From assembly GCA_026982335.1 (NCBI GenBank), contig JALSHH010000016.1, positions 1 through 64,000 of the forward strand: 64,000 bases of DNA, in the 5' to 3' direction. The translations under genes and the position numbers were made by a program. Shown here one piece after another: positions 1 to 64,000 of this stretch. Origin of the DNA: Phycisphaerales bacterium (lineage in GTDB: Bacteria > Planctomycetota > Phycisphaerae > Phycisphaerales > UBA1924). The number at the start of each line of letters is the position of its first letter. Within the stretch, counting starts at the first letter, position 1. Below the pieces are notes generated by a model, which worked only from the letters and a program-made list of their open reading frames with translations, was not told the origin of the DNA and did not search any database.

Positions 1-2
1 CG

Positions 3-1520
3 CCCTACAACACAGGCAACGACTTCATCTACCCCGATGACTACTCGGAGAACCTCCAAACCTATCTGGACTACACCGGGCAGGTGGATGCTGAGGGAAG
101 AAAGTTCGGCACGAATACCGACGCCGACGGCCGCTTCCACTCCAAGTGGCTCAACATGATGCTTCCACGCCTTTATCTTGCACGCAATCTACTCCGCGAC
201 GATGGCCTTCTTTGGGTGTCAATCTCAGATGATGAGTTACACAATCTCCGCCATTCGCTTGACGAGATATTTGGCTCAGAGAACCTGATTGGGTGTGTCA
301 TTTGGAATTCAACGAAATCAGTGACAAACACCGCTTTAATCTCTGTATCGCACACATACAATTTGGTTTACGCAAGGTCCAAAGATTATTTTGTCGCCCA
401 TCGAAACCACTTCCGTTTGTCTGAAGATGGCGAAGGCTTCTCTAATCCTGACAATGACCCGCGCGGGCCTTGGAAGGCAGATCCATTCCAGGTGGGCGGG
501 GAACGGCCCAATCAACTGTATGAGATTACTAACCCGAAGACTGGGCAGGTATACAAGCCGAATCCAGGATGCAGCTGGAAGAATGATCACAAAAACTTTC
601 AGCGTCTACTTGCAGACAACCGGATCGTTTTTGGAGCAAGCGGAGAGGCCGGCCCCCAACGCAAGCGTTTCTTGAGCGAAGCGAAGGAACGGGGCAAAGT
701 CGCCAAGACACTATGGGACGATGTAGATACGACGACGAATGCTACGCGGATGCTTAAGCGTCTATTTGGCGAATCGGTATTTGACAATCCAAAGCCAGTT
801 GACCTTGTGCAGCGGTTTATGCAGCTAAGCACGCATGATCCGAAGGATGCTATCGTACTTGATTTCTTCGGCGGTTCCGGTACGACTGCCCAAGCTGTAC
901 TGGAACAGAACAAACTAGATGGAGGCGATCGAAAGTTCATACTGGTGCAACTACCTGAGCCCATCGATTCGAAAAGCACAGCGGGCAAGGCGGGCTTCAA
1001 CACAATCGCTGACATCTGCAAGGAGCGTGTTCGCCGTGTCATCAAGAAACTCAACGATGAGGAAAACGGTAAGATCGATCAGATCGGCGATTCGACCTCG
1101 CAGGATCGTGGTTTCCGTGTCTACAAGCTCGACAAATCCAACTTCAAGCCGTGGGAGGCGGACAAACCCGTTGACGACAAAACGCTCGTCGAAGAGATGG
1201 CGGCACACATCGAGCACATCCTTGATGGCCGCAGCGACGAGGACATCCTCTACGAGATTCTCCTCAAGAGCGGCTTCCCACTGACCACGCCCATCGAGAC
1301 GCTCACACTGGCAGACAAGAAAATCTACAGCATCGCCGAGGGAGCCCTGTTCATCTGCCTGGATCGTGAACTGACGCTCGAAGCAATCCGTGCGATGGCG
1401 AAGAAGAAGCCCGAACGCATCGTCTGCCTTGACGCGGGCTTTGCGGGCAACGACCAACTCAAAGCCAACGCCGTGCAGGAGTTCCGGAACAAGGGTGTCA
1501 CCTCCTTCCGGACCGTTTGA
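3..1520 (+). CDS. Type III restriction-modification system methyltransferase (Mod), 5'-truncated by the window edge
   Basis: The open frame extends upstream of the ORF-track start; it begins PYNTGNDFIYPDDY (DPPYNTG-type catalytic motif), with FFGGSGTTAQAV SAM motif near the C-terminus; followed by rhuM and res. Confidence 0.93.
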   Translation, partial: PYNTGNDFIYPDDYSENLQTYLDYTGQVDAEGRKFGTNTDADGRFHSKWLNMMLPRLYLARNLLRDDGLLWVSISDDELHNLRHSLDEIFGSENLIGCVIWNSTKSVTNTALISVSHTYNLVYARSKDYFVAHRNHFRLSEDGEGFSNPDNDPRGPWKADPFQVGGERPNQLYEITNPKTGQVYKPNPGCSWKNDHKNFQRLLADNRIVFGASGEAGPQRKRFLSEAKERGKVAKTLWDDVDTTTNATRMLKRLFGESVFDNPKPVDLVQRFMQLSTHDPKDAIVLDFFGGSGTTAQAVLEQNKLDGGDRKFILVQLPEPIDSKSTAGKAGFNTIADICKERVRRVIKKLNDEENGKIDQIGDSTSQDRGFRVYKLDKSNFKPWEADKPVDDKTLVEEMAAHIEHILDGRSDEDILYEILLKSGFPLTTPIETLTLADKKIYSIAEGALFICLDRELTLEAIRAMAKKKPERIVCLDAGFAGNDQLKANAVQEFRNKGVTSFRTV

Positions 1521-1531
1521 GGAGGCACCAG

Positions 1532-2572
1532 ATGGCGGACACAGACCAACCCTACGAGAGCGAACTGATCCTCTACCAGACCCCCGACGGTGCGGTGCGT
1601 GTGGAGGTTCTTTACGAGGGCGAGACCTTCTGGCTGAACCAGAAGCGGATGGCGGAGTTGTTCGGGGTGGAGCTGCCGACCATAAGCTACCATCTGAAAG
1701 AGATTTACGCCTCTAGGGAACTGACGCCGGAGGCAACTCTTCGAAAAATTCGAAGAGTTCAAACCGAGGGTAATCGGGAGGTTCGGCGGGAGATCGAGTT
1801 CTACAACCTCGACGCGATCATCTCGGTCGGCTACCGGGTGAACAGCGTGCAGGCGACGCAGTTCCGCATCTGGGCGACGCAGACGCTGCGGGAGTTCATC
1901 GTCAAGGGGTTCGTGCTCGACGACGAGCGGCTCAAGCTCAACAAGCGGTTCGGGCGGGACTACTTCGATGAACTGCTCGAACGCATCCGCGAGATTCGCG
2001 CCAGCGAGCGCCGGTTCTATCTGAAGATCACGGACATCTACGAGCAATGCAGCATCGACTATGACAAGCGTGCCGAGATCACCAAGACCTTCTTCAAGAC
2101 GGTGCAGAACAAACTGCACTGGGCGGTGACGGGCAAGACGGCGGCGGAGATTATCGCTGAGCGTGTCGATGCCACAAAGCCCTCGATGGGCTTGACGACA
2201 TGGAAGAACGCGCCACAAGGCAAGATTCTCAAGAGCGACATCGGGGTTGCAAAGAATTATCTGATCGAAGAGGAGGTCAAGGAACTCGAACGCATCGTGT
2301 CCATGTACCTCGACTACGCCGAGAATCAGGCGGCGCGGCAGATCCCGATGAAGATGGCCGACTGGGTTGAGCGGCTCGATGCGTTCTTGAAGTTTAATGA
2401 ATACGAAGTGTTGACGAACGCGGGGAAGGTTTCGGCTGAGGTGGCCAAGCAACTGGCAAAGGCACAGTTCGAGAAGTTCCGTGTGAAACAGGACCAGGAC
2501 TTCGAGAGCGACTTTGAGAAGGAAGTGAAGCGAATTGAATCAAAGAACAAACCGAAGCGAGGCAGAGAATGA
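1532..2572 (+). CDS. rhuM: RhuM family protein
   Basis: Protein MADTDQPYESELILYQTPDGAVRVEVLYEGETFWLNQKRMAELFGV...SVGYRVNSVQATQFRIWATQTLREFIVKGF is characteristic of the RhuM family; ATGA overlap with the downstream res gene. Confidence 0.9.
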   Translation: MADTDQPYESELILYQTPDGAVRVEVLYEGETFWLNQKRMAELFGVELPTISYHLKEIYASRELTPEATLRKIRRVQTEGNREVRREIEFYNLDAIISVGYRVNSVQATQFRIWATQTLREFIVKGFVLDDERLKLNKRFGRDYFDELLERIREIRASERRFYLKITDIYEQCSIDYDKRAEITKTFFKTVQNKLHWAVTGKTAAEIIAERVDATKPSMGLTTWKNAPQGKILKSDIGVAKNYLIEEEVKELERIVSMYLDYAENQAARQIPMKMADWVERLDAFLKFNEYEVLTNAGKVSAEVAKQLAKAQFEKFRVKQDQDFESDFEKEVKRIESKNKPKRGRE

Positions 2573-5547
2573 AACTCCAGTTCGATCCCAACCAGCAGTT
2601 TCAACTCGATGCCATCTCAGCCGTCGTAGACCTCTTTGACGGCCAGCCAGTCGGCACGCCGGAGTACAGCGTCATCGACATGGGCAACTGGGGCGAGGTG
2701 TTCGGCGGCAAGGAACACACAGAGCTTGGCTCCGGAAACCGTCTACTGCTGGCCGATGACAAGTTGCTCACCAATACACGCAAGGTACAGGAAAGAGAGG
2801 ACATCGAGATTGATGATCCAGACGCACCGCTGGAGGCGTGGGAACTCTTCGATGCCCCGGCGGATGTCACTCGCAACTGTCCACATTTCTCTGTAGAGAT
2901 GGAGACGGGCACGGGCAAGACCTATGTCTATCTCCGGACGATCTTTGAGCTCTCGCAGCGGTACGGATTCCAGAAGTTCATCATCGTTGTGCCGAGCGTG
3001 GCGATTCGTGAGGGTGTGCTTAAGAACATCGAGATCACGGCCGAGCACTTTCGTGCTCTTTACAACAACCATCCCTTCGAGCACTTCGTCTACGATGCCA
3101 AGAAGGTCAGCCGTTTGCGCCAGTTCGCCACCAGTAATACGCTCCAGATTCTGGTGATGAACATTGACGCCTTCCGCAAGAACTTCACCGGGACCGACGA
3201 AGAGCGCAAGAGCAATGTGATCTACAAGGAGAGCGACAAGCTCTCGGGTCGCCAGCCTATCGAGTTCGTCCAGGCGGCACGCCCGATCGTCATCATCGAC
3301 GAGCCGCAAAGCGTAGATTCGACGGACAAAGCGCAGGAGGCAATCAAGGCATTGAACCCGCTCTGCACACTGCGGTATTCAGCGACGCACCGCAATCCAT
3401 ACAACTTGGTGTACCGCCTCGATCCCGTTCGTGCGTTCGAACTGAATCTCGTGAAGCAGATTATCGTTGCTACTGCCGCAGCCGACGGTGCTGCGAACGG
3501 TGCCTTCGTGCGCGTGGAGAAGATCGACTACAAGAAGGGCATCAAAGCGAAACTGCGATTCCTTGTTCAAGGCGCAGACGGACCCAAGGAAGCAAGCCGA
3601 ACCCTCAAACAGGGTGCGGACCTCTTCGCACTTTCAGGTGAGCGGGCAGAATACCAACATGGATACGAAGTCGCTGAGATCAACGCTGAGCCCGGCAGCG
3701 AGTTTGTCCGGTTCGCTAACGGCCGCACACTTCGGCTCGGTGAAGAGATCGGTGGGCTGCGAGATGATGTGTGGCGGGCTCAGATCAAGCACACGATCAA
3801 ACGGCATCTGGAGAAGGAGCTTCTGGTCAAGGGACGCGGGATCAAAGTACTGAGCCTGTTCTTCATCGACCGCGTGGCCAACTACCGCGACTACGATGGC
3901 GATGGCAAACCAGTCGCCGGGAAGTTTGCCGAGGCGTTTGAGGAGGAACTGGCAGTCCTGGCGAAAGAGGAACGATTCGCGGAGATCGAGTGGCTCAAGG
4001 AGCCTGTTGAATCCCTGCACAACGGCTATTTCTCGCAGGATAAAAAGGGTGTGCTCAAGGACACCCGAGGCAACAGCCAGGCGGATGACGACACCTATTC
4101 GCTCATCATGAAGGAGAAAGAGCGACTGCTCTCAATTGACGAACCGCTGCGATTTATCTTTAGCCATTCAGCCCTTCGAGAGGGATGGGATAATCCCAAT
4201 GTCTTCCAGATCTGCACGCTCAACGAGACGCGTAGCCCGGTCAAGAAGCGACAGGAGATCGGGCGAGGACTGCGTCTGCCCGTCGATCAAACCGGCAACC
4301 GTGTCTTCGACGAGTCAGTGAACAAGCTCTATGTGATGGCCAACGAGTCCTACGAAGATTTCGCGCGGGCGCTCCAGACAGAGTACGAGGATGAGTGTGG
4401 CGTTACCTTTGGAAAAGTTCCACTTACTGCGATCGCCAAACTTTCCAGAATCGTCGAGGATGTGCCGGAGCCGATAGGACGCGATGCTGCCAAGGAGATC
4501 AAGGGCGTTCTTGTCGAGCAAGGAATGCTCGATGACGAGGGGCGACTCCAGCCAGCATTCGATCCGAAGGCTGATGGATTCAAGATCGAGTTGCCACAGG
4601 GTTATCGTTCCCTGACCTCAGCGGTCGTTGATCTCCTCGCCAGCTACCAGATTGAGCGACATATCCGGCGAGAGCGTGACGACGGCCCCAACAAGCTGAA
4701 GAAAGAAGTCGTGCTCAGTCCCGAGTTCAAAGCCTTGTGGGACCAGATCAAGACAAAGACGACCTACCGGGTCGAGTTCGAGACCGATACGCTGGTCGAG
4801 AAGGCGGTGAGTGCCATAAAGCGGATGGAACGCATCGAGAAGCCGAAGATTTCGATAACAACCGGGGGCATGAAAGTTAAACGCGGCGGAATCGAGACCA
4901 CCGCTGTTGGTGCAGCGGTCGAAGATGTCAGCATATCACGCCACGCGGTTCCAGATGTACTCGCATATCTCCAGAACGAAACCGAGCTTACGCGATCTAC
5001 TCTCGTCCGAATCCTCCGTGAATCAGGGCGTTTGGATGAGTTCTTCAACCATCCTCAGCGGTTCATGGATGCCGTCGCTGGTATTCTGAAGTACGAGCTG
5101 CATCGGCTACTCGTTGACGGGGTGAAGTATGACCGCATCGAGGGTACGGGTTCAGATGCTGAATGGGAAATGCTGCTCTTTAAGAACGAGGATCTGATCA
5201 ACTATCTGACGGCGATCCAAGTCAATAAGTCAGTGTATGAGTATGTCGTGTATGACTCGGAAGTAGAACGCGAATTTGCGAAACGCCTCGACGAGCGTGA
5301 AGACATTCAGCTCTTTGTCAAGTTGCCAAATTGGTTCAGAGTGGAGACGCCGGTCGGCGAGTACAACCCAGACTGGGCCATCATCAAACATGATGGCCAG
5401 GCGATCTATCTCGTTCGTGAGACGAAGAGCACACACAAGTTCCTCAAATTACGGACAACTGAGGCTGACAAGGTCCGATGCGGGATAAAGCACTTCGAGT
5501 CACTCGGAGTGGACTTCAAGGTGGCCGTGACGGCAGACGAGGTGTGA
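2569..5547 (+). CDS. Type III restriction endonuclease subunit (Res), DEAD/DEAH-like helicase plus nuclease
   Basis: METGTGKTYVYLRTI (Walker A region), IIDEPQSVD, FSHSALREGWDNPNVFQICTL, EIGRGLRLPV, and C-terminal nuclease-like YNPDWAII..VRETKS. Confidence 0.94.
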   Translation: MKLQFDPNQQFQLDAISAVVDLFDGQPVGTPEYSVIDMGNWGEVFGGKEHTELGSGNRLLLADDKLLTNTRKVQEREDIEIDDPDAPLEAWELFDAPADVTRNCPHFSVEMETGTGKTYVYLRTIFELSQRYGFQKFIIVVPSVAIREGVLKNIEITAEHFRALYNNHPFEHFVYDAKKVSRLRQFATSNTLQILVMNIDAFRKNFTGTDEERKSNVIYKESDKLSGRQPIEFVQAARPIVIIDEPQSVDSTDKAQEAIKALNPLCTLRYSATHRNPYNLVYRLDPVRAFELNLVKQIIVATAAADGAANGAFVRVEKIDYKKGIKAKLRFLVQGADGPKEASRTLKQGADLFALSGERAEYQHGYEVAEINAEPGSEFVRFANGRTLRLGEEIGGLRDDVWRAQIKHTIKRHLEKELLVKGRGIKVLSLFFIDRVANYRDYDGDGKPVAGKFAEAFEEELAVLAKEERFAEIEWLKEPVESLHNGYFSQDKKGVLKDTRGNSQADDDTYSLIMKEKERLLSIDEPLRFIFSHSALREGWDNPNVFQICTLNETRSPVKKRQEIGRGLRLPVDQTGNRVFDESVNKLYVMANESYEDFARALQTEYEDECGVTFGKVPLTAIAKLSRIVEDVPEPIGRDAAKEIKGVLVEQGMLDDEGRLQPAFDPKADGFKIELPQGYRSLTSAVVDLLASYQIERHIRRERDDGPNKLKKEVVLSPEFKALWDQIKTKTTYRVEFETDTLVEKAVSAIKRMERIEKPKISITTGGMKVKRGGIETTAVGAAVEDVSISRHAVPDVLAYLQNETELTRSTLVRILRESGRLDEFFNHPQRFMDAVAGILKYELHRLLVDGVKYDRIEGTGSDAEWEMLLFKNEDLINYLTAIQVNKSVYEYVVYDSEVEREFAKRLDEREDIQLFVKLPNWFRVETPVGEYNPDWAIIKHDGQAIYLVRETKSTHKFLKLRTTEADKVRCGIKHFESLGVDFKVAVTADEV

Positions 5548-5585
5548 ATGGGAGTATGCTCACCAAAGTTTGAGGGGGGCACTCC

Positions 5586-6788
5586 ATGATATGGCACTTC
5601 CAATTTGCTCATCGACTGAGTCGTATGTGGGCCCGCGTTCGAAGTAGGACAAGCAGGATCATTCATTGGGGTCTGCGGCAAGCACGGAATGTTCATAGTC
5701 ACAGAGATGTGATTACCATTATCGCAAGGTATCGTCTGCTGAGATGGATGGACCGGCCCCTTGCTCGAATCCTGCATGTTGAACCTCGGATGCTTACATC
5801 ACGGGTATCCGTGAAACGCGTGCCATTCGAAGGCCGCCCGTCAGAACGAATCAGAATGTGGCTTTGGGGGCGGAACTCTGTGCGATCAGGTATATGGTTC
5901 GCCCTCCTACTGGGCATTGGCCTCAACCTCCTTGCACTTGTTATCGCATGCATTATTAAAGTCCCAATGCTGGGACTTCAAGGGGACATCGATGGCATCC
6001 CAATGATGCTTGTTGCTACTGCAGGTTTTAGCGGAGCACTCTTCGGGTTCCTTCAGGCCGTTGCAATATTCGCAGTACAACTTCGTTCGCAGCAAGATAC
6101 ATCTATGCTGCCTTTGACACCATTGATCGCACGCCGGTATTTCACATTTCTGATCCTCGGCGGTGTAGCCGGCGTAACCATTGCCAATCTGATTGGGTCG
6201 TTTGCCGCCCCGATCCTGCCTGTAGGGCGGAACGCCCTTGCAGTTCTGACATGGATTAACCTCTTGGCTGTACCAGTTGCAACACTTTTCGCATTCTGGT
6301 ATCTGGCTACAATTGTATCAGAAGCCGGAGAAGCTGATATGGACATCGCACTCCCAGTCCTTCGTGCAACGATGCGGGCGCAAGCAGTTGCGGACGCGAG
6401 AGTGGTTGCATTGCTTAATGAATACGGCAATGCCCTTGAATCAACCGGTATCAAATACAACCCGTTTGCTGGATCGCGCCAATGGAGCCAGAACAATTCG
6501 ATCAGACGCATCATGTTTACCAAATCGGGTGTCATCCGTGATCTGGATTGCAAGAGACTACAACGGGTTGGAAAATTGCTAGAACAGCTCCATCCACGGC
6601 CAGAGCTCTCCATCACAGTCGCGTTTGACCAACCACTGACAACTGAAAGCGCATTGATCCTTACATGGGATGTTGGTTACAATCCAGATACCCCAAGTGA
6701 AGCACCAGCAATCAGTGATGAGTTCACCAAGAAGCTTGGATCGGCACTGAATCAGTCAATTATCGTGAATAAAGGAGTCACCGAATGA
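5586..6788 (+). CDS. Uncharacterised membrane protein, 3-4 predicted TM segments plus C-terminal soluble domain (weak DUF2254-like feel)
   Basis: Hydrophobic segments GIWFALLLGIGLNLLALVIACII, LVATAGFSGALFGFLQAVAIF, YFTFLILGGVAGVTIANLIGSF, LTWINLLAVPVATLFAFWYL; ATGA overlap with the next ORF. True start uncertain. Confidence 0.75.
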   Translation: MIWHFQFAHRLSRMWARVRSRTSRIIHWGLRQARNVHSHRDVITIIARYRLLRWMDRPLARILHVEPRMLTSRVSVKRVPFEGRPSERIRMWLWGRNSVRSGIWFALLLGIGLNLLALVIACIIKVPMLGLQGDIDGIPMMLVATAGFSGALFGFLQAVAIFAVQLRSQQDTSMLPLTPLIARRYFTFLILGGVAGVTIANLIGSFAAPILPVGRNALAVLTWINLLAVPVATLFAFWYLATIVSEAGEADMDIALPVLRATMRAQAVADARVVALLNEYGNALESTGIKYNPFAGSRQWSQNNSIRRIMFTKSGVIRDLDCKRLQRVGKLLEQLHPRPELSITVAFDQPLTTESALILTWDVGYNPDTPSEAPAISDEFTKKLGSALNQSIIVNKGVTE

Positions 6789-8977
6789 TTGCGAAAGATG
6801 TTCGGCAATTCCTGAAGAGATTTGAGACGACTCTCAAGGTGCTTGCTCGCGAAGGTCGGTATGTTGAACTGGATGCTCGATTCGATGACTACCAGAAGCT
6901 ATTGAACGCCTGGCTCGATGTTGCGCCGCCCGGGGTGTCACCGTCAGAGAGAATTCGTCTATTCTCGATTATTGACACATTTGGTGGTCCGCTCGAGATT
7001 GACGCACGCGATATTGCAGCAGCGGCGGCTTTATCTGGAGATAGCAGCACCGTCGTCACCTTAGCCGAGCAACTCCTTCATTCCGCATTTGCGTGCTTCC
7101 ATAAGCAACAACCACGCCTCATGGAAGAGTTTCTCAAACCCCTTGTTTTTCTGTACTACAGGTGTATACAAAATAAGCCTCTCGCCGAAGCACTTGGAGA
7201 TCGTCTCGACTCTGGACTTCACTCACTGTTGTCGGCAATACGATCACGATTACCAGATATGGACAACGATATCGGTGAAACAGATGAATCAGATATTGCA
7301 ACTCTTGATGTAGTACTTCGCTTCGCATTGTCGCTCCTCCATGCCGCGATCCGATACGAACAGATACAGCACGCCTCATACTTCATTGAGAGGATCTTCG
7401 AGCATCGGAAGTACAAGCAAAGACACCACGACCAAGTTGATGCAGTGAAAATATCGAGGAGCATTGAATCATTGTTTGACTATATTGCTGTCGTACTTGT
7501 GGGTTGGTCGCTTCACATTCTGCAAAGCAACGCCTGCAAGGATGCGAACGCAGCGGACACTGTATTCCGAACAGCAATTAGTCAACTGCCATCTATTCCT
7601 GTTCTAGTTGCCGAATGGGAATTACTCAGAGCTGGAGATTATCTAGAACCTGCTATTGATGCTCGACTAGGCATCGACCGCTGGGATATCCGTGATTGGA
7701 ATCGTGAGTTTCGTGCGGGTGTATGCGAAACGCGAATGGGAGGTACGAACTGGGTGCGACTTGGCTTGAATGCCGCGTTGCTTTGCTCTACAAAGCAATT
7801 CTGGGGTGATCAATCAAAGGTATTTGCAGAGCCACCGAAGCGATTCGTGTGGAACGCTTCTCAAGAGAGAGAAGCTCTTGAGAAGCTTGCTGCCGATGAA
7901 AGACTAGCAATCCCAGAAGATAAGCGAGAAGGTCGCGTTAATGCAGCGATGAGCATCATCGAGAGCCGTGCCAGGGGAGCAGACGCAAAGTACCTGCGCT
8001 ATGTGCTTGAACATTCGTTGTCCGATACACGGATAACCAAGCTCCGAGACGAGGCATGCAAGGCATATCAAGAGAACCTCTCATGGCAAAACGCCTTTCG
8101 TGAATGTGGCTTGAGCGAAGACATGCCGAAGTTCAGTCCGCTTCGTACAAGGTGGGGTATCTGGGTGCCTAGAGAGTACCTACTCGATGACAACAATTGG
8201 GCTTCCGGATTCGGGGAACAACTAGGTAAAGAGACAGCAGTCCGAGAGGCGATGGCGATCATCCATCTGATTGAGACAAATGCACCGCGTGGTCCAGAGC
8301 TTGACGCATTGGCTCGGTTGCCCGAGGTCGTGCGGTCTGCTCGAAGGCAGTTGTCGAACGATGGTTTTAATCCCAATGTGCTCATACTGCCTCGAGAAGA
8401 TCGATTTGCAGGAGCGTTGTATGGCAAACCACTCTGGCAAGTAGAGGGGCGTGGCGAGTTTGGAGAAGCAAGCATCGGCGTGTGGGAGCAGATGCATGTA
8501 CTACAGTTCCCATATTCAAACCCAGAGGCAATTCTCTTGATCGACACGCGCCGTACCCTTGCAAAATCCGAGATCAACAAGGATCGCGATGCAGTAAATG
8601 TGTGGGTCGACGAGAATCCGGTCAATCAAGAAATTGCAGAGAAAATAGCGAACGCAGCCAAGGCACTTGAAACGGAGGATGTCCCATTACCAGAGTCAAG
8701 CTCAATCCAAGTGCTTGCCCGGATGGAGACCTTGCCCAGCCTGGCACTCTCCGAGACGCAAGCAGTGATCGCCATCGATATCCGGAACAGTGACGGCGGC
8801 TATGCACTTCCTTCCGAATCCGATCTGTATCACCGTCCGTCATGTCCCGACATCGAGTTTGAAGATGTGGAGTACCTCCTACACTTGCCTCGAGACAGCA
8901 AACGCAACCCGTGTCCAAAATGCAAGCCCCAGCAATGGAATGTGGAAGCTCGTCGTGGGAAAGTAGATGGTGAATAG
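6785..8977 (+). CDS. Uncharacterised 730-aa protein with C-terminal HxxxC...CPKCKP putative zinc-binding tail
   Basis: Long ORF overlapping the upstream membrane-protein gene by 4 nt; C-terminus YHRPSCPDIEFEDVEYLLHLPRDSKRNPCPKCKPQQWN. Confidence 0.8.
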   Translation: MIAKDVRQFLKRFETTLKVLAREGRYVELDARFDDYQKLLNAWLDVAPPGVSPSERIRLFSIIDTFGGPLEIDARDIAAAAALSGDSSTVVTLAEQLLHSAFACFHKQQPRLMEEFLKPLVFLYYRCIQNKPLAEALGDRLDSGLHSLLSAIRSRLPDMDNDIGETDESDIATLDVVLRFALSLLHAAIRYEQIQHASYFIERIFEHRKYKQRHHDQVDAVKISRSIESLFDYIAVVLVGWSLHILQSNACKDANAADTVFRTAISQLPSIPVLVAEWELLRAGDYLEPAIDARLGIDRWDIRDWNREFRAGVCETRMGGTNWVRLGLNAALLCSTKQFWGDQSKVFAEPPKRFVWNASQEREALEKLAADERLAIPEDKREGRVNAAMSIIESRARGADAKYLRYVLEHSLSDTRITKLRDEACKAYQENLSWQNAFRECGLSEDMPKFSPLRTRWGIWVPREYLLDDNNWASGFGEQLGKETAVREAMAIIHLIETNAPRGPELDALARLPEVVRSARRQLSNDGFNPNVLILPREDRFAGALYGKPLWQVEGRGEFGEASIGVWEQMHVLQFPYSNPEAILLIDTRRTLAKSEINKDRDAVNVWVDENPVNQEIAEKIANAAKALETEDVPLPESSSIQVLARMETLPSLALSETQAVIAIDIRNSDGGYALPSESDLYHRPSCPDIEFEDVEYLLHLPRDSKRNPCPKCKPQQWNVEARRGKVDGE

Positions 8978-9210
8978 GGATCTGGTATTGCTTGGGGCCA
9001 TGGCGCTGACCGAGCATTGGCATCAGCACCCCTAGAAAATGGTAAGTGGGCATCCAAATCTGGCCACCAATGGGAGTCTTGTGCTCTTATGGTCCTCACT
9101 CAGACTGGATCGAATATCCCATGAAGGCTGTTGGTTCACAGCCTGAGCACTTCCTCTCGACCCGTTCACCAGCACCCGAGTTCGGAATGTCTTCACTTCG
9201 GGGAGCTTCA

Positions 9211-9244
9211 AACGCCATCGCAAACTGCGGTGGCGTTTTTGTTT
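9211..9244 (+). terminator. Rho-independent terminator-like hairpin
   Basis: AACGCCA-TCGCAAACTGCGG-TGGCGTT followed by TTTTGTTT. Confidence 0.6.
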
Positions 9245-9466
9245 ACAACCAGTACTCCATGGGCTCGGGGACAGAGTTCGCCGTAACTCCACGCACCAGC
9301 GAGGCTTCCGGCGATTGGCCATATCCGCGGCGCTCTCAGTCTGGATTCGCCTGCATCGGGCATCGAACCGAACCACGGGCCGTTTGGCCGTGATCCCGGC
9401 CCGAACTCTCAGCGTCTCTGGTTCACACCCATCGCCGGGTAAACGCGGGGTGTCGTTCGCACCCCG

Positions 9467-9952
9467 TTGTCATTTCGAACTCTTGTGGCGTATGTGATTG
9501 GGAGTGGCCGTCCGATTCGGCGGCGAGCGCGGGAACTGGCGAGCAATACTGATCTGCGTGTGCGGCCGCCGACTGTGCATGAGGCGACCGTTCCGGTCAA
9601 GGGCGACCTCGTCGTGCGAGACAAGTTTGATGTGCCGATCGACGAACGACTGCCGATGCCGGGCACGGTGCTTTCGCACAAGTACAAGGGGCGCGTCGTG
9701 CTGGTGCAGGTTCTTCGCCGGGGGTTCGAATACAACGGCGACATCGCTCGACTGGGACATGTGACCCGTGCCCGGGTCACGCAGATCATGAACATGCTCT
9801 TGCTCGTGCCCGATATTCAGGAGGAGATTCTGTTTCTGCCACGCACGGTGTCGGGGCGTGATCCGATCACGGAACGCGACATTCGAGCGATTGGGGCGGA
9901 GATGGACTGGACTAAGCAGCGACGAGCGTGGCGGCGGCTCTGCGTGAAGTAG
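9467..9952 (+). CDS. Small recombinase-associated/HTH-containing hypothetical protein, possibly a recombinase C-terminal remnant
   Basis: ...GRVVLVQVLRRGFEYNGDIARLGHVTRARVTQIMNMLLLVPDIQEEILFLP...; the LARLxxVTRARVTQIMxLLxLxPxxQExxLxLP pattern resembles HTH segments seen near planctomycete site-specific recombinases. Confidence 0.55.
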   Translation: MSFRTLVAYVIGSGRPIRRRARELASNTDLRVRPPTVHEATVPVKGDLVVRDKFDVPIDERLPMPGTVLSHKYKGRVVLVQVLRRGFEYNGDIARLGHVTRARVTQIMNMLLLVPDIQEEILFLPRTVSGRDPITERDIRAIGAEMDWTKQRRAWRRLCVK

Positions 9953-9954
9953 GT

Positions 9955-10152
9955 TCACCGACGATGAGCAAGAACAACTCGTCACGGATCTCTTGGCACT
10001 GAAGAAACGCCAGGTCCAAGAATTCCTCGTGCAACTCGAACTGCCAAAGTTCGGGTACCAAGGCGGAGCTCAGGAGCTGCATCGAAGAATCGCTTCTCGA
10101 TGGTACCATCTCTCCCGAGCAAATCGTGCGCTACCTCGATGAGGTCGAATGA
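9955..10152 (+). pseudogene. Frameshifted remnant of a SAP-like small protein
   Basis: Frame 1 reads DDEQEQLVTDLLALKKRQVQEFLVQLELPKFG up to ~10055. Omitting T10056 restores FGTKAELRSCIEESLLDGTISPEQIVRYLDEVE-stop (10150-10152). No convincing start codon upstream. Confidence 0.5.
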
Positions 10153-10310
10153 TGCGATGATGATGCTCATCGTCCCGATGACCTTAGGCCATTTGGGTCG
10201 TGGATTCATCAGCTCGTCGGGGTCCCATTGCTCGATGGCACTTGCTTCGTATCCCAGGTTTCGTACTCACCCATCAAATCCCCTTTTTTACTGCAGTATG
10301 CCCGATTCAC

Positions 10311-11345
10311 TCAAACCCTTTGCAAGAAGCGAACATCGTTCTCAAAGAGCATACGGATATCAGGGATGCCGTATTTACCCATCGCGATGCGTTCGATGCC
10401 AAATCCGAAGGCGAACCCGTTCCATTCTTCGGGATCAATGCCACAGGATTTCAATACATTGGGATCGACCATTCCGCACCCGCCAAGCTCGACCCATTGA
10501 GCAGGTTCGCCCGGCTTGAGGGCGATCATCATATCGAACTCGGCGCTGGGTTCGGTGAAGGGGAAGAAGCTTGGGCGCAGGCGTACCTGGGCCTCTTCGC
10601 CGAAGTATGCCCGGGCGAACTGCAAGAGCGTACTCATCAGATCGGACATCGAGACATCACGGTCGATGTAGAGCCCTTCGATCTGATGAAACATGAAGCT
10701 ATGCGTCGCATCGACGGTGTCAGGGCGATAGACGCGCCCGGGCGAGACGATCTTAATCGGCGGCCCCCACTCCTTGGCGATTGCATCGTCCATCGTGCGG
10801 ATCTGCACCGTCGAGGTCTGGCTTCGCAACATCCGAGGCGTATCGACCTTGCGCGGATCATCGACATAGAAGTTGTCGATCGGATCACGGGCCGGATGTG
10901 CATCGGGGATGTTGAGCTTGGCAAAGTTGTGTTCTTCGTCTTCGAGCTCTGGGCCTTGGGCGACCTCGAAGCCCAAGCGGGCAAAGATTTCGACGAGCTC
11001 GCCTCGGACGCGGGTAATGATGTGCTCACGTCCCAGCGCATGGGTGTCGATGATGCCCGGCTCGGTCATGTCGATCATCGGACCGGCGTTTGATGATTCT
11101 CCTGAGCCCAGCATTGCCTGCTTGGCTTTGAACCCGGATTCGAGGGCGGACTTGACCTCGTTGAGTCGTTTGCCGACGACGCCTTTGTCTTCCTTGGCGA
11201 CTTCCTTCATCATGGGCATGACAGAGCGAATCTTGCCTTTAGTGCCGATATAGGTGACGCGCCAAGCTTCGAGTTCGTCGGCGGTATTGACCGATTCAAG
11301 GGCTTCGAGTCCGGCGGCTTCGATCTCATTGAGTGCGTTGAGCAT
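10311..11345 (-). CDS. pheS: Phenylalanine--tRNA ligase alpha subunit
   Basis: GTKGKIRSVM, RVYRPDTVDATHSFMFHQIEGLYID, FGFGIERIAMGKYGIPDIRMLFENDVRFL motifs. Confidence 0.97.
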   Translation of the reverse strand: MLNALNEIEAAGLEALESVNTADELEAWRVTYIGTKGKIRSVMPMMKEVAKEDKGVVGKRLNEVKSALESGFKAKQAMLGSGESSNAGPMIDMTEPGIIDTHALGREHIITRVRGELVEIFARLGFEVAQGPELEDEEHNFAKLNIPDAHPARDPIDNFYVDDPRKVDTPRMLRSQTSTVQIRTMDDAIAKEWGPPIKIVSPGRVYRPDTVDATHSFMFHQIEGLYIDRDVSMSDLMSTLLQFARAYFGEEAQVRLRPSFFPFTEPSAEFDMMIALKPGEPAQWVELGGCGMVDPNVLKSCGIDPEEWNGFAFGFGIERIAMGKYGIPDIRMLFENDVRFLQRV

Positions 11346-11404
11346 GGCGGATCATAGTTCCTTGTGCGCCTTTGGTGGGCAAGGCGTGCTGATCTTCAAT
11401 AAAA

Positions 11405-11429
11405 AACCCCGCCCAAAAAAGGCGGGGTT
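11405..11429 (-). terminator. Rho-independent terminator downstream of rplQ
   Basis: Stem AACCCCGCC/GGCGGGGTT with T tract on the - strand (TTTTTTATTG). Confidence 0.85.
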
Positions 11430-11450
11430 TGATGTTCTTCATACGGCTCG

Positions 11451-12119
11451 TTATTCATCGCCTGCTTCTTGAGGAGCCTCGGCTGCGGGTGCCTCTGAGG
11501 CAGCAGCTTTGACGGTATTCTTGCGGAGCTTAGCCGCGAACGCAGTTCGTTTGTCAGCGGTGCGACGGCGACCCGATGGCTGACCACCGATCTCCGGGCC
11601 TTCCTCGTTGCCAACAAACTGGATCACGCACAACTCGGCTGCATCGCCTAGGCGATGGCGACCGATACGGACGATCCGGGTGTATCCACCCGCACGGTCT
11701 TCGAACCGTGGTGCGACATTCTCAAAGATGTGGCGAACGAGTTTGGGCGCTTTGCGAAGCTCGCCGTAGCGGTTGCGCTCGATGGTCTCGACCTCGGGGA
11801 TGTCGAAGAATCCTTCGACAAACTCTCGTTGTTCTTCGACCTTCTCACGCTGCTCCTCAGTTGCGTTCTTGGCGATGTACGACCAAGCAAAGGCATGACG
11901 ATCGCCCCCGAGCATGGAGATCACACGCCGGCGCGCGTGCATATCGCCACGCTTGGCCTTGGTGATGATCTTCTCAACGAAAGGCTGGAGGGCCTTTGCC
12001 TTGGGGATCGTCGTGGTGATCTGACCATGCTCAAAAAGACTCGCAGCCATATTGCGGAGCATGGCTTCACGATGAGCAGTGGTTCTCCCTAACTTAAAGC
12101 CGGCTTTTCGATGACGCAT
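11451..12119 (-). CDS. rplQ: 50S ribosomal protein L17 with C-terminal extension
   Basis: MRHRKAGFKLGRTTAHREAMLRNMAASLFEHGQITTT start; internal Met chosen over the ORF-track start. Confidence 0.96.
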   Translation of the reverse strand: MRHRKAGFKLGRTTAHREAMLRNMAASLFEHGQITTTIPKAKALQPFVEKIITKAKRGDMHARRRVISMLGGDRHAFAWSYIAKNATEEQREKVEEQREFVEGFFDIPEVETIERNRYGELRKAPKLVRHIFENVAPRFEDRAGGYTRIVRIGRHRLGDAAELCVIQFVGNEEGPEIGGQPSGRRRTADKRTAFAAKLRKNTVKAAASEAPAAEAPQEAGDE

Positions 12120-12221
12120 GGCTTTTTCCTTCACTTTCAAGACGCACCCTTGCGTCATATTGGTCAACAAACTGAATCATACCAACCCAATGCGGGCCAA
12201 CCCAACGCGGGATGATACGAT

Positions 12222-13232
12222 TTAGAGCATTCCACCCGAAGCGTTGTATCCTTCCGGAAGTTCAACACCCAGGTCCAAATCAATATCTTGAAGCTTGCGC
12301 TTCACTTCACGCAGCGAAGTCCGTCCAAATGAGCGGAGCTTGAGCAACTCAGGCTCACTCTTGGTAACGAGCTGAGCAACCGTGTCAATGCGGGCGGATT
12401 CCAGACAGTTCGATGCACGGACAGACAAATCAAGCTGCTCAATAGGCATATTGAGCTTACGGATAAGCTCCTCGTCGACCCCTGCTGCTGCTGCTGCATT
12501 TTCCGAAACTCGCTCTTCACCAACATTAAAGTACTGGACGAACGGATTGAGGTGTTTGCGCATAATCTTGGCCGCTTCAACGAGCGCCATTTCAGGAGTA
12601 ACGGTACCGTCGGTCCAGATTTCCATGGTGAGCTTATCGTAGTTGGTCTTCATCCCTACACGAGTATCTTCAACATGGTACCGCACGCGCTGAACAGGTG
12701 AATAGATTGCGTCGACGGGAATAATGCCGATTTCTTGATCTTCATTTCGTCCATACTGCTCAGAAGCAGGGACATATCCACGCCCTTTGCCAACATAAAT
12801 TTCCATCTCAAACGGAATTTCCTCGGTGAGGGTAGCAATGACAAGATCTTTGTTCATAATCGTCACATTGGTGTCGGCCTCAATGAGATCGGCTGTCACT
12901 TCCCCCGGACCTTGGGCGGCGAGCTTCATCACGCGAGGCTCGTCTCCTTCAAGTTTGACGATGAGGTTTTTGATGTTGAGGACAATATCCGTGGTATCTT
13001 CAAGCACACCGGGCATTGAGGTGAATTCATGCTCGGCACCTTTGATCTTAATCGCGGTGACGGATGCACCTTCAAGCGATGAAAGAAGAATTCGACGGAG
13101 GGAATTGCCGATCGTTGTGCCCATCCCCCGTTCGAATGGCTCAACCGATAACCGCCCAAAAGTGTCATCGATAAACTTGGGATCGGAAACTACCTGTGAA
13201 GGCAACTCTAAACCACGCCAGCGTACTCGCAT
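12222..13232 (-). CDS. rpoA: DNA-directed RNA polymerase subunit alpha
   Basis: FGRLSVEPFERGMGTTIGNSLRRILLSSLEGASVTAIKI and alpha-CTD LRSFGRTSLREVKRKL; SD GAGGAGA upstream. Confidence 0.98.
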   Translation of the reverse strand: MRVRWRGLELPSQVVSDPKFIDDTFGRLSVEPFERGMGTTIGNSLRRILLSSLEGASVTAIKIKGAEHEFTSMPGVLEDTTDIVLNIKNLIVKLEGDEPRVMKLAAQGPGEVTADLIEADTNVTIMNKDLVIATLTEEIPFEMEIYVGKGRGYVPASEQYGRNEDQEIGIIPVDAIYSPVQRVRYHVEDTRVGMKTNYDKLTMEIWTDGTVTPEMALVEAAKIMRKHLNPFVQYFNVGEERVSENAAAAAGVDEELIRKLNMPIEQLDLSVRASNCLESARIDTVAQLVTKSEPELLKLRSFGRTSLREVKRKLQDIDLDLGVELPEGYNASGGML

Positions 13233-13251
13233 GATATTTCTCCTCAGCAGC

Positions 13252-13276
13252 CCGGCCTTTTATCTTTGAAGGCCGG
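13252..13276 (-). promoter_or_regulatory. Perfect 8-bp hairpin just upstream of the rpoA ribosome-binding site
   Basis: CCGGCCTT-N9-AAGGCCGG ends ~20 nt before the rpoA ATG on the - strand. Confidence 0.5.
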
Positions 13277-13404
13277 TGGTATCTCTTCTTAAAACCGTTG
13301 CCCGGTTCACAGATTCGCTGTTCTGCTGGCAACACCGATCTTTCTTTCCAAGCAGGGCACTTTGTCGAATCGAGCTGCCCATGCGATCCACACGACAAAC
13401 TCGC

Positions 13405-13437
13405 AAAAAACACCCCCGCATGGTTTGACGCAGGGGT
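13405..13437 (-). terminator. Putative intra-operon terminator/attenuator between rpsK and rpoA
   Basis: - strand ACCCCTGCGTCAAACCATGCGGGGGTGTTTTTT: GC-rich stem with one mismatch followed by T run. Confidence 0.55.
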
Positions 13438-13450
13438 ATGGGATATTCAA

Positions 13451-13828
13451 TCAAACACGGCGTCTTTTGCGTGGTCGACAACCGTTGTGTGGTACAGGGG
13501 TATGATCTTCGATAGCCGTGACACGAAGTCCAGTCGACGCAAGCCCAGAAACTGCGTTTTCGCGCCCCGCACCAGCACCCGTAATCTTCACTTCGATCTC
13601 ATTCATCCCCATCTTGCGCACCTTCTGTCCACATTGTTCGCCCGCCCGTGTCGCGGCAAACGGTGTTGACTTTCGGGCCCCTTTGAAACCGATCGTTCCC
13701 GCCGAATCCCATGCAAGGGTTTCGCCATTGGTATCGGTAACGGTAATCATTGTGTTGTTGTGGGTTGCTTTGATGTGTGCAATCCCACGAACAACACCCT
13801 TGCGGATTTTTTTCTGCTTCTTCGCCAT
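13451..13828 (-). CDS. rpsK: 30S ribosomal protein S11
   Basis: GIAHIKATHNNTMITVTDTNGE...VTAIEDHTPVPHNGCRPRKRRRV. Confidence 0.97.
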   Translation of the reverse strand: MAKKQKKIRKGVVRGIAHIKATHNNTMITVTDTNGETLAWDSAGTIGFKGARKSTPFAATRAGEQCGQKVRKMGMNEIEVKITGAGAGRENAVSGLASTGLRVTAIEDHTPVPHNGCRPRKRRRV

Positions 13829-13942
13829 TGATCTTCGCTCCTATCGATTCCACTTGTGATCCTGATTGCTCAGGCTGGAACCTTGCGATATATATCCATA
13901 TTCCTGAAAGCCGTTGGGGAGTGCAAGACCACCTCCGGCCAA

Positions 13943-14320
13943 TTAACCCTTGACGCCCTTCTTACCAGCCACGGTCTTCTTCCGTCCTTTACGCGTACGA
14001 GCATTACAACGAGTTCGCTGACCGCGTGTTGGCAGTCCGGCGCGATGGCGAGCACCGCGGTAGGAGCGGATCTCACGCAAGCGTTGGATGTTCTGTTGCA
14101 CCTGTCGGCGAAGCGCACCTTCAACGAGATACGCTCCGTCAACGATCGTGTTGAGGTGCGAAATATCAGTCTCACTCAAATCACCTGCGCGTGTATCGGG
14201 ACTAATCTTTGCTTCTGCAAGGATCGCTGCGGCGTACTTGGGACCGATCCCATGAATATACTGCAACGAGTAGTAGATCTTCTTACGATCGGGAATGTCA
14301 ACACCTGCAATACGGGGCAC
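13943..14320 (-). CDS. rpsM: 30S ribosomal protein S13
   Basis: [27 protein letters not shown]...[25 protein letters not shown]. Confidence 0.97.
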
Positions 14321-14425
14321 TGCTTGCTCCTGTCACCGGGGTCTCACCCGGAATTTGTATGCTCGAAGCACGCACTCATCTCGCGTGCCTTACTCACTTT
14401 TCAACGCACTCTCCGAACCTAGTGC

Positions 14426-14542
14426 TCAGCCTTGACGCTGTTTAAAACGCGGGTTCTTTTTGTTGATGACAAAGACCTTCCCCTTACGGCGGACGATCTG
14501 GCAATCTTTCGAGCGGCGCTTCACGCTGGATGAAACCTTCAT
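14426..14542 (-). CDS. rpmJ: 50S ribosomal protein L36
   Basis: [38 protein letters not shown], internal start of a longer ORF. Confidence 0.9.
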
Positions 14543-14775
14543 CGCAACCCTCCTGCCGCATCGGCGGCGTTTGCTCTCGGTACCGTTCCCGATCCCGAAA
14601 ATACTGACGAAACGACCCACACACAGCACCCAACATGGGCACCCTGCCGGGCGAGGATGGTAGGCACCCTCCCTTGGGAAATCATCTCAAACCGGCACCT
14701 GAAACTTGACAAGTCTCGGTTTTTGTTCAATTTACAGAACTTGATCTCCTTCAAACCCCAATCAGTCCCCACGAA

Positions 14776-16149
14776 TCATTTTTGATCATTCGAATTTCCA
14801 AGGAATCCGTCATAATTCCGCATAAGAAGATTGGCTTCGACGCGCTGAAGGAAATCCAACGCCACCGAGACCACGATAAGCAACCCTGTTCCACCGAGAA
14901 ACTGGGAAACTGTAAACTCGATTCCAAGTTTAGAACTTGCCACCATCGGGAGCACCGCAATCACCGCAAGGAAGGCAGCACCGACATAGGTAATTCGTTC
15001 CATCACCGCTTCGAGATATTCTGCGGTTCGCGGGCCGGGCCTCAACCCCGGGATAAACGAACCGTGATCTCGGAGTTGCTTGCTCATCTCTTCAGGATTG
15101 AACTGGACGGTGATCCAGAAATAGCTAAAGAAGTAGACCATCCCAATATATAAGAGGATGTAGGGGAACTGCCCCATCTGGAAACTTGAACTGAGCCAAG
15201 TGATAATATCGTAATACATTCCAGCATTATTTCCCGTTGTCTGTGCCGAGTCGGCAAGGTACCCGAGTACCACCGATGGGAAGATCATCAGGGAGCTGGC
15301 GAAGATGATGGGCATCACGCCACCATGGTTCACACGGAGAGGAAGGTAGCTTTTCTGCCCACCAAAGACCCGTTTTCCACGAGAATGCTTCGCCTGCTGA
15401 ACGGGTATCCGCCGTTGGGCAACAGTCAGAAGCACCGACCCCGCGACCACCATAATGAATAGGCTGACAAGGATAATGAGCCCCATCCATCCCATCTTGT
15501 TTGGGTCTTGTGGGTCGAACCCAGTATAGAGACTGATAATTGCACCGGGCATCCCGGTAAGGATGCCGCCCATGATAATGAGCGAGACACCATTTCCAAT
15601 TCCAAACCGATCGATTTGTTCGCCAAGCCACATCAGGAAGATGGTCCCAGCAGTAAGCGTCGCAATACCCATAACCCACCAAAGTGGATTGTTGACCCAC
15701 TGCGAATAGACCAAGCCAGACTTGGAAATGTAGGTCAACCACCCAACCGCCTGGATAATACAAAGCCCAACGGTGGCATACCGAGTCCATTCTTGGATTT
15801 TGGTCTGCCCCGTTGGCCCTTCCTCTTTGAGCTTCTTGAGCTGAGGCGAGACCGAACCGAAGAGCTGGAAAATAATCGATGCCGTAATGTAAGGCATGAT
15901 CCCGAGCCCAAAGATCGTCGATTGCCCGAACGAACCACCTGAGAAGATCGCCACATACTGCATAACTTTGCCCGCCGCAGCACCCGAAGCCGCCTGCGCC
16001 TGGAAGAACGAAGTCAGCGCACTCTGATCCACACCGGGAACGGGAATCCAGAACCCGATGCGATAGACCGCGAGCATGGCCATCGTAAAGAGGATCTTGT
16101 TTCGGAGCTCTTCGATCCGAAATACATTGGCGATTGTCTTGAACAGCAT
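14776..16149 (-). CDS. secY: Preprotein translocase subunit SecY
   Basis: NVFRIEELRNKILFTMAMLAVYRIGFWIPVPGVD...; multi-TM; RPGPRTAEYLEAVMERITYVGAAFLAVIAVLP. Confidence 0.97.
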   Translation of the reverse strand: MLFKTIANVFRIEELRNKILFTMAMLAVYRIGFWIPVPGVDQSALTSFFQAQAASGAAAGKVMQYVAIFSGGSFGQSTIFGLGIMPYITASIIFQLFGSVSPQLKKLKEEGPTGQTKIQEWTRYATVGLCIIQAVGWLTYISKSGLVYSQWVNNPLWWVMGIATLTAGTIFLMWLGEQIDRFGIGNGVSLIIMGGILTGMPGAIISLYTGFDPQDPNKMGWMGLIILVSLFIMVVAGSVLLTVAQRRIPVQQAKHSRGKRVFGGQKSYLPLRVNHGGVMPIIFASSLMIFPSVVLGYLADSAQTTGNNAGMYYDIITWLSSSFQMGQFPYILLYIGMVYFFSYFWITVQFNPEEMSKQLRDHGSFIPGLRPGPRTAEYLEAVMERITYVGAAFLAVIAVLPMVASSKLGIEFTVSQFLGGTGLLIVVSVALDFLQRVEANLLMRNYDGFLGNSNDQK

Positions 16150-16176
16150 CGCGTGGTTGCTCCGTGTGGCCTAATG

Positions 16177-16200
16177 GGTGAGAATCCCGTGATTCTCACC
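16177..16200 (-). promoter_or_regulatory. Perfect 10-bp hairpin in the secY leader
   Basis: GGTGAGAATC-CCGT-GATTCTCACC, ~27 nt upstream of the secY ATG. Confidence 0.5.
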
Positions 16201-16334
16201 TTCTGTCCGAACAGTACGGCTTACTCGAAAAACGCCGTGGCTGATTTCTTCTTCCCGGGATCTTAGGAACCCAAGTCTCAAGCGATCAGTCATGGCGTCT
16301 TGTTTCTAGCGAAATCGTCGTGTGAAGAACTGAA

Positions 16335-16946
16335 TCATTTTGCTTTGAGAACCTCACCCTTCGCGAACGCCTCAGCACGCTTACGGTGCCATTCTTGGCT
16401 CTTAAGCTTCTTCGTCAGGTTCTTAGGTGTCCGATCATCCGAATTACGATCAATCCCGCGAACACGGTCACGGCGGGTACCTGTCTCAGTAACGGTGCCT
16501 CCCGCATCGGTAATCAACTTACGAGCCGAATCTGTGACACGATTCGAATTCACCACAAGTTTGACATTGATCTTGTCTTGCCCATCTTCGAGCCCACCGA
16601 GGATTTTAAGATTGCGGGAGGTATCGCGGACGAGCCCTGCCTTGATGAGTGTCTCATGATTAACCTCGCCCCCGCTCTTGAAGTCAGGATGGGCAACGAT
16701 CGCACCCAAATTGACTGTCCAAAAGTGAGTTTTGAAGTTGGCGTTGGTAAAACCAAACTTGGGCATACGCCGGAAGAAAGGCATTTGTCCGCCTTCAAAT
16801 TGGTACAGTTTCGAGTGACCGGTTCTTGAACCCGCCCCCTTCTGTCCACGCCCAGCGGTCTTGCCATTGCCTGAGCCAACGCCTCGCCCGACGCGTTTGC
16901 GTTTCTTGTACTTGCCCGCGATTGCGGTAACTTCGTGAATCATCAT
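16335..16946 (-). CDS. rplO: 50S ribosomal protein L15
   Basis: KRVGRGVGSGNGKTAGRGQKGAGSRTG...FEGGQMPFFRRMPKFGF. Confidence 0.95.
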   Translation of the reverse strand: MMIHEVTAIAGKYKKRKRVGRGVGSGNGKTAGRGQKGAGSRTGHSKLYQFEGGQMPFFRRMPKFGFTNANFKTHFWTVNLGAIVAHPDFKSGGEVNHETLIKAGLVRDTSRNLKILGGLEDGQDKINVKLVVNSNRVTDSARKLITDAGGTVTETGTRRDRVRGIDRNSDDRTPKNLTKKLKSQEWHRKRAEAFAKGEVLKAK

Positions 16947-16982
16947 GGCCGGTTACTCCCGGGAAACTGTGTTCTGTAAAAA

Positions 16983-17696
16983 TTAGCTGCTTGATTCTGA
17001 CGCTGATGCCGGGACCCCCTCTGAAGCTTCCGGCTGTGCTCCTGCGCGTCCGCCTCGATCATTGCCCCCTCGTCCACCACGGCCGCCTCGCCCACCGCGA
17101 CCACGATCTTGCCCGACCGTGTTAACCGGAGCAGCCATTTTCTCGGCCCCTTCACTCAAGGTCGGCATGAACTTATTGCCTCGCTTGATGCGTTCTTCGA
17201 TATCGGTGGTGGTGATTTCCACGCCTCGGAGCTCCGCGATCTGCTCGCGTGTACGGAGTTGGCTGAGCCCATCGATCACGGCTTTGACCGTGTTAAGCTT
17301 GCTTGTCGATCCAGTACACTTCGTCAGGCAATCGGTAATACCCGCAATCTCGAGTACCGCGCGAACAGTGCCACCTGCAACGACCCCGGTACCGGGCGAT
17401 GCTGGCATAAGCTTGACCTTTGATGCACAGGCTTTGCCTTCGATTTCGTGAGGCAAAGTGGTCCCTGCCATTGGCACAGTGGTCAGGGATCGCTTGGCAT
17501 ATTTCTGGGCCTTTTCAATCGCGGTGGGAACTTCGGTGGACTTGGCGTAGCCGTATCCAACCTTACCCTTGCGGTCGCCAATGACCACCAGTGCACCGAA
17601 ACTAAAGCGCCGACCACCCTTGACGGTAGCTGCAGTGCGATAGATACCAACGGTGGTTGATTCAAGATTCTTACTTTCGTCGAGCATTTCTGCCAT
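16983..17696 (-). CDS. rpsE: 30S ribosomal protein S5 with RGG-rich C-terminal tail
   Basis: ATVKGGRRFSFGALVVIGDRKGKVGYGYAKSTEVPTAIEKA...PASPGTGVVAGGTVRAVLEIAGI; tail GRGGRGGRGGRGGNDRGGRAG. Confidence 0.97.
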   Translation of the reverse strand: MAEMLDESKNLESTTVGIYRTAATVKGGRRFSFGALVVIGDRKGKVGYGYAKSTEVPTAIEKAQKYAKRSLTTVPMAGTTLPHEIEGKACASKVKLMPASPGTGVVAGGTVRAVLEIAGITDCLTKCTGSTSKLNTVKAVIDGLSQLRTREQIAELRGVEITTTDIEERIKRGNKFMPTLSEGAEKMAAPVNTVGQDRGRGGRGGRGGRGGNDRGGRAGAQPEASEGVPASASESSS

Positions 17697-17722
17697 GGTT
17701 GCTGTCTCTTTCAGTTGGGATC

Positions 17723-18088
17723 TTAGAAATCAAGACCACCCTTGCGGGCCGCGTCTGCAAACGCTTTGATGCGTCCGTGAAACTTGAATCCTCCACGATC
17801 GAAGACCACTTCTGTGATCCCTGCCGCTTTGGCCCGCTGGGCGAGCAGCGCCCCGACCGACTCGGCCGCCTTGCTGTTGCCTGATGTACCATCAATCTTC
17901 GCCTCTTTATCTCGGCTTGATGCACTCACCAAAGTTGTCCCTGCCATGTCGTCAATGACCTGGGCATACATATGATTGAGTGAACGGTAAATCGCCAAGC
18001 GTGGACGGGTTGGAGTTCCCGAGACACGCTTGCGGATACCAATCCGGCGTCGTTGCCTGCGAATATTTTTTTGTTTGCTCTTGTTCAT
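17723..18088 (-). CDS. rplR: 50S ribosomal protein L18
   Basis: [34 protein letters not shown]...[28 protein letters not shown]. Confidence 0.96.
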
Positions 18089-18150
18089 ATCAGTTTACCT
18101 CTCATGAGGGCATATCTCTCAGTGCCCCCTGACGAGTATCCGTTCTCGGT

Positions 18151-18705
18151 TTACTTGCCAAACGCCTTGCCTTGTTTCCGCATGATGACTTCATCGAGAT
18201 ACTTGATCCCTTTCCCGTTGTATGGCTCGGGCTTACGCTTGGCCCGAGTTGACGCTGCAAAGTGCCCCACCATTTGCTTGTCCGCACCCGAAATGGTAAT
18301 CATCTGCTTCTCAGCAGTAACCGTAAGGCCCGGGGGGATCGGCATCTGAATCGTATTCGCGTATCCAACCTTGAGGGCCAAATTGCTGCCATTGACGGTG
18401 GCTGTCCACCCAACCCCGACGACTTGGAGCTTCTTCTCGTATCCCTTGGCGACCCCTTCAATCATGTTGTTGATGAGTGAGCGGGTAGTCCCCCAATAGG
18501 CTCCATTAGAACGCTTCTTGGCAATCAACGCTTCATCCATACTCACAGAGATACTCTTGAAATCCTCGTCATAACAAACCTCTACTTCCGGACGAAACTC
18601 ATAAGTAAGCGTCCCCTTCGGCCCTTCAACCGAGATGGTATTGCCCACCAAGTTGACTTGAACATTGCCGGGGACTGAGATGGCTTTTTTACCGATTCGC
18701 GACAT
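18151..18705 (-). CDS. rplF: 50S ribosomal protein L6
   Basis: MSRIGKKAISVPGNVQVNLVGNTISVEGPKGTL...KPEPYNGKGIKYLDEVIMRKQGKAFGK. Confidence 0.97.
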   Translation of the reverse strand: MSRIGKKAISVPGNVQVNLVGNTISVEGPKGTLTYEFRPEVEVCYDEDFKSISVSMDEALIAKKRSNGAYWGTTRSLINNMIEGVAKGYEKKLQVVGVGWTATVNGSNLALKVGYANTIQMPIPPGLTVTAEKQMITISGADKQMVGHFAASTRAKRKPEPYNGKGIKYLDEVIMRKQGKAFGK

Positions 18706-18846
18706 TTCGCGTTCCTTTCAGATTGTATTTCTCATCCGATCCTGTCGATCACTTTGCCTTGAACCGGGGATTCCAATCTCTTCCTTGAAGTGCCCTTAAG
18801 CACGATGATGATAATGCGTATGGATTCCAATCTTGGAGCGCACTCC

Positions 18847-19245
18847 TTAGAGTACAGTACAAAGCAACTCGCCCCCGACGCGTTCCTTGCGACACTGACG
18901 GTCTGAGAGTACGCCCTTGTTCGTCGAAACAATCGAAATACCCAATCCCTGCATCGGTGATGGAATATCATCGACCTGACGATAAACCCGGCATCCAGGC
19001 TTACTCATGCGTTTGATTTCATGAATCAGCACTTCGCCGCGCGGACCGTACTTGAGATCAAGGTGGATGGTTCCCTGCTTATTGTCCTCGACAACCTCAA
19101 AGCCGTTGATGTAGCCTTCAGCTTGGAGTGTCTTGGCAACACCTTGACACACTTTATTGTTGAGGCAGACGACGCTCTTGGAACGGTTCCGCGTTGCATT
19201 GCGAATTCGTGTAAGCATGTCTGCGACTGGATCACTCATCGACAT
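18847..19245 (-). CDS. rpsH: 30S ribosomal protein S8
   Basis: MSMSDPVADMLTRIRNATRNRSKSV...GLGISIVSTNKGVLSDRQCRKERVGGELLCTVL. Confidence 0.95.
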   Translation of the reverse strand: MSMSDPVADMLTRIRNATRNRSKSVVCLNNKVCQGVAKTLQAEGYINGFEVVEDNKQGTIHLDLKYGPRGEVLIHEIKRMSKPGCRVYRQVDDIPSPMQGLGISIVSTNKGVLSDRQCRKERVGGELLCTVL

Positions 19246-19356
19246 AGGTTCTTCCCTTTGTCCTGTTCTGTTCGTCCATTGGCACCTTGCCAGTGAGACG
19301 ATGTTCATTCGTACCCTTGAGCATTTGGCTCACACGGAGCCGAGCAATCGAGCGCT

Positions 19357-19542
19357 TCACCAGCTTGCCTTGCGCATCCCAGGGATTTTGCCTTCAAGCG
19401 CCAACTTCCGAAGCATGATTCGGCTGATACGGAACTTGCGATATACACCTCGCGAACGCCCAGTCAACTCACATCTGCGAACCAAACGAGATGAGTACTT
19501 AGGTGTCCGTTTACTCTTTGCGACTTGAGCTTTGGTTGCCAT
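19357..19542 (-). CDS. rpsN: 30S ribosomal protein S14, short form lacking CxxC zinc motifs
   Basis: [61 protein letters not shown] (61 aa). Confidence 0.95.
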
Positions 19543-19606
19543 GGGTCTTTTTCCTTACACCAAGCATTCATAGTTGAATACGCGGTCTTTATACTGGTAT
19601 CTTGTC

Positions 19607-20242
19607 TCAGCTTGTCTTTTTCTTCGATTTGACAGGTTTCTTGAACGGCATACCGAGTTCGGCAAGCACAAACCGACTCATCGCCGGATTCGAGTTGTGA
19701 AAGCTAAAGTTAATATTCATCCCATGCGTGAAATTCTGCTCGGCCATATTGATTTCAGGAAATACCCCCTGCTCAGTGAGCCCAACAGAATAGTTCCCTT
19801 GCCGATCAAACGCCTTATCACTCACCCCTCGAAAGTCCTTGATACGGGGTGTTGCCAAGTTCATAAATCGGTCGGCAAAATGCCACATTCGATCACGCCG
19901 AAGCGTCACTTTATAGGATGTCACATATCCTTCACGCACCTTAAAGTTCGACACGCTCTTCTTGGCGAGGATCACCTGAGGCTTCTGTCCCGAGATCGTC
20001 GTCAAAGTATGCACAACCGCCTCGCGAATATTGGCAGGTACCTTTGTACCATCGAGAAAACGACCAACATTGACATTGATCGTAATCTTCTCGAGCTTCG
20101 GCATCGCCATGGTATTTTTGATGCCAAACTCAGAAACGATCTTTGGTCGAATCTCTGTATCAAACTTTTCCTTCAGGCGAGGTGTTGAGGGCTTGAGCGC
20201 CTCATCAAGCGTTGCCTGGTCATATTTCATTTTTTTCGCCAT
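19607..20242 (-). CDS. rplE: 50S ribosomal protein L5
   Basis: PKLEKITINVNVGRFLDG...KKSVSNFKVREGYVTSYKVTLR...RDFRGVSDKAFDRQGNYSVGL. Confidence 0.96.
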   Translation of the reverse strand: MAKKMKYDQATLDEALKPSTPRLKEKFDTEIRPKIVSEFGIKNTMAMPKLEKITINVNVGRFLDGTKVPANIREAVVHTLTTISGQKPQVILAKKSVSNFKVREGYVTSYKVTLRRDRMWHFADRFMNLATPRIKDFRGVSDKAFDRQGNYSVGLTEQGVFPEINMAEQNFTHGMNINFSFHNSNPAMSRFVLAELGMPFKKPVKSKKKTS

Positions 20243-20331
20243 CACTGGCCCTTCCACTACGCCCTGCCGGGCTGGTTTTTCGTATTCGGTTTCCATCCGA
20301 ACACAACCGTGTATTTTCTCGTTACCTTTAC

Positions 20332-20667
20332 TCAGCCTTTCGGACCTGAAACCTGGCCAAGCGCTTTCCCACCTCGCACCGCCACCCGCGTCTTGGTCCC
20401 ATCTTGGGCCGTTTCAAAACGAACCCGCGTGGGTTTGCCATCAACCACCGGACTCACCTTCGAAATGTGAATGGGTGCCTCAATCTGTACGATTCCACCC
20501 TTCGGATTTATTTGCGTCGGACGAATGTGCTTCGTCCGGAGGTTCACACCTTTAATGATGACCTGATCCGACTTAGTCAGCACCTCCATGATTTCGCCGG
20601 TAACTCCCTTGTGATCGCCAGAAGTAACGATAACTGTATCACCTTTTCGTACATGCTTGGGCATCAC
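20332..20667 (-). CDS. rplX: 50S ribosomal protein L24
   Basis: [46 protein letters not shown]...[14 protein letters not shown]. Confidence 0.95.
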
Positions 20668-21050
20668 ACAACCTCCGGGGCAAGCGAGACAATTTTCATG
20701 TATTTCTTCTCTCGAAGTTCGCGGGCAACAGGTCCGAAAATTCGGGTACCTTTCGGATTTCCATCGTCATTAATAAGTACAACTGCAGATGAATCGAACT
20801 TCACATACGACCCATCTTTGCGACGAATATTGCGAGCGACACGAACAACCACTGCCTTGTACATCTCACCAGTCTTCACATCCGAGCCAGGAAGGGCTTT
20901 CTTGATCGAGACCATGACTTTATCACCGATATGCGCCTGTTTACGGGTCAAACCGCCTCGACTTGTCGATCCGCCATAGACACGGATAACATAAGCGACC
21001 TTGCCGCCAGAATTATCCGCTACTTCGCATCTTGATTCTTGTTGGAGCAT
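20664..21050 (-). CDS. rplN: 50S ribosomal protein L14
   Basis: [28 protein letters not shown]...[25 protein letters not shown]. Confidence 0.97.
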
Positions 21051-21125
21051 AATTCGCGCCGCCTTATTTCACTCGGGCAATCTCACCCGGGAGGTTCCAT
21101 TCATTAATGCCGATGAGTCCATGAC

Positions 21126-21386
21126 TCAGAGACTCCGCTTCTCGACAATGCGTGTGAGTGTCCAGCTTTTGGTTTTGGAAACCGGCCGACACTGGGCAAT
21201 CTCGACAATATCACCATTGTGTGATTCATTGTGCTCATCATGAACATGCAACACTGTCCGCTTGCTCACATACTTGCCATACTTCGGGTGCTTGGTCTTG
21301 TAATGAATCACAACTTTGCGAGACTTGTCTCGCGCATCCGACTCAACCACGCCAATCTTGTTACCCTTTGTTTCGTTATCACTCAT
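21126..21386 (-). CDS. rpsQ: 30S ribosomal protein S17
   Basis: [68 protein letters not shown]. Confidence 0.95.
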
Positions 21387-21431
21387 TCGTGTTCTCCTGA
21401 CCAACCCCGAAAGATCAGCCGATCATTCTCA

Positions 21432-21626
21432 TCAGCTCGCAGACCGTGCGGTCTGCTCGGTCAGTAATCTGGCAATATCTCTACGCAAATTGCCAAACTG
21501 AGTCGTGTCTTCAATCTTTTCACTCACACTTCTGTTCTTGAGTGCCAACAGCTTGCCTCGCAGATTGACAAGTTCGACAGCAATCTCTTCATCATTGAGC
21601 TTGCGTACTTCTGCTCCAGTCATCAC
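21432..21626 (-). CDS. rpmC: 50S ribosomal protein L29
   Basis: EVRKLNDEEIAVELVNLRGKLLALKNRSVSEKIEDTTQFGNLRRDIARLLTEQ. Confidence 0.93.
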   Translation of the reverse strand: MMTGAEVRKLNDEEIAVELVNLRGKLLALKNRSVSEKIEDTTQFGNLRRDIARLLTEQTARSAS

Positions 21627-21633
21627 CGGCTCC

Positions 21634-22059
21634 TTAGGCTTCCACCCGACGCCCGATCATTCGGCATCGAATGGGCATTTTCATTGCAATCCGGAAGAAC
21701 GCACCACGGGCACGCGACTCGCTCACCCCCGCGAGTTCAAACAACACCGTACCAGGCTTGACGCGAGCTGCCCAATAATCAACTTCCGCCTTACCCTTAC
21801 CCATCCGGGTTTCGAGCGGTTTCTTGGAAACCGGCTTATCCGGAAACACCCGGATAAACAGCTTCCCCTCACGCTTGAGGAAGTGCTGACAAGTCACACG
21901 ACCCGCTTCGATACAATTGCTCTTGAGCCAACATGGTTCAAGAGCCTGAAGTCCGTACTCACCAAACGCAACATAGTTACCCTTAGTCGCCTTACGATCA
22001 CGCACTCGACGAAACTCTTTGCGATGCTTGACACGCTTTGGAATCTTATATGGAGGCAT
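21634..22059 (-). CDS. rplP: 50S ribosomal protein L16
   Basis: [43 protein letters not shown]...[33 protein letters not shown]. Confidence 0.96.
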
Positions 22060-22122
22060 TGTTCAATCCCTTTAACACCGACGACACCGTCGACAAATAT
22101 CTAAAACACTTACCGCGACCGA

Positions 22123-22824
22123 CTACCTGCGCCCACGCGCCCTGGCTTGGGCGCCTGCCGCATTGGACTGATTCTCTTCCGCTTCACTCGAGTACGGCCC
22201 TTTGTAAATCCATACTTTCACACCAAGAATACCATAGGTCGTCAGACTCTCAGCAAACCCGTAATTAATATTTGCTTGAAGCGTCGAAAGCGGCAAAGCA
22301 CCGAGACGGACATCCATCTTTCGGGACATTTCTGCACCACCAAGACGCCCGGCAATCTGAATCTTGACACCCAAAGCACCAGCCTGCATCACCGCTTCTG
22401 AACGCATCTTGACCAAACGGCGGAAACCCATGCGCTTCTTAAGCTGTTCCGCAACATTCTCCGCAACCAACTGGGCATCCATATCTGGGTCGCGAATTTC
22501 GATAATCGAGATCGAAACCTTACGCCCAGTCATGTACTGAAGCTCTTCGGTCATCCGATCGACCTCGGCACCCTTAGGACCAATCACCAAACCCGGACGG
22601 GCAGTTCGAACAATGATCTTAAGTTCTTCACGCGTGCGCTCGATATGAATATCCGAAACCATCGCATTTGGTGGGGTCCGATTGAGTCGATTGTCGAGAT
22701 AATTGCGAATCTTCTCGTCTTCAACCAACAACTCGCCATAGAGCGCCTTGGGGGCATACCAACGCGAACGGTGGGTTTCAGTGATCCCGAGTCTAAATCC
22801 GTATGGATGAGATTTCTGTCCCAT
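22123..22824 (-). CDS. rpsC: 30S ribosomal protein S3
   Basis: MGQKSHPYGFRLGITETHRSRWYA...ARPGLVIGPKGAEVDRM...AQLVAENVAEQLKKRMGFRRL. Confidence 0.97.
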   Translation of the reverse strand: MGQKSHPYGFRLGITETHRSRWYAPKALYGELLVEDEKIRNYLDNRLNRTPPNAMVSDIHIERTREELKIIVRTARPGLVIGPKGAEVDRMTEELQYMTGRKVSISIIEIRDPDMDAQLVAENVAEQLKKRMGFRRLVKMRSEAVMQAGALGVKIQIAGRLGGAEMSRKMDVRLGALPLSTLQANINYGFAESLTTYGILGVKVWIYKGPYSSEAEENQSNAAGAQARARGRR

Positions 22825-23369
22825 TAGCTTCGCTCCTGAACAGACAGTGTGATGTGGCTGGTACGCTTGAGAATCGGATGAGCACGCCCACGATCTTTGG
22901 GGCGAAACCGCTTGATATGTTGACCACGATCGACCGTGATCTCCGAAACAAAAACACTTGAAGGGTCGGCACCAAGCTGCTCCGCATCGGCAGCTGCCGC
23001 CTTGAGTGCTTTATGAATACTCGCCGCTGCACGCTTTGTCGAGAATGCCAACATGTTGTTTGCCTCCTCAAAACTCTTGCCGCGAATCATGTCCGCAACC
23101 AACTTGGCCTTCTTTGGACTCCCCCGATGATTGTTCACCGACGAAGTGAACTTGGCGATATCCTTAGGAAGACAACCAACCGTATTGGCCATCGCTTCGA
23201 TATCACTCTTGGTGCACTTGGGGTGCCCCTTACCATTTAGCCAGTTCTTCACGGCCGACACCGCCTTATCACCGGCAAGACCGTCACGAGTTACCGCTTC
23301 GGCGAGTTGATCAACGCTCACACCCGCTTCTTCTGCTCGTGTTCTAAGTTCATTCGCTCGTAATCGCAC
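22824..23369 (-). CDS. rplV: 50S ribosomal protein L22 with ~70-aa N-terminal HTH-like extension
   Basis: C-terminal half HRGSPKKAKLVADMIRGKSFEEANNMLAFSTKRAAASIHKALKAAAADAEQ...RFRPKDRGRAHPILKRTSHITLSV is uL22. GTG start at 23369 chosen because an AGGAAGG SD precedes it and the upstream part overlaps rpsS. Confidence 0.92.
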   Translation of the reverse strand: MRLRANELRTRAEEAGVSVDQLAEAVTRDGLAGDKAVSAVKNWLNGKGHPKCTKSDIEAMANTVGCLPKDIAKFTSSVNNHRGSPKKAKLVADMIRGKSFEEANNMLAFSTKRAAASIHKALKAAAADAEQLGADPSSVFVSEITVDRGQHIKRFRPKDRGRAHPILKRTSHITLSVQERS

Positions 23370-23406
23370 AGGTAGTTCCTTCCTGAACGCAAGCGCTAAC
23401 GAAAAG

Positions 23407-23691
23407 TCAGCGTCCTGCCTTGAGGCCTTCCTTCTTGTTCGTATGTCCACGGAAGGTACGCGTGATCGAAAACTCGCCGAGCTTATGCCCAACCATGTCT
23501 TCGGTCACAAATACATCCAAGAATGCTCTGCCATTGTGCACCTGAAATGTGAAACCCACAAACTCTGGCACAATGGTACACGAGCGTGCCCAGGTCTTGA
23601 TTGGCGTGTTCTCACCCGCTTCTGTCTGCTTCATGACCTTCCGGTACACGCTCTCGACAACATACGGGCCCTTCTTAAGACTGCGTCCCAT
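23407..23691 (-). CDS. rpsS: 30S ribosomal protein S19
   Basis: MGRSLKKGPYVVESVYRKV...TWARSCTIVPEFVGFTFQVHNGRAFLDVFVTEDMVGHKLGEFS. Confidence 0.97.
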   Translation of the reverse strand: MGRSLKKGPYVVESVYRKVMKQTEAGENTPIKTWARSCTIVPEFVGFTFQVHNGRAFLDVFVTEDMVGHKLGEFSITRTFRGHTNKKEGLKAGR

Positions 23692-23707
23692 AGGGTATCT
23701 CCTTGTC

Positions 23708-24565
23708 TTACTTCAGTTGCCCGTACCGCTTACTCTTGCGGCGACGGAGAATCAAATCTTGCGATGGCTTCTTCCGGTTTCTCGTGCCCCCGCCCTTGGC
23801 GAAAGTACCAGATTTGTTCACAGGAGCACGACCACCCTTACTGCGGCCATCACCACCACCCATCGGGTGAGCATGGTGACTCATCGCCACACCACGGGTC
23901 TTGGGACGACGCCCAAGATGCCGACTAATACCAGCCTTGCCCAAACGACGGTTTTGGTGATCGGTGTTGCCGATCTGACCAACAGTTGCCCGACAATCAA
24001 TCAACACACGACGGGTTTCGCCAGACGGCATCACCAAAGTTGCGTATTTGCCTTCCTTGTTCGTCAGGCGAGCCGACGAACCCGCCGAACGGCAAAGCTT
24101 GCCGCCAGCACCGGGAAGAAGCTCGATACAATGCACATTCATACCTGAGGGAATGAACCGCAAGGGCATTTGCGAACCAACCACAGGCTCAATAGCTTCG
24201 GTTGACGAAGACATCACCTTGTCACCGTCGGTCAAACCGACAGGAGCAAGAATGTATCGCTTGATACCATCGGCGTACTCAATAAGTGCAATGTGGCAAG
24301 TTCGGTTGGGATCATACTCGATCCCAATAACGGCCCCTTCGATCCCATCACGGTCACGCCGTTTGAAGTCGATCTGGCGGTACATGCGCTTGGCACCTCC
24401 ACCACGACCACGAACAGTGATCTTGCCCTGATGGTTGCGCCCACCCTTGCGAGGACGAGGCAAAAGAAGACTCTTTTCGGAAGTCTTCTTAGTCACTTCC
24501 TCGTTGAGGTTGACCGAAGCGTTCCGTCGGCCCGCACTGGTTGGTTTGTAGATACGAATCGCCAT
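23708..24565 (-). CDS. rplB: 50S ribosomal protein L2
   Basis: RGGGAKRMYRQIDFKRRDRDGIEGAVIGIEYDPNRTCHIALIEYADG...GVAMSHHAHPMGGGDGRSKGG. Confidence 0.98.
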   Translation of the reverse strand: MAIRIYKPTSAGRRNASVNLNEEVTKKTSEKSLLLPRPRKGGRNHQGKITVRGRGGGAKRMYRQIDFKRRDRDGIEGAVIGIEYDPNRTCHIALIEYADGIKRYILAPVGLTDGDKVMSSSTEAIEPVVGSQMPLRFIPSGMNVHCIELLPGAGGKLCRSAGSSARLTNKEGKYATLVMPSGETRRVLIDCRATVGQIGNTDHQNRRLGKAGISRHLGRRPKTRGVAMSHHAHPMGGGDGRSKGGRAPVNKSGTFAKGGGTRNRKKPSQDLILRRRKSKRYGQLK

Positions 24566-24591
24566 ATCTGCATCCTTTCTTACGAACCGGC

Positions 24592-24876
24592 TCAGAAGAG
24601 CTCGATCGACTGACCCTCAGCCACCTTCACAGCAGCACGCTTCCAGCTGCTCTCGGCAACCATGCCGTACTTGAAGCGGCGTGAACCACCCTTGCGCACC
24701 TGCGTCGTCACCTTCACAACCCTAACCCCGTACGCCCTCTCGACTGCTGCCTTCACATCATCCTTCGATGCCCGACGATCAACCTCAAAGGTGTACACAT
24801 TATCGCTTTCCATCTGCGCGGTGCTCTTCTCAGTCAGCAACGGCTTACGCAGAATGTAGTGTGGTTCGAGTTTCAC
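24592..24876 (-). CDS. rplW: 50S ribosomal protein L23
   Basis: LEPHYILRKPLLTEKSTAQMESDNVYTFEVDRRASKDDVKAAVERAYGVRVVKVTT; GTG start overlapping the rplD stop. Confidence 0.93.
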   Translation of the reverse strand: MKLEPHYILRKPLLTEKSTAQMESDNVYTFEVDRRASKDDVKAAVERAYGVRVVKVTTQVRKGGSRRFKYGMVAESSWKRAAVKVAEGQSIELF

Positions 24877-25538
24877 TTCGCACCTCCAGCTTTTCCTGTC
24901 TGCGAACTTGGACCCGCAAGCCAAGCTTCGAGATCCGCCTTGTCGATCACCAAGAAACGATTGTTGAGCATCTCATAGGTATTGAGCTGATCCGCACGGC
25001 AGAGCGTCACGCCCTCGACATTGCGGGCACTCAAACGAGCGTTCTTACTCTTCTCTGCATCACCCGAAAGGGCAACAAGCGAAGCACGATCGACATTGAT
25101 CGCTTCGAGGAACGAAACAAAGTCCTTCGTGCGAACAGTGTCAAACGCCAAACCATCGATCACACGAACTTCATTATCGAGCAGCTTACAGAGCAATGCG
25201 TTGCGATTGGCCTTGCGACGCATCTTCTTGGGCATGTCCTGACGGTAGTCCTCACGAGTACGAGTCTTCTGGTGAGCATGCCCACCCCCACGCATCGTGT
25301 TGGATTTCCTGTCGCCATGACGAGCACGCCCGGTGCCCTTTTGCTTGTAAATCTTGGTACGCGAATACGCAAGAACCGCACGATTCTTTGAGCGAGCAGA
25401 GCCCTGCCGGCGATTCGCATGATACATCACAAACGCTTGCTTGAGCAAATCTGCATTAACTGTTTCGCCGAGCGCGATCTCGTCTATAGACATGCTGCCT
25501 ACAGCCTCACCACTCATCGAATAAACGGGGACATCCAT
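24873..25538 (-). CDS. rplD: 50S ribosomal protein L4
   Basis: MDVPVYSMSGEAVGSMSIDEIALGE...NRRQGSARSKNRAVLAYSRTKIYKQKGTGRARHGDRKSNTMRGGG. Confidence 0.95.
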   Translation of the reverse strand: MDVPVYSMSGEAVGSMSIDEIALGETVNADLLKQAFVMYHANRRQGSARSKNRAVLAYSRTKIYKQKGTGRARHGDRKSNTMRGGGHAHQKTRTREDYRQDMPKKMRRKANRNALLCKLLDNEVRVIDGLAFDTVRTKDFVSFLEAINVDRASLVALSGDAEKSKNARLSARNVEGVTLCRADQLNTYEMLNNRFLVIDKADLEAWLAGPSSQTGKAGGAK

Positions 25539-25833
25539 CGGTCTACCTCGTCGAACGCCTTTCGGACCACCCGGACCCATCTCCAAGCACACGCTCAAAG
25601 GAGGCACCGGCCCAATACGCCTCGCCCGGCCTTGAATATCGCCTTTCGGCCACCATCCCTAGAGAAAGACAGTGTTCAGAGACACAAGCTTGACTCGGCA
25701 TTGCACGCCCAGCTTCCACTGGGGACAATGACTAAATTCCAATCAACGGTTTCGATTCGTCAAAAGACGCCTCGACCTGCTGAACCTTGAGCGGGGATTA
25801 TTGACCGCCCAAACACAAAGATCAACTAATCAA

Positions 25834-26532
25834 TCAACCATTCGCCACTTTTGCAGCTTTTGAGCGATAAAGACGCGTCGCAGGACGAATCTCAACCCAA
25901 CTATTGTTGTGACCAGGCACTGGCCCCTTCACCAACAACAGACCGTTCTCTGAATCGACCCGAACAACATCCAAGGATCGTACGGTAATTCGTCGGCCAC
26001 CCATACGCCCTGCCATTTTCTTCCCCTTCTTGATTCGACCAGACTTACCAGCGTTGTTGCCATGGCCACCAATCGAACCCGGCGAACGATGCTTACGCTC
26101 GACACCATGAGAAGCCAGTTGCCCCTTAAAGCCCCACCGCTTCATGCCCCCGGCAAACCCCTTGCCGATGCTTGTGCCAATGACATCAACATACTTAATC
26201 TCATCAAAGACACTCACAGTCAACTCTTGCCCCAGCTCCCAGTTGGACTCCTCCCCCGCCGGAACACGAAACTCACGATGCTTGCGCCTCGGGGCGACAC
26301 CCGCTTTGGCATCATGCCCAATCAAAGGCATGGTCGAATTGCGAGGCTTGAGATCGCCCGCACCAATCTGCACCGCCGAATATCCATCTACCTCTTGAGT
26401 ACGAATCTGAGTTACGGTATTCGGCATAACCCGAATCACTGTGACAGGGCTCGAAACTCCGTTTTCGTCATAGACACGAGTCATACCGATCTTCTGTCCC
26501 AAAAGATGGGCCGATTTACTTGGAGCAGTCAT
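25834..26532 (-). CDS. rplC: 50S ribosomal protein L3
   Basis: LLGQKIGMTRVYDENGVSSPVTVI...GTSIGKGFAGGMKRWGFKGQLASHGVERKHRSPGSIGG. Confidence 0.97.
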   Translation of the reverse strand: MTAPSKSAHLLGQKIGMTRVYDENGVSSPVTVIRVMPNTVTQIRTQEVDGYSAVQIGAGDLKPRNSTMPLIGHDAKAGVAPRRKHREFRVPAGEESNWELGQELTVSVFDEIKYVDVIGTSIGKGFAGGMKRWGFKGQLASHGVERKHRSPGSIGGHGNNAGKSGRIKKGKKMAGRMGGRRITVRSLDVVRVDSENGLLLVKGPVPGHNNSWVEIRPATRLYRSKAAKVANG

Positions 26533-26674
26533 TTTCTCATCCTTCATCCCCGCTTCGGGCGGGAACCGCTTCGTGCATCACTGATCTCCAATGAGCAGAG
26601 GAAGTCTCGTATGGGCCTCAAACAAACACAGGCCCACCCAAATGAGTGAACCTGAAAAAGCAACAATCAATTGC

Positions 26675-26983
26675 CTACGCCTTGATCTTGACGAATACAC
26701 CAGCAGGAACGACCAAGCGATTCAACGCCTCGACAGTCCGGCTGTTGGGCTCGTGAATGTCGATGATCCTCTTGTGCGTCCGAATCTCGAACTGCTCACG
26801 CGATTTCTTATCAACAAACGGCCCACGAAGCACGGTGTACCGCTCAATCCTCGTCGGCAGTGGAACCGGGCCCTTGACTTTGGCGTTGGTGCGTTTGGCA
26901 TGATCCACGATCTCCCGTGCCGAGGCATCGAGGGCGATATGGTCATAAGCTTCGAGACGAATACGGATCCTATTGATGGACAT
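26675..26983 (-). CDS. rpsJ: 30S ribosomal protein S10
   Basis: [71 protein letters not shown]. Confidence 0.97.
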
Positions 26984-27329
26984 ATGCCACCCTTTCTATA
27001 CTTCTCTATACTCCGCTTGCGTACGCGGATCGAGCACACAAGCCTGCCCGAAGGCACCAACAGCCCGCCCTGGTTCGATGCGAGCTCCAACCCGCATTCA
27101 CGATCGCCAGAAGCGTACAAGCCTGAAAACTCAAACAAGGGTATTGCTCGAGATTTGGGGAAGAGAAGCGTAGACATACACTTTGGCGAGTCAAATCGGA
27201 AACTCTTCTGCGAGGTTTTTTGCTATGATCTTTTGGCTCATTCCTCTGATTTCATCCCGATTTTCTCCCTCATTCCCCAATTGTGCCGACCAATGCCAAG
27301 TGATGATTACTCGAATACGGAGAAATAAC

Positions 27330-28802
27330 ATGCTCATCCATCCTCACCCGCCGTCCTTCTCCGAGCTCCAATCTCTTCCCCGTTCAATGACCCCACTCTT
27401 GCTCGTCGGCATCTTGCTTGGGCTTGTTGCTGCCGCCAGCGCCCAGCCGACCACCCCGCCACCGGCCATCCCCAAGCCAACGAACACCTCACCGACCACC
27501 TCAGCAATCGAACTCGAACAATCCCCCGCCCGCATTGACGCCCTCAATCTCAATATCTACCTGCCCAAGGGATCCGTAACTGAAACCACGAGCTTTGGCT
27601 CCAATGCCACGATGGGCGTCGGATTCCCCGATCAAATCGGAGTGATGACAATTAAGGAGCAAAAAACCACTGATCCCGAACTCACCGTCAAACAGGTCGC
27701 GGACAACATCATCAATCAGCTCACCCGCTTTGCAAGCTCAAAAACGGGCAAACTCATCTCACGCGACTCGAATCTCATCATCCCACCACACACAGGTGAA
27801 CGCTTTTATATTCGCCTGCCTGGACTCAATGGCCAACCTGATTCTGTCCGTGGAATGACCATTTTTCAGAGTCAGCCCCGCAAATTTGTCATCTTCGATT
27901 TCACCTGCCTCTACGCAAACTTTGACCAAGCCAGGGCCTATTACGAAACCTCAGTCGCAACCATGGACCTCGGAAACCCCACCGACTCCGACATTCGCCG
28001 AGCCGCTGCAATCAAATCCATGCTCGCCTTTCTTGATCGACGATCTGTCGAAGACTACCAGGATGCCATGACCGGCAAAAAGGATCGATGGGAACGACTC
28101 TACCTCCCGGCACCCTCGGGGGATGAAATGGACGCCACCGAATACGGGTATCGAAAAATCCGCTCTTGGGGCGGATTCAAAGGTGAACTCACCGAAAAAC
28201 CCCGGCGATCATGGACCCCAGACGATCGACAACTCGGGTATTTCGTCCAAATTGATGCGATGGCCTTGGAAGAAAACCTCCGCATCGACACCCGGGCGAC
28301 CTTCTACATGTCCGAGGACACAAAAGAAGAATCTTGGACAATCAAAATGTCCATCCGCCAGGATGGGTTTCAACAGACCTCCACCATCACGGGGGCCCGA
28401 TCAGGAACCAGTATGGCGATCGTACTCGACCAGTCGGATGCCCCAACAACCAAAACTCACCCATTGATTCAAGGTGAAGGGTATATATCGCAAGTCCAAA
28501 CCTACCTCATCGGCAAACTCCTCGCAAAAAAGGCCGACCCTGGCGAATATGCCTCCTATGCCTACAACAGCTCGCTGGGCACCATTACCCTGCGATGGGA
28601 TGTGGTTGAAAAGCCTGAAGAAACTCCAGATCTCATCCGAATCACCACCAAAGTTTCCAACGACACCCCCCCCATCGCCAGCATCTATGACAAAAACGGC
28701 AACCTTCTGCGAGTACGCCTTGCCAACGGAAGAATTTGGGAGCCCATTGAGCTCGATCGACTCATCAAGCTCTGGAAAAAAAAGGGGCTCCCCCTCGAAT
28801 AA
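27330..28802 (+). CDS. Secreted hypothetical protein with N-terminal signal sequence
   Basis: ATG at 27330 in frame; hydrophobic MTPLLLVGILLGLVAAASAQP signal; long uninterrupted ORF. Confidence 0.75.
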   Translation: MLIHPHPPSFSELQSLPRSMTPLLLVGILLGLVAAASAQPTTPPPAIPKPTNTSPTTSAIELEQSPARIDALNLNIYLPKGSVTETTSFGSNATMGVGFPDQIGVMTIKEQKTTDPELTVKQVADNIINQLTRFASSKTGKLISRDSNLIIPPHTGERFYIRLPGLNGQPDSVRGMTIFQSQPRKFVIFDFTCLYANFDQARAYYETSVATMDLGNPTDSDIRRAAAIKSMLAFLDRRSVEDYQDAMTGKKDRWERLYLPAPSGDEMDATEYGYRKIRSWGGFKGELTEKPRRSWTPDDRQLGYFVQIDAMALEENLRIDTRATFYMSEDTKEESWTIKMSIRQDGFQQTSTITGARSGTSMAIVLDQSDAPTTKTHPLIQGEGYISQVQTYLIGKLLAKKADPGEYASYAYNSSLGTITLRWDVVEKPEETPDLIRITTKVSNDTPPIASIYDKNGNLLRVRLANGRIWEPIELDRLIKLWKKKGLPLE

Positions 28803-28974
28803 CCGCTCTGCACCACACCATGCGTCTTTGAGCTCTTCTTTGGGCTCGTAGGCTCCTAGGATAACCCGCAACAAATGTGTGCAACCTACCCTGATCACCT
28901 CGGTATATGCACACACGGATATCTCTATCCGAAAAATCACACCAACCCAAAGAACACCCATCCGGAGATCCCCG

Positions 28975-30996
28975 ATGCGCATTCCTGCTCGCCTTGCTGT
29001 CCTCATTCTCGCTGGTACCTGCCTCTCGCTCGGTGCCTGTGTTTCGTCAACCACACGCAACACCAATACCAACGCCGGCACCTTCGCACTGATCGCCAAT
29101 GAGCAAGTCCCGGTGCCTCAGATTGAGATGGGCGATGCGGCCACCATCGATGCGATCATCAACGAAGGCAAAAACAACTCCCAAGTCCTCGCCACACTCA
29201 CCGAGATGTGCGAAACCTTTGGACCAAGGCTCACCGGATCGTCCAACCTCCAAAAAGCACAACGATGGGCACGCAGCAAATTCGAAGCCAACGGTGCCTC
29301 AAACGCCCACCTGAGCCAATGGGGCACCATTGAAACCCGGTTCGATCGAGGCCCATCAACTGCCCGCGTTTTGATGTCCTCAGGCAGACGCAAAAAGAGT
29401 GAACCCAAAGTCCTCCGCACCCTTGAATTCTCAACTCTCTCATGGTCGATGGGAACCGACGGGCCTGTCTCGGGCAAAATCATTCACCTCCCCACTACCA
29501 TGGAAGAGTACCAAGCCAACGCAGGCAACTATGCAGACGCATGGGTACTCATCACCCCCAAGTATGCTGCTCGAGGCGGGATTCGTTCCACCGGATTCCT
29601 CATGCGCGAACGCATGGATGAACGCCACGAAATTCGCAAGGGAATCGCCCGCCGTCAAGCGGCGGCCAACGATCCCACAGCCGAGCTCTCCGACAAAGTT
29701 TGGGAAGGTTCCTTCGACTACCACGGCTCGTTTGTCCCCGCAACGCTCACCCTCGACGAAGATGGCGACACCCCCACCGGAAGCCTCTCCATCCGCAACT
29801 TCTCCGAAGGACCAATTTCCGAATTCACCCGTGACGGTGACACCGTCCGTTTCGTTTGGACTCATGACATGGGCACCTCGAACATTGAACTGACCTTCGA
29901 TGGCAACGAGGCAACCGGCGTTTCTCGCTCAGGATCGGGCAACGAGTTCCCACTTGAGTTCTCCCGCGCCACCGCCGAATCGGTCAAAGCCGAGCATGAA
30001 GCCAAAGATTCCAAAGAGGCTGCACTGGCTGCCGTGCTCGCCGAGAACCCCAACGGGTTTGTTTCAAGTTCAAAAGATGAACGCGTCTGGACCACCTCAT
30101 CGAACAACTGGATCGAACGCAAACTCGCCGATTATCCCATCGATGTCGAAGTCAATGTCCGCGAAAGCGACTTTGACTACCTCTCTGCCCGCGCCTACGA
30201 AGGCGTTGACATCCAACTCGAGCTCGATCTTCAGCACAACCTTACGGCCGGACCATTCCCCACCTATAATGTCATTGCCGAAATCGTTGGTTCTGAAAAA
30301 CCCGATGAAATTGTCATCATCTCCGCCCACATGGACTCATGGGACGGCCCGGGTTCACAAGGCGCCACCGATAACGGCACAGGAACCGCCGTCACCCTTG
30401 AAGCCGCCCGCATCCTCTTGGCAGTCGATGCCGAACCCAAACGCACCATTCGTTTTATCCTCTGGGGTGGCGAGGAACAGGGGCTTCTCGGGGCCCGAGG
30501 ATATATCGACTCGCTCACCGACGATGAAAAGGCCAAAATCTCTGCGGCCTTTGTCGATGACGGTGGCACCAACTATCAAGGTGGACTTCCTGCTGCCGAT
30601 TGGATGGTCGACTACCTCGCTGCGGCAACCGCACCGATCAATGGTGTGTTCTATTCCGAAACGGACGACGCATTCCTCAATGTCAACATCCGCCCCACCG
30701 GTGACAAAATCGACACCCACGGCGGTTCCGACCATGCAGCTTTCAATGCCGTCGGTATCCCTGGGTTCTTCTGGGATGAGGTTGGGCGGGCCGACTACCA
30801 ATTCGGATGGCACACCCAGTACGATCGGGTTGATCTGGCAATCGAAGAATACCTGATCCAATCGGCCACCAACACCGCAGTCTTGGCCTACAACCTCGCC
30901 AATGCACCTGACCTCCTCCCCCGTGAAGACCCCAATGCACCCAAAAAAGAAGATGAAGAAACCCAAGGAGAAGAAATCGAAGGGGCCTCCTACTAA
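28975..30996 (+). CDS. M28-family zinc peptidase, predicted lipoprotein
   Basis: Signal plus lipobox LSLGAC; SAHMDSWDGPGSQGATDNGTGTAVTLEAARIL, LWGGEEQGLLGARGYI, GGSDHAAF metal-site motifs. Confidence 0.9.
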   Translation: MRIPARLAVLILAGTCLSLGACVSSTTRNTNTNAGTFALIANEQVPVPQIEMGDAATIDAIINEGKNNSQVLATLTEMCETFGPRLTGSSNLQKAQRWARSKFEANGASNAHLSQWGTIETRFDRGPSTARVLMSSGRRKKSEPKVLRTLEFSTLSWSMGTDGPVSGKIIHLPTTMEEYQANAGNYADAWVLITPKYAARGGIRSTGFLMRERMDERHEIRKGIARRQAAANDPTAELSDKVWEGSFDYHGSFVPATLTLDEDGDTPTGSLSIRNFSEGPISEFTRDGDTVRFVWTHDMGTSNIELTFDGNEATGVSRSGSGNEFPLEFSRATAESVKAEHEAKDSKEAALAAVLAENPNGFVSSSKDERVWTTSSNNWIERKLADYPIDVEVNVRESDFDYLSARAYEGVDIQLELDLQHNLTAGPFPTYNVIAEIVGSEKPDEIVIISAHMDSWDGPGSQGATDNGTGTAVTLEAARILLAVDAEPKRTIRFILWGGEEQGLLGARGYIDSLTDDEKAKISAAFVDDGGTNYQGGLPAADWMVDYLAAATAPINGVFYSETDDAFLNVNIRPTGDKIDTHGGSDHAAFNAVGIPGFFWDEVGRADYQFGWHTQYDRVDLAIEEYLIQSATNTAVLAYNLANAPDLLPREDPNAPKKEDEETQGEEIEGASY

Positions 30997-31037
30997 ACTA
31001 AAAATACGCCGCTCTCGATTTATTGATTCGACCAAAG

Positions 31038-31064
31038 AGGAAGCAACATACTGCTTCCTTTTTT
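31038..31064 (+). terminator. Rho-independent terminator after the M28 peptidase gene
   Basis: AGGAAGCA-ACATAC-TGCTTCCT followed by T run. Confidence 0.75.
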
Positions 31065-31147
31065 CTCCCTGACTTTCATTCTTCGAATCCCTCCAGATTC
31101 CGCCCCATTTCATCCTTAACCCGACCAATACCCGATACACTGTGCAT

Positions 31148-32236
31148 ATGGCTACCGATCGCATCATCGCACCAACCACCGCCTCGCCCATCGAAGAGCA
31201 TGCCAACTGGGCACTGCGCCCTCAATCCATCGAGGAATATATCGGACAGCCCGAACTCATCGAACGCCTGCTCATCGCTATCGAAGCGGTCAAGGCCCGC
31301 CAGAAAAGCGCCACCGATCTTGATCTGTGCGAGCACCTCGAGCACATCCTCCTCCATGGACCACCCGGACTCGGAAAAACCACCCTCGCCCATGTCATCG
31401 GCGCCGAACTGGGCACCAAAGTTCATACCACTTCAGGGCCTGCACTCGCCCGAGGTACTGATCTCGTCGCGGTGCTGACCCGATTGCAACCCGGCGATAT
31501 CCTTTTTATTGACGAAATTCACCGCCTGCCTGTCGCGGTCGAAGAGTTCATCTACCCGGCAATGGAAGACTTTCGCATTGATGTCTGTCTTGACACCGGG
31601 CTCAATGCCCGCACCGTCCAGATCAAATGCGCTCCCTTCACACTCATCGGCGCAACCACCCGCGCCGGATTGCTCAGTTCACCTTTGCGTTCACGCTTTG
31701 GGATCACCCATCACCTCAAATACTATGACCAAGATGATCTCGTTCATATCCTCGGACGATCGTCCTCGCTGCTCTCGATGGGTCGACCTGAAATCAATTC
31801 CCTCGGCTCAATCGCCGCCCGATCCAGAGGTACCCCCCGCATCGCCAACCGACTCTTGCGTCGTGTTCGTGATTTCGCCGCCGTCCGCGCGAAGGGCATT
31901 ATCTCCGATTCTGTCGTTCATGATGCTCTGGCACTCGAAGGGGTTGATGCACTTGGACTTGATGAACTCGACCGCACTTACCTGAAGACGATCCGCACCA
32001 TCTATGCCGGCGGGCCCGTTGGGCTCGAGGCCATCGCTGCAACGCTCAACGAAGACACAGGCACCCTTGAAGATGTTGTCGAGCCCTATCTGCTGCAAAT
32101 CGGATTCCTTGCCAGAACCAAACGCGGGCGCATGCTCACCAATCTCGCCTGCGAGCACTTAGGCCTGCCACGAATGCCCCAGAGCCAACTCCTCGAGGAA
32201 AAACCATCAACTCAATCGGTTCACAGCCTCTTCTAA
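31148..32236 (+). CDS. ruvB: Holliday junction branch migration helicase RuvB
   Basis: LHGPPGLGKTTLAHVIGAELG, LFIDEIHRLPVAVEEFIYPAMEDFRID, GATTRAGLLSSPLRSRFGI, GFLARTKRGRMLT. Confidence 0.97.
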   Translation: MATDRIIAPTTASPIEEHANWALRPQSIEEYIGQPELIERLLIAIEAVKARQKSATDLDLCEHLEHILLHGPPGLGKTTLAHVIGAELGTKVHTTSGPALARGTDLVAVLTRLQPGDILFIDEIHRLPVAVEEFIYPAMEDFRIDVCLDTGLNARTVQIKCAPFTLIGATTRAGLLSSPLRSRFGITHHLKYYDQDDLVHILGRSSSLLSMGRPEINSLGSIAARSRGTPRIANRLLRRVRDFAAVRAKGIISDSVVHDALALEGVDALGLDELDRTYLKTIRTIYAGGPVGLEAIAATLNEDTGTLEDVVEPYLLQIGFLARTKRGRMLTNLACEHLGLPRMPQSQLLEEKPSTQSVHSLF

Positions 32237-32260
32237 TTCAACTGGTACATGTGCGGGCGT

Positions 32261-33016
32261 TTATTTCTTGAAGGCTTTCGATAACTCTTCTTCCGCCTCT
32301 TCAGTCAAATACAGAATGCATCCATCATTGGGCGAAAGCGTCAATTTACCCTGCATAAGTGACGCAGCCACCTCAACGGGCACAGACATCATCGACGATC
32401 CACAGACATATTCGTGGCGTTTGCGGTCGATGATTTCGAGCGGTGCCATTGCATCTTCGCCGCGATTGTCGAGCAGCTCCTGATAAATTGCCATCACATG
32501 CTTGGGCACATCGGCAACAAGTGCCTCGCGTTTCGCACGAAGCTCGGCAAGTTTCTCGGCAATATCATCGGCCCGCTTCTGACGATCCGACTCGGCCACC
32601 CCACGCACTTTGTCACGATCTGTTTTGGATACTTCGAGTTCCGTAAGCTTGGCCTCGAGCTCTTCAACTTTTTCGAGTCCTTCGATGGCCTGCTCGTCGT
32701 ATGCTGCTCGTTGCTCTTTCAGATTGTTGACTTCAGAGAGAAGCGCTTTGTACTCTTTGTTGGTACTCGCGCTATTCATCTTTTCACGAAGTTCATCAAT
32801 GCGTACTTTAAGCCGCTCGCTCTCACCTTCGGCATTGGCAGTCGTCGCTTTAAGTTGGCGGATCTGGATTTGTAACGAGTCGGACTGTGCACCAAGATCT
32901 GCAAGTTTCTTGGTCTGTTCTCCAAGGAATCGCTCGGCAGCTTCGAGCCTACTCTGGAGCCCCCGCATCTCTATATCGACCCGGAACACACAAAGCAGCT
33001 GATTCGTCACGGACAT
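32261..33016 (-). CDS. DUF164/zf-RING_7-like coiled-coil protein with degenerate zinc ribbon
   Basis: Long coiled coil (LREKMNSASTNKEYKALLSEVNNLKEQ) and C-terminal CGSSMMSVPVEVAASLMQGKLTLSPNDGCILYL. Confidence 0.8.
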   Translation of the reverse strand: MSVTNQLLCVFRVDIEMRGLQSRLEAAERFLGEQTKKLADLGAQSDSLQIQIRQLKATTANAEGESERLKVRIDELREKMNSASTNKEYKALLSEVNNLKEQRAAYDEQAIEGLEKVEELEAKLTELEVSKTDRDKVRGVAESDRQKRADDIAEKLAELRAKREALVADVPKHVMAIYQELLDNRGEDAMAPLEIIDRKRHEYVCGSSMMSVPVEVAASLMQGKLTLSPNDGCILYLTEEAEEELSKAFKK

Positions 33017-33062
33017 GCATCTCTCCTGAGCGGGTGTCTCGATCATGCATGAGTCTAGCCCG

Positions 33063-33992
33063 CTATCCTCCGAGTGTGGCAGATACGCCCAGATCTTGTG
33101 TCACTTGGAGCACCCAATATGCAAATGGTGCGACCAGAATCGGTGAGTCGATAATATCCAAGACGCCTCCGAATCCGGGCAGGCTCGACCCTGAATCCTT
33201 TACCCCACCATCGCGCTTGAGCAAACTCGCAGCCAGATCCCCGCACTGACCAAGCCCACCAATCACCACACCCATCACACCCGAAACCATTAACGACGGT
33301 GCATCAATCCCTTCTTTGTGCAGCAGCCATGCCCCCCCCATCCCGACCAATCCTGATGTCACCATCCCCCCAATGAGACCCTCCCAAGTCTTTTTGGGGC
33401 TCAGCCACGGGATCATCTTATGCTTGCCGATCGTGGTACCCGTAAAGAAAGCCCCAATATCGCATGATTTGACCGTTGCAAGGATCCAGATCATCACCCA
33501 GACTGAGTGCTCACGCCGAATCAAGACAAAGAGTCCAAGCATCAATCCCATATACACATGGATCAGCAAAATCCCCGATCCCACCGCGATCGCTCCCTCA
33601 ACCTTCTTGGGTCGCACCGCATAGAGCATCCCGACCATGAATGCCACGACCACCGAAGTGATCCCGGCTGCGAACCCGCTGGTCCCACTCGCATCCTCAG
33701 GCGTGAAGGCGATGACCATCAACCCCAAAAGCCCAACCGTAATCGCAATCGATGTCCCGATATGCACGCCCTTGGCGCGGAATATCCGGGCAACCTCGCG
33801 GGCCCCCATCGCACTCAAAAGCACGAACACAGGCAGCACGATCATCCCAGGGGGAAAGGTCTCACTCGGAAAAAAAACCGGCGCACCCAACCCGTCGATC
33901 CACTGATCGAGCCAAGCCAGCACCCCTATGAGCACAATGAGCAATGGTCCAAATGTCAAACGATGCTTCAACACGGATGGACAATAGGACAC
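33063..33992 (-). CDS. cdsA: Phosphatidate cytidylyltransferase
   Basis: Multi-TM; C-terminal SPKKTWEGLIGGMVTSG...GQCGDLAASLLKRDGGVKDSGSSLPGFGGVLDIIDS signature. Confidence 0.94.
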   Translation of the reverse strand: MSYCPSVLKHRLTFGPLLIVLIGVLAWLDQWIDGLGAPVFFPSETFPPGMIVLPVFVLLSAMGAREVARIFRAKGVHIGTSIAITVGLLGLMVIAFTPEDASGTSGFAAGITSVVVAFMVGMLYAVRPKKVEGAIAVGSGILLIHVYMGLMLGLFVLIRREHSVWVMIWILATVKSCDIGAFFTGTTIGKHKMIPWLSPKKTWEGLIGGMVTSGLVGMGGAWLLHKEGIDAPSLMVSGVMGVVIGGLGQCGDLAASLLKRDGGVKDSGSSLPGFGGVLDIIDSPILVAPFAYWVLQVTQDLGVSATLGG

Positions 33993-34012
33993 GAACGCCC
34001 CGATTGCCCCAT

Positions 34013-36228
<2,216 letters not shown>

Positions 36229-36435
36229 CTATTCCATTTCCATTCCGCAGAAGAGGTGAGTGTGCGATTATCGGTACAACCATAGCCTCATGGCAGATCA
36301 ACGCATACAAGGTAATGCCTCGACAGGTTGCTTTATGCAGATTATTCGGGCTCGCACATCAATACATTGACCAGAGCATCGAGAGTGATCCTCCGAATCA
36401 TCCGATACGGATCGTACCCAAAGAAGGAGTCGGTT

Positions 36436-36612
36436 ATGTCTGATCAAAAAATGGTCAAAATCATGTGTCCCAACCTGACCTGCCGCAAGGTCCTCTCCAT
36501 CCCTGATTTGGCTCGAGGAAAGACCGTCCGGTGCAAGTCCTGTGGCACAAACATCCGCGTCCCGAACGATAAACCCGCACCGTCGCCATCAAACACCGAC
36601 TCGCCAAGCTAG
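36436..36612 (+). CDS. Small zinc-finger-like protein
   Basis: MSDQKMVKIMCPNLTCRKVLSIPDLARGKTVRCKSCGTNIRVP; SD AAGGAG upstream. Confidence 0.7.
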   Translation: MSDQKMVKIMCPNLTCRKVLSIPDLARGKTVRCKSCGTNIRVPNDKPAPSPSNTDSPS

Positions 36613-36640
36613 CCCATGCCAAGAACACCAAACCGATTTG

Positions 36641-36671
36641 AAAAAGCACCATCCTCTGGACGGTGCTTTTT
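36641..36671. terminator. Bidirectional rho-independent terminator between convergent genes
   Basis: AAAAAGCACC-ATCCTCTGGAC-GGTGCTTTTT. Confidence 0.8.
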
Positions 36672-36719
36672 GATTGCTCAACATCGGACAAATAGGACCA
36701 AATCAGATGAGAGACCAAA

Positions 36720-37211
36720 TCACAGCGGCGGCTGATCATCATCATCGTCATCAAAGTCAAACTGGAAATCCATCATACTTGAATCATCGTTCATATCACT
36801 GACAGGAACCATCTTCTCCGCTGAGATAGAAGCCGCCGGAGCAGAGGCAGATGCAGGAATGGCAATCTCTTCAGGAAGTCCGTCTTTGTACATCGTCTGG
36901 GCGTCAATATCACCCGGCTCGCCATTGACCGAAACCAAGAACACCAATCCGCCGAAGGAAACCAAATCGCCCGCGCACAAAGGCTGGGAAGTGATCCGTT
37001 CTTGGTTGACAAAGGTGCCGTTGCTTGAACCGAGATCGTTGACGACAATCGAGCTCTCATCAACGACAAACTCACAGTGCTTGCGGGAGATTCCGGCAGC
37101 AGGCACCCGAATCTGACAATCATCAAGCCGACCCACAAGCGTCCTCGCCTGCCTCAACGGCACCGGGGTGGTCGAACCATTCTTTGTGACACGAATAAGG
37201 ATGACTTCCAA
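36720..37211 (-). CDS. FHA domain-containing protein (start uncertain; ORF open to 37328)
   Basis: TLVGRLDDCQIRVPAAGISRKHCEFVVDESSIVVNDLGSSNGTFVNQERI is an FHA domain; a start beyond 37270 would overlap hemW. Confidence 0.85.
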   Translation of the reverse strand: MEVILIRVTKNGSTTPVPLRQARTLVGRLDDCQIRVPAAGISRKHCEFVVDESSIVVNDLGSSNGTFVNQERITSQPLCAGDLVSFGGLVFLVSVNGEPGDIDAQTMYKDGLPEEIAIPASASAPAASISAEKMVPVSDMNDDSSMMDFQFDFDDDDDDQPPL

Positions 37212-37269
37212 ACCGAACCTACCCTTTCCTTCATCGCTCCTGAAGACACATTCCTGCGGAGGATTTCCT

Positions 37270-38544
37270 ATGGCGGACAATACCGCCTTTTCACTTGTCA
37301 AGCAACGATCTATTGGCTCATCGGGCATTGTATTTCAAGATCAACATGATCTTCACACACCCCGACCTGAAGGCAATCGTGCTCGCTCGCTCTACATACA
37401 TATACCATTTTGTACGCACAAATGCCATTATTGCGACTTCTACTCCATCGTCGATCAGCAAGGTCGACAACAAATTTTCCTCGATCGGCTCGTCCGAGAA
37501 CTCCGTGCCCAGGCACCATACGCCGACCAAAACCCGCTCAAAACCATCTTCGTCGGCGGCGGCACCCCCTCGCTCCTCGAACCGACCCTCTGGAAAACAC
37601 TCCTCGAAACACTTGATCAACTCTTTGATCTCTCGGATATCCGGGCTGGAAAAGGCGAGTTCAGCGTCGAAAATAACCCCGAATCCGTCACCGAAGAGCT
37701 CGCAGCCACCTACGCCCAAGGTGGAGTCAACCGCGTCTCAATGGGAGCCCAGTCCTTCAATCCCAAACACCTCGAAGCACTCGATCGCATCCACAACCCT
37801 GACAAGGTGCCCCAGGCGATCGACATTTTTCAGCGGGCAGGCATCCAACGCGTTTCAATCGACCTGATCTTCGCCATCCCCGGACAAACCATCGAGCAAT
37901 GGGATGCCGACCTGTGCACCGCACTGACGCTGCCCATCGAGCACCTCTCTGCCTATGGGCTCACCTACGAACCCGGCACCGCAATGACCGCTCGGCTCGC
38001 CAAAGGTGAGTTCGCTCAAATGCCTGATGAAACCGAAACAGCGATGTACCGCCACACCATCGACACCCTCCGCAAGCACGGGTTCGATCGCTATGAAGTC
38101 TCCAACCACGCCAAACCTGAAGCCGAGTGTCAGCACAATATGCGCTATTGGACGAGTCAGGATTGGTTGGCGGTAGGACCAAGCGCATCGGGGCATTTCC
38201 GAGGCGCTCGATGGAAGAACACCCCTCGGCTCGATGATTATCTCAAACTCGACGAGCACGGGTTCGCCCCGATCTGTGAGTACGAACCACCTGACGATCG
38301 GCGTGCATTGATGGATCTGCTGATGACCTCGATTCGGCTCGCCCAAGGTGTCGATTCGGTATTTGCCCTTGAAGAGGCCGCGAAACTCGGAAAAGCGGAT
38401 CAACTCCAAGCAGCAGCGGTCATGTGTCAAGATCAGGGATGGCTTGCCCAAGCCAACTCGCCCCAGTGGCAACTGACCGATGAAGGATTCCTCTTCGCGG
38501 ATCGGGTGGCACGCGAGTTCATCGCAGCGGTGATGGCGGATTGA
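37270..38544 (+). CDS. hemW: Radical SAM family heme chaperone HemW
   Basis: LYIHIPFCTHKCHYCDFYS, IFVGGGTPSLLE, GAQSFNPKHLEALDRIHN, DLIFAIPGQT. Confidence 0.93.
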   Translation: MADNTAFSLVKQRSIGSSGIVFQDQHDLHTPRPEGNRARSLYIHIPFCTHKCHYCDFYSIVDQQGRQQIFLDRLVRELRAQAPYADQNPLKTIFVGGGTPSLLEPTLWKTLLETLDQLFDLSDIRAGKGEFSVENNPESVTEELAATYAQGGVNRVSMGAQSFNPKHLEALDRIHNPDKVPQAIDIFQRAGIQRVSIDLIFAIPGQTIEQWDADLCTALTLPIEHLSAYGLTYEPGTAMTARLAKGEFAQMPDETETAMYRHTIDTLRKHGFDRYEVSNHAKPEAECQHNMRYWTSQDWLAVGPSASGHFRGARWKNTPRLDDYLKLDEHGFAPICEYEPPDDRRALMDLLMTSIRLAQGVDSVFALEEAAKLGKADQLQAAAVMCQDQGWLAQANSPQWQLTDEGFLFADRVAREFIAAVMAD

Positions 38545-38572
38545 TCTTCCTTGACCCAACGATTTCTTGTCC

Positions 38573-38650
38573 CAACGAGCCGCGACCGTGAGGGAGCGGT
38601 CTTTGGGCTTTATAAAACACATAAGACCGCTCCCTCACGATCTCGCTCGT
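38573..38650. repeat. REP-like palindromic intergenic repeat, family A copy 1
   Basis: CAACGAGCCGCGACCGTGAGGGAGCGGTCTT ... AAGACCGCTCCCTCACGATCTCGCTCGT; related copy at 58872-58952. Confidence 0.75.
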
Positions 38651-39417
38651 GAAGACTTTGGTATTTCCAAATCAGGTCTGGGAATATCGAGCCGATTGAG
38701 CGTCGTCCGCAGGTCCTTGGGCCATTTTGTACGGATGTCCACAGGCTCCTCCTTAATCGGATGTGTAAAAACGATCCGATGGGCATGGAGGGCAAGTCGG
38801 GGGGATGCCTCTTTGACGATGTTTGGGCCATAGAGCTTGTCGCCGAGCACCGCAGCGCCGATCAAATCCATATGAATCCGCACCTGATGCAATCGCCCGG
38901 TGACGGGGCGTGCTTCGATCAGGGCAGCCTTGTTGCTCTCGGAAAGCACGCGATAGGCGGTGACTGCGGGTTTGCCCGCGTTCGAGATCGAGGCTTTGCG
39001 GATCGAGGTGTATCGGTTTTTGCGTTTGAGTTGTTCGAGGATCGGGCGTTTGATGACGCCTTGGGAATCTTTGGGCGCCTTGTGACACAGCGCCCAGTAG
39101 TATTTGTTGATCTTGCGCTCCTCGAACTGTTTGCGGAGCCCGTCGTAGGCCTGTGCAGTGAGCGCGACGAGCATGACACCTGAGGTTTCGCGATCGAGTC
39201 GATGGACGAGTCCAAAGTCGCGGGCTTGTCCGAGTTGCTGGAGTTGCTTGCCATAGTTGACAAAAAGTCCGTTGAGGAGGGTGTCGTGCTCGTGCCCGAC
39301 GCCGGGCTGGGAGACGACGCGGGTGGGTTTTTCGACGACGAGCAGATCGTTGTCCTCGTATTTGATCGAGAAAGTGACGCGTTCGTTGGATTGGATGGAG
39401 CCTGATGGTCGATGCAC
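38635..39417 (-). CDS. RluD-type 23S rRNA pseudouridine synthase
   Basis: DFGLVHRLDRETSGVMLVALT, RPVTGRLHQVRIHMDLIGAAVLGDKLYG; GTG start at 39417 is the best guess. Confidence 0.9.
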   Translation of the reverse strand: MHRPSGSIQSNERVTFSIKYEDNDLLVVEKPTRVVSQPGVGHEHDTLLNGLFVNYGKQLQQLGQARDFGLVHRLDRETSGVMLVALTAQAYDGLRKQFEERKINKYYWALCHKAPKDSQGVIKRPILEQLKRKNRYTSIRKASISNAGKPAVTAYRVLSESNKAALIEARPVTGRLHQVRIHMDLIGAAVLGDKLYGPNIVKEASPRLALHAHRIVFTHPIKEEPVDIRTKWPKDLRTTLNRLDIPRPDLEIPKSSRARS

Positions 39418-39537
39418 GCGAGTTCTTTCAAAGTTGACCGATTCCTTTTCGATCGGGGAACCACAAGGATAGCCGACCAACCCTCTAAGCACCCGCCTAG
39501 CATAGGATTGCAGCACCAGATTGATCGTTATGAGCCC

Positions 39538-40626
39538 ATGAATCACGAAACCACCTCCATTTTGCGCATGATTGATGCGAACCTCAACCGTTGCCGGGAG
39601 GGGGTTCGGGTGATCGAAGATTGCGCCCGGTTTGTGCTTGATGATGCAGCGATCGCCCGGGAGTGCAAATCCATCCGCCATCAGCTTCGATCGGCGATTG
39701 ATACGCTCGGGCTCCCTCCCGACGCCCTGATCACATCGCGCGATACCGTTGGCGATGTCGGCACGGCGATCACCGCCAAAGCCGAGTCCGATCGGTCCGC
39801 GGGGATGCGCGATCTGGTCAGTGCTGCTGCCAAGCGAGCGGGCGAAGCGTTGCGGGTCATCGAAGAATCGGTCAAGGCGCTGGGGCATTCGGGAACTGGA
39901 TTTGAAGCCATCCGATATCGAATTTACACCATCGAAAAGCAGACCGTCCTCGCCCTCACGCCGAGATGTCCGCAGTGGTCGGTGTGCGTGCTTATCACGC
40001 AATCACTCTGCACGCATCATGATCCGATCGAGATTATCAAACGAATCGCAGCGGGCGGCGGATCGTGCATCCAGATCCGTGAGAAGGACATGCCCGATGG
40101 GCGATTGATCGACCATGCTGGGCATCTCACTGATTGTGCGCACACACTGGGTCTTGAGGTCATCATCAATGACCGGGCGCACATCGCCAAACTTGTTGAT
40201 GCTGATGGGGTGCATCTTGGGCAGGATGATCTGCCGATCGCAAGTGCCCGAAAACTGCTTGGATATCGTAAGTGGATCGGGCGCACCTGCCCCACGATCG
40301 AACATGCGATCGAAGCGATCGGGCAGGGGGCGGATATGTGTGGGATTGGCCCGGTGTTTGTTTCGACGACCAAGTCCAAACCAACCCTCAGCGGGCTAGC
40401 GTTGATCGAAGCGTACCTCACCAACGATGCAACGAAGCACACACCGATGCTGGCAATCTCGGGAATTGGGACGGGGAATGTCGGCCAACTTGCCAAGATC
40501 GGATGTCCAGGCGTTGCGGTTTCGAGTGCGGTCTGTTCGAGTGCAGACCCCGAAGGGGTCTGCCGAGCAATCGTCGAGGCGATTGAGTCGCGCTTGGCAT
40601 CGGACACTCCTACCATGTCAGTATGA
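39538..40626 (+). CDS. thiE: Thiamine phosphate synthase with N-terminal ThiD2-like domain
   Basis: N-terminal RMIDANLNRCREGVRVIEDCARFVLDD plus C-terminal ThiE: GGSCIQIREKDM, LEVIINDRAHIAKLVDADGVHLGQDDLP, GIGPVFVSTTK. Confidence 0.85.
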   Translation: MNHETTSILRMIDANLNRCREGVRVIEDCARFVLDDAAIARECKSIRHQLRSAIDTLGLPPDALITSRDTVGDVGTAITAKAESDRSAGMRDLVSAAAKRAGEALRVIEESVKALGHSGTGFEAIRYRIYTIEKQTVLALTPRCPQWSVCVLITQSLCTHHDPIEIIKRIAAGGGSCIQIREKDMPDGRLIDHAGHLTDCAHTLGLEVIINDRAHIAKLVDADGVHLGQDDLPIASARKLLGYRKWIGRTCPTIEHAIEAIGQGADMCGIGPVFVSTTKSKPTLSGLALIEAYLTNDATKHTPMLAISGIGTGNVGQLAKIGCPGVAVSSAVCSSADPEGVCRAIVEAIESRLASDTPTMSV

Positions 40627-41858
40627 GTATTGAGTTCAAAAAAGCCGTTCTTGACACCGGGATGACCATCATCGCCGAGACTGACCCCCAAGCCCACTCG
40701 GCAGCTGCCGGTTTCTTTGTCAAAGCGGGTGCACGCGATGAAGCGAACGAGATCATGGGGGTGTCGCACTACCTTGAGCACATGATGTTCAAGGGTACCG
40801 ACGAGCTTTCTGCCGAGGCGATCAATCAGGGGTTTGACAATTTGGGAGCCTCGAACAATGCCTACACCTCACGCGAGATGACCTGTTTCTATGCCCATGT
40901 AATCCCCGAGAACATTTCTTTCGCAACCGAGCTGCTTGCCAAGATGATGCGTCCAGCCCTTCGCAACGATGACTTTGATACTGAAAAAAATGTGATTCTC
41001 GAAGAAATTGCGATGTATCAGGATAATCCGTTCTGGGTGCTTTATGAAGAAGCCATTGCTCAGCATTATGGTTCGCACCCCCTTGCTCATCGGGTATTGG
41101 GAACAAACGAAACGGTCTCGAGACTGACTCGGGATCAGATGGCACAATATTTCAACGAACGGTACGCTGCGGACAAAACCGTCGTGGCGCTGGCAGGGAT
41201 GGTGGATTTCGAGCAGGCGGTGGCCCAGATCGACTCGTTGTGCAAAGACTGGCAATTGAGTGTGGGCGATCGGAACACCACAGTGCCAACCGTCGCGCCA
41301 TCGGAGTTCACACTCAAAGATCCGCGGGTCAATCGTGGATACCTCATCGGCATCGCGCAGGCACCAGCAAGCAACGATGATCAGCGATACGCAGCAGCCC
41401 TGCTTGCGCAGATTCTCGGTGGGGCGGATAACTCGAAACTCCACTGGGCATTGATCGAAACGGGGCTTGCAGAAGAAGCACAAGCCGGGTACGACGGACT
41501 TGATGGGACGGGAGATTACTTTGTGTACGCTTCGGGTGATCCTGGGAAGCTCGACGAAATCTGGGAAATGATGTCCAAGGAAATCCGTTCACTCAAGGAC
41601 ACAATTGCCCAAAATGATCTCGAATGCCTGCGCTCCAAGATGGCGACGGCTGCCACGATTGGTTCCGAACGCCCAGGCGATCGGATGCAAAGGCTCGGTC
41701 GGCTTTGGACGATGACAGGACAGTATCTGCCGCTCGAAGATGAGTTGGCGAAGATCGAATCGGTGACGATTGATGATCTCAAAGCGGTGTGCGATGTGTA
41801 TCCGTTTGATCGGTGTACGCTTGGGCGGATGATCCCGGGTGAGGAATCAGGCAACTAA
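40623..41858 (+). CDS. M16 family (insulinase-like) zinc peptidase
   Basis: GVSHYLEHMMFKGTDELSAEAINQGFDNLGASNNAYTSREMTCFYAHV (HxxEH). Confidence 0.94.
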   Translation: MSIEFKKAVLDTGMTIIAETDPQAHSAAAGFFVKAGARDEANEIMGVSHYLEHMMFKGTDELSAEAINQGFDNLGASNNAYTSREMTCFYAHVIPENISFATELLAKMMRPALRNDDFDTEKNVILEEIAMYQDNPFWVLYEEAIAQHYGSHPLAHRVLGTNETVSRLTRDQMAQYFNERYAADKTVVALAGMVDFEQAVAQIDSLCKDWQLSVGDRNTTVPTVAPSEFTLKDPRVNRGYLIGIAQAPASNDDQRYAAALLAQILGGADNSKLHWALIETGLAEEAQAGYDGLDGTGDYFVYASGDPGKLDEIWEMMSKEIRSLKDTIAQNDLECLRSKMATAATIGSERPGDRMQRLGRLWTMTGQYLPLEDELAKIESVTIDDLKAVCDVYPFDRCTLGRMIPGEESGN

Positions 41859-41903
41859 TCGATCTAATCTGGATCACACTGGCCTCGCTCACGCTGGCTT
41901 TGC

Positions 41904-43433
41904 TTACGCCGCGTTTTTGCGTGGGACGAAGGCGCGGACGGTTGAGCCCTCGCCCGCTTTGGCTGCGAGCACGGCTCGGCTTGCCGCTTCGACGAGCATG
42001 TCCGGTGTTTTGAACATCGAGCGGGTATCATCGTCGAGTGTGGCGACCCCGATGGATGCTTTGACGCATTCAGAGACCCCCTCGGCATCAGGTACCCAGC
42101 TGACGATGCGTTTGGTGAACTCTTGACAGCACTCGTTGGCAAATTTGGTTGTTTCGATGCGTTCGCTGCCTGGAAGCACAATTGCAAAGATGGAATCAGC
42201 AAGTCGACAAACGACCCCGCCCATATGCTCGAAGTGCCGACGGAGAAGCACGGTTGTGCCGATGACGACTTCATCTTGGGCCCCCTCGCCGATCGTTTTG
42301 CCCAGCTCGTCGTACCCGCCGATGACCACTTGGACAACGCTGAGGCTGAACTCACCTGAGCGTGCTCGCTCGAAAGTTTCTCTGACCACACGAGTGAACC
42401 CTTCGCGCATCATGATCCCGGTGATGGGGTCAGTGCCATCATTGTTTTCAAGGAGGTCGGCAAATTGTTTGGCTGCGAAGCTCTCGATTTGCTGATTCTT
42501 CGAGAGTTCGATGAGCTGGCGGTCTGCTTTGGCAAGCACCTCGTCGGGATCAGGGATCGAGCCGACTTCGATCGAGAAGAGGTTGGCAAGCTCTTTGGTG
42601 ATGCCTCCGGTTTTTTTGATAAGTTCATCGACTTGGGATTCGGTAAATCCGAGCCAGCTTGCACCTTTGGCGTAGACCCTGCGCAAAGGTTCGGTTGGGT
42701 TTTCGCACGAGAGCACCGAGTGGATCATGTTCCCGATGGCAACGCATCGGGCGGTCTGGGCGTATTCCTGTGGGCATGCGGTTGGGCGATCGTGATATCG
42801 AACGGGGATCACGATTTCGTGAGGCATCTTCCAGTTCTCGCACATCATCGCACCGACGGTGGAGTGCTGAATCTCAAAGGCATCGAGCTCAAGCTTGGGA
42901 AGCTGGGTGTGATCACCTTGGGCATCGCAAAGCACGCTGATGTAGTCATCACCAATGGTGCGATGCAAGGCGATCATCCCGATATCTTGGAAAAGTCCAG
43001 CAAGGAACGCTTCGTCGGCAATGAGTTTATTGCCAACCATCTCGGCAGCAAACTTGGACGCCACGGCAGTAGTCAGCCCGCGTTCCCAGTATTCAAGGTA
43101 ATCAAAGTCATCGTCATCGGTTGCCTTAACAGTTGAGACCAATGAAAACCCGAGCACGAGGGACTTGACGGGATTGAGCCCAAGCATGACCAAGGCGTGG
43201 TCGATTGATGCACATCGTTTGCGGAGCCCGTAAAAACTTGAGTTGACCGTGCGGAGGATTTTGGCGGCAATGCCTTGGTCGAACTGGATCTCTTTGGCCA
43301 GTTCGTCCATTTTGACATCGGGGTCCGAAGTCAACTCAAGCACACGAATCGCAACCGCTGGCAACGAAGGAAGTGTGGAACAGTTCAAGATGTCATCGAG
43401 AAGCTTGGTATCCATTAGATTCGACTTCTTCAT
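41904..43433 (-). CDS. HDOD domain protein with degenerate C-terminal GGDEF-like domain
   Basis: TLPSLPAVAIRVLELTSDPDVKMDELAKEIQFDQGIAAKILRTVNSSFYG...; C-terminal DPITGIMMREGFTRVV...GGVVCRLADSIFAIVLPG. Confidence 0.85.
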   Translation of the reverse strand: MKKSNLMDTKLLDDILNCSTLPSLPAVAIRVLELTSDPDVKMDELAKEIQFDQGIAAKILRTVNSSFYGLRKRCASIDHALVMLGLNPVKSLVLGFSLVSTVKATDDDDFDYLEYWERGLTTAVASKFAAEMVGNKLIADEAFLAGLFQDIGMIALHRTIGDDYISVLCDAQGDHTQLPKLELDAFEIQHSTVGAMMCENWKMPHEIVIPVRYHDRPTACPQEYAQTARCVAIGNMIHSVLSCENPTEPLRRVYAKGASWLGFTESQVDELIKKTGGITKELANLFSIEVGSIPDPDEVLAKADRQLIELSKNQQIESFAAKQFADLLENNDGTDPITGIMMREGFTRVVRETFERARSGEFSLSVVQVVIGGYDELGKTIGEGAQDEVVIGTTVLLRRHFEHMGGVVCRLADSIFAIVLPGSERIETTKFANECCQEFTKRIVSWVPDAEGVSECVKASIGVATLDDDTRSMFKTPDMLVEAASRAVLAAKAGEGSTVRAFVPRKNAA

Positions 43434-43558
43434 TTGTGTATGACAGGCTTGTGATCCGTCGCAAGGTATGCTCTGACAAATGTATATCGGCGATATAGTG
43501 AGGGGAATTCACCCTCCTTTGGTGAGAAATACAAGAGCCATGCCGCTCGGGTATCTGC

Positions 43559-44350
43559 TCAAATTCGAGGATATACCGTGCTCAAGGTGGGGATTTCTCG
43601 ACCGATGATCGTGCGAATATATGAAGCGAGCAATCCGCCAAGTCGTATGAGTTGCGTGCTCGAGATATGCCGGATCTCTGCAGGATCTGCTCCGGTGCGA
43701 AACTGACGCAAGAGATCGACCGTTGATCGGCGAACCCGCCAAGTGTCCGATAACTCAACATGACCCCTGCTGCCTTCGTGGTGCTTGGGATCAGTGGTCA
43801 ATCCGCCAAGCATCGGACTAAACCCATAAACAGGCGCATCCTCATCAAGGGGTTCGCCGGTGTGGACATCGGCCATCAGCTCGGGGCGCATCCCGGTCTC
43901 TTCGAGCAGTTGCCATTGATACCAGGCAAGCTGTGCATACATCTCATGGCTCGTCGCGCAGGTCTTTGGCGAACCCAAAGCCTTGAGTGAATCAAACAGT
44001 GCGTCATAGATCCGTGGATGGGGATCGTGGTCATTGATCAGGCAGGGAATCAGATCAATCACGAACATGCAGGCGTGGAACCGTTCGAGCGAATGGCGCA
44101 TCAGGTACATCGGTTCGATCAGATCCCACGCGGTCAACAGCACCAAATCCGCGTTGGGCTTGACAATCGCGACCATATGCCCCATCGTGGCGATCTCAAG
44201 TCCACCTGAAAAAGCAGATTTTTCTCGCTTCGAGCCTTTGGCGATACACCGAATTAACCCATGCTCACGGGTCATCAGCGATACCGTCTGGGAGGTTTCG
44301 GACCAATCCCAATGACGAACACAAACCGCATGATCTTGAATCGTGGGCAC
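43559..44350 (-). CDS. recO: DNA repair protein RecO
   Basis: VRHWDWSETSQTVSLMTREHGLIRCIAKGSKREKSAFSGGLEIATMGHMVAI...FSPMLGGLT. Confidence 0.8.
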   Translation of the reverse strand: MPTIQDHAVCVRHWDWSETSQTVSLMTREHGLIRCIAKGSKREKSAFSGGLEIATMGHMVAIVKPNADLVLLTAWDLIEPMYLMRHSLERFHACMFVIDLIPCLINDHDPHPRIYDALFDSLKALGSPKTCATSHEMYAQLAWYQWQLLEETGMRPELMADVHTGEPLDEDAPVYGFSPMLGGLTTDPKHHEGSRGHVELSDTWRVRRSTVDLLRQFRTGADPAEIRHISSTQLIRLGGLLASYIRTIIGREIPTLSTVYPRI

Positions 44351-44423
44351 GAACAACGATAGCACGACTTTTGGTGTTCGAAGTGCCCTACTTCCGGATC
44401 GAAGAGGCGACCTATCCTTAGCT

Positions 44424-44843
44424 ATGCACTTCACCCTCATCGACCGCGTGCTCGAACGCTCCGACACCCAGATCGTCACCCTCAAGCATGTTTCGAGTGC
44501 GGAGGAATATTTGCAGGATCATTTTCCAAGTTTCCCGGTGCTGCCGGGGGTGATGATGCTCGAGGCAATGACGCAAGCAGCGAGGGTGTTTCTCGATCCG
44601 GATGACGCTGCCGAGTTGCCTTGGGTACTGACACAGGCCCGGGCCCTCAAATACGGCGCATTCGTCCGCCCGGGGGCTTCGATCCGTGTGACGATGACCA
44701 AGCACAAAGACAACGACGACGGCTCAGTCGATTTCAAAGGCGATGTTCGGCTTGTTGAACCCGATGGAGAAAATGACAACCTCCCCATCGCCTGCTCAGG
44801 GCGAATCACGCTTCGCCCGCTCAATATCCCGGTGAACGCATGA
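44424..44843 (+). CDS. FabZ/FabA-like hotdog 3-hydroxyacyl-ACP dehydratase
   Basis: IVTLKHVSSAEEYLQDHFPSFPVLPGVMMLEAMTQAARVFL. Confidence 0.88.
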   Translation: MHFTLIDRVLERSDTQIVTLKHVSSAEEYLQDHFPSFPVLPGVMMLEAMTQAARVFLDPDDAAELPWVLTQARALKYGAFVRPGASIRVTMTKHKDNDDGSVDFKGDVRLVEPDGENDNLPIACSGRITLRPLNIPVNA

Positions 44844-46483
44844 CCCTGATCTGCGTTCCCATCATGGTCGAAGACCACCACGAAGCCCTCCGCGATGCGA
44901 CGCTCGCAGCAGAGCATGGTGCGGATCTGGTCGAGTTTCGGGTTGATGTGTTCTTTGAGGATAAGGACGAATCGACCGACCTGCTGCAAGATCGGATTGA
45001 TCGGGTACTCGATCTGGTCGAGGTTTCGCCTCTGCCTTGTATTGTGACATGCAGGCCCCACTGGGAGGGCGGGGAATACCACGGCGACGATGACGAACGC
45101 ATCGCGCTCTATGAGGCGTTGGGGACGAGCGATTCGCCGCCGGCGTATATTGATGTGGAGTTGGCGACCTATACGCGATCGGCGAATATTCGCCAGAAGA
45201 TCAACCTCGCCGTCAACCACCCCAAGCAACAGCGGGCGGTTTCGACCCGGCTGATTCTCTCGACGCATGATTTCGAGGGTCGGCCATCCGACCTGACACG
45301 CAAAGTCTTGGCGATGCAGGATGAGCCGGCGTGCAGCGTGGTCAAGATTGCGTATCGGGCGCGGTCGATCCGGGATAATCTTGAGTTGTTCGAGATGCTT
45401 GGCGATCGCCAGAAGCCGACGATTGCGATGGGGATGGGGGAGTTTGGACTCATGAGCCGAATCCTCGCGCCTAAGTTTGGCGGTTTTTTGACCTTTGCCT
45501 CGCTTCGAGATGAATCGACGACGGCTCCGGGTCAGATCACGATTGATGAGCTGCTGAATCTGTACCGTTTCCGCTCCATCACGACGGCTACCAAAGTCTA
45601 CGGCATCATCGGTTGGCCGGTGACGCAGTCGATGTCGCCGATGGTTCATAATGCGGGGTTTGAGGCGATCGGGTGGGACGGGGTGTATGTGCCGATGCCG
45701 GTGGAGGGGAGTTATGAATCGTTCAAGGCGACGGTGCTGGCGATGATTGATTCGACGATGAATTTTACGGGGGCGAGTGTGACGATTCCGCATAAGGCGC
45801 ATCTTTTTCAGTTATCTATCCAAGAGAAACAGAATGGGATCTGGTGGGCCGATGACAACTCAACACTCTGCAAAACTGCGAACACACTTTTCCGCCCGTT
45901 GGTATTTGACGAAACTGACATTTTCGAGAACCATCTCTACAACACCGACTCATCCGCAATTATCTCACTACTTGGTGGAACAGATTCCAAGTTCTCAGGC
46001 AACCCTGTTTGTGTCTATGGTTCAGGTGGAGTCGCAAGGGCTGCTGTGCTTTCACTATGTCAGCGCGGTGCGAACATTGATCTTCGATTCCGTTCGCGTG
46101 AACCAGCAGAAAAACTGGCCGCATCCGCTGAAAATCTTGAAGGCACTCTACAACTTAACTCCATCGAAGATTCACCGTGCAATCTAGCAAAACTCTACAT
46201 CAACTGCACCCCCGTCGGCATGACCGACGGCCCGGACCCCGATGAGCTTTCGATTCCCATCCACGAGATGGACCAACTCGCACCCGAGACGGTGTTCTTT
46301 GATACGGTGTATAACCCGATCGAGACGCCGATGCTCAAGGCGGCGAGGGAACGGGGGTATCGCACGATTGATGGTGCAGCGATGTTCGTCAAACAAGCCG
46401 AGGCTCAGTTTGAGATTTGGACTGGACAATCGGCGCCCGATGGGTTGTTCGATCGGTTGGTGCGGAAGAAGTTGAGCGATTGA
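44840..46483 (+). CDS. aroDE: Bifunctional 3-dehydroquinate dehydratase (type I)/shikimate dehydrogenase
   Basis: N-terminal type I DHQase (ADLVEFRVDVFFED, CIVTCRPHWEGG, KIAYRA, IAMGMGEFGLMSR) fused to AroE (YGIIGWPVTQSMSPMVHNAGF, GASVTIPHK, YNTD, YGSGGVARAAVLSL). Confidence 0.93.
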   Translation: MTLICVPIMVEDHHEALRDATLAAEHGADLVEFRVDVFFEDKDESTDLLQDRIDRVLDLVEVSPLPCIVTCRPHWEGGEYHGDDDERIALYEALGTSDSPPAYIDVELATYTRSANIRQKINLAVNHPKQQRAVSTRLILSTHDFEGRPSDLTRKVLAMQDEPACSVVKIAYRARSIRDNLELFEMLGDRQKPTIAMGMGEFGLMSRILAPKFGGFLTFASLRDESTTAPGQITIDELLNLYRFRSITTATKVYGIIGWPVTQSMSPMVHNAGFEAIGWDGVYVPMPVEGSYESFKATVLAMIDSTMNFTGASVTIPHKAHLFQLSIQEKQNGIWWADDNSTLCKTANTLFRPLVFDETDIFENHLYNTDSSAIISLLGGTDSKFSGNPVCVYGSGGVARAAVLSLCQRGANIDLRFRSREPAEKLAASAENLEGTLQLNSIEDSPCNLAKLYINCTPVGMTDGPDPDELSIPIHEMDQLAPETVFFDTVYNPIETPMLKAARERGYRTIDGAAMFVKQAEAQFEIWTGQSAPDGLFDRLVRKKLSD

Positions 46484-46532
46484 TTCCTGATCTCCTCTCC
46501 CGGCTTCGAGGGAGGGAATTGAGCCCAATGAA

Positions 46533-46556
46533 AAAGGCCCTCGAATAAGGGCCTTT
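46533..46556. terminator. Rho-independent terminator after aroDE
   Basis: AAAGGCCCT-CGAATA-AGGGCCTTT. Confidence 0.65.
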
Positions 46557-46576
46557 GATGTATTGACCCCGTTTTA

Positions 46577-47164
46577 TTATTGATCCTGTTTCTTAATCTG
46601 ACGGTCGTAGATCACCCGCCCGGTGACGCTGAAGAGGCTGCTCCAGTTTGCGTCGTGGCGTTGGTACTCATGCAAGTCTGCATACTCGGCCTGATTCTTG
46701 AGCTTGAGTTTTGGCGTAACCTTGCGCATGTCCTTGTCAACAAAGACATTGACAAAAGCCTGGTCTTCCGGGTAGAGTTCAAGGAAGCGGTCCCAGTATT
46801 TGTCCATGGTCTTGCGGTGATAGACCATGCGCTGGGTGTTGGTCAACGACCATTCGATGTCGTCGGCAAACTTGGCGATATCTTCTGCCAACTCCATGGC
46901 ACGGAGCTGGGTTTCTGGATCAACCGACCCAGAGTCGCGTAAGGCTTTGGCGTAGCGATCGGCACGGTAGGCAAGGTTGTTGGCCTCGTTGTAGGTGATG
47001 ACGAGGCGTTTGTAGGCCGGGCCTCGCATTGCGGTGTGTGGGCGGCGCTCGGTGCGATCAATCTCGGGGGTGGTGGCACATCCGCCGAGCGCCCCAGAAA
47101 CGACGACCACCCCAACAAGCCCAATGAGCCCAAGGATGATGGTGCGTGATCGTTTGGTATTCAT
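46577..47164 (-). CDS. Hypothetical lipoprotein
   Basis: MNTKRSRTIILGLIGLVGVVVVSGALGGCATTPE lipobox; ORF beginning at internal Met. Confidence 0.75.
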   Translation of the reverse strand: MNTKRSRTIILGLIGLVGVVVVSGALGGCATTPEIDRTERRPHTAMRGPAYKRLVITYNEANNLAYRADRYAKALRDSGSVDPETQLRAMELAEDIAKFADDIEWSLTNTQRMVYHRKTMDKYWDRFLELYPEDQAFVNVFVDKDMRKVTPKLKLKNQAEYADLHEYQRHDANWSSLFSVTGRVIYDRQIKKQDQ

Positions 47165-47248
47165 TGGCATCTCAAATCTCCACTTCTCTCCACAGGTCGA
47201 GCAATCGCTCATCCAAAACCAGTATACGGCATAATCGCACCCAACGGA

Positions 47249-47770
47249 TCAAAAATTCGCTTCGATCCCCGATGTCTCCATCAGCGTTTTGAAGGATTCG
47301 CTGAAGACGAAGTTCTCTTGAGGATATTCAACGCCACCTATATTCTGGTCCAAATGGCTGAAAATCAGGTCGATTTGTCCGATAACCTCAGCTTTGCCCT
47401 CCCCACTGGCAGCGGGTTCAATCAGTTCGACAATCCCTTTGGTCGATGCACCAGCCAGAGTCATCTGCTCGATCGTCGCGGTATAACGCAGCGTGCAGCC
47501 CGGTGCTGCGTCGCGGTCGATCTTGGCCTTCGATACTTTCGCCAGCACGACCTTTTCTTTGAAATTTTCTGCGTGTCCGACGAGCACACCTGCGGTTTGG
47601 GCCATGCCTTCGACGATCAGCGACATCGGCATCACCGGCATGGCTTTGCGATTGGCAGTCGATGGGAAATGATCGTGAAGGTGTTCCTCCGCCATCGAGA
47701 TTTGTTTGATCGCCACCATGCGCTCCTTGGGCACGAGTTCAACGATCCGATCAATCCACATCCATCGCAT
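47249..47770 (-). CDS. FabZ-like 3-hydroxyacyl-ACP dehydratase
   Basis: MRWMWIDRIVELVPKERMVAIKQISMAEEHLHDHFPSTANRKAMPVMPMSLIVEGMAQTAGVLVGH. Confidence 0.88.
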   Translation of the reverse strand: MRWMWIDRIVELVPKERMVAIKQISMAEEHLHDHFPSTANRKAMPVMPMSLIVEGMAQTAGVLVGHAENFKEKVVLAKVSKAKIDRDAAPGCTLRYTATIEQMTLAGASTKGIVELIEPAASGEGKAEVIGQIDLIFSHLDQNIGGVEYPQENFVFSESFKTLMETSGIEANF

Positions 47771-47792
47771 GATCTGTCCCCGATGATGTGAT

Positions 47793-48179
47793 TCAGGCGG
47801 CTTGGAGTTTTTGCTCGCAGAAGGTCACCAACGCATCGACCGTGAAAATCTTGGCGACATTCTCGACCGACGGGTCGGCTTCGAGATCGTCGAAGTTGAA
47901 GTGAGGCACGCGCTCTTTGAGCAATGCTAACCCTTTCTCAGTTACCTTGCCATCTTCAACATAATCTGGGTCTTGGGTGATGCCTTCGGGGAAGAGCTCG
48001 CCCTGCTCGATCTTGAACCCGAACTCTTGTTCGAGTTTGAAAGAGATATCGAGGATGTCGATCGACTCAGCGCCGAGATCGCCGATCAGGGTGGCCTCGC
48101 TGGTAACCTCATCATCATCAACGGCAAGGGCATCAACGAGGATTTCTTGGATTTTGTCAAAGATTTCAGATCGTTCCAT
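47793..48179 (-). CDS. Extended acyl carrier protein
   Basis: MERSEIFDKIQEILVDALAVDDDEVTSEATLIGDLGAESIDILDISFKLEQEFGFKI; phosphopantetheine Ser in AESID. Confidence 0.9.
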   Translation of the reverse strand: MERSEIFDKIQEILVDALAVDDDEVTSEATLIGDLGAESIDILDISFKLEQEFGFKIEQGELFPEGITQDPDYVEDGKVTEKGLALLKERVPHFNFDDLEADPSVENVAKIFTVDALVTFCEQKLQAA

Positions 48180-48265
48180 ATCGACAACTCTCACATGCTC
48201 AGCGGTGGTGATTGGTGGGCACTTGGCCCGTGGGGTTTGGGTAAAGTATAGGCTAACTCGAAACT

Positions 48266-48347
48266 GGTGGCATAGGTGTCTGGCCTGTGTTCTTTACTTT
48301 ACGAATAGAGGCTCTACACAAAGGCACAGGACAGACGCCTGTACCAC
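48266..48347. repeat. REP-like palindromic intergenic repeat, family C
   Basis: GTGGCATAGGTGTCTGGCCTGTG ... CACAGGACAGACGCCTGTACCAC imperfect inverted repeat. Confidence 0.65.
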
Positions 48348-48364
48348 TCTGGGAAGAAGCATAT

Positions 48365-49459
48365 TCACAACTCAGCCAATCGCTTGGCGGTTTCTTGTTC
48401 GATCAGGGCGTCGAACATCGGGCCCAGATCCCCTTCGTCGAGAATTTTATTTTTGCTGAACTTCTGATCGAGCCTCTGGTCGGCGACGATGTTGTCCTGA
48501 TACCGATAGACGCGGATCTTCTCCGATCGCCCGCCAGTCCCAATCTGGGTGTTCCGACTCTCGGCTCGCTCTTGCTCGATCTTCTGGCGTTCGATCTCGT
48601 AGACCCGGGCAGTGAGCAATCTTTTGGCCTTTTCACGGTTCTGGGCCTGGGATTTGGTTTCCTGCATCCGGACTTCGACGCCGGTGGGTTTGTGGATCAT
48701 GTGGACTGCGGTGGCGACTTTGTTGACATTCTGCCCGCCGGGGCCTTGGGCGGTGGTGATGTGTTCCTCGACATCGCTCGACCAATCGATATTGACCTCG
48801 ACGGCTTCTGGTTCGGGCAAGACCGCGACGGTGCAGGTGCTCGTGTGCACCCGCCCCTGAGTTTCAGTCGCGGGGACGCGTTTAACTGAATGCACCCCGG
48901 CTTCGAAGGCGAGTTGTTGCCAGACGCCTTCGCCTTGAAAGTTGAGGACGGCGTGGCGGATGCCTCCGAATCCGGGATCGGTGGTCATGTCGAGCTCTTC
49001 GACCTTCCAGCCTTTGGTTGTGGCGTATTTGGTGTAGGCTGCCAAGAGATCACGGGCCCAGAGGGCGGCCTCATCGCCTCCGGTGCCGGCGCGGATTTCG
49101 AGCATCACCGATCCGATCGCCAGATCGTCGGTCGTCACGAGGGTCTGCTTGATCTGCTCGATGGTCTGGGCGGCCTGTTTTTCGATCTCGGGGAGTTCTT
49201 CTTTCGCCATGGCAGCGAGTTCTTCATCGTCGTCTGTGATGGCCTCGGTGAGTTGAGCTGCTTCTTTAGCCAGATCACAATACACTTTGTACTCCTCCAC
49301 CACCGGAGCCAAAGCCGCTCGTTTGATCGACAACGCCGAGACCTGCTTGTGATCTGCGAGAACCGTCGGGTCTTCGAGTTTCTGCGTCAACTCGGCATAC
49401 TGATTGCGCAACTCATCGAGCTTGGATTGGAGATTGGGATCAATCGCATCAAGGGCCAT
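48365..49459 (-). CDS. prfA: Peptide chain release factor 1
   Basis: EIRAGTGGDEAALWARDLLAAY, THTSTCTVAVLPE region, TAQGPGGQNVNKVATAVHMIHKPTG (GGQ). Confidence 0.97.
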   Translation of the reverse strand: MALDAIDPNLQSKLDELRNQYAELTQKLEDPTVLADHKQVSALSIKRAALAPVVEEYKVYCDLAKEAAQLTEAITDDDEELAAMAKEELPEIEKQAAQTIEQIKQTLVTTDDLAIGSVMLEIRAGTGGDEAALWARDLLAAYTKYATTKGWKVEELDMTTDPGFGGIRHAVLNFQGEGVWQQLAFEAGVHSVKRVPATETQGRVHTSTCTVAVLPEPEAVEVNIDWSSDVEEHITTAQGPGGQNVNKVATAVHMIHKPTGVEVRMQETKSQAQNREKAKRLLTARVYEIERQKIEQERAESRNTQIGTGGRSEKIRVYRYQDNIVADQRLDQKFSKNKILDEGDLGPMFDALIEQETAKRLAEL

Positions 49460-49600
49460 GGGGCATACGGTATGCCCAAAGCCGAGACCAAAACCGAGAA
49501 ATATACCCGCAATCACGGTTTTGGGCTTCTGATTGTGCAACTGGGCACGCCCGAATCCAATAAGGCATACACTCCACCCACCATATCCAAAGGGGTTTCT

Positions 49601-50596
49601 ATGGCGAGCACATCAACAATGGCAATATCAATGGAAGGCGTCCGCAAAACCTTCGGCAAGAAAGTCGCGGTCGAGGGGATTGATCTGGTAATCCCCGAGG
49701 GCTCGATCTACGGGTTCATTGGCCCAAACGGCGCGGGTAAGACCACCACCATCCGGATGATTATGTCGATCCTCTTCCCCGATCGAGGCGAGCTCTCCGT
49801 CTTGGGCAAAAAATCGGCGGTTGAATCCAAAGACCGCATCGGGTACCTCCCCGAAGAGCGAGGCATCTATAAAAAAATGAAGGTCGGCGCGTTCTTGAAG
49901 CACATCGGTCGGCTCAAAGGACTCGACTCGCGCGGGCTGGGCAGTACAGTCATGCAATGGCTCGATCGCGTCGAACTCGCAAATGTCCATAAGAAGAAAT
50001 GCGAAGAACTCTCCAAAGGCATGCAACAGAAGGTTCAGTTCATCGCATCCGTCTTGCATGATCCGGATCTAATTATCCTCGACGAACCTTTCTCGGGGCT
50101 TGATCCGGTGAATATGCGATTGCTGCGAAGTCTGATCGACGAACAGCACACCCAAGGTAAGACCGTCATCTTCTCGACCCATGTGATGCACCAAGCTGAG
50201 CAACTTTGCGACCATATCATCATGATCCACGAAGGCAAAAAAGTTCTCGATGACACACTCGGGGATATCCGCACCCGCTTCGATCCCCGCGCGCTCCATG
50301 TCGATCCGATCGGAGGCTTGGGTATGAGCGACGAGATCGCCAAAGTCACGGGCGTGGCGCATGTGACACCCGTCGAGGGAGCGTTGGAGGTCATGCTCAA
50401 TGAGGGGATCGACCCACAGGATGCAATGAAGGCGTTGCTCGGTGCCCACCCGATGAATCGCATCGAAATCAAGAAGCCAACACTTGAAGATGTCTTCATC
50501 GAGATCGTCACCGGCGGCAAACGAGGCGAGGACGCTGAACAACTTCGAGCAGATCTGCTCGCAGGCTCGAAACTCGAAGAGGAGGACGCGTCGTGA
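49601..50596 (+). CDS. ABC transporter ATP-binding protein (NatA-like)
   Basis: YGFIGPNGAGKTTTIRMIMSILFPDRGELSVLG, LSKGMQQKVQFIASVLHDPDLIILDEPFSGLDPVN; true start well inside the longer ORF that begins at 48890. Confidence 0.93.
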   Translation: MASTSTMAISMEGVRKTFGKKVAVEGIDLVIPEGSIYGFIGPNGAGKTTTIRMIMSILFPDRGELSVLGKKSAVESKDRIGYLPEERGIYKKMKVGAFLKHIGRLKGLDSRGLGSTVMQWLDRVELANVHKKKCEELSKGMQQKVQFIASVLHDPDLIILDEPFSGLDPVNMRLLRSLIDEQHTQGKTVIFSTHVMHQAEQLCDHIIMIHEGKKVLDDTLGDIRTRFDPRALHVDPIGGLGMSDEIAKVTGVAHVTPVEGALEVMLNEGIDPQDAMKALLGAHPMNRIEIKKPTLEDVFIEIVTGGKRGEDAEQLRADLLAGSKLEEEDAS

Positions 50597-52005
50597 ATAT
50601 CTCCAAAGTATTACGGGTCGCTGCCCGCGAGTTTGCATCGACGGCGATGACCAAAGGATTCATCATCGGCGCGTTGGTGCTCCCGGCTGCGATGGCGTTG
50701 GTAATTCCGCTTGTTTTGATGTTGTCGATCAGTGCCCAACCCCCTGCCGACAAGGGGACGATTTACCTGCTTGATCGCTCTGGCGAAGTCGCCAGCACTG
50801 CGATGGATCGCCTCTCACCTGAGAATGTCGAAACACGCTGGCAAGAACGGGCGGAGAATGCCAAGCAGTTTGCCAAAGGAATCATCGGCAACAAGTTTGG
50901 CAATCAAGTTTCAGATTCGATCGACCAAGCTTCCCTCTCGATTGACACCCCGGTCTTCCGTGTGATCCAGACGAATCCTGATGTTGACATCGAAGAACTT
51001 AAAGAGGAGCTTCGATCGCAGGTTGCTTCGAGTCAGACGACGGAGGACGAAATAGAGACACTTATCGCCATCATCGAGATCGACGCCGACGCTACCCGCA
51101 AAGCCAACGATGATGAGGGGTTTGGATCGTATCAAGCGTTCTTCCGCCCCAAACTCAATGAGGAAACCGTCAGCGAGATCGAAAACTCGATCCGATGGTC
51201 AATCCGTGAACTTCGGTATCAGAACGCCGAGATTGATCGGAATGTCGTCGTCGAGCTCGGCTCGGTCAAAGCCCGCAAGAGCATGGAGATCACTGAAGAA
51301 GGCGAACGCAAAGAATCGTCGGGCATCACCAGCTTTGCGATTCCATTTGCTGCGATGATCCTCTTGTTGATGGCTTCGATGACCGGCGGGCAATACCTGC
51401 TCACCACCACGGTGGAAGAGAAATCGAATCGTGTGGTCGAGGTCTTACTCTCGGCGGTGTCGCCACTGGAATTGATGACGGGCAAGATCATCGGGCAGAT
51501 GGGCGTGGGCTTATCGCTGTTGACGGTCTACAACGCGGTGGGGATTATCGCGTTGATCGCTTTTAGCATGGGCGATCTGATTGGTGCCCGGATGATTCTT
51601 CTGATCTTTGTGTTTTTCTTGTTGGCCTACTTTATGTTCGCCTCGCTGATGGCTGCGATTGGTTCGGCGGTCAATGACCTGCGCGAGGCTCAATCGCTGA
51701 TGACCCCGGTCATGCTGTTGATGATCCTGCCTTATATCTTCTTTATGCCTGTGATCCGTGCGCCCAACTCATTATTCTCGACGATCACGAGTTTCATCCC
51801 GCCGATCTCGCCTTTCATTATGATTATGCGGGTGTCCTCGACTGACCCGCCGTCAACCTGGCAGGTTGCGCTGGCGATTTTGCTCAATATGATCGCGGTC
51901 GTCTTCTTTTTATGGATCGCGGCCAAGGTCTTCCGGGTCGGATTATTGATGTTTGGCAAGCCTCCAAACCTGCGGACGCTCATCAAGTGGGTCCGGATGG
52001 CGTAG
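50593..52005 (+). CDS. ABC transporter permease (NatB-like)
   Basis: N-terminal TM, large extracytoplasmic loop, GGQYLLTTTVEEKSNRVVEVLLSAVSPLELMTGKIIGQMGVGL; 4-nt overlap with ATPase gene. Confidence 0.9.
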   Translation: MNISKVLRVAAREFASTAMTKGFIIGALVLPAAMALVIPLVLMLSISAQPPADKGTIYLLDRSGEVASTAMDRLSPENVETRWQERAENAKQFAKGIIGNKFGNQVSDSIDQASLSIDTPVFRVIQTNPDVDIEELKEELRSQVASSQTTEDEIETLIAIIEIDADATRKANDDEGFGSYQAFFRPKLNEETVSEIENSIRWSIRELRYQNAEIDRNVVVELGSVKARKSMEITEEGERKESSGITSFAIPFAAMILLLMASMTGGQYLLTTTVEEKSNRVVEVLLSAVSPLELMTGKIIGQMGVGLSLLTVYNAVGIIALIAFSMGDLIGARMILLIFVFFLLAYFMFASLMAAIGSAVNDLREAQSLMTPVMLLMILPYIFFMPVIRAPNSLFSTITSFIPPISPFIMIMRVSSTDPPSTWQVALAILLNMIAVVFFLWIAAKVFRVGLLMFGKPPNLRTLIKWVRMA

Positions 52006-52014
52006 GATTGAGAC

Positions 52015-52494
52015 ATGCAAGAGCACCACACTCCTAACACCGCTCCCACCGCCACTCCCACCGCCAAAGAGGGGGTCTATTGTCTCTCGTGCGGATATAA
52101 CCTCGTCGGAGTCACCATTGGCGAACGATGCCCAGAGTGCGGCTCGGTCATCATGCAATTTGCTACAAGAAACCAAACCAGCGGCAAAGCTGTTGCCTCA
52201 ATGATACTCGGCATCATTTCGATCGTTACTTGTATGGGGTACGGAATCATCGGAATGCCGTGTGCAATCTTGGCCATTGTCTTTGCCAAGAAAGCTCGAC
52301 TTGCCATCCAAAACGGTACTGCGCCAGTCACTTCGCAAGGTATGGCTACTGCTGGAAGAGTGTGTGGATGGATTGGGGTAGTACTTAATGGGCTGATGCT
52401 TCTTGTACTTCTCTTTTACATTTTGGTTTTCATCGGTATCATCGGGGCAGCAGCAACTGGTGCTGCGGGCAATACCCCAATGCTCTTGCCATGA
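52015..52494 (+). CDS. Zinc ribbon plus DUF4190-like membrane protein
   Basis: YCLSCGYNLVGVTIGERCPECGSV then ASMILGIISIVTCMGYGIIGMPCAILAIVFAKKARL. Confidence 0.75.
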   Translation: MQEHHTPNTAPTATPTAKEGVYCLSCGYNLVGVTIGERCPECGSVIMQFATRNQTSGKAVASMILGIISIVTCMGYGIIGMPCAILAIVFAKKARLAIQNGTAPVTSQGMATAGRVCGWIGVVLNGLMLLVLLFYILVFIGIIGAAATGAAGNTPMLLP

Positions 52495-53273
52495 ACGGTT
52501 CTTCAACAACCTACGACAAGCACGATCTCTATGAACTCTGTGTCCAATCGCCCAAGGACTTGGTGCCGTTGCTTCGGGCAGTACACGGCTCCGATCCCGT
52601 CACGCTCGGCGAGGATTTCTCAGGCACGGCGGCCCTTTCGCATCTGTGGGTGGAGCGTGATGGAGCCAAGGCCATCGCGGTGGACTTTGACGAAGAAACA
52701 CTCCACAAGCGGGGCGAGCACGAACGGATCGTCAAACATCAATGCGATGTGCATGAGATCGACGAGCCGTGCGATGTGCTGTTTGTGGGCAACTTCTCGA
52801 TCGGGTATCTCCATACGCGGAACGAACTCATCGCCTACCTCACGCATGTCAAATCTCGGCTTACCCCCGGCGGCGTGTTCATCTGTGACACCTACGGCGG
52901 CGCCAGTGCCTACATCCTCGGAAGCGTTCATCGCGCCCACCCGATGCCCGGAGGGAAGTTGTGTCGATACACCTGGGAACAGCACGAAGCCGACCCGACG
53001 ACGGGGATGGTGACGAATCTGATCCATTTTCGTGTCGAGCGCGCTGGGGTGATTGAGTTTGAGCTCGAAGATGCGTTTGTGTATGAATGGCGGCTGTGGT
53101 CGATCCCCGAACTCCGTGACGCGATGGCCGATGCGGGATTTGAGCAGACACAGATCTATACCAAACTCGCTGACGCGCTTGATGGGGATGGGAATGCGTA
53201 TGTACTGCCGGTGGAGGATGGACAGGAAGAACTCGAAGAGAGTTTCATCGTGCTGGTGGCGGCGAGGATGTGA
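52491..53273 (+). CDS. Class I SAM-dependent methyltransferase
   Basis: VTLGEDFSGTAALSHLWVERDGAKAIAVDFDEETL...DVLFVGNFSIGYLHTRNELIAYLTHVKSRLTPGGVFICDTYGG. Confidence 0.85.
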   Translation: MNGSSTTYDKHDLYELCVQSPKDLVPLLRAVHGSDPVTLGEDFSGTAALSHLWVERDGAKAIAVDFDEETLHKRGEHERIVKHQCDVHEIDEPCDVLFVGNFSIGYLHTRNELIAYLTHVKSRLTPGGVFICDTYGGASAYILGSVHRAHPMPGGKLCRYTWEQHEADPTTGMVTNLIHFRVERAGVIEFELEDAFVYEWRLWSIPELRDAMADAGFEQTQIYTKLADALDGDGNAYVLPVEDGQEELEESFIVLVAARM

Positions 53274-53277
53274 ACAC

Positions 53278-53580
53278 ATGACAAATCCGCAATACACCTG
53301 CCATGAGTGCGACTACGACATGCACGATCGAATCAAGGACGATCCGTGCCCCGAGTGCAATACGCCCCTCGATGCGCGCCCTGAACTCCCCGGTACAGAA
53401 GGCCGATCGAAGCGGGGAATCGCGTACGCGATCTGTGCAATGGTCATCTTGCCGATTGTCCCCATCCTCACTTTCGGTTTTCTTTCTCCGGCAATGGCCA
53501 CGGTCTATCTATTGGCTCAGGCCAAAGAGAATGAATTTTCAGATTCCGTATCACATCACCAAACGCCGAAAGACGATTGA
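53278..53580 (+). CDS. Small zinc-ribbon membrane protein
   Basis: YTCHECDYDMHDRIKDDPCPECNTPL followed by one long hydrophobic segment. Confidence 0.65.
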   Translation: MTNPQYTCHECDYDMHDRIKDDPCPECNTPLDARPELPGTEGRSKRGIAYAICAMVILPIVPILTFGFLSPAMATVYLLAQAKENEFSDSVSHHQTPKDD

Positions 53581-53690
53581 ACTCCTTGTCTATGTCTGGT
53601 TCGTCGAGTTGGTATTCTTTCTCTGGCTCGATGAAATTTGGCCTCCGGTCCTTGAGTGGTGGTAGTGCCCTATGAACGCTATAATCCCTC

Positions 53691-55082
53691 ATGACCACCA
53701 TGAACACCCCCACGACCAACAACTCGACCGATACCCTCAATTCCTACAACCCATCCACCGGCGAACTCGTCGGCTCGGTCCCCGTCACGCCGGCAGATCA
53801 GGTTGATGTGGTCATCGCCAAAGCGCGAGCAGCCCAGCCCGCATGGCAGGCACTCAGTGCCCAAGGGCGGGCCGACATGCTCAAGCCTGCAGGCGAGAAG
53901 ATTCTCGAACGGGCTGACGACCTTGGAAAAATCCTCTCACTTGAACAAGGCAAGCCCCTCGCAGAAGGCATCGCCGAAGTCACCGGGTGTGGCAATCGCA
54001 TGAATGATGAGGTTGATGAAGTCGCCAAAGCCGTCCAACCTGATGTATTGACCGATGAAACGGTCGAATCCACAATTTATTACGATCCCTTCGGCATCTG
54101 CGCCACCATCACCCCGTGGAACTTCCCCGCACTGATGCCGCACTGGACGATCGTCCCGGCATTGGTCGCGGGCAACACTGTGATTCTCAAGCCTTCGGAG
54201 CAGACGCCTCTGATCGCCGATGCGTATGTCAAGATTCTCAATGAGTTCTTGCCCCAAGGCGTCCTGCAAATCATCCATGGCGAAGACGATCAAGGCAAAG
54301 CACTCGTCGCAGGCGATGTCAACATGATCGCGTTTACCGGCTCAAAGACTGCCGGCCAGCACATCATGGCCGCCGCTGCCCCAGGACTCAAACGATTAAT
54401 CCTCGAACTCGGTTCCAAAGACCCGTGCGTTGTACTCGAAGGTGCCGATCTTGATAAGGCGGCTGGCTTCTGTGCAAATAACGCCATGCGCAATTGCGGC
54501 CAAGTCTGTGTCTCAACCGAACGCATCTATGTGCAAGACACAATCAAAGATGAGTTTATGAGCAAGCTTGTCGATCTGGTCAAAGCGTACAAAGTCGGTG
54601 ATTGTCTCGAAGAAGGAGTCACGATCGGACCAATGGTCATGAGCGAACAGAAAGCCCATGTGCTTGCCCAGATTGAAGACGCCAAAGCCAAAGGGGCCAA
54701 TGTTGTCCTTGGAGGCAACCCGATGGAGGGCAACTTCGTCGAACCAACAATTCTGGATCATCTCAATCACACCATGGACATCATGACCGTCGAAACTTTC
54801 GGGCCCGTCGCGTGCATCCAAACGGTCAAGAATGCAGAAGAAGCAATCGAGCTGGCCAATGACACGGAATATGGACTTGGAGCCGTCTTCTTTGGTGAAG
54901 AGCAACTCGTTCGCTCGCTGGCCCGGCGTTCAACCGCCGGCATGGTCGGCGTAAACCGTTCGCTCGGTGGTGCCAAGGGCACGCCTTGGGTCGGTGCTCG
55001 TAAATCTGGGATCGGGTATCACTCAGGTCCTTTGGGGCATCGCCAGTTCTGTCAGCTGCGTGTGGTGAGCACGAACCGGTAA
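53691..55082 (+). CDS. NAD(P)-dependent aldehyde dehydrogenase (succinate-semialdehyde dehydrogenase-like)
   Basis: TPWNFPALMPHWTIVPALVAGNTVILKPSEQTP, ELGSKDPCVVLEGADLDKA, NCGQVCVSTERIYV. Confidence 0.94.
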   Translation: MTTMNTPTTNNSTDTLNSYNPSTGELVGSVPVTPADQVDVVIAKARAAQPAWQALSAQGRADMLKPAGEKILERADDLGKILSLEQGKPLAEGIAEVTGCGNRMNDEVDEVAKAVQPDVLTDETVESTIYYDPFGICATITPWNFPALMPHWTIVPALVAGNTVILKPSEQTPLIADAYVKILNEFLPQGVLQIIHGEDDQGKALVAGDVNMIAFTGSKTAGQHIMAAAAPGLKRLILELGSKDPCVVLEGADLDKAAGFCANNAMRNCGQVCVSTERIYVQDTIKDEFMSKLVDLVKAYKVGDCLEEGVTIGPMVMSEQKAHVLAQIEDAKAKGANVVLGGNPMEGNFVEPTILDHLNHTMDIMTVETFGPVACIQTVKNAEEAIELANDTEYGLGAVFFGEEQLVRSLARRSTAGMVGVNRSLGGAKGTPWVGARKSGIGYHSGPLGHRQFCQLRVVSTNR

Positions 55083-55129
55083 TTCCCTTCTTTCTTGCTT
55101 GTTTCTTTCTTGCTTCTTGCCTTTCCCGG

Positions 55130-56308
55130 CTATTCCCCCTGCTGATCTGCAACCGGGAATGCCATGATGTATTGAAACCCGCAAACGGGGTATTGAACCT
55201 GGAGCCGATAGGTGCGAAACTCTTCGGGCGCAAACCCGTTTTGTTCACACAGATAATTCACCATCTCTTGATATTTCGGGATTTCTTGGATTCCGAGATT
55301 GGTCAACCCGGTACCAAGCGAAGCGATCTCGTCGTTGGTGGCCATGCGATCAGTATCGCGCAAAGGATCCTCATTGTCGGCTGCTCCCTTTCCCATCGTT
55401 TTGTACACGATCAGTTTGGGTTGGGCTCCTTTGAAAATGTCGCCATGCAAAATGACATCGTTAACAAGTGTGACCACAGGCACATCGGGGACGACGGAGG
55501 TGCCTCGAGTTTTTTGCCCTGGCCTGGGGAATTTGCTCAGCCCTGCCGGCACATGGACTGAATCGAGCATGTCATAGAGTGCATCTTTGCCTCCGATTTC
55601 TGGAGCAAAGGTACTGATGACCTTTCCTTGATCTTCGACCACGGTCAGCGGAGCAGGGATGTGGGAAAAGAATGGGGTGAGGTCAAACTCCATCTGCACG
55701 GGAAAATCCCGTCCGGATTTATACTTGAGCGGGAGTCCGTAGACGAGCTGGATCGGCGCATCTGGTCGAAGTCGGCGAAGACCAGATGTGCCATGGATGG
55801 TGGAAATGTCGATGGTGTCGCAATCCTCTGCATTGGGTGTAAACATCATGCAGGTAAGCCATACTTTACCCTGAAACCCGAGTATCTGGCTCATGCCTTT
55901 GAATACTTGGTATCGGCTCGCCTGCTCGAATCGCTGGCGTGTATCGTCGTGCTTGACACTCAATGCGGCATTGAGTGCTGCCCGAGTGCCGAACTGGTCT
56001 CGGATCAGGTGATCGAAACCATCGATCGCCTGCATCGCTGCTTGACAATATTCGTGATCAGCCCCGTATTTCTGGGCTGCGCGAATGATTGACCGGAGTG
56101 TTTCAGGCCCCGGAATCGAGATAAGCACCTCGACAGAATCTTCTTTGCCAATCGCACTCAACACTCGGCTGAGCATCACACGAGAAATCTCCAGTGTGCG
56201 TGAGAGCTCCGTTGGTCTCAATGAACACCCGCTTACCCCCTCAAGAACGGGTCCGATAGAGGAACGCAACCGGGCCCCCACATCCTCGGGCCAATTCAAC
56301 CTGCCCAT
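55130..56308 (-). CDS. Hypothetical protein with N-terminal HTH-like segment
   Basis: Long ORF; N-terminal CSLRPTELSRTLEISRVMLSRVLSAI resembles a winged-HTH recognition region. Start uncertain. Confidence 0.65.
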   Translation of the reverse strand: MGRLNWPEDVGARLRSSIGPVLEGVSGCSLRPTELSRTLEISRVMLSRVLSAIGKEDSVEVLISIPGPETLRSIIRAAQKYGADHEYCQAAMQAIDGFDHLIRDQFGTRAALNAALSVKHDDTRQRFEQASRYQVFKGMSQILGFQGKVWLTCMMFTPNAEDCDTIDISTIHGTSGLRRLRPDAPIQLVYGLPLKYKSGRDFPVQMEFDLTPFFSHIPAPLTVVEDQGKVISTFAPEIGGKDALYDMLDSVHVPAGLSKFPRPGQKTRGTSVVPDVPVVTLVNDVILHGDIFKGAQPKLIVYKTMGKGAADNEDPLRDTDRMATNDEIASLGTGLTNLGIQEIPKYQEMVNYLCEQNGFAPEEFRTYRLQVQYPVCGFQYIMAFPVADQQGE

Positions 56309-56526
56309 GCCTTCTGCCCGTACAGATCCCAATCGCCTTCTCCTCTGCGCAATCGGTGCTGATTTTCATACACTCGATATTTTGCACCACCAGTTTTCAC
56401 AAAAAAACCCACAAAATGAGGTGTTATTTATTACACTTCGCCCAAACTCTTGGTACACTGTGCACTCGCCAGCACGCCTACGACATGATAACCACACGGA
56501 ATGCTTTACGCAACATTGTCTAGGAG

Positions 56527-57099
56527 ATGCTCCGAAATTGGATGTACCGATTGAGAGAATTGATGATACTGACCGAACCATCTTTTTCGATTTCACGAGC
56601 CCTGATTTCACTGCTCACTGCTGCCGCGGTCACGATGCCTGCCCATGCCCGATGGTCTGAACACTCGATGACGGCACAGATCAAAAGCGCAAACGAATTC
56701 CATACTCACGGGAAGGCTTCCCCCAATGGCAACTTCTTGGCTGGCGATACACTTGGTGTGGCGCCATACTTGGCAGAATTTCCGCTATTGGCAGCATCCG
56801 CGAATGCAAATAATTTTCTGAGCAACTCTCTCACGACCAATAAATGGTCAATGGACACTGGTATCGGTGACATTGAAATACACAACATCAGTCTAGACAA
56901 TACTTTGAAAAGTATCCCATGCCCTGCGGTCCTCATCGACAACCTTACGAACAACAGTTTGCTTCATTTTTTTAATGTGTCGGCCTTGCCCTTTGCAGTC
57001 CCGGGTAAAAACCCCATTGTTGGGTTTACAGGAACCCATATACCCGATTTCGTCTGTGTTTCTGCCTTTTCAGGTGTTTTTTCCAAAGGGCACCCATAG
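56527..57099 (+). CDS. Hypothetical exported protein (start uncertain)
   Basis: Signal-like MILTEPSFSISRALISLLTAAAVTMPAHA; followed by terminator. Confidence 0.45.
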   Translation: MLRNWMYRLRELMILTEPSFSISRALISLLTAAAVTMPAHARWSEHSMTAQIKSANEFHTHGKASPNGNFLAGDTLGVAPYLAEFPLLAASANANNFLSNSLTTNKWSMDTGIGDIEIHNISLDNTLKSIPCPAVLIDNLTNNSLLHFFNVSALPFAVPGKNPIVGFTGTHIPDFVCVSAFSGVFSKGHP

Positions 57100-57151
57100 C
57101 CTTACACCCCTTCACCCCTCAATGGTCTTGCAGCAATGCGAGACCATATAC

Positions 57152-57184
57152 ACCCGGCGGTCCCTCCCGCCGGGTGGTTTTTTT
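57152..57184 (+). terminator. Rho-independent terminator
   Basis: ACCCGGCGG-TCCCT-CCGCCGGGT-GG-TTTTTTT; preceded by a second hairpin ATGGTCT...AGACCAT (57122-57147). Confidence 0.85.
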
Positions 57185-57222
57185 ATTCGCTGTACCAACT
57201 TCATCGTGCATGATCGTTGAAT

Positions 57223-57264
57223 CAAAAAATGGACACGCCCCACCGGTTCCCCAGCAGGGCGTGT
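57223..57264 (-). terminator. Rho-independent terminator of RNase P RNA
   Basis: - strand ACACGCCC-N16-GGGCGTGT-CCA-TTTTTT. Confidence 0.8.
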
Positions 57265-57269
57265 TCGCA

Positions 57270-57769
57270 GCTTGATGCAGCTGATAAGCCGAGTTCTGTC
57301 CCGCGATTGGTTTCTGATCCATTCCTTTTGACGGGGACTCTGGACCAGACCTTGCCGCATGGGCGACTATTTCTCTGCCCGTACTGTTGCCAGCACGATG
57401 AGGAGCACTCGCTCCCAGCACCCTACCCGAGTCACATCGACGGATCGTCGAACGCAGAAGACGCAAAACGCCGTCCGCTAGGACCCTGCTTGGGCTTGCA
57501 CGCGGTGGGGTTTACCGTGCCCCGATTGTCACCAATCGGGCGGTGCGCTCTTACCGCACCTTTTCACCCTTACCTGTGATCGGCTGATCCGAAAATCAGT
57601 TGATCCATCGGCGGTTCGTTCTCTGTGGCACTTTCCCTCGACCCAAGCTGCACCCTTGCGGGTTTGTTGAGCCGGGTGGGCGTTACCCACCACCGTATCC
57701 TGCCGTGCTCGGACTTTCCTCCCGCCAACAGCAAACTGTCAACGAGCAGTCGCCTTGCTGCATCAAAGC
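57270..57769 (-). ncRNA. rnpB: RNase P RNA, bacterial type
   Basis: - strand GAGGAAAGTCCGAGC (57707-57721) and ACAGAACTCGGCTTA (57285-57299) universal P4-flanking motifs; ends pair as P1 (GATGCAGC/GCTGCATC). Confidence 0.95.
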
Positions 57770-57775
57770 ATTATA
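57770..57775 (-). promoter_or_regulatory. -10 element for rnpB
   Basis: TATAAT on - strand immediately upstream of the P1 helix; -35 is weak. Confidence 0.5.
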
Positions 57776-57834
57776 CGCTCAGGAATTGCCCTGGTTCGCC
57801 TGCAGAAATCCGCGTTTTCGCATAGAATACCCAT

Positions 57835-58860
57835 ATGTCCAAAGCTCGGTGCATCCTCTGGCTCGAACCTGATCAGTCAACCACCCTCCAAAGGGTGCTT
57901 GAGCGTGCCGATATCGAGTTGATTGGTGCCGGCTCGCCGGATTCGGCGCGGACTGGACAGGTCGCTTCCGATCTGGGGTGTGACCCGGTCGATGATCTCC
58001 GCCATGCCTTAGCCAGTACCGATATAGACCTGATCCTCCTCGCCTCTCCGGCCCAATTCGCCGACCAAGCACAAGATGCCGATCTTGATGGACTCAAAGC
58101 AGCCCATGCCCGCAATGTATGTATAACAACACTCGAACCGATCCCTGCAGCCGTCAATGGAATCGGTGGCACCTCGTTCGCGGAGGTTCTCCAAAACGGT
58201 ACGATCAACGAGCTCGTCTATTCGTTACCGATGACGCGATATGCACCGATGATTGATGAATTGTATGCGGTGCTCGAAACCTTCGGCCCGATCCGTTCGT
58301 GCACCGTCACCCTAGGCATCCCCCAAGTCCTTGGCTCGCTCGGTGCCCGCCTGTTTGATGCGATGGACCTTGTTCGGTCACTTGTCGGCGTGCCCAACAT
58401 CATCGAGGCAGGATACATCTCGCCCTTGGCCGGGCGTGGGCTCCATCCGCTACCCGGGCAATCCCTCCGCGATCTTCATGGCGAGTTCACCATTAACCTC
58501 CGGTTTTCCGATGGGCGATGTGCTGCCCTGCTGCTGAGTGATCAGGTCGGCGCATCGATGATTCAGATAACCCTGATGAGCAACGAGGGAAGCATCATCG
58601 CCAACAACGATGGATTCAAATGGTTCAATCCGACTGGCGAAGTGATTGATTCGTACACCAATCCAAAAATCGAGGATACCGACCCTGCCGAGATCTTGCT
58701 GGCGAATCAACTCATCGAGCGCTGCACAGGCGTAGGCCCCAAACGGGTACCGACCGACTATCCATCGGTACTTTCCATGACCCACGCGACGCTGCTGAGC
58801 ACCCGAACCGGACAAGGCGAATCACCTCGGGCAGTGGAGCATTTGTTGTTGTCGATGTGA
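57835..58860 (+). CDS. Gfo/Idh/MocA-like oxidoreductase family protein (divergent)
   Basis: Rossmann-like N-terminus (VLERADIELIGAGSPDSART...DIDLILLASPAQFADQ...VCITTLEPIPAAV) with a GFO_IDH_MocA-like C-terminal half. Confidence 0.65.
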   Translation: MSKARCILWLEPDQSTTLQRVLERADIELIGAGSPDSARTGQVASDLGCDPVDDLRHALASTDIDLILLASPAQFADQAQDADLDGLKAAHARNVCITTLEPIPAAVNGIGGTSFAEVLQNGTINELVYSLPMTRYAPMIDELYAVLETFGPIRSCTVTLGIPQVLGSLGARLFDAMDLVRSLVGVPNIIEAGYISPLAGRGLHPLPGQSLRDLHGEFTINLRFSDGRCAALLLSDQVGASMIQITLMSNEGSIIANNDGFKWFNPTGEVIDSYTNPKIEDTDPAEILLANQLIERCTGVGPKRVPTDYPSVLSMTHATLLSTRTGQGESPRAVEHLLLSM

Positions 58861-58871
58861 ATCACTTCTCT

Positions 58872-58952
58872 TCAACGAGCCGCGACTGTGAGGGAGCAGT
58901 CTTGCCTATCTGAAATCGCCGAAGACCACTCCTTCACGGCCGCGGCTTCTTG
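58872..58952. repeat. REP-like palindromic intergenic repeat, family A copy 2 (degenerate)
   Basis: TCAACGAGCCGCGACTGTGAGGGAGCAGTCTT ... AAGACCACTCCTTCACGGCCGCGGCTTCTTG. Confidence 0.7.
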
Positions 58953-58959
58953 AAAAAAC

Positions 58960-60531
58960 TCACGCCCATTTGGTCAGGTGCCACTTTTTCTTGCCTCGAC
59001 GAATCGCGATGAACTGATCGTGGAGCAAATCCGCCTGGGTGAGTTTGGTGTCGAGGGTAGTCTTTGTGCCGTTGATTGAGACGGAACCTTCGTTGAGGAA
59101 CTCGCGGGCCTCGCGGTTTGATGAGGCGAGGTTGATCGCCTTGAGCAGCCCGACCATATCGACACCATCAGCCAGTTCCGCCTTGGCGTGTTCGGTGGTC
59201 GGGACACTGGCGAAGACTTCGAGCATGGTTTGTTCATCAAGCGAACCGATGTCGCCGCTGAAGAGGGCCTTGCCAGCGTTCTCGGCGTTGCGCATCGCGT
59301 CGTCGCCGTGGAGGATTCGGGTTGCTTCTTGGGCGAGTGTGCGTTGGAGTTCGCGCCTGCCGGGGTTTTCGGCGTGGGCTGCGATGAGCGATTCGATTGT
59401 TGGTTGATCGAGGAAGGTGAAGACCTTGATCCAGTTCGCGGCATCGTCATCGGAGGCGTTGAGCCAGAACTGGTAGTAGGCGTAGGGGCTGGTACGATTG
59501 GCGGTGAGCCAGACGGCCCCGGTTTCGGTCTTGCCGAACTTCCCGCCGTCGGCTTTGGCGACGAGGGGGGCGGTGAGGCCGAAGTTCGGGCTTGATGCCC
59601 ATTTCAACTCTTTAAGATGAGAGTCCCATCTACCTCGTATTTTCTCTGGCAAACTCACCTGGTGCTCATCCCAGTAATGCATTTGTTGACCTACAACTTC
59701 GTAGGACTGTTTCATCGCCTCATCTAGTGCAAGCTTAGGTGAAACCATAGTAAATCCATTTTTCATTGACTCACGGTACCGGTCCACCAAATCTGGATCG
59801 AGGTCCAGTTTGTCAAAATTATGAACGAACAAATCAGAAAAGTCACCCATCACTTCAACTCTGACACTGATCCGTTTACGACGAATCAAATCCCCACCCG
59901 CCACAATATTCCCATACTGATCGCTCCCGCCGAGTTGGACGGTGACGCCTTCGTGCTCGTAAAGATGAGCAAAATCGTACGCTTGCAGGATCATGTAGGA
60001 GAACTCGGTATAACTGATCCCCTGCTCGCGGTTGTTGAGCCGATCTTTGACGGATTCCTTCTGCATCATCATGTTGACGGAAAAATGCTTGCCGATATCG
60101 CGCAAGGCTTCGATGTAGGAGATTTTACTCAGCCAGTCGTTGTTGTTCTTGAGTTCGTGCTCCGGGCCTGCGATTGGGCCGAGCACGGCGTCGTAGATCG
60201 GGCGTTGGGAATCGACATTGTGCTGGACCATTTCATCGGTCATCATCATCCGCTCGGCGGACTTGCCCGAGGGGTCGCCGATGAGTCCGGTGCCGCCGCC
60301 CATGACGACGACGGGGGTATGCCCGGCCCGTTTGACATGGGCCAACAACATGATCGGGACGAGGTTGCCGATGGTCAGCGAGTCGGCGGTGGGGTCAAAC
60401 CCGGCGTAGATTTTTCGCGTGCCGGACTTGAGGTGATCGCGCAGCCCTTGCTCGTCGGTGCAGTCTTTGAGGAGCCCGCGCCAGGTGAGTTCGTCGATGA
60501 GATCAATCGTGCCTGCTTTGGTATCGGTCAT
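58960..60531 (-). CDS. tyrS: Tyrosine--tRNA ligase with ~96-aa insertion before the KMSKS-like loop
   Basis: YAGFDPTADSLTIGNL, GGSDQYGNIVAGGDLIRR, FGLTAPLVAKADGGKFGKTETGAVWL, C-terminal S4-like domain ending RRGKKKWHLTKWA. Confidence 0.95.
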   Translation of the reverse strand: MTDTKAGTIDLIDELTWRGLLKDCTDEQGLRDHLKSGTRKIYAGFDPTADSLTIGNLVPIMLLAHVKRAGHTPVVVMGGGTGLIGDPSGKSAERMMMTDEMVQHNVDSQRPIYDAVLGPIAGPEHELKNNNDWLSKISYIEALRDIGKHFSVNMMMQKESVKDRLNNREQGISYTEFSYMILQAYDFAHLYEHEGVTVQLGGSDQYGNIVAGGDLIRRKRISVRVEVMGDFSDLFVHNFDKLDLDPDLVDRYRESMKNGFTMVSPKLALDEAMKQSYEVVGQQMHYWDEHQVSLPEKIRGRWDSHLKELKWASSPNFGLTAPLVAKADGGKFGKTETGAVWLTANRTSPYAYYQFWLNASDDDAANWIKVFTFLDQPTIESLIAAHAENPGRRELQRTLAQEATRILHGDDAMRNAENAGKALFSGDIGSLDEQTMLEVFASVPTTEHAKAELADGVDMVGLLKAINLASSNREAREFLNEGSVSINGTKTTLDTKLTQADLLHDQFIAIRRGKKKWHLTKWA

Positions 60532-60561
60532 GGTCAGAGAGGATAGGTCGATGATGCACCC

Positions 60562-60635
60562 GTAGAACGGGCTTCCAGCTCGTTTCTTGCTGATGGGGCA
60601 CCTGCATGAAGAAACGGGCTGGAAGCCCGTTCTAC
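60562..60635. repeat. REP-like palindromic intergenic repeat, family B
   Basis: GTAGAACGGGCTTCCAGCTCGTTTCT ... AGAAACGGGCTGGAAGCCCGTTCTAC near-perfect long inverted repeat. Confidence 0.8.
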
Positions 60636-60642
60636 TGAAGAC

Positions 60643-61572
60643 TCATGGAAATCGTGGTTCGAGCATCCACTCAGAATGGGTCGCTTGATCAGCCCAGTGC
60701 TGCATGTCGTTGAACTCGTCCCATCCCCACTGCTCGGCGTGTCCATCGAGCATCCCGGCGATGCCCTTGCCGTTGTATCGCAGGGAGACTCGACCCGCGT
60801 TGCGTTCGGGTATCTCGGCGTATTCGTTATAGGTATCCTCCCACTGACGCCCAGCGGTCGAGTACAAATACGGCGGCTTGACAATAAACGATCCTTCCAC
60901 AATCCCATACCCGGGCAAGAAGGTCGGGCTCGCGAGATCGCGGGCAGAGGCAAAAACCATCAGGTTACTGGCCCGTCGGGGTTGGTATATTTTGGAGATG
61001 TGGAAATCACCAAAAACTCGCCGACCGGTATCGCTAAAGGGGATTGGATCACCTGGCGCGCCCCCCCCGACAAAGTAAGAGTTGAGCCCGAACGATGGAT
61101 AGAGGCTGATGACATAGCGCAAAGCATGATCGGCTGCAGAGTATGTGGGCGCATTCATGCCTTCTGCGAGCATGTCAATCACGCGTGAATCCTGATAGAG
61201 CGCATCGAAGTTGCCATCGAAGTAGGAAATCAGTCGCCAAGGATACCGTGAGCCGATAACTTGGCCCAGTGGTTCGCCATTGAAATCACGCGGGTCACTG
61301 TGTCGGGCGACCATCCGAGACCAGATGGCTGCGTCTGGAAATCCGATGAGGAGTTTGCCTCGATTGTCGTCGGCGTACATGGTGTAGGCGAGCATGAGTT
61401 GGCGCATGCCTGATTGCTCGCGCACCGCCTTGGCAGCCAACCTGGCGTGCCCAAGTGCGGGCAGCAGCACCCCGATCAGGATCGAGATGATCGCAATCAC
61501 GACGAGCAACTCGATGAGTGTGAATCCAAGGTGTTCAAAGCTCGATGCCCGATGCTGTTTGTCCTGCTTCAT
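60643..61572 (-). CDS. Type II secretion/prepilin-like protein (N-terminal cleavage/methylation motif)
   Basis: LGFTLIELLVVIAIISILIGVLLPALGHARLAAKAVREQSGMRQLMLAYTMYADDNRG. Confidence 0.92.
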   Translation of the reverse strand: MKQDKQHRASSFEHLGFTLIELLVVIAIISILIGVLLPALGHARLAAKAVREQSGMRQLMLAYTMYADDNRGKLLIGFPDAAIWSRMVARHSDPRDFNGEPLGQVIGSRYPWRLISYFDGNFDALYQDSRVIDMLAEGMNAPTYSAADHALRYVISLYPSFGLNSYFVGGGAPGDPIPFSDTGRRVFGDFHISKIYQPRRASNLMVFASARDLASPTFLPGYGIVEGSFIVKPPYLYSTAGRQWEDTYNEYAEIPERNAGRVSLRYNGKGIAGMLDGHAEQWGWDEFNDMQHWADQATHSEWMLEPRFP

Positions 61573-61777
61573 GGCTCACCAGCCTTTCTTTTCTCAAGCA
61601 CTCCATTTTCTGTCTAATTTTCTGCCTAATTGAGACTCATTATCAGCCACTTCCTGATATTCTTCGCTAAATGCGACCTACTCTCAACTATAGGCCTATG
61701 CTTTGCTGTAATACAGGCCATATTCCTGAGCGGCAGAAAGATGAAAAAATTGTCCCCTGAGTCAGAAGGAGAGCACC

Positions 61778-62812
61778 ATGGACTTCAACATGACCACACC
61801 ACTCCTGCTTGCAGGGTCGATCATCGGGACCAACAACCTCTGCGCACAAGTCATCGAAATCGAATACAACACTCCCACACTTGATCGGTGGAACTATCCG
61901 TTCAATGGCTCACCCGGTTCACGGCTCTCCGCATCGACCTTTGGTGTCGTCGAAATTCCCGGTTTCGATGACCACGATGCGCAGCTTGTGATTGGGTTCG
62001 AGACACTCGGGGACATCCCCGCCGGGCTCGACCCATCCCAATACCGCGTACTCTCGGCGACACTGACCATCACCAATACCAATGGCGACATCTTCCGGTA
62101 TGACCCAACCTATGACACGCACGACACTTATCTATTCCTCGATGATTCGCTCGATCCTGACCCAGGGCGTCCGATTCATCTCTGGGCGATGGGGTATCGC
62201 AATGGGTATGACCAAACGACTTGGGGCGAGTTCACCGCCTTTGGTGGGACGCCAAGCGTTGAGCCAGTGCAGGAATCTCGGCATGCATTCGCGGCCTACT
62301 TCCCCGTTGATCAGACACCTGTGGATATCTCCAACAACATCAAGTTTGAGTTTGATCCGACCCCGATTGCCATTGGGCAAACGGACATGGTTGTCCCTGG
62401 CGATCTCGTCCCCGCCGACACGACCTTTACCTTCGAGATGGGATTGTGCGATCCGTTTGTGCGTGCGTATCTGGCAGAAGGATTATCACTCGGTGAAATG
62501 CGTTTGACGGTGAGTTCTCTTCAGATCGCTGACGGAGGCACCGGCGGGGGCACCGGCGAGATCACCTACCCGTTCTGGTATACCCGCGAGAACCCGATCG
62601 CCCAAATCTTTGGCTATACCCCCACGCTGCACCTGCGGGTACGAATCGGATCGGCGGGCGATTACAACAGCGATGGCTCGATGAATTTCTTTGATGTTTC
62701 CGCATTCCTTTCCGATCTGGGCAATGGAAATTTCGATGCAGATCTCAACGGGGATTGCTCGCTCAACTTCTTCGATATTTCCGAGTTTCTCTCGATATTC
62801 TCAGCAGGCTAA
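61778..62812 (+). CDS. Secreted protein with C-terminal dockerin-like EF-hand repeats
   Basis: Signal-like N-terminus; C-terminal DYNSDGSMNFFDVSAFLSDLGNGNFDADLNGDCSLNFFDISEFLSIFSAG. Confidence 0.85.
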   Translation: MDFNMTTPLLLAGSIIGTNNLCAQVIEIEYNTPTLDRWNYPFNGSPGSRLSASTFGVVEIPGFDDHDAQLVIGFETLGDIPAGLDPSQYRVLSATLTITNTNGDIFRYDPTYDTHDTYLFLDDSLDPDPGRPIHLWAMGYRNGYDQTTWGEFTAFGGTPSVEPVQESRHAFAAYFPVDQTPVDISNNIKFEFDPTPIAIGQTDMVVPGDLVPADTTFTFEMGLCDPFVRAYLAEGLSLGEMRLTVSSLQIADGGTGGGTGEITYPFWYTRENPIAQIFGYTPTLHLRVRIGSAGDYNSDGSMNFFDVSAFLSDLGNGNFDADLNGDCSLNFFDISEFLSIFSAG

Positions 62813-62864
62813 TACACATACCCCCCGCTTCGTTTGAGTGGGAACAACACGATAGGAGAACACG

Positions 62865-63530
62865 ATGAACACCCTCTTCCTCATGCCGATCGCAATCGCA
62901 ACTTCTGTTTCATTGGCAGGTGTCGTCACCCCATTCACGGAAACCTTTGAAACTGGCACCAACAACTGGCTGATGGGCACATTCGATGCGCCAATCTACC
63001 ACACAATAGGCGCATTGGATGGCAGCGCTTATATTTCATCGAACGCTGACCTCAACAGCGCAGGCCCGTTCGGGCTCAGCGTGTTTCGAGGCGAAGATCA
63101 CTTCAATGCTTCAGCCGATGCGTTTGTCGGCAACTACCTCACCAGCGGAATCAACCGGATCACCTTTGATTTCCGCCACGATGCTGGGATTGACCTCAAT
63201 GTTGCCCTGCGTGTTTCCGGATCAAACAATTTCCCCGGATTTGGCGTCGAACTCCCCGAGCTTGTCGGATCTGGACAATGGGTAACACTTTCATTTGATT
63301 TGGATTTCTTCAACCCATTGCTGACCCTCGAAGGGCCTCCCACGCCAGACTTTTATAACTCAGTGATGGAGGCTGTGGGCAATCTTCAGGTGTCAGTTGA
63401 GCGTCCTGACGGGCTCGATACGCCTTTGGTTGTCGGATTTGATCTCGATAATGTCTCGATCATCCCGGCCCCTTCGTCGTTAACCCTGCTCTCGATCGGT
63501 GGGTTGTTGGGTATTCGCCGAAGACGATAA
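62865..63530 (+). CDS. Secreted protein with PEP-CTERM-like sorting tail
   Basis: N-terminal signal MNTLFLMPIAIATSVSLAGV; C-terminal IPAPSSLTLLSIGGLLGIRRRR. Confidence 0.85.
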   Translation: MNTLFLMPIAIATSVSLAGVVTPFTETFETGTNNWLMGTFDAPIYHTIGALDGSAYISSNADLNSAGPFGLSVFRGEDHFNASADAFVGNYLTSGINRITFDFRHDAGIDLNVALRVSGSNNFPGFGVELPELVGSGQWVTLSFDLDFFNPLLTLEGPPTPDFYNSVMEAVGNLQVSVERPDGLDTPLVVGFDLDNVSIIPAPSSLTLLSIGGLLGIRRRR

Positions 63531-63614
63531 CGGTTTTCTCTCTTCTTTCCACTCTTATCCCTCTTTGCACACGACCTGGCTGCCCTCCAGCGCCGGGTCG
63601 GGTGCCGCTTGGGT

Positions 63615-63998
63615 TCATCCAAGGCGAGTACGAGCGACTCGAATCGCTTCGGGGTTTCGATCACAGCCGTAATATTGCCGATTGAGTTGCTTGGCCGCAA
63701 TGAGCGTCGTTCCTGACCCACAGCATGGGTCGTAAACCACCCCATCGACCGGGCAACATGCCCCAATCAAGAGCTTGAGCAAAGCCAAAGGCTTTTGTGT
63801 CGGATATCCAACCCGTTCGTCCGCCATGTTGTTGAGGGTGGGAACATCAAGCACATCGGTGGCCTTCTTGAGTTGCCCCTTCATCCGATTGCTCGTCGCG
63901 GGCACCATCGGAGGCTCGAAGAAATACCGATCGGGATCAATACAGTAGAACAAAATATCATCATGCTTGCGTGCAAATCTTCGAGGTGATGAGCCTCC
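63615..63998 (-). CDS. DNA methyltransferase (N6-adenine/N4-cytosine class), truncated at window edge
   Basis: The frame extends upstream of the ORF-track start: GGSSPRRFARKHDDILFYC; then YPTQKPLALLKLLIGACCPVDGVVYDPCCGSGTTLIAAKQLNRQYYGCDRNPEAI. Confidence 0.93.
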   Translation of the reverse strand, partial: GGSSPRRFARKHDDILFYCIDPDRYFFEPPMVPATSNRMKGQLKKATDVLDVPTLNNMADERVGYPTQKPLALLKLLIGACCPVDGVVYDPCCGSGTTLIAAKQLNRQYYGCDRNPEAIRVARTRLG

Positions 63999-64000
63999 GA

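Follow-up and report, generated by a model that had tools for sequence, protein, structure and literature searches.

How does an essential aminoacyl-tRNA synthetase come to carry, just ahead of its KMSKS-like loop, an in-frame segment of about 96 residues whose DNA differs in composition from the rest of the gene, and what could such a segment do? The question is raised by tyrS (58960..60531, minus strand) in a 64,000-nucleotide stretch of a Phycisphaerales genome (hereafter the window; genome G000), an intact ORF for a tyrosyl-tRNA synthetase (TyrS) of 523 aa that matches the Pfam models PF00579 (E 1.8e-70) and PF22421, the C-terminal SYY/S4 domain (E 3.9e-17). It resembles bacterial TyrRS of class Ic (Geobacillus 2ts1, E. 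coli 6hb5) in its catalytic core, KMSKS-like motif and S4-like C-terminal domain, and in an alignment of 38 sequences D204 and Q205 of the GGSDQ segment are invariant, as are K331 and K334 of the KMSKS-equivalent KFGKT (residues 331-335; 59527..59541, minus strand). Judged from the presence of a single tyrS copy in this 92% complete genome, the product is likely to aminoacylate tRNA-Tyr. A phmmer comparison with Geobacillus TyrRS 2ts1 (E 1.6e-112) aligned residues 9-221 with 1-211 and residues 316-523 with 215-419, so that the window TyrS has about 94 residues where 2ts1 has about 3. The insert itself, residues 221-316 (96 aa; 59584..59871, minus strand), is placed between a helix ending in R217-R218 (59878..59883, minus strand) and the strand FGLT.PL that leads to KFGKT. 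In the alignment to 2ts1 these two arginines correspond to R207-K208, which we take to be contacts to the tRNA acceptor arm. The preliminary description of this DNA had placed an in-frame insertion of about 96 residues before the KMSKS-like loop, and the 523-aa ORF, the boundaries of the insert and its sequence proved to be as it gave them.

The same description had called the insert AT-rich and unlike both flanks in composition, and so it proved: a GC scan gave 0.43 against about 0.59-0.65 in the surrounding DNA, and GC1/2/3 reads 0.55/0.30/0.45 for the insert, compared with 0.60/0.36/0.77 for one flank and 0.61/0.44/0.76 for the other. A frameshifted stretch is ruled out by these figures, as none of the three codon positions of the insert has a high GC. 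A GC3 of 0.48 or less occurs in only about 5% of 96-codon windows in the genes called in the 64-kb window, and although variable regions tend in general to be AT-rich, they do so too mildly to account for 0.41 (the least conserved windows have a mean GC3 of 0.61, well-conserved ones about 0.67). Across 18 long inserts of this and related genomes there are 0 stop codons in 1,623 codons, with 78 in shuffled sequences and 33-115 in the other five frames. All of these comparisons are between metagenome-assembled genomes (MAGs), with genes called by a simple longest-ORF script and duplicate copies of a locus from one genome taken out by hand. The window's own insert is found in one genome only; an assembly chimera, which the preliminary description had entertained should relatives lend no support, is nevertheless unlikely, as many independent genomes show the same architecture, with in-frame, stop-free inserts at one place.

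The genus of the window genome is represented by 21 genomes in our set, and in those compared first the stretch from DLIRR to FGLT measures 10, 10, 10, 10, 24, 34, 35, 38, 81, 81, 89, 96 and 101 residues. Further long inserts occur in G003 (about 81), G011 (about 89) and G009 (ambiguous sequence), and the two closest relatives of the window genome have inserts of 24 and 38 residues. The site holds 8-105 residues, always in frame, in 40 further genomes of the wider family, which were picked so as to take in every long-looking one. Among 101 sequences its length ranges over 5-106 and falls into two groups, 5-66 and 82-106, with none between, which we read as short loops (to about 66) and domains (82-106). 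Pairwise alignments showed the long inserts to be mutually unrelated except for the trio G015 (MAG UBA3190), G002 (MAG HKST-UBA15) and G003; a hidden homology of all long inserts was rejected, since beyond this trio the alignments gave only one weak short pair (G016/G035, Z 8.4). In two MAGs of Alphaproteobacteria, L074 and L075, the site is occupied by 40 and 57 residues, and these inserts arose independently. Assembly breaks or an N run were seen in the tyrS insert region of G017 (C170/C56) and G018 (C65), for which strain variation at the site could be the cause.

On a maximum-likelihood tree of the TyrS flanks insert length is scattered, also among close relatives. The flanks of G008 and G001 are 96% identical, and their inserts, of 89 and 34 aa, show no similarity; the loop of G010 is 10 aa long, although G015 and G002, to which it is closest, have an 81-aa type in common. 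Within this shared type the insert is 86% identical between G015 and G002, with pS 0.64 and pN 0.08 (the core has 86% identity and dN 0.10), and the insert of G003 is a 35% homologue. Because pN is far below pS in this comparison of one pair and one insert type, and because a homologue is kept in G003, the insert is selected as a protein in that type, whereas elsewhere it is exchanged in its entirety. We therefore have a translated, in-frame segment at one fixed site that is different in almost every species and replaced between very close relatives, and that is under purifying selection inside the one insert type of G015 and G002. This suggests that an enzyme usually regarded as almost invariant has a protein module that is exchanged time and again.

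Signs of replacement are also found in the DNA just upstream. The low-GC3 stretch of the window gene starts about 20 codons before the insert, within conserved residues (199-218, i.e. GGSDQYGNIVAGGDLIRR and the two before; 59878..59937, minus strand; GC3 0.50 vs 0.77), and stops sharply at the downstream end. In 18 sequences with long inserts GC3 is lowered by 0.22 over the 20 codons before the insert (p=4e-5), where the residues are conserved, and changes by +0.02 over the 20 codons after it; no such dip is seen in TyrS proteins whose site holds fewer than 24 residues. Between G008 and G001 synonymous differences amount to 12/17 just upstream of the insert vs 50/323 elsewhere (p=2e-6, uncorrected for about 105 pairs). 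The upstream tract of G008 is nearest to that of the distant G019, from which it differs at 3/17; other pairs are weaker (p 0.001-0.007, uncorrected). The recombination signal is thus a strong one for a single pair and a marginal one for the others, and the pattern is as expected from the import of an allele by recombination together with its upstream flank. In at least one sister pair the replacement thus appears, on limited codon data, to have carried about 20 codons of upstream coding DNA along. The one-sidedness of the GC3 dip departs from expectation, as recombination tracts would be expected to extend downstream in some cases, and relaxed codon choice to affect both sides alike. The alphaproteobacterial L074 shows GC3 values of 0.30 and 0.25 upstream and 0.85 downstream of its insert.

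The preliminary view that the insert was horizontally acquired or fast-evolving thus holds in part: the segment is real, atypical and fast-changing, with local evidence of recombination in the G008/G001 comparison, whereas a single acquisition peculiar to this genome is contradicted by the presence of a separate insert in nearly every member of the genus and by the range of lengths in the family. The converse idea of an old lineage trait, with close relatives carrying the same insert in host-like composition, is not borne out, as the relatives carry different inserts.

To see what kind of structure the segment might form we modelled the window TyrS with AlphaFold2 from 38 sequences, among which there were no homologues of the window insert. 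The mean pLDDT of the model is 86.8, with block means of about 47-87, moderate to low, in the insert. The conserved DLIRR helix is predicted to be prolonged into the insert (residues 203-238; 59818..59925, minus strand) and to be followed by helices at 246-257 (59761..59796, minus strand), 267-289 (59665..59733, minus strand) and 296-313 (59593..59646, minus strand), the last leading back into a core strand at 317-321. The model of the G002 enzyme (L050) has a helix to 239 and then helices at 247-255, 263-278 and 286-297, so that two inserts of unrelated sequence are predicted to share the same four-helix order. Such a shared layout without sequence similarity may reflect either a common, very fast-evolving domain or a common solution to the return of a prolonged helix. 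A fold search with both full-length models, in which the inserts were not compared in isolation, gave only TyrRS chains among the matches listed, and the solved TyrRS among these have no insert at the site, which in this family holds 5-106 residues.

Taking these observations together we tentatively favor a possible explanation, somewhat short of probable, in which diversifying selection acts on the insert as an exposed helical module, swapped by recombination between lineages with catalysis left untouched. The TyrS of this Phycisphaerales family would have one slot directly after the helix ending in the equivalents of R207/K208, which would take either a short loop or some 80-105 residues folded into a helical domain that prolongs the helix like an antenna. 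The module might present an exposed surface for interactions, with diversifying selection of the negative frequency-dependent kind acting on its identity. Most likely this would take the form of escape from, or shielding against, an agent acting on TyrRS, such as a natural inhibitor or a protein made by a phage or competitor, and core catalysis and tRNA recognition would stay the same. Diversification driven by an antagonist would be the likeliest driver, though unproven. Several points count against this explanation: the graded lengths of the short loops (5-66 aa) also fit a simple tolerance of extra sequence, no antagonist, partner or donor was found, purifying selection was estimated from one pair of one insert type, the recombination signal is marginal outside a single pair, and confidence in the modelled insert is moderate to low. 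Exchangeable recognition modules, such as the target-recognition domains of restriction enzymes, are alike in having a conserved frame, constraint within a type, replacement between relatives and recombination near the edges; they differ in that the frame here is an essential housekeeping synthetase. Lineage-specific insertions are known in synthetases and are usually conserved within a lineage. We found no report of a site such as the present one in the open-licence papers searched. A site refilled with unrelated sequence between sisters and conserved within a type would point either to an agent targeting TyrRS (and perhaps AsnB and AroE too) or to a simple natural setting in which the birth of new protein domains at one defined position can be followed. 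It also identifies a position at which TyrRS can accommodate a folded stretch of about 100 extra residues, a point of relevance to engineering and to models of how new domains emerge.

Such tolerance by itself might account for the insert, and we regard this as a somewhat doubtful explanation. The loop would be permissive, extra DNA would arise there by slippage, duplication or capture of non-coding sequence, its product would become helical through nucleation by the preceding helix, and it would be lost and regained without benefit, as in constructive neutral evolution. The graded short lengths, the lack of sequence similarity between most inserts, the AT-rich, weakly codon-biased DNA that looks like untuned sequence, and the independent inserts in L074 and L075 are all in line with this. 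A permissive loop does not account for the strong purifying selection in G015/G002 or the gap in length between 66 and 82, and the replacement between 96%-identical sisters is very fast for drift. Large indels are, moreover, otherwise nearly absent in these genomes. We surveyed 484 orthologue pairs from ten genomes (542 proteins, 180,000 aligned residues), mostly around the tyrS locus, for internal length differences of at least 20 between conserved anchors, and of the 17 found ten fell in TyrS, four in AsnB, one in AroDE and two in other proteins.

Alternatively, the insert could be a docking or regulatory domain that binds a partner peculiar to each species, be it protein, RNA or membrane, positions or regulates TyrRS, and diverges along with that partner; this we consider unlikely. 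Added domains of aminoacyl-tRNA synthetases often have non-canonical functions, and a predicted folded, constrained helical domain adjoining the KMSKS loop and the acceptor-binding helix is in keeping with this. In the mitochondrial TyrRS of Pezizomycotina (CYT-18), lineage-specific insertions in the catalytic domain make a new surface, which became the binding surface for group I introns (PMC4275181). The fungal insertions are, however, common to a subphylum, tied to intron splicing and located on the face opposite the tRNA, whereas those described here differ between sister species and follow a tRNA-contact helix. A docking domain would account for the constraint within a type, but as sisters with nearly the same enzyme have unrelated inserts or none, no common partner throughout the genus can be served. 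The inserts also fail to track tRNA-Tyr: in 20 genomes its acceptor and T arms are invariant except for one T-arm change each in G012 and G020 (no TyrS was recovered from either), and identical tRNA-Tyr is shared by species with inserts of 10 and 34, of 10 and 81, and of 24, 38 and about 87 residues. Because identical tRNAs accompany such different inserts, the insert does not follow tRNA recognition, and we rejected its co-evolution with tRNA-Tyr; the earlier proposal of new tRNA binding is likewise made less likely. The tRNA-Tyr survey also turned up 3' fragments of the gene (positions 30-83, 89-100% identical) at G006:C8:228619-228672, some 20 kb from the intact gene of this genome (MAG OFTM189), and at G005:C52:4145-4197 and 7669-7722, which are likely attachment-site remnants of integrated elements. 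A second tRNA-Tyr-like gene, 83% identical, stands beside the normal one at G015:C5:120071-120152, G010:C81:28000-28081 and G018:C42:105315-105396.

The indel survey also drew attention to the chromosomal neighborhood. Equal-length hypervariable segments, defined as at least 60 residues with identity of 0.30 or less between anchors, were found 22 times, each time in AsnB or AroDE. In the window the aroDE fusion (3-dehydroquinate dehydratase/shikimate dehydrogenase; 44840..46483, plus strand) has an AT-rich hypervariable segment, comparable to that of tyrS, at about residues 320-452 in the NADP-binding part of AroE (45797..46195, plus strand). Outside the window, at G000:C16:68431-70542, a gene for an AsnB-like asparagine synthase has an AT-rich hypervariable middle. 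The variable segments of AsnB and AroDE measure 130-180 residues, have lowered GC3 and keep fold motifs such as the Gly-rich motif of AroE; within the genus the variable parts of AroE and AsnB are 15-30% identical between flanks that are 70-97% identical. The genes asnB, tyrS and aroDE fit into a stretch of about 25 kb in G000 and one of about 15 kb in G006, and all three hypervariable genes (3/3) among 89 G006-G007 pairs belong to the 16 orthologues of this stretch. Extending the preferred explanation, one could picture an essential synthetase as the frame for a hypervariable, recombining module whose alleles move from one species to another under selection by antagonists, much as recognition or surface loci vary, with AsnB and AroE of the neighborhood under the same pressure; this we hold to be rather doubtful. 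The 3/3 clustering could instead suggest a regional cause, with the asnB-tyrS-aroDE segment a local hot spot of recombination or mutation and the tyrS insert one of its products, and the confinement of all 22 segments in 484 pairs to genes near tyrS is in its favor. We nevertheless consider a regional effect quite improbable as the explanation, as the intervening genes are ordinary (62-92% identical), the variable segments are limited to parts of genes, and the sample is small and chosen mostly around tyrS, which makes the clustering no more than suggestive. The window further encodes a type III restriction-modification endonuclease-like protein (2569-5547), which scores below the curated cut-off of its NCBIfam model.

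Searches for the origin of the window insert gave no match in its own genome (DNA and protein), viral contigs, phages, plasmids, Pfam or PDB, and ten other long inserts had no credible Pfam match; these searches yielded no outside donor and no support for duplicated genomic, phage or plasmid DNA. An intein, for which a splicing (Hint) domain and terminal Cys/Ser and His-Asn motifs would be expected, was rejected, as the insert has no Pfam match, starts with Ile and is followed by Phe-Gly instead of Cys/Ser/Thr. The target of a diversity-generating retroelement was likewise rejected, as lengths of 10-101 aa and unrelated sequences replace the expected fixed-length variable repeat. Rickettsia palindromic elements insert in frame into protein-coding genes. 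The present insert shares the in-frame insertion, but is neither palindromic nor repeated: there is one copy in G000, no inverted repeats of at least 10, and an RNA fold z of only -1.5, and such an element or another MITE-like in-frame repeat was set aside. A small selfish element that enters the tyrS site in frame and, in the manner of a homing element but with no splicing step, spreads while co-converting the DNA upstream of it is very improbable. The fixed site, patchy presence, AT-richness and one-sided flanking signal would suit it, but the insert is unrepeated, lacks inverted repeats and any Pfam match to an intein or endonuclease, found no relative among viral contigs, phages or plasmids, and is unrelated in sequence between species. 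In a scaffold of Microvirga roseola plasmid pAM1 (L078:1492-2847) we observed a TyrS with its KMSKS-like motif in tandem, ASGAQMGKT being repeated.
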